From the NCBI GenBank assembly GCA_001513155.1, contig LFSR01000049.1, positions 1 through 46,073 of the forward strand: DNA of 46,073 bases, in the 5' to 3' direction. Source of the stretch: Syntrophomonas sp. DTU018. Lineage in GTDB: Bacteria; Bacillota; Syntrophomonadia; Syntrophomonadales; Syntrophomonadaceae. Positions 1 through 46,073 of this stretch are shown here, piece by piece (within the stretch, counting starts at the first letter, position 1; each line of letters opens with the position of its first letter). The position numbers and the translations under genes were made by a program. The notes beneath the pieces are model-generated. The model saw only the letters and a program-made list of their open reading frames with translations. It was not told the DNA's origin and searched no databases.

Positions 1-289
1 TAGCTCAAAGAGTCACTGCCATGACCAGAGGAATTTTACACATAATATTGGACTTGATCTGAGAACGGGGATTTGTGGTTATACGTAAATATTGCTTTTA
101 TTGCCATGTATCGATTTGACACTAATTAACCGCAATAACCTGATAGCATTATCTAGCAGGAATATTGCTTTATTTACAGAATATACCTTAAGATATAATT
201 GGTCAGACCACCAGGACACTTAGCAAGCAGGTAACGTGGCAAGCAAACACTTAGGCCAGCAATTACTGGGAAAAAGAAGGCCGGTATTG
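1..289. other. Left-edge sequence with no recognisable gene
   Basis: No open frame with a ribosome binding site or a recognisable protein family is visible on either strand. The stretch is AT-rich compared with the genes downstream. It may hold the 3' untranslated end of a gene lying outside the window, but nothing in the sequence proves that. Confidence 0.5.
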
Positions 290-600
290 CCATTGCGAGC
301 CCCTGAAAGGGGCGGGCAATCCCTATCTTTATGGTTAACTCACGATGCGAGTTAGAGATCGCCACGTCGCTACGCTCCTCGCGATGACAAGGGAGATAGC
401 GTCCTTGGATCGCCACGTCGCTACGCTCCTCGCGATGACAAGGGAGATAGCGTCCTTGGGTCGCCACGTCGCTGCGCACCTCGCGATAACAAGTAAGATG
501 GCTTCCTTGGATCGCCCGCGTTGCGCTCCTCGTGATGACACATTAGATAGCTTTCAAGATAGTCGCGGAGCAAATATCTTCGCTATGATACACTGAGTGA
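290..600. repeat. 51-bp tandem repeat array of REP-like units
   Basis: Four tandem copies with an exact 51-bp period begin at about 358, 409, 460 and 511. Each starts ATCGCCACGTCGCTACGCTC and continues into CTCGCGATGACA. The first two copies are identical and the last two have diverged. The unit ends (ATCGC and GCGAT) can pair as a hairpin. A related palindromic module with CGAGCCCCTGAAAGGGGC lies at about 296-320. The same modules recur near 16.7, 35.7 and 40.0 kb. Because 51 is a multiple of three, apparent reading frames run through the array, but they have no other sign of coding. Confidence 0.85.
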
Positions 601-736
601 TTTTGGGGATTGCAATGACAATTCGGTGACTGGCTTCAGCAAATTAACGTGGGAAAGAATAAATCCATTTATATATCACTTATCACTGATATAGCTTCGC
701 AGCACAACGTGGAGATGCGGAAATGGGGGATTATGT

Positions 737-1279
737 ATGATAGAGCTTCGTATTAACGGATTTGGTGGGCAGGGTTCGGTTACCCTGGCTCATATGCTGG
801 CCCAGGCTGCCCTGGAAAATGGTGAGCAGGGTCAGGCTTTGCCTTTTTTTGGTGTGGAGCGGCGGGGAGCGCCGGTGCGTGCAGCCGTTCGCATTTCTCC
901 TACTACCATCTATGCCCACAGTCAATGCGAACTGCCCGACTATGTGGTGGTGATGAGCGAGAAACTTACCGAAGCAGCCGTCAATGAAGGCATAAAAGTG
1001 CCGGGTACGGTGATTGTAAACGCTCCCTATGCGGTTACCGTAGGAAACCACACCACCTGGCAGGTGGATGCTGATACCATTGCCCGGGAAGCGGGACTGG
1101 TTTCTGCCGATGGCCTTTTTATCAATGTTCCCCTCTTCGGGGCAGTATGCCGGGTGCTGGACATTCCGGAAAATATCATGAAGCAGACCATTCTTAAGAA
1201 ATGGCCCGGCAGCAAAGGTGAAACAAACCTGCAGGCGGCAGAAAAGGCCTACCACCTGGTAAAGCAGACCAGTAAATGA
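737..1279 (+). CDS. 2-oxoacid:ferredoxin oxidoreductase, gamma subunit
   Basis: A 180-residue protein of the pyruvate/ketoisovalerate oxidoreductase gamma family. The glycine-rich GFGGQGSV motif (residues 8-15) and the VERRGAPVRA stretch are typical. In four-subunit enzymes this subunit helps form the coenzyme A-binding part of the complex, which oxidatively decarboxylates a 2-oxoacid to an acyl-CoA and reduces ferredoxin in the cytoplasm. The ATG at 737 is preferred because GGGGGA lies 6 bases upstream. It is the first gene of a gamma-delta-alpha-beta operon. The sequence alone does not decide between pyruvate, branched-chain and aryl 2-oxoacids, so no porC or vorC symbol is given. Confidence 0.92.
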   Translation: MIELRINGFGGQGSVTLAHMLAQAALENGEQGQALPFFGVERRGAPVRAAVRISPTTIYAHSQCELPDYVVVMSEKLTEAAVNEGIKVPGTVIVNAPYAVTVGNHTTWQVDADTIAREAGLVSADGLFINVPLFGAVCRVLDIPENIMKQTILKKWPGSKGETNLQAAEKAYHLVKQTSK

Positions 1280-1317
1280 CGGATTAATCGTTGAACCAGC
1301 GAAAGGGATGAAAATAG

Positions 1318-1575
1318 ATGAAATCAGTTACCAAAGCCTACCGGCCCATTTCCTGGCCGATGAAAGGTGCAGGCGGCGACACTGGTTCCTGGCGGACTCA
1401 CCGCCCGGTGATTAACATGGAGACCTGCAGCAAATGCCAGATCTGCTGGGTATACTGCCCGGAAGCAGTTATCGACCGCTATGAAATGACCATTGATTAC
1501 CGCTACTGCAAGGGCTGCGGGGTTTGCGCCCTGGAATGCCCCACTGGCGCTATCAGCATGCAGAAGGAGGAGTAG
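1318..1575 (+). CDS. 2-oxoacid:ferredoxin oxidoreductase, delta (ferredoxin-like) subunit
   Basis: An 85-residue subunit with two complete [4Fe-4S] motifs: Cys37/40/43/47 and Cys64/67/70/74, the second and third Cys of each set embedded in a CxxCxxxCP pattern. In the four-subunit enzymes this protein relays electrons from the TPP/Fe-S centre of the beta subunit to external ferredoxin. The N-terminal region of about 30 residues before the first cluster, containing a WPMKGAGGDTG stretch, is typical of delta subunits rather than free ferredoxins. It lies 38 bp after the gamma gene and 4 bp before the alpha gene. Confidence 0.93.
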   Translation: MKSVTKAYRPISWPMKGAGGDTGSWRTHRPVINMETCSKCQICWVYCPEAVIDRYEMTIDYRYCKGCGVCALECPTGAISMQKEE

Positions 1576-1579
1576 CCCC

Positions 1580-2716
1580 ATGAAAGCAGCCCAAGTCATT
1601 ATGGAGACCGGTAACCAGGCCGCTGCTCTGGCGGTAAAATACGCCCGCGTAGACGTGGTGCCCGGCTACCCAATCACCCCCCAGACCAGCATTATGGAGG
1701 CCATAGCCGCCATGGTGGAAAGGGGCGAACTGCATGCCCGTTTTATCCCGGTGGAAGGGGAACACAGCGCCATGGCTGCGGCTGTAGCTGCTTCTGCTGC
1801 CGGAGCCCGGGTTTTTACGGCAACTTCCGCTAACGGTCTATTATACATGCATGAAGTTTTACATATGGCCGCCGGAGGGCGCCTGCCGGTAGTAATGGTC
1901 AACGTGAACCGGGGGATTTTCGCCCCCTGGACCCTGTGGGCGGACCACCAGGACTCCTTTTCCCAGCGGGATACCGGCTGGATGCAATTTCACTGTTCGT
2001 CCAACCAGGAGGTTTTCAACACCATCCTGCAGGCCTACCGGGTGGCCGAACAGATCAACATCCCAATAATGGTGAACTATGATGGTTTTGCCGTATCCCA
2101 TTGCCTGATGCCTCTGACCCTGCCGCCCCAGGAGGATATCGACCGTTTCCTGCCTCCCTATGAGCCGGAATGGCGGCTGGACCCGGCCCATCCCTCTTCG
2201 TTCAGCAATGTGACCAACGCGCCGGAATATGCTCCTTTCCGCCAGATGCTGTCCGAGGACATTTTGGCGGCCATCCCCCTGGTGAAACAGGCAGCCCGGG
2301 AATACCAGGAGATCACCGGCATGTGGGACGGGGACACCATTGATACCTACCGGCTGGAAGATGCGGAAGTAGTAGCCTTTGCCATCAACAGCATGGCAGC
2401 GGAACTAAGGCTGACCATAGATACACTGCGGGACCAGGGCATCAAGGCCGGTCTGTTGCGGCCGCGCCTGGTGGTTCCTTTCCCGGCGGAGGACATCATT
2501 GCCGCCCTGCCGCCCAATGCCCAGGTGATGGTCCTGGACCGCAACTACAACTTTGGCCATCCCGGCGGGATTCTGGCTGCCGAGCTGAAGAGCGCCCTGT
2601 TTGGCCGGCGCAATGATATTACGGTTAAAAACCGGGTAATGGGTATCGGCGGTCTGGATCTTTCCCACCGCTTTATGGCCGCTGAGATTTTAGCTATGAT
2701 GGAGGACAACGCATAA
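1580..2716 (+). CDS. 2-oxoacid:ferredoxin oxidoreductase, alpha subunit
   Basis: A 378-residue alpha subunit. GYPITPQTS at residues 29-37 is the hallmark of the pyrimidine-binding domain of this family, and VEGEHSAMAAAVAASAAGAR follows at about residue 55. The C-terminal part matches the transketolase C-terminal domain (VMVLDRNYNFGHPGG). The open frame extends upstream to 1493, but the ATG at 1580 is the true start. It has an AAGGAGG site 8 bases before it, and it avoids a long overlap with the delta gene. It pairs with the beta subunit encoded next to form the TPP-dependent catalytic core. Confidence 0.93.
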   Translation: MKAAQVIMETGNQAAALAVKYARVDVVPGYPITPQTSIMEAIAAMVERGELHARFIPVEGEHSAMAAAVAASAAGARVFTATSANGLLYMHEVLHMAAGGRLPVVMVNVNRGIFAPWTLWADHQDSFSQRDTGWMQFHCSSNQEVFNTILQAYRVAEQINIPIMVNYDGFAVSHCLMPLTLPPQEDIDRFLPPYEPEWRLDPAHPSSFSNVTNAPEYAPFRQMLSEDILAAIPLVKQAAREYQEITGMWDGDTIDTYRLEDAEVVAFAINSMAAELRLTIDTLRDQGIKAGLLRPRLVVPFPAEDIIAALPPNAQVMVLDRNYNFGHPGGILAAELKSALFGRRNDITVKNRVMGIGGLDLSHRFMAAEILAMMEDNA

Positions 2717-2738
2717 GTCAGAAAGGAATAGATGAGAC

Positions 2739-3677
2739 ATGGCCACCAGTATTAAAAATCTACCGGATAATGAGCAGGTTTTAAGCGGCAACGGCGCCTG
2801 CGGCGGCTGCCCGGCCACCATGGCCCTGCGTATGGTGGGCAAGGCATTGGGCCCCAATGCTATCATGCTGCTGACCCCATCCTGCTCCGTTGCCAGCATG
2901 GGCATGACCCCCAAACTGGGCTATAACTGGCCCTGCATCAATGTTTGCTTTGCCACGGCCGGTTCGTCGGCCTCGGGTATTACCCATGCTTTGGAAATAA
3001 TGCAGGAAAAGGGCCGCCTGAAAGGGGAACTTCCCACCGTATTCTGCTGGGTGGGTGACGGCGGCACTTATGATATAGGTTTTCAGGCTCTTTCGGCTGC
3101 CGCCGAGCGCAACGACAACATGATTTTCTTCTGCTACAACAACGAAGCCTACAGCAACACGGGCGTGCAGCGCAGCGGTGCCACCCCGCGGGGCAGCTTT
3201 ACTACCACCACCCCCAGGGGCAAAAGGCAGCCCAAGAAAAATATGGCCCTTTTGATGCTGGAGCATCATATCCCTTATGTGGCTACTGCTACCGTGGCCT
3301 ATCCGGGTGACCTGTACGACAAAGTGGTCAAGGCCAAAAGCATTGAAGGCCTGAAATACATAGAAATCCTGGCGCCCTGTTACCTGGGCTGGCAGTTCGA
3401 CATGCCGGAAACGGTGCAGATGAGCCGCATGGCGGTACGCTGCGGGGCCTGGCTGCTGTGGGAGGCGGAAAACGGGAAAATCACCTTCAACAATCCGACT
3501 TCAGCAATTATAAGTGGTAAAAAGGCTCCGGAACCGGTGAATGATTACCTGTTCAAACAAGGCCGCTTCAAGCGCCTGCTCCAGGGACCTGATGCTGATG
3601 AGCGCATCGCGGAAATTCAGGGGGACATAGACCGGGAGATCGCTTTTATGCGGGAACGGGCCAAGATTGTCATCTAG
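2739..3677 (+). CDS. 2-oxoacid:ferredoxin oxidoreductase, beta subunit (TPP-binding)
   Basis: A 312-residue beta subunit. The TPP/Mg motif begins GDGGTYDIG at residue 106 and ends at the asparagines of FCYNNEAYSNTG (about 134-135). Cys21 and Cys24 in NGACGGCPA are the first ligands of the [4Fe-4S] cluster near the thiamine. GAAAGGA precedes the ATG. It is the last gene of the operon; the DUF362 gene converges on it 25 bp downstream with no clear intrinsic terminator between. PTVFCWVGDGG and the short C-terminal tail fit the archaeal-type four-subunit enzymes. Substrate is undetermined. Confidence 0.93.
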   Translation: MATSIKNLPDNEQVLSGNGACGGCPATMALRMVGKALGPNAIMLLTPSCSVASMGMTPKLGYNWPCINVCFATAGSSASGITHALEIMQEKGRLKGELPTVFCWVGDGGTYDIGFQALSAAAERNDNMIFFCYNNEAYSNTGVQRSGATPRGSFTTTTPRGKRQPKKNMALLMLEHHIPYVATATVAYPGDLYDKVVKAKSIEGLKYIEILAPCYLGWQFDMPETVQMSRMAVRCGAWLLWEAENGKITFNNPTSAIISGKKAPEPVNDYLFKQGRFKRLLQGPDADERIAEIQGDIDREIAFMRERAKIVI

Positions 3678-3702
3678 TTTTCCTTTAAATATATGGTCTG
3701 TC

Positions 3703-5358
3703 TTAAATGGCCGAGGTAATGATTTTCAACTGGTCCCTCAGTTGCCGCCTCTTTTCCTCCCTGCTCATTGGGGGCAGGGGCCATTCGATATAGTCTTTCT
3801 CCTTATCCTCCGCAGACAGCTGGGGGAGATCAAATATTTTGTCCTCATGGGAGTGGGGACAGTCCACCCAGCGGCCGTTTTTAATATGTTTCCTGCGCAC
3901 GGCTACGGTCTTTATCATGCCGGTTACCAGTTTCAGCAGGTTTTTGTTCCTGAATGACATAATGGGCATGGTTACACCGGCAGCTTTGCACACCACCGCC
4001 ATGCACTTGGCCGGGTCGCAGCAGCCGGGGGCATAATAGTCCGACAGGTGCCTGGCGGGTTCGGCACAGTTGCCCATGGCCATCTTCTTCATGGGAAGGG
4101 CGGCAATGTCTTCTTCGGAATAGGGCCTGCCGTCCCGGTCAAACCACCAGCGCTTGCCGTCAATGACTATGCCCGGCCCCTCTATGATGCACAAGGAAAA
4201 GTCCCGCCTGGCTTTAGATGTGAAGTTGTAGTACTCCAGGCCGCTTTTGGTGGCTGCCAGGCAGCCGCCGGTACAGGCCTGTTCTATCTGCAGGGCCATT
4301 TCCGGAGTGACGGCGTTTACATCCGTGATCTGGGGCACGCCCTGGCCGGTTCGCCCTGCCAGGGCCAGCAGGTTGGGAAAATCCCGCCTGGTTTTCTCAT
4401 CCATCAGGGAAGCTATGGCCGGGCGGAACTTGGTTACCCGCACCTGGCCGATGATCTCTACGTCCGGGTCGTTAAAGCCGCGGCGTACCGCTTCCTGGAT
4501 AAGCTGGTTCTGCTCGGGATCAAAGCCCATCATGTAGGTGGTGATGCGGTCAACTTCCACACTGTTGTTGCCGCAGACGATCATCCCTACCCGTACCGGA
4601 TCCACGGGAGCCGGGGTATTGCCCTCACCGCCGATGATGCCGTCGATGACGGTCAGGTCGGGCTTGAACAGGTAGAGCAGGTCGGCCAGCTTCTTATTGA
4701 TGAGGTAGTTGTGGTTCCTCTCCCGGAGGAAATAGGGTATGGTCCCCATGGCATTCTTGAAGCCCAGGGTGACGCCGGTGTAAAGGTTGGTTTTCATCTT
4801 GGGCACCGAAATGTAGAAGGCTTCGCCCCGCACCACCTGGTCCAGTATCTCGGGCAGGTAGACCTCCTTCATCACCTCGGCCTTGGGGAGCATATAGCGT
4901 ACCACGGGCTGCTGTTCCAGGGGCACCAGCTTGGCCCCGTAAAACCTGGCTATCCGGTCATAACCGGTGATGCGAAAACTAACCGGAGTGGGTATGGGCT
5001 TCCCGGATGACTCCACAATAGATATCCTGTCGGTGTATTGCCGGATATAGCTGACCACCGCTTCAAAAACCCGGGGATCGGTGGTCTCCGGGTAATCCCG
5101 CTCATCAAACCCGCTGTCGTGGTAAACGCAGACCAGATTGGGCTTGATGAGAACATGGCGATTGTTCCGCAATTGCTCGGTAAAGCGGCAGCGTTTATCC
5201 AGCTCGTCCAAAGCCTTATATACCGTATCGCGGATGGCTTTGACATCCTCCCGGTTAAAATAGGCCGGGGTTCCGTAGTTTTTGGGCAAAGCCACAAAAT
5301 CCTTCATATAGTCCATTTCCGGGGCATCCTGGATAACCACATAGCTTTTTGTTTTCAT
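3703..5358 (-). CDS. DUF362 domain-containing protein
   Basis: A 551-residue cytoplasmic protein of the DUF362 family. The family-typical IKPNLVCVYHDSG and ISVPKMKTNLYTGVTLGFKNAMG segments are present. The C-terminal third is Cys-rich (CTGGCLAATKSG, then a run with YAPGCCDPAKCMAVVCKAAG), so metal or Fe-S binding is possible. There is no classical CxxCxxCxxxC ferredoxin motif, although many DUF362 proteins carry one. The start at 5358 is preferred over 5376 because AGGGAGG precedes it. The tetR gene lies 59 bp upstream in the same direction, suggesting one transcript. Function is unknown; several DUF362 proteins neighbour redox enzymes. Confidence 0.8.
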   Translation of the reverse strand: MKTKSYVVIQDAPEMDYMKDFVALPKNYGTPAYFNREDVKAIRDTVYKALDELDKRCRFTEQLRNNRHVLIKPNLVCVYHDSGFDERDYPETTDPRVFEAVVSYIRQYTDRISIVESSGKPIPTPVSFRITGYDRIARFYGAKLVPLEQQPVVRYMLPKAEVMKEVYLPEILDQVVRGEAFYISVPKMKTNLYTGVTLGFKNAMGTIPYFLRERNHNYLINKKLADLLYLFKPDLTVIDGIIGGEGNTPAPVDPVRVGMIVCGNNSVEVDRITTYMMGFDPEQNQLIQEAVRRGFNDPDVEIIGQVRVTKFRPAIASLMDEKTRRDFPNLLALAGRTGQGVPQITDVNAVTPEMALQIEQACTGGCLAATKSGLEYYNFTSKARRDFSLCIIEGPGIVIDGKRWWFDRDGRPYSEEDIAALPMKKMAMGNCAEPARHLSDYYAPGCCDPAKCMAVVCKAAGVTMPIMSFRNKNLLKLVTGMIKTVAVRRKHIKNGRWVDCPHSHEDKIFDLPQLSAEDKEKDYIEWPLPPMSREEKRRQLRDQLKIITSAI

Positions 5359-5417
5359 GGAGGCCTCCCTCAACAACGCTATTTTCCGTATTTACATCCT
5401 GCACTCTCCCCGCTTGA

Positions 5418-6017
5418 TTACCTGGCGGGGCGCAGCATCTCCAGCAGGTTTTCCATCCGGGAGCGTATCTCCCGGGTCAGATCCACCCGGCCCGGGTACA
5501 TGCACCAGTAGGTGGTGATGGTGTACAGCAGCCCCAGAGCCAGTTCGCACATGTATCCCGCGGAAAACTCCCGGGTAAACTCACCCTGCTCCTGCCCTTT
5601 GGCAAAACAGTCATATACGATGGACAACAGGGAAAACTCCCCGTAGTCGTAAAGGCTGTTTTTCGACAGCAGCATGATGGAATAGAAGTTGGCGACAAAC
5701 TCGGTGCCCTTGCGCTCGAAGTAGAGAGCCTGGTAATCCATCACCTGCAGGAAAGCCTGCCGGTACGACTCTTTCGGCAGGGATTCATAGTAGTTCATCA
5801 GGTCCTGGCTTTCTTCCCGGACATACTCTATGAGGATATCCTGCTTGGAGGCGAAATGGTGGTAAAAAGTCCCGCTGGCAATCCCGGCCGCCTTGCAGAT
5901 GTCCACCAGGGTGGTTTGCTCGTAGCCTTTTTCCTTTATTAAGCCCAGGGCGGCCTGGAAAATCTTCTCCCGGGTTTGCCGGCCTTTACTGGTAATACCC
6001 GTTTTGTCGGTACTCAT
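5418..6017 (-). CDS. TetR/AcrR-family transcriptional regulator
   Basis: A 199-residue regulator. The N-terminal helix-turn-helix, about residues 14-60, has the family pattern: TREKIFQAALGLIKEKGYEQ, TTLVDICKAAGIASGTFYHHF. The C-terminal ligand domain is not diagnostic. It sits between two divergent units, its own tetR-DUF362 pair and the aldehyde oxidoreductase operon. The perfect palindrome at 6149-6170 lies in the shared upstream region. By analogy with other TetR proteins it probably represses both units and is released by a small hydrophobic ligand. That role is inferred from position. Confidence 0.9.
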   Translation of the reverse strand: MSTDKTGITSKGRQTREKIFQAALGLIKEKGYEQTTLVDICKAAGIASGTFYHHFASKQDILIEYVREESQDLMNYYESLPKESYRQAFLQVMDYQALYFERKGTEFVANFYSIMLLSKNSLYDYGEFSLLSIVYDCFAKGQEQGEFTREFSAGYMCELALGLLYTITTYWCMYPGRVDLTREIRSRMENLLEMLRPAR

Positions 6018-6111
6018 CGCAGCGTTTCAATCCTTCCTGGAATGTAAAGCCAATATGGTAATGTATCTGCCTTGGCTCATGACCGGGGTACATCCCGGTT
6101 GGGTCCATGCA

Positions 6112-6141
6112 TTGACACTCTGTTCCACTTCATTATACAAT
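6112..6141 (+). promoter_or_regulatory. Sigma-A promoter of the aldehyde oxidoreductase operon
   Basis: TTGACA lies at 6112-6117. A -10 element follows as either TATACA (6134-6139, 16-base spacer) or TACAAT (6136-6141, 18-base spacer). On the opposite strand the same bases read TATAAT (6137-6132), which could serve tetR. The operator palindrome starts 8-10 bases after the -10, so a bound repressor would cover the start site. Confidence 0.7.
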
Positions 6142-6148
6142 AAAAAAC

Positions 6149-6170
6149 AAAACCGAACGCGTTCGGTTTT
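6149..6170. promoter_or_regulatory. Perfect 22-bp palindrome, probable TetR operator
   Basis: Each half reads AAAACCGAACG from the outside to the centre, and all 11 base pairs match without a spacer. The site is between the divergent tetR and aldehyde oxidoreductase promoters. Its length, symmetry and position are those of a TetR-family operator. Confidence 0.75.
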
Positions 6171-6190
6171 CATCAAATAGGGGTGCAAAG

Positions 6191-6478
6191 ATGCACAAAA
6201 CACCTGTCATTCTGCTTTCCCGTTTGGCTACCCTGCTCTGCTGGGCAGCAGCGCTGTATTTAATTGCAGTTCACCATTTCTGGTACCTGCTCCTGGCTAT
6301 ATTGCTGCTGCACGCCGGGGAACTGGTTTGGACCGGTTACAGGCGGGGTATTAAAGCAGGTTACTCCGGAATCTATTCTGTTTTCATGACCCTGTTGTGG
6401 GGATTTACCTGGTGGCTGTACCTGGATATCCCCACAACTGCTGGCAGCACAGGACGAGGTGAAAACCATGAAAGTTAA
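6191..6478 (+). CDS. Small integral membrane protein in aldehyde oxidoreductase operon
   Basis: A 95-residue hydrophobic protein with three likely membrane segments, around residues 8-28, 30-47 and 60-78, and a polar C-terminal tail. I do not recognise a family. An AGGGGTG site 6 bases upstream supports the ATG. It is the first gene after the operator and overlaps the MoaD-like gene by 11 bp, which points to coupled translation. It might anchor the oxidoreductase or its ferredoxin at the membrane, or help move a substrate, but nothing in its residues proves this. Confidence 0.75.
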   Translation: MHKTPVILLSRLATLLCWAAALYLIAVHHFWYLLLAILLLHAGELVWTGYRRGIKAGYSGIYSVFMTLLWGFTWWLYLDIPTTAGSTGRGENHES

Positions 6479-6701
6479 GGTTTACGCACTGCCCTTTCTT
6501 AACGGGGATGCCATAGACGAAATGGGGTTCATGGAGGTCCCCGAGGGGGCCACCCTGCGCTATGTTTATAAAAAGCTGCAGGTGCCGCTGCTTTTGCGGC
6601 CGATTTTGCTCTGCAGTGTCAATTATGAAAAGGCCCGCATGGATCAAGTACTGCAGGATGGGGATGTGATAAGCTTTTTTTTCCCCATCAGCGGGGGATA
6701 A
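6468..6701 (+). CDS. MoaD/ThiS-family sulfur carrier protein
   Basis: A 77-residue ubiquitin-fold sulfur carrier ending in the diagnostic Gly-Gly (FFFPISGG). The C-terminal glycine is adenylated by a ThiF/MoeB enzyme and then carries the sulfur for the dithiolene of molybdopterin or tungstopterin. The frame opens with a GTG at 6459, but the ATG at 6468 has GAGGTG 6 bases upstream and is the better start. It sits directly before an aldehyde oxidoreductase and a few genes before a ThiF/MoeB partner, so it probably serves pterin assembly for that enzyme. Confidence 0.88.
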   Translation: MKVKVYALPFLNGDAIDEMGFMEVPEGATLRYVYKKLQVPLLLRPILLCSVNYEKARMDQVLQDGDVISFFFPISGG

Positions 6702-6746
6702 TAACGGTTTTTAACCGCCAGATGCATTGAAAAGAGGGGAAAGACA

Positions 6747-8732
6747 TTGAAAGGCTACACGGGCAAAATTCTTTTTGTAAATCTCACTACCGGACATATC
6801 GAAGAACGTACCATCCCTGACCAGGTGTATGAAATGCTCCTTTCGGGAGTAGGGCTGGGGGCTTACGTATTGTACAACGAAATCCCGGCCGGGGCTGATC
6901 CCCTGGGTCCTGACAATGTACTGGGATTTACCAGCGGGCTGCTGACGGGCACCGGCAGCCTCATGACCGGGCGCTGGATGGTGGTGTGCAAATCTCCTCT
7001 CACCGGAGGGTGGGGAGATGCCAACTGCGGGGGCTATTTTGCCCCGGCCATCAAGCAGTGCGGTTACGACGGCATTTTCTTCACAGGCATTGCGGAAAAG
7101 CCGGTATACCTGCTGGTCAACAATAAGGGACCCCAGCTGAAGGATGCCTCCCACGTATGGGGCAAGGACGCCACCGAAAGCGAAGAAATCCTTATCGCCG
7201 AGAATACGGTTAAGAAAAAACCGGCGGTAGCCGTAATCGGTACTGCCGGCGAGAAAGTATCCCTCATCGCCGGGGTATGCCACGACCGGGGCCGCATTGC
7301 CGCCCGTTCCGGGGTGGGAGCGGTTATGGGTTCCAAACGACTGAAAGCCGTAGTCCTGGCCGGTTCCAAACCTATAAAATGCCATGACCCCCAGGCAGTA
7401 AAGGAAATCAGCCAGGCTTTTGCCGGCAAGGTGCGCAAGCAAAACCTGCCCGGAATCGTCAAAGGCGGCTTTCTGCCTGTAATGGGAAAAGTGATGGGTT
7501 CCATGAAGAGAGTGGCTCCTCTGGACGGGATGCTGTTTGCCTCCTTGATGAAAAAGTGGGGCACCCCCATGTCCAACGGCATGTCCGCCACCAGCGGCGA
7601 TACCCCCATAAAGAACTGGGCCGGTTCGGTGAAAGACTATAACCGTTCCTACTACAGCAAAATTAACGCCGACCACGTAATCAAGCGGGAGTACCGCAAG
7701 TACCACTGTTACTCCTGTGTGGTGGGCTGCGGAGGGGTATGCAATATTTCCGATATCGGCCAGGGCAAGTTCACCCATACCCACAAGCCGGAATACGAGA
7801 CCTGTGCCGTATTCGGCCCCTTGCTGATGAACCGGAACCTGGAGTCCATATTCTATATCAACGAGCTTCTGAACCGGGCGGGAATGGACAGCATATCCGC
7901 CGGTCACGCTGTGGCCTTTGCCATGGAGTGCTATGAAAAGGGCCTCATAACCCGCGAAGATACCGGGGGGCTGGAGCTTACCTGGGGCAATGCCGGGGCC
8001 ATTATCAAGCTGGTCGAGATGATGATTGCCCGGGAAGGTTTTGGAGATGTGCTGGCTGACGGGGTAAAGGCAGCCGCCAGGAAATTGGGCAGGGGTACAG
8101 ACAAATATGCCATCCACGCCGGGGGCCAGGAACCAGGCGCCCATGATTCCCGTTTTGACCCCATGATGGGCGTACATTACAGTGTTGACCCCACTCCCGG
8201 CCGGCACACCATAGGGGCCTCCCAGTATTACAACATGACCAGGCTGTGGGAAAAAGTCTCCTGGGCACCGGCCGTGAAAATATATCCCAAGGATGAGGAA
8301 TATATGGCCACCGACCGGGAAGCGTTAAAGTCCGTGGCGGGAGCCTGTTACAAGCAAATCGTTGACGGCATAGGCGGGTGCCTGTTTGCCCAGATAACGG
8401 GTGTCCAGCACTGGCAGGCTTTTGAATGGCTGAATGCGGCCACCGGCTGGAACAAAACCCCGGATGAATACATGCTGATAGGCAAGCGCATGCAGACTCT
8501 CCGGCAGCTGTTCAATATCAAACACGGTATCGACCCCAGGACCTTCAAAATGCATCGCCGCATGGCCGGGGACCCGCCCCTGAAGGAAGGCCCCCTGAAA
8601 GGCAGGCAGGTACCTATTGACGCTATGATGAAGCTGCACTGGAAGCACTTCGGCTGGGATGAGAATACCGGCGTACCCCTGCCGGAAACCGTTCAAGAGC
8701 TGGGATTGGATCAGTTGCTGCAGAAAGGATGA
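6747..8732 (+). CDS. aor: Aldehyde:ferredoxin oxidoreductase (tungstopterin enzyme)
   Basis: A 661-residue member of the AOR family. The N-terminal pterin domain starts MKGYTGKILFVNLTTG. The [4Fe-4S] ligands are Cys321, Cys324 and Cys328 in CYSCVVGC and a fourth at Cys545 in DGIGGCLF. The family oxidises aldehydes to carboxylic acids, or reduces acids when the ferredoxin pool is very reduced, using a bis-tungstopterin cofactor in the cytoplasm. The start is TTG with GAGGGG upstream. It is flanked by a MoaD-like carrier and a two-cluster ferredoxin that could be its direct electron partner. The subfamily, and therefore the substrate, cannot be settled from motifs alone. Confidence 0.93.
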   Translation: MKGYTGKILFVNLTTGHIEERTIPDQVYEMLLSGVGLGAYVLYNEIPAGADPLGPDNVLGFTSGLLTGTGSLMTGRWMVVCKSPLTGGWGDANCGGYFAPAIKQCGYDGIFFTGIAEKPVYLLVNNKGPQLKDASHVWGKDATESEEILIAENTVKKKPAVAVIGTAGEKVSLIAGVCHDRGRIAARSGVGAVMGSKRLKAVVLAGSKPIKCHDPQAVKEISQAFAGKVRKQNLPGIVKGGFLPVMGKVMGSMKRVAPLDGMLFASLMKKWGTPMSNGMSATSGDTPIKNWAGSVKDYNRSYYSKINADHVIKREYRKYHCYSCVVGCGGVCNISDIGQGKFTHTHKPEYETCAVFGPLLMNRNLESIFYINELLNRAGMDSISAGHAVAFAMECYEKGLITREDTGGLELTWGNAGAIIKLVEMMIAREGFGDVLADGVKAAARKLGRGTDKYAIHAGGQEPGAHDSRFDPMMGVHYSVDPTPGRHTIGASQYYNMTRLWEKVSWAPAVKIYPKDEEYMATDREALKSVAGACYKQIVDGIGGCLFAQITGVQHWQAFEWLNAATGWNKTPDEYMLIGKRMQTLRQLFNIKHGIDPRTFKMHRRMAGDPPLKEGPLKGRQVPIDAMMKLHWKHFGWDENTGVPLPETVQELGLDQLLQKG

Positions 8733-8736
8733 TAAC

Positions 8737-8979
8737 ATGGCCAGGGGAGAAGTCATCATAGATTACCAAATTTGTATGGGCTGCGGGATCTGTGTCCAGG
8801 CCTGCCCCTTTAGTTACCTGGAGCTGTCCCGTTACGGGAACGACCCTTATAAACGCCTGTATCCGGAACTGGAAGCTGATCACGGCTGCACCGGGTGCGG
8901 CATTTGTGCTAAAGAATGTCCGTTGGAATGCATAACCGCCCGGAAAAAGGATGAGAAAAAGGATGTTCCTTTATCATAA
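8737..8979 (+). CDS. 2x[4Fe-4S] ferredoxin
   Basis: An 80-residue dicluster ferredoxin with Cys13/16/19/23 and Cys51/54/57/61, each set in CxxCxxCxxxCP. The 27-residue spacer between clusters is longer than in clostridial ferredoxins and resembles the electron-transfer subunits found with tungsten oxidoreductases. The frame is open further upstream, but the ATG at 8737 has AAAGGA before it and lies 4 bp after the AOR stop. It probably takes electrons from AOR. Confidence 0.92.
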   Translation: MARGEVIIDYQICMGCGICVQACPFSYLELSRYGNDPYKRLYPELEADHGCTGCGICAKECPLECITARKKDEKKDVPLS

Positions 8980-9012
8980 GTTCTGATAAGCCCCGGTGAA
9001 GGAGAAAGTACC

Positions 9013-9771
9013 ATGAGTGAGAAAGGACCCATACAGGATTCATTATCGCGCTATGCCCGGCAAACCATCCTCAAAGAAGTAGGGATTGAGGGGCAGGCCC
9101 GCCTGGCATCATCCAGCGTGCTGGTGGTGGGGGCCGGAGGGCTGGGCTCCGCGGCTTTGTATTATTTGGCTGCAGCCGGGGTGGGAAGGCTGGGCATAGT
9201 GGACTATGACCAGGTCAGCCTGTCCAACCTGCAGCGCCAGATTCTCTACACCAGCGCTGATCTGGGGAATAACAAGGTGGACATCGCTGCCCTGAGGCTG
9301 CAAGCTCTTAATCCGGCAGTCCGGACAGATAAACATCAGGTGCAAATAAATGCCGGAAATGCTCAATCCATCATCTCCGGTTATGACCTGGTAGTAGATG
9401 CGGTGGATAACCTGCCCACCCGCTATATTGTCAATGATGCCTGCTGTGCCCTGGGAAAACCCCTGGTGGAAGCGGCTGTATCCGGCTTCGACGGGCTGCT
9501 GATGACCATTATCCCCGGGAAAACCCCCTGTTACCGCTGCCTGTTCCCCTCTCCCCTGCCGGATGAATATGCATCCCAGGTGGGCAACGGCATTATGGGC
9601 ATGGTTCCTGGAGTCATCGGGTCACTGGAAGCCCTGGAAGCCATAAAGGTTTTGCTGAATATCGGCTCCCCTTTGTCAGGCCGTTTTTTGTCCTTCCGGG
9701 GGCTGGATATGCATTTTGAAGAGATCATCCTCCCCCGCGACCCCAACTGCCCTGCCTGCAGTGGATTGTAA
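9013..9771 (+). CDS. ThiF/MoeB/HesA-family sulfur-carrier adenylyltransferase
   Basis: A 252-residue E1-like enzyme. The nucleotide-binding motif GAGGLGS is at residues 40-46, followed by DYDQVSLSNLQRQILY, the family signature. A zinc site is formed by Cys173/Cys176 (PCYRC) and Cys246/Cys249 (NCPAC). These enzymes adenylate the C-terminal glycine of MoaD or ThiS. Placed 33 bp after the ferredoxin gene in an operon that also has a MoaD-like carrier, it is most likely the MoeB partner of that carrier, giving the AOR operon its own pterin sulfuration pair. ThiF or HesA roles remain possible. Confidence 0.88.
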   Translation: MSEKGPIQDSLSRYARQTILKEVGIEGQARLASSSVLVVGAGGLGSAALYYLAAAGVGRLGIVDYDQVSLSNLQRQILYTSADLGNNKVDIAALRLQALNPAVRTDKHQVQINAGNAQSIISGYDLVVDAVDNLPTRYIVNDACCALGKPLVEAAVSGFDGLLMTIIPGKTPCYRCLFPSPLPDEYASQVGNGIMGMVPGVIGSLEALEAIKVLLNIGSPLSGRFLSFRGLDMHFEEIILPRDPNCPACSGL

Positions 9772-9820
9772 TCCAGTTGTCATCGCTCTGATGCCCATCA
9801 TGCTGCATCACTAGCTAACC

Positions 9821-10072
9821 TTATTGCCTGCTTCCCTGGTAATAAGTCACACCGCCCAAACTTCGCTTAATGGCGCGGGTGTATTTATACCTGGCAGCAC
9901 ATTGACCACAGCCGTAACAGCCAAACAGTATGGATTGATCTACCTGCACCTGATCATTTTCAATATGCAGCGGTCCGGTGCACACGTTCACACATAAGCC
10001 GCACAGGCTGCAAAGCTCATGGTCGATGATTACCTGGGCGTTTTCCTTGGCTCTTCGCGTTACCAGCGGCAT
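9821..10072 (-). CDS. Ferredoxin-like protein with one complete cluster motif
   Basis: An 83-residue protein. Cys21/24/27/31 form a full [4Fe-4S] motif. The second motif has only Cys52/55/58 in GCYGCGQCAARYKY; the fourth Cys and its proline are missing. A three-Cys site could bind a [3Fe-4S] cluster, a labile cluster or nothing. The start has GGGGGGAT shortly upstream. It converges on the ThiF-like gene and is not part of that operon. No stop codon or obvious frameshift explains the missing Cys. Confidence 0.75.
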   Translation of the reverse strand: MPLVTRRAKENAQVIIDHELCSLCGLCVNVCTGPLHIENDQVQVDQSILFGCYGCGQCAARYKYTRAIKRSLGGVTYYQGSRQ

Positions 10073-10134
10073 AAAATCCCCCCAGACTTTTAGCCCTTTT
10101 ACCTCCGATTATTTCATACATCCGGAAAAACCAA

Positions 10135-10160
10135 AAGCCCCTCCGAACTCAGAGAGGCTT
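10135..10160 (-). terminator. Intrinsic terminator after the 62-residue Cys-rich protein
   Basis: A 9-bp stem (one G-U pair) with an 8-base loop between 10135-10143 and 10152-10160. On the minus strand it is followed by TTTTGGTTTTT. It lies about 70 bp past the stop of the 10232-10420 gene. Confidence 0.65.
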
Positions 10161-10231
10161 AACGCTCATACTTGGTTTGTTTTGACTTTTTAAAGATGCA
10201 TTGGTTAGACTCGACTCTGCATCATGACCCA

Positions 10232-10420
10232 CTATTGTTTACCGGACTCCATGAGATTACCAAACATCTTGTTGATCTTTTCCTGAAAGCGCTGGTAACA
10301 ATCATTGGGACATTGCTTTTTGCAAAACTCCGAGCCAAACTGGTAGCAATAATAATCAGCCGATTCTTTCGGTTTCCCCTCTGGCTGGCCTTTGCTCGTT
10401 TTTTCAGACTCCTGACTCAT
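10232..10420 (-). CDS. Small Cys-containing hypothetical protein
   Basis: A 62-residue protein with a polar, Lys/Glu-rich N-terminus and four Cys (25, 33, 37, 41) spaced Cx7Cx3Cx3C, followed by an amphipathic helix. I do not recognise the family. A clear AGGAGG about 6 bases before the ATG and an intrinsic terminator downstream support a real gene. It has no signal peptide or membrane segment. Metal binding is possible from the Cys spacing, but the pattern fits no named motif. Confidence 0.6.
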   Translation of the reverse strand: MSQESEKTSKGQPEGKPKESADYYCYQFGSEFCKKQCPNDCYQRFQEKINKMFGNLMESGKQ

Positions 10421-10633
10421 ATTGGCCTCCTGTGGTTCAAGATCTGTGCTGCCTTTTTACTATAACACAAAAGGCCAAGGGTAAACATAGCCACCACGAG
10501 GCTGCCCTGTTTACACCCGCTGGTTCTTGAGTATTCAGCCAGCAGATAGTAATAAGCTAACAAGGTGTTACAACGACACGTTCTCATGACATAAGTATGG
10601 TATTATATTTAAAAAAAACAGGGGGCAATCACC

Positions 10634-11668
10634 TTGATTACCAAACAGGAAATCATCGATGCGGCCTACCAGATTGGTTTTGCAGATATCGGCTTTACCA
10701 CCGCTGAACCTTTTGATTCCCACAGAGCGATCCTCGAAGAGCGGTCCTCCTTTTATGACTGGGCGTATGAAAAGGGGATGGATCTGCTGAAGGGAACTGA
10801 TCCTAAAGCAATTTATCCGGAGGCCCGGAGCATCATTGTTTTGCTTGAAAACTATCATAAGGAAGGGTTCCCTCCGGACATGCTGGGTAAATTTGGACGC
10901 TGCTACATGGTGGACGACCGGATGACCAAAGATGATCTGGCACAGAGGACCAAACAGTTCCGCGCCTTCCTGTCCGCCAATGGTATCCAATCCAAATCCG
11001 GCGCCAATCTCCCCCAGCGGCTGGCAGCCGCCCGAGCCGGCCTGGGCACCTTCGGCAAGAACTGCATGTTTTATGCCAAAAAAGCCGCCCGGCGGAGTTC
11101 CTGGGTCTTTCCCGTGGTCTTGCTGGTAGATCAGGAATTTGACCCGGATGAACCAACAGTTACTGTGGACTGCCCAACCTGGTGTCGAAACGCCTGCATC
11201 GCCGCCTGCCCCACCGGAGCGCTGCGGGGTCCCAATAAAATCGATCCCCGCAAATGTATTTCCTATTTAAGCTATTTTGGCGAAGGAGTAACTCCCCTGG
11301 AATACCGGGAGGCCATGGGGATGAGGGTTTACGGCTGCGACCGCTGCCAGGAGGTCTGCCCCCGCAACGAACCCTGTATGAATCAGGATATGCCCGTCAG
11401 CCAGAAGATTTCTGCCTGGGCAAAAGACTTTGATCTGCGGGCCTTATTGCACATGGATGAGCAATATTATATAGAAAAGGTCCTGCCCCATATGTTCTAT
11501 ATACCTCCTAAGGAGATCTGGCGTTTTCAGATGAATGCCGCACGGGCCATGGGGAACAGCCTGAACCCTGAATACAAGGAAGAACTTGAGCGCTGCCTGG
11601 CAGAAAACCGGGATGAAAGAGTCCGGGAAATGGCGGCCTGGGCATGGGAAAAGTTGAACTCTTTATAA
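10634..11668 (+). CDS. QueG-like 4Fe-4S double-cluster protein
   Basis: A 344-residue protein of the epoxyqueuosine reductase/reductive dehalogenase-related family. The middle holds RLAAARAGLGTFGKN, a region near the cobalamin pocket in QueG. Two ferredoxin motifs follow (CRNACIAACPTGAL and YGCDRCQEVCPRNEPC). The C-terminus has one HEAT-like helical repeat, fewer than standard QueG. The start is TTG with AGGGGG upstream. It could be a true queuosine enzyme or one of the many QueG-like redox proteins of anaerobes. No tRNA-modification gene is nearby, so no symbol is given. Confidence 0.82.
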   Translation: MITKQEIIDAAYQIGFADIGFTTAEPFDSHRAILEERSSFYDWAYEKGMDLLKGTDPKAIYPEARSIIVLLENYHKEGFPPDMLGKFGRCYMVDDRMTKDDLAQRTKQFRAFLSANGIQSKSGANLPQRLAAARAGLGTFGKNCMFYAKKAARRSSWVFPVVLLVDQEFDPDEPTVTVDCPTWCRNACIAACPTGALRGPNKIDPRKCISYLSYFGEGVTPLEYREAMGMRVYGCDRCQEVCPRNEPCMNQDMPVSQKISAWAKDFDLRALLHMDEQYYIEKVLPHMFYIPPKEIWRFQMNAARAMGNSLNPEYKEELERCLAENRDERVREMAAWAWEKLNSL

Positions 11669-11913
11669 CCAGGCTCAACCAGGGGCATGTCCACAACCGT
11701 CCCTAGCAGCCTTGTTGGAGAACTGGCAGGATGCTAAACCGGTGGTAACGGATTACGCTAAAATGGCCAGCTTTTACTTGGCGGATTGTTGGATATCGTG
11801 TTCCGCTGCCCATATGTCCGGCAATAGAAAGAGTTTTTTTGATGACCAGCGGCAGCCAGTGATAAACTGTTTAAAAGTGTTTCATGCCTAAAAAATGTGA
11901 AAGGGCGGATGGT

Positions 11914-12663
11914 ATGATCTTCGTAAAAAATACCCCCAATAATACCGGTGTCGCTGTTTATGGGGATTACCGGGATTTTTCGGGGCTCTATGAAGCACTC
12001 CATGACATTGTGGGGAATGAGGAAGAGTTCTCAGATCATGAAATGTCACGGCTGCGGGTGCTGGGCGTATGCTATGATCTGCGTCATGCCATGATGGGGG
12101 ACCGGGAATATGAATTCGTTGACAATGGCATGGATGATAATACGAAAAGGAAGCTGTCGGTATTAACCCCGGACAAAAACATATACCTGAAGATAAATGT
12201 GCTGTGGCCGGAGTTGCTATTTGTAATGATGGCCTTAAATGATTTTATACTCCTTTATGCGAAAAAGAAGGCCCGGGACAGTTATGGGCCGTTTTTGGAC
12301 AGGCGCAATATATGGAATGTTTCCATTGCCCAGGTGCGTATGTTTCAAGCGATGGTGGCCAAGTGTATCCAGAAAACAGTATCCCCGGCTTCTTTTACCC
12401 GCATGATGAATCTGATGAACCGGGATTATGTATGGATGGGAAACTATATCACCCAGTATTTGGATTTTTTGAACGTCCGGTTTTTGGAGTATAGCCCGGA
12501 AAAACGTCTGAAATCCATCCCTACCATAGCCAAGCGGCTGGCCGAACAGGGTAAGGAATACATGAAAGTGAGGAGCGAAGTAATTGCCGCAGCGCAGCAT
12601 TATAATTGTACGGTAGAAAATATCAGGTTCGCCGGAGAATACCCGGATGAGATAGACTGGTAA
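11914..12663 (+). CDS. Conserved hypothetical protein, probable DUF6904 family
   Basis: A 249-residue soluble protein. The opening MIFVKNTPNNTGVAVYGDY, then LRVLGVCYDLRHAMMGDREYEF and LWPELLFVMMALNDF, resemble from memory the DUF6904 family of Firmicutes, whose function is unknown. The open frame begins at 11884, but the ATG at 11914 has AAGGGCGG upstream and fits the family N-terminus better. No catalytic motif is evident. The next gene starts 42 bp downstream and is probably cotranscribed. The 245 bp upstream, after the QueG-like gene, contain no feature I recognise. Confidence 0.75.
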   Translation: MIFVKNTPNNTGVAVYGDYRDFSGLYEALHDIVGNEEEFSDHEMSRLRVLGVCYDLRHAMMGDREYEFVDNGMDDNTKRKLSVLTPDKNIYLKINVLWPELLFVMMALNDFILLYAKKKARDSYGPFLDRRNIWNVSIAQVRMFQAMVAKCIQKTVSPASFTRMMNLMNRDYVWMGNYITQYLDFLNVRFLEYSPEKRLKSIPTIAKRLAEQGKEYMKVRSEVIAAAQHYNCTVENIRFAGEYPDEIDW

Positions 12664-12705
12664 TTCATCTTGATCCAAGATGACCGTATGAAAGGAAGCA
12701 AACTT

Positions 12706-12996
12706 ATGAGTAAATTGTCTTTTAGAGGTGTCATTATATCAATCCAGCCCCGGATCAGATTGACTCGTTCTTTTGACCAAGCCTATCATAACTACTTGGG
12801 ATATGCTATCAAAATTAATGGAACCATTGAAAACCAGCCAACTACATTCTCTATCGGCATCGGCAAAACAGTCCAGGCAAAATTCCATCTCCGGGTTAAT
12901 AATGTTATATCCGGTGAATGCCTCCCGGTTCCCAATGTGGATTTGGAGCCGGTAGATTATTATAAAGTATCGAAGTTAGAAAAAATATCAGAATGA
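12706..12996 (+). CDS. Conserved hypothetical protein, probably C-terminally truncated
   Basis: A 96-residue protein starting MSKLSFRGVIISIQPRIRLT. It predicts as a small beta-barrel (OB-like). From memory, longer clostridial relatives have the same N-terminal domain followed by a Cys-rich second half (about 180 residues in all); here the frame ends after the first domain. The start at 12706 is chosen over an upstream TTG because AAAGGAAG lies 7-8 bases before it. It overlaps the 3' end of the opposing small gene by 9 bp. Confidence 0.7.
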   Translation: MSKLSFRGVIISIQPRIRLTRSFDQAYHNYLGYAIKINGTIENQPTTFSIGIGKTVQAKFHLRVNNVISGECLPVPNVDLEPVDYYKVSKLEKISE

Positions 12997-13197
12997 GTGC
13001 CCATTCAGTAATAATATAAACCAGCCACGGTAAGCAAAGTACCGCAAGCAGTCCTCTACTTGTTGATGGGTAAGCTTGGTTATAGATGTGCCCTCTGCCC
13101 CGCTGCAAAAAGTTACCCCCTTATCATTGCTGCTCACCCAAAACTTTTTGGCTTTGCCTCCTCTACCAAGGGTCCAATATTCTTGCTTCACCTGCAT
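12988..13197 (-). CDS. Small conserved-looking hypothetical protein
   Basis: A 69-residue frame beginning MQVKQEYWTLGRGGKAKKFW. The composition is protein-like (a basic start, aromatic residues, alternating beta segments, then LTHQQVEDCLRYFAYRGWF, a good amphipathic helix), and GGGAGGGGG precedes the ATG by about 9 bases. No family name can be given. It converges on the 96-residue gene and is divergent from the two-component system. Confidence 0.55.
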   Translation of the reverse strand: MQVKQEYWTLGRGGKAKKFWVSSNDKGVTFCSGAEGTSITKLTHQQVEDCLRYFAYRGWFILLLNGHSF

Positions 13198-13368
13198 CAA
13201 ATCATCCCCCTCCCTTTCAATATACTCCTAACAAAGCTTATACAAAATATCAGCAGCACCTTCATCAATTAACTAATTTTAGTTTCTTCCCAAGTGAAAG
13301 TGTGGGCGCATAAGGAATTAACAACTTTTTAACATCTCTGTGCTACAGTTAGGTTGAGGTGATTGGGT

Positions 13369-14016
13369 TTGGCAAAAATTTTAATTGTAGAAGATGAAGT
13401 CCCAATCAATACGTTGATTAAGAAGAATCTGGAATTGGTGGGGCATGAATGTTTTTCTGTTTATGATGGACAAGCCGCAATCGATGTACTTAAGGACCAT
13501 TCCTTTGATTTAATACTCCTGGACGTAATGCTGCCAGGCCTTGACGGGTTTAAAGTTTTCGAAAGAATAGGCCGAGTTCCGGCGATCTTCCTGACAGCCA
13601 GAAGCAGTCTTTCTGACCGGCTGAAAGGACTTACCATGGGGGCGGATGATTACCTTACAAAACCCTTTGAAATGTTGGAACTGCTGGCCCGTGTTGATGC
13701 GGTCTTACGCAGGACGAAAAAAGAAGAAAAGAGCTTTGCATTTGATAATGTAATTATTCGCTTTGACAGCCGTCAGATTCTTTTAGACGGAGAGGTGGTG
13801 GACTGTACACCCAAGGAATATGATTTGCTTGAGGCTCTGGTGCTGAACCGGAATATCGCTCTATCAAGAGAGAAACTGCTGAATCTCGCCTGGGGTTACG
13901 ATTACGAAGGAGATACCCGCACAGTCGATGTACATATTCAGAAACTGCGCAAAAAACTAGGCCTGGAAGAACGTATTAAAACTGTTTACAAACTGGGTTA
14001 CCGGCTTGAGGTATGA
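13369..14016 (+). CDS. OmpR/PhoB-family response regulator
   Basis: A 215-residue regulator. In the receiver domain the acidic pair is Glu8/Asp9, the phosphoacceptor is Asp52 in LLDVMLPGLDG, and Lys98 is in DYLTKPFE. The winged-helix DNA-binding domain occupies about residues 125-215, with the typical TVDVHIQKLRKKLG. A TTG at 13363 is also in frame, but GAGGTGA at 13356-13362 leaves no spacing for it, so the TTG at 13369 is preferred. It heads a set with the kinase and an exported protein, which is the likely target of its regulation. Confidence 0.92.
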   Translation: MAKILIVEDEVPINTLIKKNLELVGHECFSVYDGQAAIDVLKDHSFDLILLDVMLPGLDGFKVFERIGRVPAIFLTARSSLSDRLKGLTMGADDYLTKPFEMLELLARVDAVLRRTKKEEKSFAFDNVIIRFDSRQILLDGEVVDCTPKEYDLLEALVLNRNIALSREKLLNLAWGYDYEGDTRTVDVHIQKLRKKLGLEERIKTVYKLGYRLEV

Positions 14017-14070
14017 AATATATTGAGCTCGTTGGAACCTGCGAACTTTCAAAAGAAATGAGTATTTGAT

Positions 14071-15468
14071 ATGAAAAACAAGACCTATTTGCTCACCTTG
14101 ATACTGTTTCTCCTGTTTTTTAACGGCAGTATTTTATTGATTTCCATTGTTAATCTGAAAACCAACCTGGACAGCACCCGGGAAAACTGTCTGCGGGACC
14201 ATAGTTTTATTACGATAGCACTGACCAAAGATCTGACCGCACTGGAAAGCAGAGGTATTGAAGCGGGCAGCGCATTACAGGTGCTCTTTGACTCCTATGT
14301 CCATTATTACGGGAAGCAGAATGTATATATGGAACTTGTGCAGAATGGCCAAACACTCTATTCCAGCCTGCCGGAGGGACAGGAGTTAAAAGGAAAACCG
14401 GAGCTGCCGGCAGCGGGTAAACGGATCATCTCCACACTGCCATCCCAGGACAGAAAGTATATCGGCGTTGTTGGGGTACTTCCAGCCCCACATGATAGTA
14501 TCGTACTGTCTTATTATTATGATTTGTCTGAACTCACAGCCGCATGGAAAAGAATGACAAGTCTTCTGTTCCTGGCTGGACTGGTTATCTCCTCCCTGCT
14601 TGCCGTTTGTCTCATTCTGCTGCTCAATCACCTTTTTAAGCCTCTGCAGCAAATCTCCGAGGCTTCGAAGAGCATTGCTCAGGGCAATTATGCCAATCGG
14701 ATCCCGGTTCGGGGTCAGGACGAGCTTTCCGAAATGGCCACCAGCTTTAACAATATGGCGGAAGCGATTGAGAACCAGATTGCCCGGCTTGCCGATGCGG
14801 CGGAGCAGAAACAGCGGTTTATCGATAATTTTGCCCACGAATTGCGGACCCCTTTGACCAGTATTTACGGATACGCAGAGTACCTGCAGAAGGCCTCCAT
14901 TTCAGAGGAAGACAAGCTGGAAGCAACCGGCTTTATCATGTCTGAGAGCAGGCGCTTGCAGAACATCGCTTACGTTTTGCTGGACCTGGCCTCTCTGCGC
15001 AGCAGCGAGATTGTGTTTGCACCGGTAGATATCGCCGAACTTTTCCAGAATATAATCGATACGCTGGTCCGAAAGGCAGAGGAAAAGCAGGTTACTATAT
15101 CTTTTGCATGTGGTTTTGATGTTTTGAACGGAGACCGGGACTTGCTTCAAAGTCTGATGGTGAACCTCACCGACAACGCGATAAAGGCCTGCGAACCAGG
15201 GGGCAGCATAAACATAACGGCCTATGCAGAAAACGGCCGAAAGATTATTGAGGTTCGAGACAATGGCAGAGGGATGACACGTGAGCAGCTAGCCCACATT
15301 ACGGAACCATTTTACCGGGTAGATAAAGCCCGCAGCAGAGCAGAGGGCGGGGTGGGGCTGGGGTTGTCCATTTGTGAGCAGATAGCCGCCCGTCACGGAG
15401 CTGAGTTGAAGTTTGATTCGCAACCCGGATTGGGAACAACCACAAAAGTTATTTTTACAAGTCTATGA
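14071..15468 (+). CDS. Membrane sensor histidine kinase with HAMP domain
   Basis: A 465-residue kinase. There is a transmembrane segment at about residues 5-27, an extracytoplasmic sensor region of some 135 residues, a second membrane segment at about 165-190, and a HAMP domain at about 190-240. The HisKA motif is NFAHELRTPLTS with His256. The ATPase boxes are present: N box around LTDNAIKAC, G1 VRDNGRGM, G2 GVGLGLSI. It phosphorylates the response regulator encoded 54 bp upstream. The sensed signal is unknown. Codon usage and base composition match its neighbours. Confidence 0.93.
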   Translation: MKNKTYLLTLILFLLFFNGSILLISIVNLKTNLDSTRENCLRDHSFITIALTKDLTALESRGIEAGSALQVLFDSYVHYYGKQNVYMELVQNGQTLYSSLPEGQELKGKPELPAAGKRIISTLPSQDRKYIGVVGVLPAPHDSIVLSYYYDLSELTAAWKRMTSLLFLAGLVISSLLAVCLILLLNHLFKPLQQISEASKSIAQGNYANRIPVRGQDELSEMATSFNNMAEAIENQIARLADAAEQKQRFIDNFAHELRTPLTSIYGYAEYLQKASISEEDKLEATGFIMSESRRLQNIAYVLLDLASLRSSEIVFAPVDIAELFQNIIDTLVRKAEEKQVTISFACGFDVLNGDRDLLQSLMVNLTDNAIKACEPGGSINITAYAENGRKIIEVRDNGRGMTREQLAHITEPFYRVDKARSRAEGGVGLGLSICEQIAARHGAELKFDSQPGLGTTTKVIFTSL

Positions 15469-15550
15469 TAAGTCGGTAACAGCTTACTGATTATACTGCT
15501 TCATACTAAACCTGTGATCACAAATCAAAAATGAAAGGAAGCAGGATAAA

Positions 15551-16447
15551 ATGAAAAAAATTGAGGTTAACCAAAAAGAATTACGCCGGATCGTATTGGA
15601 GACAGCTGCAATCATCGGTGTATGTGCACTGGTTTTCGCCGGCATTACCCAAGCAGCTTTCTCGGCAGTAACCAATCAAACCGCTACCGTTCCAGCGGCA
15701 GTCAGCATGGAAACAGCAGGCAAATCAAGTGTTCCTGCAGGCTATGTCAAAGCAGATTATACAATAGAGCTGGGACAATATTCAAAACAACCTACAGCCA
15801 AAGATATTTCCGTAGAAGAGGCCGCTGAGCGCGGTGCCCAGGATCTCTGGAGGGTATTTGGCCTGGATCTGAGCGGAAAAACCATCGAAATGACCTACAA
15901 CGAAGCAACTTCAACTCATCCCCGTGCGGATTGGACCGGCATCGTTACCATCAGTGAAAACCACCTTTATTACTTTAGTATCGATGCAGTGACCGGTGAG
16001 AATCGTGTTACCCAGCAGGAAAAATACTGGGATGAGGGAGTTGACACCGGTATGGACACGTCCCTTCTGAAAGATCACACAGAATTTGATGCCCTCGCCC
16101 AAACAATTAACCAAAAATATCAGTTCGTCACCGGGAAAGTAACATCGGTGGAATATGCCGGGCAAGGCTTCTGCACCAATCCATCCGGTGCTAAAAATGC
16201 CACTGTAGAAATACAGGTGAAATCCGAAAACGGGCAGCAGGCTCAATTAACCTTTTCAAGGTATAACAACGAGTTCCTGGGGGTCGCCTATGACTGCTGG
16301 GTTAAGGAGAGCGCGGCTATAGAACAACAGATCCTGAACGAGCAGGAAAAAGAAAAAGCAACACAGATTCTCATTGATGATGAAAAGATGGAAGGTGCAC
16401 AGCCAATCGGCGGCTTTTGGATCAAGGTTATTGAACCAACGAAGTAG
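15551..16447 (+). CDS. Membrane-anchored exported protein, PepSY-like
   Basis: A 298-residue protein. A charged N-terminus and a hydrophobic segment at about residues 16-38 would anchor it with the rest outside. There is no lipobox, so an uncleaved signal anchor is likely. The exterior part has two alpha/beta stretches like PepSY domains, for example SVEEAAERGAQDLWRVFG followed by strands ending in YYFSIDAVTGENRV. It is 82 bp after the kinase gene in the same direction. Proteins of this kind often feed back on the neighbouring kinase, which is inference here. Confidence 0.7.
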   Translation: MKKIEVNQKELRRIVLETAAIIGVCALVFAGITQAAFSAVTNQTATVPAAVSMETAGKSSVPAGYVKADYTIELGQYSKQPTAKDISVEEAAERGAQDLWRVFGLDLSGKTIEMTYNEATSTHPRADWTGIVTISENHLYYFSIDAVTGENRVTQQEKYWDEGVDTGMDTSLLKDHTEFDALAQTINQKYQFVTGKVTSVEYAGQGFCTNPSGAKNATVEIQVKSENGQQAQLTFSRYNNEFLGVAYDCWVKESAAIEQQILNEQEKEKATQILIDDEKMEGAQPIGGFWIKVIEPTK

Positions 16448-16651
16448 AGAGCATTACGTTAAAATTGGCACTTAACAGCATCTGGGGAACAGGAGAGACC
16501 TCAGACTATATTGGAACAGGGCTTACAACCAACTTCAAGTTGGTTGATAATAAGATCCCTATTGAAATTCAATTCATTTTGTTGAATGTAATCGATTTTA
16601 TGATGAAATCAGCACTATTCCAACAAAACACAGTAACGGCTCCTAAACAGC

Positions 16652-16675
16652 AAACCGCGCAAATCTGCGCGGTTT
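16652..16675 (+). terminator. Strong hairpin after the two-component operon
   Basis: A perfect 10-bp stem (AAACCGCGCA pairing with TGCGCGGTTT) with an AATC loop. There is no long T run after it, only TTTC, so termination may be partial. It lies 205 bp beyond the exported-protein stop; the sequence between has no gene I can support. Confidence 0.55.
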
Positions 16676-16689
16676 CAGACTGTCAATGA

Positions 16690-16975
16690 AGTCTATTGGC
16701 GGTTCGACGTTCGAGATTGCCACGCCCCTCCGGGGCTCGCAATTATCACCAGAAGAACTGGCCACGATAAATGAAAAGTTACCTTTGGTGTCATTGCGAG
16801 CCCCTGGAAGGGGCGCGGCAATCTCCTTCTCTGCCTGCTATCCGGAATTGAGATCGCCACGGCACTTCGTGCCTCGCGATGACAAAGCGCAGTCATTTTC
16901 ACAGCAATGACACATAAGCTGGCCTTTTGGTATGTCATCGCGAGGAGCGTAGCGACGTGGCGATCTCTTTTAGCT
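16690..16975. repeat. Dispersed REP-like repeat cluster
   Basis: It contains CGAGCCCCTGGAAGGGGC, GAGATCGCCACGGCACTTCG..CGCGATGAC, a CATTTTCACAGCAATGAC hairpin, and ATCGCGAGGAGCGTAGCGAC..GGCGATCTC. These are the same modules as at 0.3, 35.7 and 40.0 kb but in another order. It ends about 50 bp from the tRNA-Thr gene. No coding sequence is seen. Confidence 0.8.
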
Positions 16976-16993
16976 AATTTTTTAACACTCTCA

Positions 16994-17014
16994 GCCCCTT
17001 CAACCTCGAGGGGC
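16994..17014 (-). terminator. Possible terminator hairpin downstream of tRNA-Thr
   Basis: GCCCCT pairs with AGGGGC across a 9-base loop, 14 bp past the tRNA CCA end. On the minus strand a T run is lacking immediately after the stem, so this is a weak call. Confidence 0.35.
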
Positions 17015-17027
17015 CTTAATTTTCAGC

Positions 17028-17102
17028 TGGAGCCGATGGCCGGATTCGAACCGGCGACCTGCTGATTACGAATCAGCTGCTCTACCACTGAGCCACATCG
17101 GC
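17028..17102 (-). tRNA. tRNA-Thr (anticodon CGT)
   Basis: The minus strand folds as a complete cloverleaf. The acceptor stem is GCCGATG with CATCGGC, the D stem GCTC/GAGC, the anticodon stem GCTGA/TCAGC with loop TTCGTAA (anticodon CGT, reading ACG) and the T arm GCCGG/CCGGC around TTCGAAT. The discriminator is T and CCA is encoded. The gene is 75 nt and intact. It is isolated from other tRNAs in this window. Confidence 0.95.
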
Positions 17103-17240
17103 GTATTAAGTTTCATGTCCAATATAATAACCTGACACCAATAAATTATAAAGGCTTAGCTGGGGTGGAAGCAAGAAGATTCTATTATTGCCATTTTTGA
17201 ATGTTCTTAAATACAAGACTACTTGCGGCTATTTATCCAC

Positions 17241-17292
17241 TTGACAGCCGGCATGCAAGATGATAGTATTTACCTACCGACCGGTTGGTAGG
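17241..17292 (+). promoter_or_regulatory. Promoter and operator of the second tetR gene
   Basis: TTGACA at 17241-17246, a 17-base spacer, then TAGTAT at 17264-17269. An inverted repeat at 17273-17292 has two 10-base halves, CCTACCGACC and GGTTGGTAGG, with a single mismatched pair. It is immediately downstream of the -10 and 11 bases before the GTG, the expected place for an autorepressing TetR operator. Confidence 0.75.
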
Positions 17293-17303
17293 AGGGAAGA
17301 CCT

Positions 17304-17912
17304 GTGGAGAGTTCTGCTAAAAACCGCTTGAAAGAAATAGCTTTTTCTCTATTTGCTGCCCATGGATATGAGTCAACTACCATGAGCCAAATCGCGGATG
17401 CCATAGGTATTAAGAAACCCACCCTATATTCACACTTTGCATCCAAGGAGGAACTATTTTTATCTATCTTCACAGAAGTGGCAAATGACTATCAGCAATA
17501 CATCGAACAGATTTTGAAAGAAGCTGAAGAACTGGAAAGCACTAAAGCTCAGCTATATCATGTATTTCGCGCCTATATCACCTATTTTGCCCAAAACCCG
17601 GAGCTATCAGCGTTTTGGAATCGCATTCTCCTTTTCCCTCCAGCCTCTCTTAAAGAAAAGCTATTTGCTCAAATTAGCAATCTGGAAACTAGCTTGTATG
17701 AAAAATTAGCCGCATTAATTGAAAAGGGCATGGACCGGGGAGATCTGCGCCGTAGTGTGGTATTGGATACGCTATTTTCTTTCTACTGTTTTAGAGAAGG
17801 CTTATTGTTGGCGGTATTGTTGAATCCTGATCTAGAGCCACGCAAAATTGAAGTGGTTTGGGAAAACATCTGGTACGGAATTGGAAATCATAGGGGGATT
17901 GTGAATGAATAG
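17304..17912 (+). CDS. TetR/AcrR-family transcriptional regulator
   Basis: A 202-residue regulator. The N-terminal helix-turn-helix covers about residues 8-52 (KEIAFSLFAAHGYESTTMSQ then IADAIGIKKPTLYSHFASKE). The C-terminal domain resembles that of QacR/TetR C-terminal families with many aromatic residues. The start is GTG with GGAGGGA upstream. Its stop overlaps the start of the next gene by 8 bp, so the two are probably coexpressed, and its operator lies just upstream. The ligand may relate to the amide-hydrolase-like product of that next gene. Confidence 0.9.
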   Translation: MESSAKNRLKEIAFSLFAAHGYESTTMSQIADAIGIKKPTLYSHFASKEELFLSIFTEVANDYQQYIEQILKEAEELESTKAQLYHVFRAYITYFAQNPELSAFWNRILLFPPASLKEKLFAQISNLETSLYEKLAALIEKGMDRGDLRRSVVLDTLFSFYCFREGLLLAVLLNPDLEPRKIEVVWENIWYGIGNHRGIVNE

Positions 17913-18971
17913 TAAAAGAGAGCTCAGAGTTATCGAATGCAGCGGGACTCCATATGAAATCGGGTTGCAATATGGTGAGGGCTGCCGGGATATATACTTA
18001 AATCTCTGGAAATCAATTTTGGCATATTAACTTCCGGTTACAAGATAAGCCAGGAGCAGCTTGTTGACACCGCCAAAAAATACCTGCCTTTGGTAGAAAG
18101 CTTTGATCCTGAGCTGATTGAAATGATCAAGGGCCAGGCTGAAGGAGCTGGAATCAGCTTTGAGCAAGCTTTCGCCTTACGCTGTACCTTGGAACTGGGT
18201 CCATATTATCCTAAGCTTTCCGGATTGTGCACATCCTTTGCCGCTCGCGGAAAAGCTACCAGAGACGGCAAAACTATTCTCGGCCAGAATATCGACTGGT
18301 ACCCGGGATTTCCGGTTGATCTGCTGAAAGTAACCCATGAGGATGGATTGACTCAACTGACCATATCTTTAGGAGGTTTTGCCGAGTACACATTAAGCTC
18401 GGCAGGATTCGGAATATGTGCAAATTCGACCTTAACTCCTCCTGAAAACTTTCACTTAAATATCCCTTTGGCCTGTTACTTGCCTAAAGCCATGCGTCAG
18501 AAAACCATAGGAGATGCTTTAGGTGTATTGTGTCAGGCTGCCCGGGGTGTTGGCTATTACCACCTGGCCAGTGCGGAAGGTGATATAGTTGGCATTGAGA
18601 GTGTGTTCGACGATTTCAACATTATTTACCCTGAACAGGACATATTGGTACATTCCAATCATTATGTAACCGATCGTTTTAAGAAAGGAGATCTGGCTTA
18701 CATGGGGATAGCAGACAGTTATCTTCGTTTAGACAGAATGAAACGCCTCATGGATATGGAATACGGTGACATTACCGTGGAAAAAATGATGACTATTTTG
18801 GCTGATCACAATGACTATCCCCTGTCAATCTGCCGGCATTATGACTCCAAAACCCCCAGACTGTTTAATGCTGAAACCCTGGTATCATTTATAATGATTC
18901 CGGAAGAACAACGGATGTATATTTCATATGGTAACCCCTGCCAGCACGAGTATATTGAGTATAGACTATAA
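17905..18971 (+). pseudogene. C45-type acyltransferase/peptidase gene with a frameshift
   Basis: The frame starting at ATG 17905 (MNSKRELRVIECSGTPYEIG, a typical family opening) stops at TAA 18028. The homologous reading resumes in the neighbouring frame at about 18010-18030 (TSGYKISQEQLVDTAKKYLP) and runs to 18971. A single lost base, or a -1 shift, around CAATTTTGG explains it. The second part has the N-terminal-nucleophile Cys in SGLCTSFAARGKATRDGK and ILGQNIDWYPG, as in acyl-CoA:6-aminopenicillanate acyltransferase-like proteins (peptidase family C45). Such enzymes self-cleave before that Cys and act on amide bonds. It may be a pseudogene, an assembly error, or the part from about 18090 may still be translated. 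Confidence 0.75.
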
Positions 18972-19029
18972 CTTAACATACGTGAAATAGGTAACAAAGC
19001 TGCAGATTTCAGGCATTAAGGATTGCTCA

Positions 19030-19191
19030 CTATTTCGTTTCGGTGAGATAGTAATAGCTGGGATTGTTATTTATGATGGTCTGGCAGGCAGGACAAACAT
19101 GGTACAAGTAGGCCTTGCGGTCTAAAATTTGTACCATTTTCTTTAGTGTTCCCTCTGGGTAAGGTTTGCTGCATATACTGCACTTTTCCAT
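19030..19191 (-). CDS. Small zinc-ribbon-like protein
   Basis: A 53-residue protein with two CxxC pairs, CSIC near the N-terminus and CPAC about 30 residues later, the layout of a zinc ribbon. The middle (VQILDRKAYLYHVCPACQTI) resembles YlaI-type DUF2197 proteins of Firmicutes, a tentative match from memory. The frame opens at 19215, but the ATG at 19191 is preferred since GAGAGGGA lies upstream and the N-terminus then begins MEKCSIC. Function is unknown. Confidence 0.65.
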   Translation of the reverse strand: MEKCSICSKPYPEGTLKKMVQILDRKAYLYHVCPACQTIINNNPSYYYLTETK

Positions 19192-19284
19192 AGTATGGTC
19201 TTCCCTCTCATTCAATGTTTGTGACTAAAGGTTATTTTACACCCTGGTTTTTCCGCTTCCCAGTCCCAATTACGGCATGCAAAT

Positions 19285-19327
19285 AGCCGGATTTTTTCAT
19301 CCGGCTTTAGTCCTAATTTTATTAGGA
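19285..19327. terminator. Tandem hairpins downstream of the argH unit
   Basis: Two adjacent stems: AGCCGGAT with ATCCGGCT (19285-19306) and TCCTAAT with ATTAGGA (19311-19327), the latter followed by TTTTA on the plus strand. They lie just beyond the minus-strand stop at 19341 and separate that unit from the zinc-ribbon gene. Confidence 0.6.
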
Positions 19328-19340
19328 TTTTACCCAAATG

Positions 19341-19625
19341 TCATGGATTTAAATAGGACTCCTGGAAGGAAATCTCTGCTTCAGCCAGTTCCTGTATTTT
19401 ATTGACCGCAATAGTTAAGACCGCTTCACTCTCTCCCTCCAGTTCCTCACGTACCAGCTTGTCAAAAGGTATACTTTTAAGACGGTCGACCGCTACGGCA
19501 ATATCCACATAGGACAGGAAGGAGTTTAATACGGTCATCATATTGTGGAAATAGGTTTCCACCCACTCTTCCACCTTTTCTTCAACAGGAATGCCATTCA
19601 CATGTTCAAACCTGCTTATCTGCAT
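19341..19625 (-). CDS. Hypothetical protein overlapping argH
   Basis: A 94-residue acidic, mostly helical protein beginning [21 protein letters not shown] do not recognise the family. AGGAGG about 10 bases before the ATG, an overlap of 20 bp with the end of argH and a terminator just downstream support a real, translationally coupled gene. It has no Cys or His and no catalytic motif. Any link to arginine synthesis is only positional. Confidence 0.7.
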
Positions 19626-21006
19626 CGTATCCTATCCTCCTCAACCACTCTTGGGCCTCGCTTATGGCCAGGCTTACCATTTCCGGTGCGGGTCCGCCCG
19701 GAACCCGGCGCCGCGCCACACAGCGGGTAACATCAATGAATTCATATATATCTTCCTCTATCAAGGGTGAAAAGGCCTGGTAAGTGGCCAAATCCACGTC
19801 CTGCAGGCTGATGCCTTTTTCCAGGCAGTAGAGCACGGCTTTGCCCACTACTTCATGGGCATCCCTAAAGGGAAGGCCCTTGGCGGCCAGGTAATCAGCC
19901 AGATCGGTGGCATTGGTAAACCCGCCCTGGGCAGCATGAGCCATGCGCTGGGTATTGAACCGGGCTGTTTTAAGCATGGGGGCAAAAACCATCAGGGAGG
20001 CTTTTACCGTATCGATGGCGTCAAACAAGGGTTCCTTGTCTTCCTGCATGTCCTTGTTGTAGGCCAGGGGCAGGGACTTCATTATGGTCAGCAGGGTTAT
20101 CAAATCCCCGTAGACACGGCCGGTCTTGCCCCGCACCAGTTCAGCCAGGTCAGGGTTCTTTTTCTGGGGCATAATGCTGGAACCGGTGGCGAAAGCATCA
20201 TCCAGTTCCACAAAGCCAAACTCGCTGCTGGACCAGAGGATCAGTTCTTCCGACAAGCGGGACAGGTGCATCATCAGTATGCTGGCAAAGCTGGCAAATT
20301 CAATGGCATAGTCCCGGTCGCTTACCCCGTCCAGGCTGTTGCGGGTAATCTGGCTGAAGCCAAGCTGCCGGGCAACCATTTCCCGGTCCAGGGGAAAGCC
20401 GGTCCCCGCCAGGGCTCCGGAACCCAGGGGCATTACATCTACCCGTTTGCTGCAGTCGTCAAGTCTCTCCACATCCCGGCGCAGCATTTCTACGTAGGCT
20501 AACAGGTGATGGGCCAGGGTAATGGGCTGGGCCCTTTGCAGATGGGTATAACCGGGCATGATAGTATGGACATGCCGGGAGGCTAGATCGATCAGGACAG
20601 CAATCAGTTCCAGGAGAAGCTTCCTGATCTGGGCTATTTCATCCCGCAGGTAAAGGCGTACATCCAGGGCCACCTGGTCATTGCGGCTGCGGGCGGTGTG
20701 CAGTTTTTTGCCCACATCCCCGATCTTCTGGGTCAGAAAGGTCTCCACGTTCATGTGAATGTCTTCGGCTTCAATGGTAAATTCCAGCCTGCCGGCTTCT
20801 ATGTCCTCCAGGACCTCCTGCAGGCCTTTGATTATCTGCTCCCCTTCCTGGGGGGTAATTATGCCCTGGTGGGCCAGCATGGCGGCATGGGCGATACTGC
20901 CGGCAATATCCTGCCGGTACATGCGGCTGTCCACCCCTATGGAGGCGTTGAATTCCTCGGTCAGGCGATCACTCTTTTTGGTAAAACGACCGCTCCACAT
21001 TTTCAT
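19606..21006 (-). CDS. argH: Argininosuccinate lyase
   Basis: A 466-residue enzyme of the fumarase/aspartase superfamily that splits argininosuccinate into arginine and fumarate, the last step of arginine synthesis. The signature [12 protein letters not shown] is in the second half, and the opening [20 protein letters not shown] and [20 protein letters not shown] are typical. Length is normal. An AAAGGAA site is 10 bases before the ATG. It is separated from the main arginine operon (29.5-38.2 kb) by the PHA and nrd genes, although both are on the minus strand. Confidence 0.97.
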
Positions 21007-21116
21007 ACTGTCTCAAGTTCCTTTGCTCTAGATTTAATCATTATTATAGCTTGATTGGAGGCGGATTGTATAGGACAGCCGGTAACATGTTTAAGCTGCT
21101 CTGTAGTGATAGGTTC

Positions 21117-22172
21117 CTAGATAACCTGTTTGAGCATTTCATTAACTGTGGTCCAGTTTTCCCGCAGAGCTTCGTTTCCCATCAAGGTACCTATATGGCC
21201 GCCACTGGTAATTATTTCAATAATGTCTTCCGAGGGGGTACTGATTAATTCGCGCATAGCAAAAAGCTGCGGTGCAGGGGTAATATGATCTTTCTCACCG
21301 GCCATGAGAATAACCGGACACCTGATCATACCCAGATCCACCGATCTGCCATTCAGGCGAATATAACCTGGCTTGGTAAGACCGTTGTTTTTAAAAATTT
21401 TTTCTACGATTTCCAAATAAAAACGTCCTGGTAAATCCTGAGTATATTCGTACCAGTTTTCAAAACGGATAAACCGCTCTATGCCAGCTTCATCCCCTTC
21501 TTTCAGCATATCCCATAGCCGTTTGTATTTTAAAACATAGTGCTCCTCGGGCTGCATGTTCTTAAATCCATATAATATATATTTCCCTCTCATAACTCCC
21601 TGCCCGGTAGCCACCAGGTATCGGAAAAAGGCCATGGGCAGCTTGGCATAATCTACTAGTTGAGAAGGAGCAGCAAATACATCGATGGGGGCCGCTGCCA
21701 CCACTAAGCTAGCTATTTTCTCGGGAAACAAGGAAGTATATACGGCTGCCTGCCATCCTCCCTGGCATTCTCCCACTAAATGAATACGGTATAAACCGGT
21801 ACGACGGCGTATTTCCTCTACAGCTTCATCGGTTAGTCGTATATAATCATCTATTCCTAAATCTTTATATTTCGGTGTAGCCGATAACCACTCGGTAACA
21901 TAAACATCAAAACCATAGCGATGAAACACTCTTACCAGGCTTTGCTCGGAAGAATAATCGACAATGTTGGCGTGATGGCCGGCCTGGGGTGGCAAGATTA
22001 AGACCGGCCGCTCACTATCAGATATATTGGGATTATTAAAATGTCTTAGTCGCAGCGTTTGATGCTCCAAAATTATATGGTTGGGTGTTGACCAGTAAGC
22101 ATATGGATGGCGTAATTGCTCCAGTATGGAGTAATAACGTTGAACTAGCTTTAGATCATTAAAGGTTTGCAT
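21117..22172 (-). CDS. PhaC-like alpha/beta hydrolase with Cys nucleophile
   Basis: A 351-residue protein of the PHA synthase/intracellular depolymerase superfamily. The nucleophile elbow is VGECQGGW with Cys136 instead of Ser. An Asp in AGEKDHITP and a His in TSGGHIGTLMG complete the triad. VLILPPQAGHHANIVDY forms the oxyanion region. It is distinct from the neighbouring class III PhaC. It could be a second synthase, a thiol-type depolymerase that returns 3-hydroxyacyl units to CoA, or a 3-hydroxyacyl transferase. It is 110 bp upstream of argH and divergent from the Ser hydrolase. Confidence 0.78.
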   Translation of the reverse strand: MQTFNDLKLVQRYYSILEQLRHPYAYWSTPNHIILEHQTLRLRHFNNPNISDSERPVLILPPQAGHHANIVDYSSEQSLVRVFHRYGFDVYVTEWLSATPKYKDLGIDDYIRLTDEAVEEIRRRTGLYRIHLVGECQGGWQAAVYTSLFPEKIASLVVAAAPIDVFAAPSQLVDYAKLPMAFFRYLVATGQGVMRGKYILYGFKNMQPEEHYVLKYKRLWDMLKEGDEAGIERFIRFENWYEYTQDLPGRFYLEIVEKIFKNNGLTKPGYIRLNGRSVDLGMIRCPVILMAGEKDHITPAPQLFAMRELISTPSEDIIEIITSGGHIGTLMGNEALRENWTTVNEMLKQVI

Positions 22173-22267
22173 AATTTCATTCCCTTCTCCCTTAATTTAC
22201 CATCGCAGGTGAGCAACACTGGTTTATCTGCTAAACTATTCTAAAAGAAGCCAAAGGAAGTGGTGCC

Positions 22268-23413
22268 ATGCCCGGATATGGCAAACCGGATTTGCTATAT
22301 AGCTTACGTGTCTATGCTGCCAACAGCAGTAGTCATTGGCAGAAGACAGAATTGCGAATGCTTTCTTCCCTTAGCCAAGTGAAAGAACCTTTCTGTGAAG
22401 TAAATACTCACATTGATCCATATTTAATTGAGTATTTCGGCAGCAACACTCCACCAGCCAGCCATTACCTGCTGCATTCAGCACCCGGGTGGGATAGTAA
22501 CTTCCGCCCGGTTCCAGTTCTTCTGGTTCATGGCGCTGGATTAGATGCCACATCTTTTACTAACCTATGGAACATGGGCCATGTGGGACTGCAGCAACAG
22601 TTAGTGGAGCTAGGCTACCGGGTCTTTGCCATTACTTTTTCCCACCCTCATGGTGACAATTATATACAAGCCCAGCAGCTGGCTGATGCGGTGCAGCAAG
22701 TCTGTTCCCGCTGCGGTGTCCAAAAGGTGGACCTGGTTGTTCATAGCAAAGGAGGCATTGCTGCTCGCATATACTTGTCCAGCTTAATATCCCCTGCTTT
22801 CCGTGGTGACGTGCGGCGCTTAATTATGTTAGGAGTTCCCAACCTGGGAAATGACTTTGCTTTTCGCTTTCCCAGTATCTCCTATATGATCTACCTGGCC
22901 GGCGGCAATGGGGTGATTGCCTGGGATCGCTTATACTGCTGGGGCAGCCCCATTGATGTTACCCTCCGCTCCATTTACACCGGAGGTGCCTTCCCGGGTC
23001 AAAGCCAAATTCTCTACCGCTGGGATGAGCAGATTCCTTTGGATATTACCCAGCAGGATTGGTGGACCACATATTACGGAGGGAAAGGTTTTATGAGTCA
23101 CTCCCGCGGTATCGATGCTGCTTTGGCAGACGGGGGCTACCTCATCGAGCACCTGGAGAGACGGGGTCTGGAACCGGATATTGAGCTTTCCGTCCTGGGT
23201 GGTACCAGCTGTTTATTTGGTATGATTCCGCTGCCGGGTGGAGCTGAAAGCGATGGGGTTGTGTTCTTGGACAGCGTTTTCAATACTGAAGCCATGGTAA
23301 AACGGGGTGCCCGTTTGAAAGAGAAACAAGCCCTGCCCCTGAATCATATTGAACTATTATACCATCCCCAAGCAGCTCGATGGGTTCACCAGCAACTAAG
23401 CGATGGTTACTAA
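22268..23413 (+). CDS. Lipase-like alpha/beta hydrolase in the PHA island
   Basis: A 381-residue protein. VPVLLVHGAGLDATSFTNLW supplies the oxyanion-hole HG motif. The nucleophile is Ser160 in VVHSKGGIAARIYLSS, a GxSxG variant with His in the first position, as in EstA/lipase-class enzymes. A late His in LPLNHIELLYHP could complete the triad. No signal peptide is seen, so it is probably intracellular. AAGGAAG precedes the ATG. The gene is the only plus-strand one in the PHA block and overlaps the 3' end of phaC by 4 bp. A role in PHA mobilisation is inferred from position. Confidence 0.75.
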   Translation: MPGYGKPDLLYSLRVYAANSSSHWQKTELRMLSSLSQVKEPFCEVNTHIDPYLIEYFGSNTPPASHYLLHSAPGWDSNFRPVPVLLVHGAGLDATSFTNLWNMGHVGLQQQLVELGYRVFAITFSHPHGDNYIQAQQLADAVQQVCSRCGVQKVDLVVHSKGGIAARIYLSSLISPAFRGDVRRLIMLGVPNLGNDFAFRFPSISYMIYLAGGNGVIAWDRLYCWGSPIDVTLRSIYTGGAFPGQSQILYRWDEQIPLDITQQDWWTTYYGGKGFMSHSRGIDAALADGGYLIEHLERRGLEPDIELSVLGGTSCLFGMIPLPGGAESDGVVFLDSVFNTEAMVKRGARLKEKQALPLNHIELLYHPQAARWVHQQLSDGY

Positions 23414-24501
23414 GAACGCTGGGCCAGCCATTGGGAGATTACAGGATATACATTGTATTTGGCATAGCTGCCGAACACCAGGCCGCCATGTCCCACGGGA
23501 AAGACTTGATAGGTTTTGTCCTGGGAACTGCTATGTTTAATAATACCTTCGGTCTGATGAGGCAGAACCAAATGGTCTTTTTCCCCGGCCAACACCAGCA
23601 GTGAGGCATTTATGTTTTTCATATCCACTACTTGTCCCTTGATATGCAATTGACCTTTGACTAACTTGTTCTCCTGATAAAAGTCTTTAATCCACTGCCG
23701 GTAAGCATTTCCCGGGAAGTTTACGTTATCGTTAACCCATTTGTTTAAGGCCTTCCAGGCTTCAATGGGAGTTCCTTCATCTACGGATTTCCATAGGCGT
23801 GTGTAAGTTCCCCAAAAATTTCGCACCGGTCGGAGCATCTTTACTCCTGTATCAATAAAATGTTTAGGAACTAATTGAAATGTTTCCGCTACCTTATCTG
23901 CATCAAACTCGGGGGCTTTCAGCCAGATACTGGACAATCCAGCATTTTCAAAATCAATAGGCGCTGCCAGGTAGAGGATATTACGAATTTGGGGTGTGTC
24001 AAAAAGAGCAGCATACATAGTAGTTATGGTACCGCCCATACAGTAACCGGCTAAACTGACCTGGTTACATCCGGATATTTGGACCACTTTTGCTACGGCA
24101 CGGGCGATATAATCATATATGAGATCCGTGAAACTTAGATGGCGATCCTCCCACTGGAACTCCCCCCAATCCAGTAAGTAAACATCGAAACCCTGATTCA
24201 CCAAATGTTCGATCAGACTCATACCGGGAATAAGATCAAGGATGTAAGGCTTGTTTATTAAGGCATAAATAAACAGAATTGGGGTCTGGTATTGAATTCC
24301 CACCGGCGGAAGGTACCGGTATAAACGAGCTTTGTTTTTGCGCCACACAATATCCTTAGGAGTCATACCGGTTTGGGGCTGCGGATCATAGGCTAGTATT
24401 TCTGCCCACCGGCGGGTGCTATCCAGCAGCCGGTCCATATTCTTTTGTAATTGGGCGCCTACCTCTTCAGGAGAACCATGCAGCAATTCTATACTTTTCA
24501 T
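23410..24501 (-). CDS. phaC: Class III poly(3-hydroxyalkanoate) synthase subunit PhaC
   Basis: A 363-residue catalytic subunit that polymerises (R)-3-hydroxyacyl-CoA on the granule surface. The lipase-like box is AGYCMGGT with Cys154, followed by Asp309 in AGEKDHLV and His338 in VGHGGLVFG. The length near 360 residues and the separate PhaE gene point to class III. Its ATG overlaps the phaJ stop as ATGA, so the two are translationally coupled. Gene order is phasin-phaE-phaJ-phaC on the minus strand. Confidence 0.93.
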   Translation of the reverse strand: MKSIELLHGSPEEVGAQLQKNMDRLLDSTRRWAEILAYDPQPQTGMTPKDIVWRKNKARLYRYLPPVGIQYQTPILFIYALINKPYILDLIPGMSLIEHLVNQGFDVYLLDWGEFQWEDRHLSFTDLIYDYIARAVAKVVQISGCNQVSLAGYCMGGTITTMYAALFDTPQIRNILYLAAPIDFENAGLSSIWLKAPEFDADKVAETFQLVPKHFIDTGVKMLRPVRNFWGTYTRLWKSVDEGTPIEAWKALNKWVNDNVNFPGNAYRQWIKDFYQENKLVKGQLHIKGQVVDMKNINASLLVLAGEKDHLVLPHQTEGIIKHSSSQDKTYQVFPVGHGGLVFGSYAKYNVYPVISQWLAQRS

Positions 24502-24956
24502 GTAGCAATGACCTCCTTTCCCAGCAGATTTCCAACCATATGATGGCGGGGAGGTATAACGATGGCCTCTCCTTCCACCAGCAGCTCCCCTTTCTGGTTA
24601 TGACAAGTGGTTTTCAAGCGCACCCGGCCCGCTGGTAATAATTCTATGACTTCGGTTTGAGCGCGAATGGTATCGTTTATAAAACAAGGTCTTACAAAAT
24701 GTAGACTCTGTTTTTCGTAAATAGTACCCGCCCCAGGCATCTGGTTGCCTATAACCGTGGATATTAACCCGGCCAGCAGCATCCCGTGCACAATCCGGGT
24801 TTTAAAATGGCCTTGCCTTGCTCTGACCTCATTGACATGCAACCAGCTAAAATCTCCGGTAACGCCGGCGTAAACATATAAATCCGTTTCTGTAATGGTT
24901 TTTTCCACGAAGCCTATCTGGCCTACTTTTAGCTCCTGGTAAGTGTGTTCAATCAT
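24498..24956 (-). CDS. phaJ: MaoC-like (R)-specific enoyl-CoA hydratase
   Basis: A 152-residue hot-dog fold hydratase. The catalytic Asp35 and His40 lie in YAGVTGDFSWLHVNEVRA, where most relatives have DxNPxH. The conserved VHGMLLAGLIST follows. It would hydrate crotonyl-CoA-type intermediates of fatty-acid oxidation to (R)-3-hydroxyacyl-CoA, the direct substrate of PhaC encoded immediately downstream. The Asn-Pro to Ser-Trp change in the active-site loop is unusual but leaves both catalytic residues. The 15 bp gap after phaE holds GGAAGGAG. Confidence 0.88.
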   Translation of the reverse strand: MIEHTYQELKVGQIGFVEKTITETDLYVYAGVTGDFSWLHVNEVRARQGHFKTRIVHGMLLAGLISTVIGNQMPGAGTIYEKQSLHFVRPCFINDTIRAQTEVIELLPAGRVRLKTTCHNQKGELLVEGEAIVIPPRHHMVGNLLGKEVIAT

Positions 24957-24971
24957 TTATTTTTCTCCTTC

Positions 24972-25505
24972 CTATTCTTCTTCAGAATTATTTTCTTGTT
25001 TGGCCTTGGGGGAGGATTTTCCCTTGGCGGCCGACAACTGTTTATTTAAGCTAGTTATCTTTTTATTTAAAGCCTGGTTTTCCTTTTTTAGCGCATCCAG
25101 TTCTTTCTTGATGTTTTCATGAGAGTCCACGAGTTTTAGCAGGCTATCGGCCATACTCTCCAGAGCAGGAATAGCATTAAACTCCAAATTATCGATCTTC
25201 TCCTCCAGAGAAACGGCTAGTTCTGCAACACGAGCTACATCATTCTTGGTGGGAAAGGGGCTGGTTTCTAAAAAGCGCTCCATATTCTGACGATTTAGTT
25301 TTTCGTTAAAAAGATACTGTTCCAGAGTACTGTTCATTAGATTGACAAAAGTCTTGGTACTTAATAATTCCTGAAAAGTCTCAGACCAGATATCTTCCAT
25401 ACGAAAATACCATTCTTTCCACAATTCGCTGTAGTCTGGGACAAAGAACTTCTCCTGCGGGCCTGATTCATTATTTGAGGCTGTTTTTCCCTTATTTTGC
25501 GTCAT
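24972..25505 (-). CDS. phaE: Class III PHA synthase subunit PhaE
   Basis: A 177-residue protein with an aromatic N-terminal region (DYSELWKEWYFRMEDIW), a helical middle and a strong coiled coil at about residues 115-160 (heptads around LKKENQALNKKITSLNKQLS), ending in a charged, disordered tail. This is the architecture of PhaE, the non-catalytic partner needed by class III PhaC for full activity. The length is short against classical PhaE (near 350 residues) but normal for clostridial forms. It follows the phasin gene after an intrinsic terminator. Confidence 0.82.
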   Translation of the reverse strand: MTQNKGKTASNNESGPQEKFFVPDYSELWKEWYFRMEDIWSETFQELLSTKTFVNLMNSTLEQYLFNEKLNRQNMERFLETSPFPTKNDVARVAELAVSLEEKIDNLEFNAIPALESMADSLLKLVDSHENIKKELDALKKENQALNKKITSLNKQLSAAKGKSSPKAKQENNSEEE

Positions 25506-25529
25506 GATCTTCCCCCCTTAGAGATATGT

Positions 25530-25576
25530 AAAAACGCGGTTTTTCCGGGTATCAATGATACCCGGAACGGACCGCG
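25530..25576 (-). terminator. Intrinsic terminator between phasin gene and phaE
   Basis: On the minus strand an outer CGCGGT/ACCGCG pair encloses a perfect 9-bp stem CCGGGTATC/GATACCCGG with an ATT loop, followed by TTTTT (25534-25530). It would stop much of the phasin transcript and let a fraction continue into phaE-phaJ-phaC. Confidence 0.88.
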
Positions 25577-25601
25577 CTGGTTTGGATCAGTTCTGTTTAT
25601 A

Positions 25602-25949
25602 TTATAGTTCGTTAACTTTTTTGGATAGATCATCTACCTTTTTCTTTAATTCGTCCAAAGTATTGAAAGTGGGAATATTTATATTCTCCATGGCAACCTT
25701 CACAGCTTCCTGAATCATACTGTTCATTTGCTGCTGGTTTTTCTTGACCTGTTGCATCAATTCCTCAATAATTTTGGTGCTTTCTTCCCGGGCAGTTTTC
25801 CTTTGTTCTAAGTACTTTTTAACCATATTCTCCAGTTGCTCTTGTGACCAGGACATACTCCCCAAGCCTACCAGCCACATATCCCACATTTTTTCGAAAG
25901 CGCTATCGGCCATGGCAAAACTTCTGTTCAGGTTTTCTTGACTCAGCAT
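25602..25949 (-). CDS. Phasin-like PHA granule protein
   Basis: A 115-residue, almost wholly helical protein. Residues 1-45 are amphipathic and rich in Met/Trp (MADSAFEKMWDMWLVGLG), which suits binding to a granule surface. Residues 45-115 form a coiled coil with two heptad blocks ending LDELKKKVDDLSKKVNEL. This matches phasins of the PhaP type in size and design, but phasins have weak sequence conservation, so a specific name is avoided. It has its own strong promoter and a terminator directly after it, as expected for an abundant structural protein. Confidence 0.8.
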   Translation of the reverse strand: MLSQENLNRSFAMADSAFEKMWDMWLVGLGSMSWSQEQLENMVKKYLEQRKTAREESTKIIEELMQQVKKNQQQMNSMIQEAVKVAMENINIPTFNTLDELKKKVDDLSKKVNEL

Positions 25950-25974
25950 GTTTTTCCTCTCCTTTCCTGATTAC

Positions 25975-26011
25975 AGACAATCAATATAATTGATAGTCTA
26001 TAAACTGTTAA
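25975..26011 (-). promoter_or_regulatory. Phasin promoter with overlapping inverted repeat
   Basis: On the minus strand TTAACA (26011-26006), a 17-base spacer and TATATT (25988-25983), each one base from consensus. An inverted repeat with 10-base arms (AGACAATCAA at 25975-25984 and TTGATAGTCT at 25990-25999, 5-base gap, one mismatch) covers the -10. A repressor at this site would block transcription, as PHA regulators do at phasin promoters elsewhere. Confidence 0.75.
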
Positions 26012-26280
26012 TAGCTTCAGTCCCCCTTTCCCAGAAACTACACTGTTACAGCTTACGTACGCTTTCGCTATTTAGAACTATAAGTAATGCTGGAAACGTC
26101 GAGATGGTTACAAGAGTGGCGTAGATCTTTATATGTTTGATGTCTTGACATTAATGGTAACTTAATAGGGTGAAGTGATATCATTATAGCATTAATATGG
26201 ATAAAAGCCTACAATTTTATATTATTTTTCACATTTAGCCGAAAATATACATTGCACCTACATGAAACCGGTCCATTCGC
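26012..26280. other. Intergenic region between the phasin promoter and nrdG
   Basis: About 270 AT-rich bases with no supported gene or RNA. A plus-strand TTGACA at about 26154 has no convincing -10. The stretch separates two minus-strand transcription units. Confidence 0.5.
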
Positions 26281-26282
26281 AC

Positions 26283-26308
26283 AAAAAAACGCCCTGGGTT
26301 ACCCAGGG
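26283..26308 (-). terminator. Intrinsic terminator of the nrdD-nrdG operon
   Basis: CCCTGGG pairs with CCCAGGG across a three-base loop (26292-26308) and is followed on the minus strand by seven T (26289-26283). It lies 25 bp past the nrdG stop. Confidence 0.88.
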
Positions 26309-26333
26309 TATTTCTAAAACATCTATATCGGCA

Positions 26334-27044
26334 TTATATATTTACTACCCGGACGTTTTGCACAAAGGGGGCACAGCGGTCGGCTAAGGCCTGCATTTCC
26401 TGGCGGGTATAGGGAACTACGGCACCGTAATCGGTGTCCAGGGTGACGGAGGGATTGAACTGCTGCAGGGAATACAGGGGAGCGCCCTGGATATAGCGGG
26501 CTATTTCCTCGATATCTTCGAAGGAATGCAGCAGGGGTACCACGGTGGTACGGAATTCCACCTCTATGCCAGCTTCCATGAGCATACGAATGGAACTGCG
26601 TACATTGAAGAACTCCTCGGTGGTAAGTTTGCCGCAGGCGCGGGCATACTTGCGGTAATCCAGGGGTGCTTTTATATCCATTGCCACATAATCCAGGATG
26701 CCGCCGGCAATCAGCTGCTGCAGCATGGCCGGATTCGTGCCGTTGGTATCCAGTTTAACCAGGTAGCCCAGGGCCTTGAAGGCGGACAGGGCATGGGGCA
26801 GATCCTCATGCAGAGTTGGTTCCCCCCCGGTAACCGTTACCGCATCCAGAAAGCCTTTCCGTTCTTTTAAGAAATCCAGGGCTTCTTCCAGGCTGATGGG
26901 CTCAACAAACCGGGGTGAACGCAGCAGGAGATCAGGATTCTGGCAGAAGGGACAGCGTATATTGCAGCCCCGGGTGAAGAGCACGGCTGTGACTTCACCC
27001 GGGTAATCCACCAGACTTTGTTTAACCAATCCAGCAAACTTCAT
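26334..27044 (-). CDS. nrdG: Anaerobic ribonucleotide reductase activating protein
   Basis: A 236-residue radical-SAM activase that makes the glycyl radical on NrdD. The cluster motif is Cys27/31/34 in GCNIRCPFC, and VTVTGGEPTLH is the SAM-binding GGE region. The opening MKFAGLVKQSLVDYPGEV is typical of the longer form found in anaerobes. It starts directly after the nrdD stop with no gap, so translation is coupled. The neighbouring reductase fixes the assignment among pyruvate formate-lyase-activase-like proteins. Confidence 0.92.
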   Translation of the reverse strand: MKFAGLVKQSLVDYPGEVTAVLFTRGCNIRCPFCQNPDLLLRSPRFVEPISLEEALDFLKERKGFLDAVTVTGGEPTLHEDLPHALSAFKALGYLVKLDTNGTNPAMLQQLIAGGILDYVAMDIKAPLDYRKYARACGKLTTEEFFNVRSSIRMLMEAGIEVEFRTTVVPLLHSFEDIEEIARYIQGAPLYSLQQFNPSVTLDTDYGAVVPYTRQEMQALADRCAPFVQNVRVVNI

Positions 27045-29162
27045 CTATTGAATCGCCTTGTCGTAAGTTTTTCGGGCCTGGAACTCGGCCTGCTTGCCGG
27101 CGTTCCACTGATCGATGGGGCGCAGGTATCCTACCACCCGGGAATATACTTCGCACACCGTCTGCCGGCCTTCGGCTTCACATATGGGACAGGTCTGATG
27201 CTTCCCGCTTAAGTACCCGTGGCTGGAGCAGATGCTGAAAGTAGGCGTCAGGGTAAAGTAAGGCAGCCTGAACTGATGGCATACCTTGCGCACCAGCTTC
27301 TTGGCTGACTCAGTGGAAGGCACCGATTCGCCCAGGAAGATATGGAAGACCGTTCCGCCGGTATAACGGGTCTGCAGGTCGTCCTGCAGGGTCAGAGCCT
27401 TGAACAGGTCGTCGGTATAGTTAACCGGCAGCTGGGTGGAATTGGTGTAGTACGGTTCTGCTCCCCGCCGGTATTCGGCTTCGTTGGCTACTATGATATC
27501 CGGGAATTGAGCCTTATCCTTGCGGGCTACACTGTAGGATACGCCCTCGGCCGGGGTGGCTTCCAGGTTATAGATATTGCCGGTTTCCTCCTGGAATTCT
27601 ACCAGTTTTTCCCGCATGAAATCCATGACTTCCTTGGTAAAGGCCAGGCCTTCATCACTGGCAATGTCACAGCCCAGGAAGTTCAGGCAGGATTCGTTCA
27701 TGCCGATTAATCCTATAGTGGAAAAATGGTTCTTCCAGTAGCTGCCAAAGCCTTCTTTTATGCGGCGCAGGTAAAACTGGGAATAGGGATATAGTCCGGA
27801 ATCAGTCAGGTTTTCCAGTACTTTGCGTTTGATTTCCAGGCTGTTCCGGGCCAATTCCATTACATGCTGCAGGCGGTTGAAGTAATCCTCCCGGTCCTTG
27901 GCCAGGTAGCCAATCCGGCTCATATTAATAGTAACCACGCCAATGGATCCGGTCAGAGGATTGGCACCGAACAGTCCCCCGCCCCGCTTGCGCAGTTCAC
28001 GGTTGTCCAACCGCAGGCGGCAGCACATGCTGCGGGCGTCCTCCGGCTTCATGTCGCTGTTGACAAAGTTGGAGAAGTAGGGAATGCCGTAACGGGCTGT
28101 CATTTCCCAGATCTTCTCGTACTTGGGATTATCCCAGTCGAAGTCTTCGGTAATATTGTAAGTGGGAATGGGGAAAGTAAATACCCTTTCTTCCACGTCA
28201 CCTTCCATCATAACTTCAGCAAAAGCCTGGTTGAACATGTCCATTTCTTCCTGGAACTCGCCGTAGGTGGCGTCCATTATCTGGCCGCCGATTATAACCG
28301 GCTGGTTCTTCAGGAAATCCGGGACTTTGAGATCCAGGGTCACATTGGTAAAAGGTGTCTGGAATCCGACCCGGGTAGGCACGTTCATATTAAAGACAAA
28401 TTCCTGCAGGCACTGTTTGACCTGCTTGTAATCCAGCTGGTCATAGCGAATGAACGGAGCCAGCAGGGTATCAAAGTTGGAGAATGCCTGGGCACCTGCC
28501 GCTTCCCCTTGCAGGGTAAAGAAGAAGTTGACAATCTGTCCCAGGATGGAGCGGAAATGCTTGGCCGGGCCGCTGGCTACCTTGCCCCGCACCCCTTTGA
28601 ACCCTTCCAAAAGCAGGTCCTGTATATCCCAGCCCACGCAGTAGGCTCCCAGAATGCCCAGATCGTGGATATGAAAATCTCCCCGGGTATGGGCTTCCCT
28701 GATCTCAGGGGGATAAACCTTGTTCAGCCAGTACTGGGATACGATTATGGAGGATATATGGAAATTCATGCCCTGCAGTGAGTAGGTCATGTTAGAGTTC
28801 TCTTTGATCCGCCAGTCGTTTTTCTCTATATAATCAGCGATTATTTTATTGTTAAACAACAGCTGGCTGGTTTCGCGAAGCTCCTCATGCTGCTTGCGGT
28901 AGAGAATATAGGCCTTGGCGGTTTTGTAGTGGCCGTTCTTGACCAATACCCGTTCTACCAGGTCCTGAATCTTTTCTACAGTGGCAATCTCGTCGTCGTC
29001 TACATACTGGGCTATCTCTACAACCTTTTCGGTCAATTCCACCGCGGTCTGGTAGTCCTTGCCTCCCACTGCCTGAGCCGCTTTCCAGATAGCTTTGGTG
29101 ATCTTTTCTTTTTCAAAGGGAACAATGCGTCCATCGCGTTTCTTGATCTTCGTAATGTCCAC
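27045..29162 (-). CDS. nrdD: Anaerobic ribonucleoside-triphosphate reductase
   Basis: A 705-residue class III reductase that makes deoxynucleotides without oxygen. An ATP cone occupies about residues 1-90 (KKRDGRIVPFEKEKITKAIW). The C-terminal zinc site includes CSSHGYLSGKHQTCPIC, and the glycyl radical is in SRVVGYLRPIDQWN. The frame runs up to an ATG at 29216, but that lies about 15 bases from the predicted transcription start and has no ribosome binding site. The GTG at 29162 has AGGAGG 8 bases upstream and leaves the operators outside the gene. Confidence 0.95.
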   Translation of the reverse strand: MDITKIKKRDGRIVPFEKEKITKAIWKAAQAVGGKDYQTAVELTEKVVEIAQYVDDDEIATVEKIQDLVERVLVKNGHYKTAKAYILYRKQHEELRETSQLLFNNKIIADYIEKNDWRIKENSNMTYSLQGMNFHISSIIVSQYWLNKVYPPEIREAHTRGDFHIHDLGILGAYCVGWDIQDLLLEGFKGVRGKVASGPAKHFRSILGQIVNFFFTLQGEAAGAQAFSNFDTLLAPFIRYDQLDYKQVKQCLQEFVFNMNVPTRVGFQTPFTNVTLDLKVPDFLKNQPVIIGGQIMDATYGEFQEEMDMFNQAFAEVMMEGDVEERVFTFPIPTYNITEDFDWDNPKYEKIWEMTARYGIPYFSNFVNSDMKPEDARSMCCRLRLDNRELRKRGGGLFGANPLTGSIGVVTINMSRIGYLAKDREDYFNRLQHVMELARNSLEIKRKVLENLTDSGLYPYSQFYLRRIKEGFGSYWKNHFSTIGLIGMNESCLNFLGCDIASDEGLAFTKEVMDFMREKLVEFQEETGNIYNLEATPAEGVSYSVARKDKAQFPDIIVANEAEYRRGAEPYYTNSTQLPVNYTDDLFKALTLQDDLQTRYTGGTVFHIFLGESVPSTESAKKLVRKVCHQFRLPYFTLTPTFSICSSHGYLSGKHQTCPICEAEGRQTVCEVYSRVVGYLRPIDQWNAGKQAEFQARKTYDKAIQ

Positions 29163-29184
29163 TCCATCATCCTCCTTTACGAAA

Positions 29185-29233
29185 ACCACAATATATTGTG
29201 GTCCATACTTATCCATACTACTTTATATTGTAT
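29185..29233 (-). promoter_or_regulatory. Tandem NrdR boxes upstream of nrdD
   Basis: Box 1 is a perfect 18-bp palindrome at 29185-29202 (half ACCACAATA). Box 2 at about 29218-29233 matches the NrdR consensus ACAC(A/T)ATATAT(A/T)GTGT at most positions. Their centres are 32 bp apart, about three helical turns, the known spacing of NrdR pairs. Box 2 overlaps the predicted start site and box 1 lies in the leader. Confidence 0.78.
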
Positions 29234-29237
29234 AGTC

Positions 29238-29266
29238 ATTATAGAGTTCGCGGCCTGCGCGGTCAA
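29238..29266 (-). promoter_or_regulatory. Promoter of the nrdD-nrdG operon
   Basis: TTGACC (29266-29261), a 17-base spacer and a perfect TATAAT (29243-29238) on the minus strand. Transcription should start near 29231, giving a leader of about 70 nt before the GTG at 29162. Confidence 0.78.
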
Positions 29267-29516
29267 ACCAAATATTATTGAATAAAACAAAATAAAACTA
29301 AAAAATTTGCTAAAAAAAGCATTTCATACTGTTTTCGAGTCATTTTACCCTCCGGGTTGATTTTTGTAAAAAGGCCGTGAAAAGGAGGGATATAAACGGA
29401 AAAATACACGTCGATTCCCGGCCAGGCATGCTGATTTTAGGTATATTATCTGGCAGCAACCGGTTCCCGATACCCTTTCTATATCCGGCAATATTGTTCC
29501 TTCGCACTTTGGTCAC
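29267..29516. other. Intergenic region between nrdD and argG
   Basis: About 250 bases of AT-rich sequence, including runs of A, separating the nrd promoter from the arginine-operon terminator. A plus-strand reading frame crosses it into argG antisense, but it has no family match and is treated as chance. A small ACCC/GGGT hairpin near 29348 is followed by T residues. Confidence 0.5.
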
Positions 29517-29546
29517 AAAAAAAACCGGGACTAAAATTGCCCCGGT
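29517..29546 (-). terminator. Intrinsic terminator of the arginine operon
   Basis: ACCGGG (29524-29529) pairs with CCCGGT (29541-29546), and eight T follow on the minus strand (29524-29517). It begins 26 bp past the argG stop. Confidence 0.85.
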
Positions 29547-29571
29547 ATTTGTCGAATCCTATTGGGTCCGG

Positions 29572-30777
29572 CTATTGGCCTTTTGCCCTGCGCTCCATGA
29601 GAGCCTGCACTTTGAGGGGCAGACCGAAAAGGTTGATAAATCCTTCCGCATCCTTGTGGCTGTATATTTCATCGGCGCCGAAGGTGGCCAGATCTTCATT
29701 ATACAAGGAATAAGGGGAGGTGGAAGCCACCGCTTCACAGTTGCCCTTGTACAGCTTGACCCGCACTGTGCCGGTCACGGTTTTCTGGGTTTCATCGACA
29801 AAGGCATCCAGGCACTGTTTTAGCTTGCTGAACCAGTTGCCGTCATAAACCAATTCGGCATATTTTGTGGCTACCAGTTCCTTAAACTGCAGGGTGCGGC
29901 GATCCAGGGTCAGCCGTTCCAGTTCATCATGGGCAGCATGCAGGATGGTCCCTCCCGGGGTTTCATACACTCCCCGGGACTTCATGCCTACCAGGCGGTT
30001 TTCCACGATGCTGACAATTCCCACACCATTGGCACCCCCCAGCCGGTTTAGCTCGGTCAACAGCTCTACCGGACCGTATTTCTGTCCATCAAGGGATATG
30101 GGAATGCCCTGCTCAAAACCTATTTCCACATAGGCAGGCTTGTCGGGGGCCTGCTCGGGCGGGACGGTCAGCACCAGCACCTCATCGGGCCGCTCATTGG
30201 CAGGATCCTCCAACGGGCCGCCTTCATGGGAGATGTGCCAGATATTCCGGTCCCGGCTGTAGATCTTTTCTTTGGTGACCGGTACTTCGATGCCGTGGGC
30301 AGCGGCATATTCTATGGCATCCTCCCGGGAGCGGATATGCCATTGCCTCCAGGGAGCGATAATTTTCAGATCAGGATTTAAGGCTTTAACCCCCAGTTCA
30401 AAGCGCACCTGGTCATTACCCTTGCCGGTGGCTCCGTGGGCCACAGCTTCTGCCCCTTCTTTCTCGGCAATTTCCACTAACTTTTTGGCAATTAACGGCC
30501 GGGCAAAGGAGGTCCCCAGGAGATACTTTTTCTCATAGACGGCTCCGGCTTTAAGCACCGGCCAGCAGTACTGGGTCACAAACTCTTCCACCAAGTCTTC
30601 CACATAGATTTTGGAAGCCCCTGACTTGATGGCTATTTCCTTTACCGGTTCTAATTCCTCGCCCTGGCCCAGGTCGGCACAAAAAGCAATAACTTCGCAG
30701 CCGTAGTTTTCTTTCAGCCAGGGGATAATGATGGAGGTATCCAGGCCTCCGGAGTAGGCTAGAACCACCTTTTTCAT
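29572..30777 (-). CDS. argG: Argininosuccinate synthase
   Basis: A 401-residue enzyme that joins citrulline and aspartate with ATP to form argininosuccinate. The N-terminal PP-loop is [11 protein letters not shown] and [12 protein letters not shown] follows at about residue 117. The ATG at 30777 is preferred over a GTG three codons upstream, since GAGGTG lies 6 bases before it. It is the last gene of the arginine operon and precedes a strong terminator. Length is normal. Confidence 0.97.
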
Positions 30778-30797
30778 GTTGTCCACCTCGATATTGC

Positions 30798-32108
30798 TTA
30801 GAATTTTGCTAAGATGCTGGCTAGCTCTCGGTTTCCGATCTCTTCCAGGTCGTATCTTACTCGCACGGCGGGTTTTTCCAAGTGCATTATACGCCTTAAA
30901 TCAATTGGAGTGCCGATTATCACCAGTTCAGCCGGGGAATTGTTAATGGTTTTCTCCAGTTCCTCGATCTGGGTTTTGCCGTAACCCATGGCTGGCAGCA
31001 GCTTGGACAAGTGGGTATACTTGGCAAAGGTATTCCGGATAGATCCTACTGCATAGGGGCGGGGGTCGATAAGCTCAGCAGCCCCCAATTTCTCTGCTAT
31101 GATCACCCCGGCACCGTACGCCATGTCTCCATGGGTAAGAGTGGGGCCGTCCTCCACCACCAGGACTTTTTTACCGGCTATGGCTTCCGGATCATCCACA
31201 GTTATGGGGGAATTGGCCAGGATTATCTTGGCCCGGGGATTTATGGTCTCAATGGTCTTTTTAACTCTTTCCACATCTAGAGGATCGGCGGAATCCACTT
31301 TATTCATTATGGCTATATCCGCCCTTCTCAGGTTGGCTTCCCCGGGGTGATAGGTGGTCTCGTGCCCGGCCCGGTGGGGGTCCACCACCACAATATGCAG
31401 GTCGGTGTCATAAAAAGGCAGATCGTTGTTGCCCCCATCCCATATGACTACATCGGCTTCGGCTTCCGCCTGGCGCAGGATTTTCTCGTAGTCGATACCG
31501 GCGTAAACCACTAGGCCCAGATCGATATGGGGTTCATACTCTTCTCTTTCCTCAATAGTGCATTTATGCATATCCAGGTCCTCGTAGCTGGCGAACCTCT
31601 GCACCACCTGTTCCTCCAGATTCCCGTAAGGCATGGGGTGACGGACGATTACCACTTTCTTGCCCATCTGGCTGAGGACTTTGGCACAGTAGCGAGTGGT
31701 CTGGCTTTTACCGCTGCCGGTTCTTACTGCAGTTACTGCCAGCACTTTGGCCTTGGACTTTAACATGGTTTTGTCGGTTCCCATCAGGCGAAAGTCGGCG
31801 CCGCAGGCCAATACCAGGGAAGCCCGGTGCATTACATATTCGTGGGAAACGTCACTGTAAGCGAAGATTACTTCATCAACCTGGTATTTTCTTATAAGTT
31901 CAGGCAGTTCTTCTTCCCCATGGATTGGAATACCCTCAGGATAAAGCTTTCCGGCGATACTGGCCGGGTATACGCGGCCTTCGATATCCGGAATCTGGGT
32001 AGCGGTAAAAGCAACTACCTCGTAGTTTTCATTATCCCGGAAGTAGGTATTGAAGTTATGAAAGTCCCGGCCGGCTGCTCCCATAATGATTACGCGCTGC
32101 TTTTTCAC
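30798..32108 (-). CDS. Cyclic 2,3-diphosphoglycerate synthetase-like P-loop protein
   Basis: A 436-residue protein. The N-terminal ~130 residues are Rossmann-like ([19 protein letters not shown]). A P-loop GTPase-type domain follows, with Walker [14 protein letters not shown] and a Walker B-like [10 protein letters not shown]. This matches the family named after archaeal cyclic 2,3-diphosphoglycerate synthetase. Such proteins are widespread in bacteria that are not known to make that compound. Here it lies inside the arginine operon between a GNAT gene and argG, 20 bp from argG, which suggests a role near citrulline or carbamoyl-phosphate metabolism. That link is inference. Confidence 0.8.
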
Positions 32109-32126
32109 TCCTCTTACCCCTTTACT

Positions 32127-32576
32127 CTAGATTTTGGCGGTGTCCAGGGAAAACACCTCAATGTCCTGTCGTTTTATCCACCCCTGTTTTTCATAGAAGC
32201 CCTCAACTTCCGAGTTGCTTTTCAAAACGAACAGGTGAATTTTCCCGGCATTTATGGCTTTAAGCCGCTGGACTGCTTCCTGCAGCAGCTTTTTCCCATA
32301 ACCCTGGCGGCGGTAATCTTCATGTATCACCAAGTGGTAAATGTATCCTCGCCGGCCGTCAAATCCACCCAGCACCGTACCGATTACGGCATCCTGGTTT
32401 TTCAGCACCAGGCAACTGCCGGGGTTCCTTTGCAAAAAAGCGGCCACAGACGTGTAGTCATCGCCAGGCCCCAGCCCTACTCCGGGAGTATCCTGCCATA
32501 ACTCCAGCATAAAAGGTATATCAGATTCTCTGGCCAATTCAATAGTTAACCTTTCCATAGCGCTATTATATAACAT
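32127..32576 (-). CDS. GNAT-family N-acetyltransferase (YpeA-like)
   Basis: A 149-residue acetyltransferase. The acetyl-CoA binding loop is RRQGYGKKLLQEA, and AVIGTVLGGFDGRRGYIYHL is close to the E. coli YpeA pattern. The start may be the ATG overlapping the argF stop as TAATG or the ATG at 32558; neither has a good ribosome binding site, so coupling to argF is likely. Being inside the arginine operon, it might prime the acetylated pathway as a single-domain N-acetylglutamate synthase, but YpeA-like proteins have no settled function. Confidence 0.8.
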   Translation of the reverse strand: MLYNSAMERLTIELARESDIPFMLELWQDTPGVGLGPGDDYTSVAAFLQRNPGSCLVLKNQDAVIGTVLGGFDGRRGYIYHLVIHEDYRRQGYGKKLLQEAVQRLKAINAGKIHLFVLKSNSEVEGFYEKQGWIKRQDIEVFSLDTAKI

Positions 32577-33517
32577 TACATGAGCAAAGCCATGATGGCT
32601 TTGTGAGCATGCAGGCGGTTTTCTGCTTCATCAAAGACCACCGACTGGGGCCCGTCCATGACCTCGCCGGTTATTTCCTTGCCCCGCTTGGCGGGCAGGC
32701 AATGGAGGACAATGGCATCCTTTTTGGCCAGGGACAGCAGTTTCTGGTTGACCTGGTACTGCAAGAACTGTTTTTCCTTTTCCTCGGCCTGGTCTTCCTG
32801 ACCCATGCTGGCCCATACATCAGTATATACTATATCCGCGTCGCTGACAGCTTCTGCCGGGTCGTTGACCACCCATAGTTTAGCTCCGGTGGTCTGGGCA
32901 TCCTGCTGGGCCAGGCTCAAAATCTGGGGGTTGGGTTCAAAGCCGGGAGGACTGGCAATTACCACATCCATGCCCACCTTGGCTCCCCCGAACAGGAGGG
33001 AATGAGCCACATTGTTGCCATCCCCTACAAAGGCCAGCTTCAAGCCCTTCAACTGCCCTTTGTGTTCCTTTATGGTCATTAGATCACCGATGACCTGGGT
33101 GGGATGCAGCAGGTCGGTCAGCCCGTTGATAACAGGAATGTCCGCCCATTTGGCCAGTTCCAGGACTTCCTCATGCTCAAAGGTGCGGATCATTATGCCG
33201 TCCAGCATGCGGGACAGCACCTGGGCGGTATCCTTGATGGTCTCTCCACGCCCCAGCTGGATATCCCGGGGACTCAAAAACAGGGCATGCCCGCCGAGTT
33301 GGTACATACCCACCTCAAAGGCTACCCGGGTACGGGTGGAAGACTTCTGGAATATCATCCCTAAAGTCTTGCCGGCCAGGTGAGGATGGGGGATTCCTTG
33401 TTTCTGCTCTTTTTTCAGAATTACACCCACTTCCAGTATATAAGCGATCTCTTCCGGGGTATAATCGTGGATGCTGATAAAATCCCGGCCTCTTAAAGAG
33501 TCATTTAATGCCTGCAC
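32576..33517 (-). CDS. argF: Ornithine carbamoyltransferase
   Basis: A 313-residue enzyme that makes citrulline from ornithine and carbamoyl phosphate. The phosphate-binding motif is SSTRTRVAFEVG, and the ornithine-site motif is LHCLPAKRGKEIT. The frame is open up to 33544, overlapping argD, but the GTG at 33517 has AAAGGAG 8 bases upstream and gives the usual length. It is followed without a gap by the GNAT gene. Biosynthetic rather than catabolic function follows from the operon. Confidence 0.96.
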   Translation of the reverse strand: MQALNDSLRGRDFISIHDYTPEEIAYILEVGVILKKEQKQGIPHPHLAGKTLGMIFQKSSTRTRVAFEVGMYQLGGHALFLSPRDIQLGRGETIKDTAQVLSRMLDGIMIRTFEHEEVLELAKWADIPVINGLTDLLHPTQVIGDLMTIKEHKGQLKGLKLAFVGDGNNVAHSLLFGGAKVGMDVVIASPPGFEPNPQILSLAQQDAQTTGAKLWVVNDPAEAVSDADIVYTDVWASMGQEDQAEEKEKQFLQYQVNQKLLSLAKKDAIVLHCLPAKRGKEITGEVMDGPQSVVFDEAENRLHAHKAIMALLM

Positions 33518-33536
33518 GGTCAACGCTCCTTTCTGC

Positions 33537-34727
33537 TTAGGCATCCCAGTCTTGCAGGGCGTCCCTGAAAATAGCCAGGGCCTGGTTGATCTCAGTCTGA
33601 TTGATGGTCAGGGGCGGCACAAAGCGTACCACATGGGTGCCGGCGCCTACTACCAGAAGGCCCTTCTTCATGCAGATATTGATCAGTTCCTTTACCTCTG
33701 CGGTAAACTCCACTCCTATGAGCAGGCCCCGGCCGCGGATCTCCTTGATGCGCGGTTCATTGATCTTCTGTATGCCTTCCCGCAGCTGCTGGCCTTTTTC
33801 TTTTACGCCCTTCAGGAATTCCTCCTGATTGATGATGTCGATTACTTGATTGGCTACGGCTGTGGCCAGAGGATTGCCGCCAAAGGTAGCGGCATGGTCT
33901 CCCGGCGCAAAGCCGGTTGCCACTTCGGCGGTAGCCAGCATGGCCCCGATGGGGAACCCGCTGCCCAAACCCTTGGCCAGGGTCAGGATATGGGGCGTTA
34001 CCCCGTACTGCTGGTAAGCAAACAGGGTGCCGGTGCGGCCGATGCCGCACTGGACCTCATCAAAGATCAGCAGTATTCCCGCCTGATCGCAGATACGCCT
34101 CAGGCTCCTCAGGAAAGTGGGATCAGCCGGGTGAATACCGCCTTCACCCTGAATGGGTTCCACAATAATGGCGCAGGTGTTGTCAGTGATGGCCTGTTCC
34201 ACTGCCGGCAGGTTGTTGTACTCCACATACTTGAATCCCGGTACCAGGGGGCCGAATCCTTCATGGTACTTGGTCTGGCCTGTGGCCGTTAATGCGCCCA
34301 TGGTGCGCCCGTGAAAAGAATGCTCAAAAGCTATGATCTCAGTTTTGTTGGCCTGTTTTTTCCGGTAAAAATACTTGCGGGCCAGTTTAATCGCCGCTTC
34401 GTTGGCTTCCGCCCCGCTGTTGCAGAAAAAGGCTTTATCCAGTCCGGAACTGGCGGTGAGCTTTTCAGCCAGTTCCACCTGGGGGGGTATCCAGTACAGA
34501 TTGGATACGTGCCATAAAGTCTGGGCCTGGTTTTTCAGGACGGTGAGGACCGCTTCCGGGCAGTGGCCCAGGGAACAGGTGGCAATGCCCCCCACCATGT
34601 CCAGGTACTGCTTGTTGTTGGCATCCCATACATAACTGCCCTTCCCTTTTACCATAGCGATAGGGAAGCGGCCGTAATTATTCATCAGGACTTCCTGGCC
34701 CCGGTTCATCCATTCTTGATTGGTCAT
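33537..34727 (-). CDS. argD: Acetylornithine aminotransferase
   Basis: A 396-residue class III PLP-dependent aminotransferase converting N-acetylglutamate semialdehyde to N-acetylornithine. FCNSGAEANEAAIKLARKY binds the PLP phosphate, FDEVQCGIGRTG contains the ring-nitrogen Asp, and the Schiff-base Lys is in LTLAKGLGSGFPIGA. It lies between argB and argF with a 20-bp gap on each side. Confidence 0.96.
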   Translation of the reverse strand: MTNQEWMNRGQEVLMNNYGRFPIAMVKGKGSYVWDANNKQYLDMVGGIATCSLGHCPEAVLTVLKNQAQTLWHVSNLYWIPPQVELAEKLTASSGLDKAFFCNSGAEANEAAIKLARKYFYRKKQANKTEIIAFEHSFHGRTMGALTATGQTKYHEGFGPLVPGFKYVEYNNLPAVEQAITDNTCAIIVEPIQGEGGIHPADPTFLRSLRRICDQAGILLIFDEVQCGIGRTGTLFAYQQYGVTPHILTLAKGLGSGFPIGAMLATAEVATGFAPGDHAATFGGNPLATAVANQVIDIINQEEFLKGVKEKGQQLREGIQKINEPRIKEIRGRGLLIGVEFTAEVKELINICMKKGLLVVGAGTHVVRFVPPLTINQTEINQALAIFRDALQDWDA

Positions 34728-34747
34728 GGTCTTTCCTCCGTTTCCAG

Positions 34748-35611
34748 TTAACCGTTGACTACCATGGTGCCGATACCTTCCCGGGTAAAAATCTCCAAGA
34801 GGATGGAATGGGGCACCCTCCCGTCGATGATGTGGGTACGCCCGACTCCCCCGGTAACTGCCTGGACACAGCAGTTTACTTTGGGGATCATCCCTCCGGC
34901 TATGACTCCTTCGTCAACCAGCCTGGGGACATCGCTTACTTTCAAAACCGATATCAGGCTGCTGCTGTCACTGGGGTCCCGCAGGAGCCCGGGTACATCG
35001 GTAAGCAGCACCAGCTTATCGGCTTGTATAGTCACAGCTATGGCTGCCGCAACCAGATCAGCATTTATATTGTAGGTCTGCTGCTTGTCATCAATACCAA
35101 TAGGAGCTATTACCGGTATGTATCCGTTTTCTATTACTGTATCTATGATCTGGGGATTTATGCGCCTGACTTCGCCCACATATCCCAGCTGGCCGCTGTC
35201 ATCAATGGGACCGGCCTCAATCAGGTTCCCGTCCTTGCCGGACAGTCCGATGGCCTTGCCGCCGCTGGCATTCAAGCCAGCTACGATTTCCTTGTTGACC
35301 TTGCCGCCCAGAACCATTTCCACCACTTCCATGACGGCGGCATCGGTGACCCGCAGGCCGTTAACGAATTCACTGGGAATGTTCAGGCGCTCCAGCAGGC
35401 GGTTGATCTCCGGCCCTCCCCCATGGACCACAATAGGGCGCATTCCTACATAATGCATCAGGACTATATCCTGCATAACCTTCTGCCGCAGGTGAGGCTC
35501 GGTCATGGCAGCTCCGCCGTACTTGATGACCACTTTCCTGCCGTAAAAATCCTTTATATAGGGCAGAGCTTCAATCAGTATTTCCGCCTTTTCCATGGCC
35601 GTAGCTATCAT
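34748..35611 (-). CDS. argB: Acetylglutamate kinase
   Basis: A 287-residue amino-acid kinase that phosphorylates N-acetylglutamate. VVIKYGGAAM and IVVHGGGPEINRLLE are the phosphate-binding segments, and GMIPKVNCCVQAV is near the C-terminus. The frame is open to 35677, but the ATG at 35611 has a purine-rich GGGGGGAAAG upstream and gives the normal length. In many organisms this is the arginine-inhibited step; the sequence does not decide whether this one is. A repeat of about 160 bp separates it from argJ upstream. Confidence 0.96.
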   Translation of the reverse strand: MIATAMEKAEILIEALPYIKDFYGRKVVIKYGGAAMTEPHLRQKVMQDIVLMHYVGMRPIVVHGGGPEINRLLERLNIPSEFVNGLRVTDAAVMEVVEMVLGGKVNKEIVAGLNASGGKAIGLSGKDGNLIEAGPIDDSGQLGYVGEVRRINPQIIDTVIENGYIPVIAPIGIDDKQQTYNINADLVAAAIAVTIQADKLVLLTDVPGLLRDPSDSSSLISVLKVSDVPRLVDEGVIAGGMIPKVNCCVQAVTGGVGRTHIIDGRVPHSILLEIFTREGIGTMVVNG

Positions 35612-35659
35612 CTTCTTTCCCCCCTCATACGTCATTATTATTCTGTCATCGCTATGAAA

Positions 35660-35870
35660 GGAATTCTTAATTGTCATTGCTGTGAAAATAGTCTTGTGTC
35701 ATTGCGAGCGCGTAGCGCGTGGCAATCTCTATGGCAACTAACGGTGTGAGTTAACAGATCGCCACGTCGCTTCGCTCCTCGCGATGACACAGCGCAGTCA
35801 TTTTCACAGCAATGACACCCAAGGTGACTTTTCATTCATCGCGGTCTCTACCGCCGATGATTTCGAGCCG
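35660..35870. repeat. REP-like repeat inside the arginine operon
   Basis: It contains GTCATTGCTGTGAAAATAG, CATTGCGAGCGCGTAGCGCG..GGCAATCTC, ATCGCCACGTCGCTTCGCTC..CGCGATGACA and a CATTTTCACAGCAATGAC hairpin. These are the modules also found near 0.3, 16.7 and 40.0 kb. It fills the 295-bp gap between the argJ stop and the argB start in an operon whose other gaps are mostly under 35 bp. Confidence 0.82.
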
Positions 35871-35905
35871 CGTCAGGGGCTTTTTGCAATCTCTAAACTG
35901 ATCTG

Positions 35906-37111
35906 CTACGTGCGATAAGCGGCATTGATTCTTACGTATTCATAGGACAGGTCACAGCCCCAGGCGGTGGCGGTCTCCGATCCGGACTTGAGGTTTATGG
36001 TTATCACCACCGGATCCTTCTCCAGTTCCTGTCGGGCTTTGTCCTCGTCAAATGGCAACCCTACACCGTTTTCCGCCATCTTTTCCTCACCCAGGTAGAT
36101 GTCAACCCGGCTGGGGTCAAAGACCGCTCCGGAACAACCGGCAGCAGCCAGAATCCGTCCCCAGTTGGCGTCCCTGCCGAACACAGCAGCTTTGGTCAAA
36201 TTGGAAGTCGTAACCGACCGGGCGATCTGCCGGGCTGCTTCCTGGCTGGGGGCTCCAATTACCTTTACCTCGATCATGCAGGTAGCCCCTTCCCCGTCCC
36301 GGGCTATCATTTTGGCCAGGGTTATCGCCACCTCCTGGAGGGCTTCCTGGAATACCCGGTAATCCTCGCTGCCAGGGTCATTTATCACCGGATTGCCGGC
36401 CAGACCGTTGGCCAGGATCACCGCCATATCGTTGGTGGAGGTATCCCGGTCCACACTGATCATGTTAAAGGAGTTGTCTACCGCCTGGCGGAAGGCTTTG
36501 TCTAAGCATTTGCTGTCAATGGCAGCATCTGTTGTGAAAAAGGCCAGCATAGTAGCCATGTTGGGATGGATCATGCCCGAACCCTTGGCAATGGCTCCTA
36601 TGCGTACCGGCTTGCCCTGTAATTCTATTTCCACCGCCATTTCCTTGCTGACCAGATCGGTGGTCATGATGGCCAGGGCGGCATTGTGGCTGCCATCGGG
36701 GCTGAGTCCCACAGCGGCGGCTTTTATGCCCTTTTCAATCTTCTCCATGCACATAGGTACTCCGATCACCCCGGTGGAAGCCACCACTACGTCATGGGGA
36801 TCAATATTCAGGCACTGGGCTGTTATCTGGGCCATCTGTATAGTATCCTGCCATCCCTGTTCCCCGGTACAGGCATTGGCATTGCCGCTGTTGACCACAA
36901 TGGCCTGGGCCTGCCCGTTGGCCAGGTGCTGGCGGGTAACATCCACACAGGCCGCCCGTACCAGATTGGTAGTAAAGGTACCGGCAGCGGTACAGGGGGC
37001 TTGCGAATAGATCAGCGCCACATCTTTTTTATCCTTTTTTTTGATATCAGCACAGACTCCCTGAGCAAGAAAACCCCGGGGAGCTGTTACAGATCCAGTA
37101 ATCTTTTTCAT
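35906..37111 (-). CDS. argJ: Bifunctional glutamate N-acetyltransferase/N-acetylglutamate synthase
   Basis: A 401-residue precursor that cuts itself into two chains at the nucleophilic Thr187 in GSGMIHPNMATMLAFF. It transfers acetyl from N-acetylornithine to glutamate, recycling the acetyl group, and many members also use acetyl-CoA. The opening GSVTAPRGFLAQGVCADIK is typical of the family. It follows argC by 32 bp. Whether it is mono- or bifunctional cannot be told from motifs alone. Confidence 0.95.
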   Translation of the reverse strand: MKKITGSVTAPRGFLAQGVCADIKKKDKKDVALIYSQAPCTAAGTFTTNLVRAACVDVTRQHLANGQAQAIVVNSGNANACTGEQGWQDTIQMAQITAQCLNIDPHDVVVASTGVIGVPMCMEKIEKGIKAAAVGLSPDGSHNAALAIMTTDLVSKEMAVEIELQGKPVRIGAIAKGSGMIHPNMATMLAFFTTDAAIDSKCLDKAFRQAVDNSFNMISVDRDTSTNDMAVILANGLAGNPVINDPGSEDYRVFQEALQEVAITLAKMIARDGEGATCMIEVKVIGAPSQEAARQIARSVTTSNLTKAAVFGRDANWGRILAAAGCSGAVFDPSRVDIYLGEEKMAENGVGLPFDEDKARQELEKDPVVITINLKSGSETATAWGCDLSYEYVRINAAYRT

Positions 37112-37143
37112 CCTTATCTCTCCTTGTCAGCCGCAACTTTTGC

Positions 37144-38181
37144 CTAGGGATGCACTCCCGGGAAAAACAGTCCGCGGGTTTCCGGCCAGCCAAACATTAT
37201 ATTCAGGTTCTGGATGGCCTGCCCGGACGCTCCTTTGGTCAGGTTATCCAGGGCTGAAACCAGTATCACCTGACCGCTGGATTCGTTAACATGCACCCCT
37301 ATATCCAGGAAATTGGTGCCGTAAACCCATTTGGTATGGGGAAATACTCCTTCTGGCAAGATCCTGACAAAGGGTTCTGATCCATAGAACTCTTCCAAAA
37401 CCCTGCGGACGTCAGAGGGTTTGGCTCCTCGTCGCAAGCGGGCATATATGGTACTTAAAATACCCCGGTTCATGGGTACCAGGTGAGGAGTAAAAACTAC
37501 CTCCACCTCCGTACCGGCCGCCAGGCTCAGTTCCTGGGCTATTTCCGGAGTATGCCGGTGCACGCCCACTCCATAGGCTTTAATGCCTTCGTTGACTTCG
37601 CAGAAATGACTGCTGGGCTGGGGGGTCCTGCCCGCCCCGGTAACCCCTGATTTTGAGTCTATGATAATGCCCTGGCTGTCCAGCACTCCCGATCTCAGCA
37701 GCGGAGCCAGGGGCAGGATGGAACTGGTTGGGTAACAGCCGGGATTGGCCACTATTGAGGTATGGCGGATTTCCTCCCGGTACAGCTCCGGCAGTCCGTA
37801 CGCTGCCTCGGCCAGCAGGTGGGGGGCGCCATGAACCTTTTCATAGTATTTTTCGTAAACTGCCGCATCTTTTAAGCGGAAATCGGCTCCCAGATCAATG
37901 CAGCGGACCCCGCCCGCCACAAGTTCCTGGACCATGGGCACCGACAGCCCATGGGGAAGGGCCAGAAAGGCAACCTGGCAGCTTGCCTTGATTTCCTGGA
38001 GATCGGCAGTCGTCAAGGTTACATCGTAGAACCCGGTCAAATGGGGATATACCTGGTTGATTTTCCGGCCTATGTTTTCCGTGGAGCAGATGATTTCTAC
38101 CTGTACTTCCTCTCTTCCGGCCAGAAGGCGCAAGAGATCGGCGGCCGTGTATCCGTCTCCGATTATGGCTGCTTTAATCAT
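37144..38181 (-). CDS. argC: N-acetyl-gamma-glutamyl-phosphate reductase
   Basis: A 345-residue NADPH-dependent reductase. The nucleotide-binding loop IIGDGYTAADLLRLL is at the N-terminus (with an Asp where most have Ala/Gly), and the catalytic Cys149 is in VANPGCYPTSS. LVPMNRGILSTIYARL is typical near the C-terminus. AAGGAGG is about 6 bases before the ATG. It is the first gene of the arginine operon and sits behind a strong promoter with an ArgR-like site. Confidence 0.96.
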   Translation of the reverse strand: MIKAAIIGDGYTAADLLRLLAGREEVQVEIICSTENIGRKINQVYPHLTGFYDVTLTTADLQEIKASCQVAFLALPHGLSVPMVQELVAGGVRCIDLGADFRLKDAAVYEKYYEKVHGAPHLLAEAAYGLPELYREEIRHTSIVANPGCYPTSSILPLAPLLRSGVLDSQGIIIDSKSGVTGAGRTPQPSSHFCEVNEGIKAYGVGVHRHTPEIAQELSLAAGTEVEVVFTPHLVPMNRGILSTIYARLRRGAKPSDVRRVLEEFYGSEPFVRILPEGVFPHTKWVYGTNFLDIGVHVNESSGQVILVSALDNLTKGASGQAIQNLNIMFGWPETRGLFFPGVHP

Positions 38182-38233
38182 GGTGAAACCTCCTTATTTC
38201 TCGGAGCGGTTTTAGTATACTTATTAGTAAACT

Positions 38234-38268
38234 TCAATAATTATACATACCCCTGCATATTTTATCAA
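38234..38268 (-). promoter_or_regulatory. Arginine operon promoter with ARG-box-like site
   Basis: On the minus strand TTGATA (38268-38263), a 17-base spacer and a perfect TATAAT (38245-38240). The overlapping TGTATAATTATTGA (38247-38234) matches the ARG-box core TGAATAATTATTCA at 12 of 14 positions. ArgR with arginine would therefore occlude the -10. A second, weaker box may lie just downstream. Confidence 0.68.
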
Positions 38269-38336
38269 GCATAAAATAACCATTTCCGGGAGATCAGTGT
38301 GCCCTTTTATTATTTATGCAAAAGGAAATAAAAATA

Positions 38337-38355
38337 CCGCCGGCAGCACCGGCGG
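38337..38355 (-). terminator. Intrinsic terminator of the rubredoxin operon
   Basis: CCGCCGG pairs with CCGGCGG across five bases and is followed on the minus strand by TATTTTTATTT. It lies 20 bp beyond the rubredoxin stop. Confidence 0.85.
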
Positions 38356-38374
38356 CATACTATCGAATTTAAGG

Positions 38375-38554
38375 CTATTCAACCATGACAAAGTCTTCCT
38401 TGCTGGCCCCGCATTCAGGGCATACCCAATCATCAGGGAGATCTTCAAAACTGGTTCCGGGATCTATGTCCTGTTCTGGGTCCCCTTCAGCCGGGTCGTA
38501 TATGTACCCGCATATTGTGCATTCATAAGAATCAGAAACCACCAGGTCCGACAT
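38375..38554 (-). CDS. Rubredoxin
   Basis: A 59-residue single-iron electron carrier. The iron ligands are Cys12/Cys15 in [16 protein letters not shown] and Cys45/Cys48 in [21 protein letters not shown] lies about 8 bases before the ATG. Rubredoxins pass electrons to superoxide reductase, flavodiiron proteins or rubrerythrin in anaerobes. It is the last gene of a unit with an MBL-fold hydrolase and the ArsC/Spx-like candidate selenoprotein, and is followed by a strong terminator. The gene is just too short for common length cut-offs. Confidence 0.95.
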
Positions 38555-38619
38555 AATAAAATCCCTCCTCGGTTATCATCATTAATGCGATTTGCTGGCA
38601 ATCATCTTCCTTAGATAAT

Positions 38620-39294
38620 CTACACGGAACCTGAGTCCTTTATACCGCGAAGTTTGCTAATTGGCAATCTTCGCCCGTGGGCAGGATAAAACACTGTGGC
38701 TCCTTTATTGATAAGCATTTCCCAGCTGGAAGATATCTGGGAAGGCTCCTCGGCGAAAATGGGAATATGGGAGCGGAAGACCATATTCATAGCCAGATCT
38801 CCGACCAGCGCTTGCCCATCTTCCAGCAAAACCGATATCGACCCGGGAGTGTGCCCGGGAGTAGGAATTATTTTACCTGCTACCCCGAAGGGGGTCAAGT
38901 CATATTCATCATCAGCAGTTATTTCTACTGTGGTTTTGGCAAAGCCCAGCATCCTGGTACTGCGCTTTCCCACCCAGCTGACCATGTTGCCCAGCCAGTT
39001 GGTCCCCGGAGGTATGACTACTTCTCCTGCTTCTATTATCCTGGCCTCCAGGGGGTGAGCCAGGACCGGACAGCCGCACAGGTCCTTGATCTGAGCCAGA
39101 CTGCCCACATGGTCGAAATGAGCGTGGGTTATTATGATCAGTTTTATGTCCGTGGAATCAATGCCCAGTTTACCCAGTTGTCTTTGAAACAACTTGGCCA
39201 CGGACTGGCGTCCGGCATCTACCAGGATCCACCCCTGAGCAGCTTGAATAAGATAACAGTTGGTGTAAGCCAGGGGCACGGTAATTACCTTCAT
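38620..39294 (-). CDS. MBL-fold metallo-hydrolase
   Basis: A 224-residue metallo-beta-lactamase-fold protein. The metal ligands are in THAHFDHVGS (His57, His59, Asp61, His62), with a further His in PTPGHTPGSI, an Asp in LVGDLAMN and a His in YPAHGRR. These give the complete dinuclear site of a hydrolase of the glyoxalase II type rather than a flavodiiron protein; no flavodoxin domain is present. Its ATG is 15 bp past the stop of the ArsC/Spx-like gene. The substrate is unknown, though thioester hydrolysis is common in this family. Confidence 0.88.
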   Translation of the reverse strand: MKVITVPLAYTNCYLIQAAQGWILVDAGRQSVAKLFQRQLGKLGIDSTDIKLIIITHAHFDHVGSLAQIKDLCGCPVLAHPLEARIIEAGEVVIPPGTNWLGNMVSWVGKRSTRMLGFAKTTVEITADDEYDLTPFGVAGKIIPTPGHTPGSISVLLEDGQALVGDLAMNMVFRSHIPIFAEEPSQISSSWEMLINKGATVFYPAHGRRLPISKLRGIKDSGSV

Positions 39295-39309
39295 AACCTT
39301 CTCTCCCCA

Positions 39310-39669
39310 TTAATTAAAGAAGTCGCGGTATTGGTCTTCCTTGAAACCAGTCAGCACCTGCCGCCCTCTCACCAAAACCGGCCTTACCAGGAGGCGGGGA
39401 TTGTTTACCAGCAGTTCTAAAGCCTGCTGCTCATCCAACTGGTCAGCCTTGATCCCCAGTTTCCTAAAAGCTTGTCCCTTGGTATTCAGCATCTGCACCA
39501 GGGTGGACTGGTTCAGTTCCGCCAGTTGCAGGTATTCCTGTTCACCCAGGGGTTGTTTGATCAGATCCCGGTATTGGTAAGAGACACCATGGTCATCCAG
39601 CCAGGCCCTGGCTTTCTGGCAGGTCTTTCAATTGCTGACACAATAAAATAAGATATCGGCGGGCTGCAT
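39310..39669 (-). CDS. ArsC/Spx-like thioredoxin-fold protein, candidate selenoprotein
   Basis: The frame from ATG 39669, with a near-perfect AGGAGGTGA before it, is interrupted once by TGA at codon 14 (39630-39628) and then runs to a stop at 39312-39310, 119 residues in all, the normal ArsC/Spx length. Around the TGA the protein reads ILFYCVSN-[TGA]-KTCQKARAWLDDHGV. In relatives this is FYxxPxCSTCxKAxxWL, so the TGA takes the place of the first Cys of CxxC (UxxC). Minus-strand bases 39619-39597 can form a hairpin with its apical loop 20 nt after the TGA and G first in the loop, which fits the bacterial SECIS model. The rest of the frame is intact, which argues against a decayed gene. Confidence 0.78.
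39597..39619 (-). promoter_or_regulatory. SECIS-like hairpin downstream of the in-frame TGA
   Basis: GCCAG (39612-39608) pairs with CTGGC (39604-39600) around a GGC loop. CCA (39619-39617) pairs with TGG (39599-39597) below a GAAA bulge. The loop begins 20 nt after the TGA. Distance, loop G and short upper stem agree with known bacterial SECIS rules. Confidence 0.6.
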
Positions 39670-39696
39670 GTTTCACCTCCTGCTGCTGTTTCCTTA

Positions 39697-39726
39697 TTTA
39701 TAATCCATAGCCGGTCCTCAATGCAA
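39697..39726 (-). promoter_or_regulatory. Possible promoter of the ArsC-like/MBL/rubredoxin unit
   Basis: On the minus strand TTGCAT (39726-39721), an 18-base spacer and TATAAA (39702-39697), giving a leader of about 25 nt before the ATG at 39669. Confidence 0.5.
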
Positions 39727-40374
39727 ACCATAAACCGCCTGCATCAATAAGGGTACACCTGCTCAGTACCTTTTCCAGCCCAATTTGACTATAATTAATA
39801 GTGAAAGCCGGAAAAATTTTGACGAAACTGTAACCAAATTCTCCAGGTATCATAACTTAAATATTGGGTATGATAATCGATGAACAGCTATCCGGGATTT
39901 TCCCGGTGGCTTTCATATAAAGATGGGGAGGGCTTGCTCTCCCCGTCTATTATTTTCCCTTCATTACTGTAAAAACGGCTTCCTAATGTGTCATTGCTGT
40001 GAAAATGGCTTCCTAGTATGTCATGGCTGTGAAAATGACTGCGTTGTGTCATCGCGAGGAGCGCAGCGACGTGGCGATCTCTTTTTCGCAGCCTGCGTGC
40101 CTCGTTCGAGATTGCTTCGCTGCGCTCGCAATTGTCACCAGTAGAACAGGCCACGATGAATGAAAAGTCCTCTTATATGTCATTGCGAGCCCCTGAAAGG
40201 GGCGCGGCAATCTCATTCGTCTATCTGTCTCCCCGTTGGAGATCGCCACGCGCTACGCCCTCGCGATGACACAATGGTTGCCTTTTTACTGACATGAAAG
40301 CCATTTTCACAGCAATGACACAAAGGGTAGTTTTTCATTCATCGTGGCCTGCGTCCTAGGCGGCAATTGCGATA
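39727..40374. repeat. Intergenic region dominated by REP-like modules
   Basis: From about 39965 to 40374 the stretch is made of the dispersed modules: two copies of GCTGTGAAAATGGCTTCCTA-type hairpins, TCATCGCGAGGAGCGCAGCG..GGCGATCTC, CATTGCGAGCCCCTGAAAGG..GGCAATCTC, GAGATCGCCACGCGCTACGC..CGCGATGACA and a CATTTTCACAGCAATGAC hairpin. GCCACGATGAATGAAAAGT, also present at 16.76 kb, marks one end. From 39727 to 39965 no feature is recognised. No gene is supported. Confidence 0.8.
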
Positions 40375-41376
40375 TTAGCTGGTGACCAGATAAGGAATGG
40401 CTGCCCCGCATTGGCTGCAGGCACCATTTTCCAAACCGGCTATGCTGGTCTGGTAATAATGGCGCTCTACCAGCAGGTGACCGCATTCCGGGCAGTAGGT
40501 GGAATTGTCCTCCCCGCCGATATTCCCCAGGTAAACAAACTTGAGATGCTCCTGGGCTTGTTTCCTGGCATCCAGCAGGGTCTTTTCCGGGGTAGGCGGC
40601 CTGTTGAACTGGTAAGCCGGGTGATAGCGGGACAAGTGCAGGGGAATCATAGGGTTAATGGACGCCAGCCAGGAGGCCAGGGCGTCAATTTCTTCTAAAG
40701 AATCGTTTTCGCCAGGGATTACCAAAGTGGTAATCTCCACATGAGTACGGGCAGCCGCCTGTTCCACCCGCTCTTTCACCTCTGCCAGGCTGCCCTTGCA
40801 CAGCCGGCGGTAAAAATCTTCGTTAAATGCTTTCACATCTATATTCATAGCCCCCACATAAGGCAGCAGTTCATCTAAGGGTTCCGCCTCTATGTGCCCG
40901 TTGGTAACCAGCGCCACCTGCTGGCCATGTTCATGCAAAAGCCGGGCACAGTCCAGCACATACTCAAACCATATAGTGGGTTCATTATAGGTAAAGGCCA
41001 CCCCGATGGATCCCTCTGACTGGCAGCGCAGGGCCAGCGCCAGCAGGTCCACGGGAGACACATATTTGGTTTCCGGGCTCAGATGAGCAATGGAGTAGTT
41101 CTGGCAAAAAGGACAGGCCAGGTTGCAGCCAAAGGTTCCCGCCGACAGTATCAGCCTGCCCGGGTAGAAATGGTATAGAGGTTTCTTTTCGATAGGATCC
41201 AGGGCCAGGGAACTAACCTGTCCATAGTTGAGAGAGTACAATACCCCCTCCTTGTTGACCCGTACCCAGCAGATACCTTTTTGCTCCGGCTTGAGCCGGC
41301 AGCGGTGAGGGCACAGGTAACACCTTACCTTCTGGTCATCTTCCACCTGGTAAAATAAAGCTTCCTTCAGGGCCAA
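40375..41376 (-). CDS. amrS: AmmeMemoRadiSam system radical SAM enzyme
   Basis: A 333-residue radical SAM protein. An N-terminal Cys-rich element (RCYLCPHRCRL, then GICWVR) precedes the SAM cluster motif CNLACPFCQNYSI. A C-terminal zinc-ribbon-like pair (YCPECG and CSQCG) is at the end. This is the layout of the AmrS family. The start is TTG with AAGGAAGG upstream. The fused AmrB-AmrA gene is 153 bp upstream on the same strand. The three proteins co-occur across bacteria and archaea and probably modify a substrate together; the product is not known to me. Confidence 0.9.
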   Translation of the reverse strand: MALKEALFYQVEDDQKVRCYLCPHRCRLKPEQKGICWVRVNKEGVLYSLNYGQVSSLALDPIEKKPLYHFYPGRLILSAGTFGCNLACPFCQNYSIAHLSPETKYVSPVDLLALALRCQSEGSIGVAFTYNEPTIWFEYVLDCARLLHEHGQQVALVTNGHIEAEPLDELLPYVGAMNIDVKAFNEDFYRRLCKGSLAEVKERVEQAAARTHVEITTLVIPGENDSLEEIDALASWLASINPMIPLHLSRYHPAYQFNRPPTPEKTLLDARKQAQEHLKFVYLGNIGGEDNSTYCPECGHLLVERHYYQTSIAGLENGACSQCGAAIPYLVTS

Positions 41377-41529
41377 TCTATTTCCTTCCTTCCGTTGCAG
41401 GCCAGGAGTCCCGGAACCAACTGGCTAACCCCTGCGTTCCGGGTAACAGCCGTGCAGCGCTGTTTTCATTCATCGCAGTCTGTTCTGCAGGTGAAATTTT
41501 CGCCAACCATCCCCTGTCATTAAGGTGTA

Positions 41530-42921
41530 TCAAGTGTAGCGGACTACCTCGAAGCGCTCGATGGAATAATCCTCATCGGGTCTGATGCCCGCTTTCTGGC
41601 AGGCAATGCGCAACTGTTCCTCCACCGTGTCCACCCCTTCCAGATCGGGAAGCAGCAAACCCCGGCGGCTGCCCTTGGTAACAATTACTCCGTAGCGCTT
41701 GGGATCCAGCTGATCCCGGGTGGCAGGTTCAGGCTTGCCCAAAATATCCACGGAATAGACCAGGTCCTCCAGTTCATGTTCTTCCACCGGCAAAAACCGG
41801 GGATCCCGGGTGGCAGCGCTGATGGCATTGCCGGCAATTTCTTCGGCCAAATCGCCATAGGCAGGGCTAATGGTGCCAATGCAGCCCCTGAGCTGGCCGT
41901 GTTTTTTTATGGATACGAAAGCCCCCGCCTTTTCATTGCGCAGGTATTCCATCTCCTTGGGCAGCTTGGGCCTGGGCTTTTTGCCTATATAGCTCTCAAT
42001 TACCATCCGGGCCCACCTGACAGGGGGGCTTTCCTGCCGGCGCCGCTGCTCCTGGGTTTCCCGCTGCCTGGCCTGGAGTTTCGACAGCAGGGATTCCCGG
42101 GCAGGTCCGGGCTTAAACCCGGCGATTAAATAACCTACTCCATAGGGCCCTTCATAGCTGAAAACCTGGGGCTGAAAGTCCATTCCGTCCAAAGCCCCCA
42201 GCATTATTACAATGGAGCGGTAACCGCATTCCCCCGCATTGCTGCACAGGGTTTCCGGCAGGTTGAGTACGCCCTCCACATCACCGGCTTGCAGCAGATC
42301 ACGGATGGTCTGGTCGAAAACCGGGCCATCCGGATGGAATTGATAAGGCCCGTCGCTTTTGAGACGGTGGGACATGTCACCTGAGGCCAGAATGGCTACT
42401 TTGCGGCCTATTTTGTCCGCCGCCTGCTGCAATACCCGGCCGAACTGGTACAACTGGATGTTGGGCAGAAAAGCTATGCTGATGGCTACGAGGCTCACCT
42501 CAGTCAATCCAGCTTCCTGCAGGTAATACAGGGGTACCAGAATACCATGGTCCAGGTTGGGGTTGAGCCGGTGCTTTTGAGCTATTTCCTGGTCCAGAAT
42601 AACAAAAGGCAGGTTTTCAGCAGTTGACTGGGCGGCGATCTCCCGCAGCAATTCCAGATCGTTGCTTACCTGCCATTTTTGCCTGGCTCCGAAGTTGGCC
42701 AGATCTCCTTTCAGGATAGGTTGTCCTAAACTGGACAATGCGTCGGCAAATACATTCCCATGGGGGGTGAGGAATACAATGGTTTCCGGTGAACTAGCTG
42801 CTAACTCCCGGGCCATTTGCTGCATTCCGTCCACGGTTGACTGGACCTCTTTAAGCCGAGATCCGCCTATCTCCGGTACAATCAAAGGCGGATGAGGGCT
42901 TAAGGCCGCATAAGCAATCAT
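41530..42921 (-). CDS. Fused AmmeMemoRadiSam system protein B and protein A
   Basis: A 463-residue fusion. Residues 1 to about 270 are the MEMO1/LigB-type extradiol dioxygenase-like fold (YAALSPHPPLIVPEIGG, HGILVPLYYL, ASGDMSHRLK), AmrB. A charged linker at about 280-300 (QRETQEQRRRQE) leads to an AMMECR1 domain, AmrA (AGAFVSIKKHGQLRGCIGT with its LRGCIG hallmark). In many genomes these are separate genes; here they form one polypeptide next to amrS, supporting a physical complex. The putative metal-site His residues of the MEMO fold (His12, His residues in the middle) are retained. Confidence 0.9.
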   Translation of the reverse strand: MIAYAALSPHPPLIVPEIGGSRLKEVQSTVDGMQQMARELAASSPETIVFLTPHGNVFADALSSLGQPILKGDLANFGARQKWQVSNDLELLREIAAQSTAENLPFVILDQEIAQKHRLNPNLDHGILVPLYYLQEAGLTEVSLVAISIAFLPNIQLYQFGRVLQQAADKIGRKVAILASGDMSHRLKSDGPYQFHPDGPVFDQTIRDLLQAGDVEGVLNLPETLCSNAGECGYRSIVIMLGALDGMDFQPQVFSYEGPYGVGYLIAGFKPGPARESLLSKLQARQRETQEQRRRQESPPVRWARMVIESYIGKKPRPKLPKEMEYLRNEKAGAFVSIKKHGQLRGCIGTISPAYGDLAEEIAGNAISAATRDPRFLPVEEHELEDLVYSVDILGKPEPATRDQLDPKRYGVIVTKGSRRGLLLPDLEGVDTVEEQLRIACQKAGIRPDEDYSIERFEVVRYT

Positions 42922-42943
42922 GGGAATTCCTCCTTTATGGCCT

Positions 42944-43780
42944 TTATTTTTGATAGCCCATGGCTAATTCTTCGCTCTGGCTTTGGGCTTTGGCTATTCC
43001 GGAGTAAATGGCATAGGCTACCTTGGCCTGATAATCCGGATCTACTAATAGTTTACTCTCTTCCGGGTTGGAGATAAAACCAACCTCTACAATCACTGCC
43101 GGCATTTCCGTCTTCTGGGTGATATAAAAATCGCCGGGCAGCGCTTTGCGTTTAGTATTCCCCAATATTCTGGTTAATTCCTCCTGGATTGCCACGGCTA
43201 CCCGCTTGCCCTCTTCGCTGTTGCGGTCATAAAACACCTGGGCCCCCCGCCAGCGGGGACTGGGGTCAGCATTAACATGGATGCTCACATAAAGCTTGGC
43301 TTTGGCCTGGTTGGCTTTTTCCGCCCGGCGGGCCAGGTCCTGGCGCTTGCGTTCCTTAAGGCTTCCCGAGAAATCCTCATCGGACAGGTCTCGTTCATCT
43401 TCCCGCACCATTACCACCAGTGATCCGGCTTCACTCAGGTATTTCTGCAGTTTTTTGCTTATTGCCAGGGTTATTTGGTCCTCAGTAACTTTGCCCCGCT
43501 TAGCCCCCGGGTCAAAACCGCCATGACCTGCATCTATGGCTATGACCTTATTGGCCAGGCTGTAAGACATCACCATTACCTGCTCCGGCTGGCTGGCCAC
43601 CACACCCAGGCACAATCCTGCAAACAAGGCCAGAGCAATGCCCATGTTTAACCACCTGCGGGGAATAAACACAACCCGGTCCCGCAACCTTTTCTTTTTC
43701 ACGAAAAAACGGATCCCGCCAGGCATTACCTCTGACTGCCGGGCAAAATTGCTCAACCAGCGGCGCTCTTTTAGGGTCAT
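42944..43780 (-). CDS. cwlD: N-acetylmuramoyl-L-alanine amidase, CwlD-like
   Basis: A 278-residue membrane-anchored peptidoglycan amidase. A basic N-terminus and a transmembrane segment at about residues 45-65 (MGIALALFAGLCLGVV) place the catalytic Amidase_3 domain outside. The zinc ligands are in AIDAGHGGFDPG, SIHVNAD and the Glu of VIVEVGF. CwlD makes muramic lactam in spore cortex, so the gene suggests an endospore lineage, although vegetative Amidase_3 enzymes look alike. The frame opens at 43822, but the ATG at 43780 has GGGGAGGGG 6-7 bases upstream. Confidence 0.87.
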   Translation of the reverse strand: MTLKERRWLSNFARQSEVMPGGIRFFVKKKRLRDRVVFIPRRWLNMGIALALFAGLCLGVVASQPEQVMVMSYSLANKVIAIDAGHGGFDPGAKRGKVTEDQITLAISKKLQKYLSEAGSLVVMVREDERDLSDEDFSGSLKERKRQDLARRAEKANQAKAKLYVSIHVNADPSPRWRGAQVFYDRNSEEGKRVAVAIQEELTRILGNTKRKALPGDFYITQKTEMPAVIVEVGFISNPEESKLLVDPDYQAKVAYAIYSGIAKAQSQSEELAMGYQK

Positions 43781-43970
43781 CAAATCCCCTCCCCCCTTTG
43801 TGCATACCTGTAAGTGAGGCAAAAAAGCAGCCTTAAGCCAAAAAGGATGGTCTCCGACAAAAAGCTACTTATATATATGCACCTTCTGCAGTATTTATAT
43901 AAGTTAATTATCCGGGCACAGCTTAATCAGAAGTATTCACCGGGAGACAGGAGTATGAGGAGCTGGGAGG
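43781..43970. other. Intergenic region upstream of the cwlD-like gene
   Basis: About 190 bp that should hold the promoter of the cwlD-like gene on the minus strand. No convincing -35/-10 pair was found. No gene is seen. Confidence 0.5.
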
Positions 43971-44178
43971 CCAGAGTATCAGCCGGCTTCCTCCGGTACT
44001 CCTCGCCTGCAACACATCGGCAAACTTTAAGTGCGAAGGGGACCGCTCGTAATTCGGCATCCATGCACTCAGTACTCGCTGCTCGAAACATCCTGTTTCT
44101 CGCTCCCCTTCGCAGCCCTCAGTTGCGCCGTGGGTTGCCACTGCTCGTCGTAAGTCGCTCGCCCGTCTGATACTCCGG
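43971..44178. mobile_element. 208-bp foldback element with imperfect terminal inverted repeats
   Basis: The ends, CCAGAGTATCAGCCGG (43971-43986) and the reverse complement of CCGTCTGATACTCCGG (44163-44178), match at 14 of 16 positions. Inside, GCGAAGGGGA (44033-44042) is inverted as TCCCCTTCGC (44104-44113), and GAAACA/TGTTTC and CCGG/CCGG make small hairpins. It carries no gene. The form suggests a MITE-like non-autonomous element or a structured RNA. Base composition is richer in G+C than the flanks. Confidence 0.6.
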
Positions 44179-44673
44179 CCAAATCCTACAGCAATGTTTT
44201 CATTCTTAAGAGGGGACAGTCCGCTTTCTTATGCCCTCCCTTAATAAACTAAATATTTCATCCAATATCTCTTGTTTTCACAGTATTTCATTTTATTCAC
44301 GGACAGCATATCTCTTGATTATTACATCTTTGTGTAATTCTGGATGACGATGGGTAACCTCAATCAAGGCCGCGTGTTTTCTGTATTGTGGCCAGAGGGA
44401 TTTCACATCGTCTCCCGGCAGCAAACCTCCCATGTCTTCCTGGGTCTTCGCCCTAAATTCCTTCGTCCTGCCTATCCAAGAGGTGAAACGTCAGTCATGC
44501 TCCTTGGCGGGGTCATTGCCCTAATGGAAAAATTCAACCTGACTGTCCCGGCTCTCCGTTTTTATGAGTCTGTATTAGTGTTAATTCTATTCAACATCCT
44601 ATGGTGCTCAGTTTACGGCATTACCCTTGCTCCAAGGATGTGCTTCTTAGTTTCAGTAAGGTCTCAGCTTCCT
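44179..44673. other. Non-coding stretch between foldback element and IS110 transposase
   Basis: About 500 bp. A TAAGAGGGGACAGTCC stretch with TAAGA/TCTTA ends is at 44207-44231. A plus-strand frame at 44344-44712 has no recognisable domain, no ribosome binding site and overlaps the transposase end. Part of the stretch nearest 44673 may be the non-coding right end of the IS110 element. Confidence 0.5.
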
Positions 44674-45951
44674 TTATGCCGCCTGCTGCACAGGTTGATG
44701 GATATCATTTAGCATCTTTTCTGGGTCGTAATCTACACCTTTGCTTAACAATGCATAGAATATGCGTATCAATTTCCCACAAAGGGCGACAATGGACTGC
44801 ATTTTGTTAAGCGGGTTGTTTTCCCGCGTAAGGTTCCTTTGATGAAGTAAACGAAATTCAGGATTATGGGCTAGTATGGCAATCATGGCAAAGAATAAAC
44901 TGTGTCTCAACCGTTTTCTGCCTCGCTTGCTGATGGTGGTTTTCCCTTTGTGTTTACCGGAACTGTTCGCCACCAGGTTAAAGCCTGCTAGTTTCTGGAT
45001 CTGACGTGGATCTTGAAATCTGCTGATATCTCCTACTTCGCCCACAAATGTTGCTGCTGTGCTTAAACCCACCCCTTTAATATCTAGGAGTTTACTGGCA
45101 TTGGGAACTTGCATCAGTAGCTCCAGCATGAGTTGTTCCAGGGCTTCATATTGTTTACAGTATAGATCGTATTGTGCCAGTAGGTTTTTCAAACTGGCTT
45201 CGGAGGCTAATTTGCCACTGGTTCTACCTATACTGTTACTGGCTACTTTTACAAGTGCCTCTGCACGTTTAAAGCTGGGACGTTTCATTTCTGTTTTCCA
45301 TGTCTCGCAAATCTTTCTGGCTCCTGCTTCTACAATCTTTTCCGGGGTGGGAAAGGATCTCAAGGTGATCAGTGCTGCGTTTCTGCGCCAGTCTTTAAAG
45401 ACCTTCTGGAATTCCGGGAACCTTATATCCAGCCATCTTACGACTCGATTGTGGATGGATGTCAATTGCTCCTGCAATCGCTCCCGTTCTGCCACCGCTT
45501 CTCTTAGTTCCTGATAGATGTCATCAGGTATGTACACTTCCCGGTAACGTCCATCTTTGACCAGCATAGCGATGGTCTTACAATCTTTACTGTCGTTTTT
45601 ACTTGGGCTGTTATCATCCAATTCTTTGGTCCGGTTAACATGGAACGGATTCACTATGGCCAGCTTATGGCCCTGGTGCTTAAGGTGATCACCCAACACA
45701 AACCAATAATGTCCAGTAGGTTCAAAGCCGGCTACGATCTCTGTCTTGCCTTTCTGCTTACATATATCCTGCATCCACTGGTCTAGAAGTTTAAATCCTT
45801 CCGCTGTGTTGCTAAATTTCAGCAGTTTGGCTAGCTCAATCCCCCTGTAATCAAAGGCTCGTGCGTAGTGGGTCTCTTTTGCTACATCAATACCAACTAC
45901 TAATGTTTCATTTTTGATTTGCGAAATCTTCTGATTTTGTGTATTTTTCAT
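44674..45951 (-). CDS. IS110-family transposase
   Basis: A 425-residue IS110 recombinase. The N-terminal RuvC-like DEDD domain starts VVGIDVAKETHYARAFDY (first Asp at 22), with the Glu in GFEPTGHYW and the Asp pair in SPSKNDSKDCKTI. The C-terminal Transposase_20 domain contains IKGVGLSTAATFVGEVGDIS and the conserved KLAGFNLVANSSGKHKG with its nucleophilic Ser. GAGGAGG lies 9 bases before the ATG at 45951, making the TTG at 45969 less likely. IS110 elements have little or no terminal inverted repeat and, in studied members, carry a guide (bridge) RNA in a non-coding end. Confidence 0.93.
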   Translation of the reverse strand: MKNTQNQKISQIKNETLVVGIDVAKETHYARAFDYRGIELAKLLKFSNTAEGFKLLDQWMQDICKQKGKTEIVAGFEPTGHYWFVLGDHLKHQGHKLAIVNPFHVNRTKELDDNSPSKNDSKDCKTIAMLVKDGRYREVYIPDDIYQELREAVAERERLQEQLTSIHNRVVRWLDIRFPEFQKVFKDWRRNAALITLRSFPTPEKIVEAGARKICETWKTEMKRPSFKRAEALVKVASNSIGRTSGKLASEASLKNLLAQYDLYCKQYEALEQLMLELLMQVPNASKLLDIKGVGLSTAATFVGEVGDISRFQDPRQIQKLAGFNLVANSSGKHKGKTTISKRGRKRLRHSLFFAMIAILAHNPEFRLLHQRNLTRENNPLNKMQSIVALCGKLIRIFYALLSKGVDYDPEKMLNDIHQPVQQAA

Positions 45952-46073
45952 ATAGGGACGCCTCCTCAATCTTTTGTTTTGTGCCTTTCTTCGACTGGAT
46001 CAGCACAATTCAATTGTAATTGACTGGCGTCTCTTTTTTCAAAGACCTCTGTTAAGCATTACAGGAATGCTCC
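45952..46073 (-). other. Part of the IS110 non-coding 5' end, cut by the window edge
   Basis: 122 bases upstream of the transposase start. AGCATT (46055-46060) and AATGCT (46066-46071) form a stem with a five-base loop, and TCAATT/AATTGA lies at 46010-46023. In IS110-group elements the bridge RNA is encoded in this position; here only a part is visible, so its guide loops cannot be read. Confidence 0.4.

Follow-up and report, generated by a model that had tools for sequence, protein, structure and literature searches.

Selenoproteins of the ArsC type with a UxxC motif are already known. An 'ArsC-like' selenoprotein of Desulfotalea is on record (PMC1794560), an arsenate reductase selenoprotein with the motif UxxS has been reported from the Sargasso Sea (PMC1088965), and the GOS collection contains an 'Arsenate reductase 2' selenoprotein with UxxC that is assigned to the domain cd03032 (PMC2398784). 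An ArsC family selenoprotein with UxxC is also the subject of the model NF041106 (ArsC_rel_Se_1; PMC13188914). Here we analyzed a window comprising 46,073 nt of a contig of Syntrophomonas sp. DTU018, which contains a gene of this kind, and compared the clade to which the gene belongs with these systems. The clade resembles the GOS protein in its membership of the ArsC family, its UxxC and its Spx-type domain assignment, and the Desulfotalea protein in its membership of the ArsC family; those two come from marine metagenomes and Deltaproteobacteria, and the comparison with them is by description only. With NF041106 it shares the ArsC family and UxxC, but the protein from the window scored 44.1 bits where 85 are required, one of two other clade members scored 26.8 and the other fell under the listing threshold, and a sample of 398 genomes from the phylum yielded no protein above the cut-off. 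As the score lies below the NF041106 cut-off, we count the protein as a further member of the known ArsC-type UxxC selenoproteins, and its clade is a little-described branch of a known family.

The gene occupies positions 39310-39669 of the minus strand, a strand left unstated in the preliminary description, which had placed it correctly. It runs from an ATG at 39669-39667 to a TAA stop at 39312-39310, included in these coordinates, and is preceded by the Shine-Dalgarno sequence AGGAGG at 39681-39676, in agreement with the strong ribosome-binding site claimed earlier. Translation also bore out the claim that a single TGA and no further stop interrupts a 119-codon ArsC/Spx-like frame: the TGA is codon 14 (39630-39628, minus strand), and the 119-residue protein, with TGA read as U, begins MQPADILFYCVSNUKTCQKARAWLDDHG. 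The second redox residue of UxxC, Cys17 (39619-39621), and the QKARAWL segment are retained, as had been described, and a third cysteine, Cys10 (39640-39642), is invariant in the clade. A GTG at 39498, which had been named as the likely start of an annotated fragment, is codon 58 of this gene.

We searched for the gene in 54 genomes of the family and then in 63 of the order, and across them the gene turned up in 29 genomes, interrupted each time by exactly one TGA. Sampling was then extended to 398 genomes from the phylum and to 98 from another class, which added more TGA-bearing genes; a class search around genome G205 took in 4 genomes. The clade now holds 69 selenocysteine (Sec) sequences from Bacillota genomes, 68 besides that of the window, a count that takes in two truncated copies and one sequence assigned by eye (L232) and leaves out L168. 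All conform to [FYL][YF]C-x3-U-x-T-C. The sole Cys form in the clade, L230, reads FYCFPTCSTC and has TGC at the site; since the search queries carried C instead of U, Cys forms were not disfavoured. The same codon is also TGA in 16-17 sequences from related clades. As the preliminary description proposed, the TGA falls at the redox Cys position, aligning with the Cys of homologues (Spx, ArsC and YffB-like proteins). Its recurrence at one codon is far beyond chance, and a sequencing error, which would have undone the proposal, is excluded because the same TGA is found in dozens of independent genomes. Readthrough of the TGA as Trp was considered and rejected: neighbouring genes are normal under table 11, and relatives have Cys at this position, never Trp.

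The genome from which the window comes (2.56 Mb in 59 contigs, 99.9% complete) encodes all of SelA, SelB, SelD and tRNA-Sec, which a bacterial selenoprotein requires. A selB gene was found with 378 bits and adjoins selA, which was identified from its own sequence beside selB and not through a model. A tRNA-Sec with anticodon UCA is present, and selD (392 bits) has its own in-frame TGA within the GUAAK active-site motif. Given the selA-selB pair, the tRNA-Sec and a selD that itself contains TGA, the organism very probably uses selenocysteine. Absence of selB and tRNA-Sec had been named beforehand as grounds for abandoning the proposal; both are there, and so are selA and selD. Within the order, selB exceeded the cut-off in 27 of the 29 genomes bearing the TGA gene and was not found in the other two, the drafts G029 and G045.

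A SECIS-like hairpin, AGCCAG[GGC]CTGGCT, lies at 39613-39599 on the minus strand. It has a 6-bp stem and a predicted energy of -7.1 kcal/mol, and its loop begins with G, 21 nt past the UGA, close to the 20 nt of the preliminary description. Many relatives have a longer perfect hairpin, GCGAAAGC[GTG]GCTTTCGC, with the loop 24 nt past the UGA. At two fixed places, taken together, 54 of 68 clade sequences have a qualifying hairpin whose loop has a G near its start; the places and the criterion were set after the hairpins had been inspected, so that the weight rests on the controls and the Cys homologues and not on the raw count. When synonymous codons were redrawn in 500 runs, the mean was 9.0 hairpins and the maximum 18 (versus the 54 observed), and the hairpin thus survives this control. 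In other Sec clades it was present in 9 of 16 sequences, against a control mean of 2.0, and by the same criterion in none of 23 Cys homologues. In L230, the lone Cys member of the clade, the pairing is broken, as expected if the hairpin serves Sec insertion alone, and L230 is likely to represent a change from Sec to Cys with loss of the SECIS. The strict form is not attained by 14 of the 68 clade members, among them L064, the nearest relative, whose hairpin is a 5-bp variant; taken alone, the hairpin of the window gives a single-sequence p-value of 0.07, and an Rfam scan of the gene matched no SECIS family. Taken as a whole, the clade shows what is looked for in bacterial selenoproteins, a conserved SECIS-like hairpin soon after the UGA whose loop has an early G.

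The Sec machinery, the Cys of homologues at the site, the recurring TGA and a hairpin that exceeds its control together support the selenoprotein reading, and UGA codon 14 almost certainly encodes selenocysteine, judging from sequence comparison. SelB and tRNA-Sec would decode this codon, aided by the hairpin that the coding sequence contains some 20 nt further on. From the alignment and a structural model, the product is predicted to adopt the ArsC/Spx fold, which is thioredoxin-like, and to have Sec14-x-x-Cys17 as its centre. The selenol of Sec14 would attack an oxidised substrate and bind it in a mixed selenenyl intermediate, which Cys17 may then resolve to give a selenenyl-sulfide; the reduced form could be restored by thioredoxin or by Cys10, which lies close by. 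A protein working through such a Sec14/Cys17 cycle would therefore be a small thiol-selenol oxidoreductase of the cytosol rather than a transcription regulator. We put the probability that the gene encodes a genuine selenoprotein and that the product is an oxidoreductase of this type at roughly 0.87; in the oxidoreductase role itself we have moderate confidence. Reductase or peroxide-related chemistry at the Sec site, as suggested in the preliminary description, may be plausible, its peroxide part being unsupported.

The family assignment bears on two other functions. The protein matches Pfam ArsC (PF03960) with 2e-21 and 76.5 bits (cut-off 24) and NCBIfam TIGR01617, which is related to Spx/MgsR, with 100.7 bits (cut-off 75.05). 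An AlphaFold2 model (pLDDT 92.7) is closest in the PDB to the complex of Spx with the alpha-CTD (3gfk, TM 0.83), and Spx was likewise the top match in a profile search of the PDB. These results, and the finding that the product is the only PF03960 protein of the genome, would suit a Sec-based transcription regulator like Spx or MgsR, in which a Sec-Cys redox switch alters contact with RNA polymerase. In an alignment of 14 members (A1), the invariant positions are Phe8, Tyr9, Cys10, Sec, Thr16, Cys17, Lys19, Ala20, Asn62, Arg96 and Pro97. The clade shares with Spx of Bacillus subtilis (3gfk, 1z3e) the fold, the CxxC position, where Sec14 aligns with Spx Cys10, and an equivalent of Arg92 in Arg96, but it differs from Spx in having the additional Cys10. 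Gly52 of Spx, which is reported to be required for contact with the alpha-CTD of RNA polymerase (PMC2801614), is replaced by Thr, Lys, Glu and others. The position of Spx Arg60 is mostly Lys, that of Lys62 is variable, and the C-terminal tail of Spx is missing. The protein also fell short of the cut-offs of all three Spx-specific models, the best score being 79.6 against 123 bits. Because Gly52 and the C-terminal tail have been lost, we regard a regulator of the Spx type as unlikely.

Still less likely is a classical arsenate reductase with Sec in place of Cys12. The catalytic residues of E. coli ArsC, a glutaredoxin-type enzyme, are Cys12, Arg60, Arg94 and Arg107. The clade shares the ArsC fold, has Sec14 at the position of Cys12 and Arg96 at that of Arg94, and related selenoproteins have been given the name arsenate reductase (PMC2398784, PMC1088965). 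However, Asn stands at the position of Arg60 and Arg107 has no equivalent, and it is the loss of these two residues that makes this function improbable; the clade also differs from the E. coli enzyme in having a second redox Cys. The score with TIGR00014 (arsC) is 43.5 bits, against a cut-off of 106, and among the Pfam-assigned genes adjacent to it in the window there is no arsenic-resistance gene. Finally, a pseudogene, a sequencing error or a simple translation stop, as a single in-frame stop in a draft genome might indicate, has a negligible probability given dozens of independent genomes with this same TGA only, clear constraint on the protein and a relative, likewise with the TGA, whose protein is 81% identical.

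In a tree of 78 rows, 40 of which belong to the clade, a branch with support 99/93 that was recovered in 200 of 200 bootstrap trees separates these 40 from the rest, and by these sequences the clade is monophyletic. It is sister to a group that contains Cys-based Spx regulators, although the alignment has few columns and deep branching is therefore uncertain. Other ArsC/Spx-like clades from the phylum sample (L153-L169) have TGA at the same codon within motifs such as YPxUxTC, YPSUTS and YPNUSTA. Such sequences occur at several places in the tree, interspersed with Cys forms, which suggests that Sec and Cys have been exchanged repeatedly. As several neighbouring ArsC clades have TGA at the same codon, such exchange at this site looks frequent in Bacillota.

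A gene for a metallo-beta-lactamase-fold hydrolase (38620-39294, minus strand; Pfam Lactamase_B, 2.9e-25) starts 15 nt past the stop of the selenoprotein gene, with which it is probably co-transcribed. In 8 of 34 loci, one of them that of the window, such a gene comes immediately after the selenoprotein gene on the same strand; in the window it is followed by arginine biosynthesis genes. Upstream of the selenoprotein gene are a radical SAM gene, a LigB-like/AMMECR1 fusion and an amidase gene. Synteny with the AMMECR1/LigB-like, radical SAM, amidase and arginine genes is common within the order and mostly lost elsewhere, and clustering of gene neighbours across the 34 loci thus pointed to no clear functional partner. 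The fusion itself (41530-42921) joins a LigB-like domain to AMMECR1 and adjoins the radical SAM gene, which looks like a fused form of the AmmeMemoRadiSam set. Between the radical SAM and selenoprotein genes, positions 39987-40351 hold nested inverted repeats with a perfect 25-nt pair, as well as a 30-nt unit present three times in tandem; in a near relative (L185) this place is taken by a crotonase-like gene. The sequence GCGAGGAGCGYAGCGACGTGGCGATCTC is dispersed in five copies with up to 3 mismatches (355-382, 406-433, 16940-16967, 35755-35782 and 40054-40081), where none would be expected by chance, and an IS110-family transposase gene (44674-45969) lies close to the contig end.

Automatic annotation would cut the selenoprotein gene at the UGA or begin it at codon 58, so that the family is probably under-annotated, and none of the tested NCBIfam models for selenoproteins covers it. 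The clade, in which about 69 members have Sec and a single one has Cys, and whose sister group includes Spx, offers a natural case for studying what selenium contributes at the active site of Spx/ArsC proteins. It may be, though we think it rather doubtful, that this is a distinct family, almost exclusively Sec-using and with three redox residues (CxxxUxxC), through which Bacillota would tie redox control to the supply of selenium; its members could then be redox switches based on selenium whose evolution ran alongside that of Spx.
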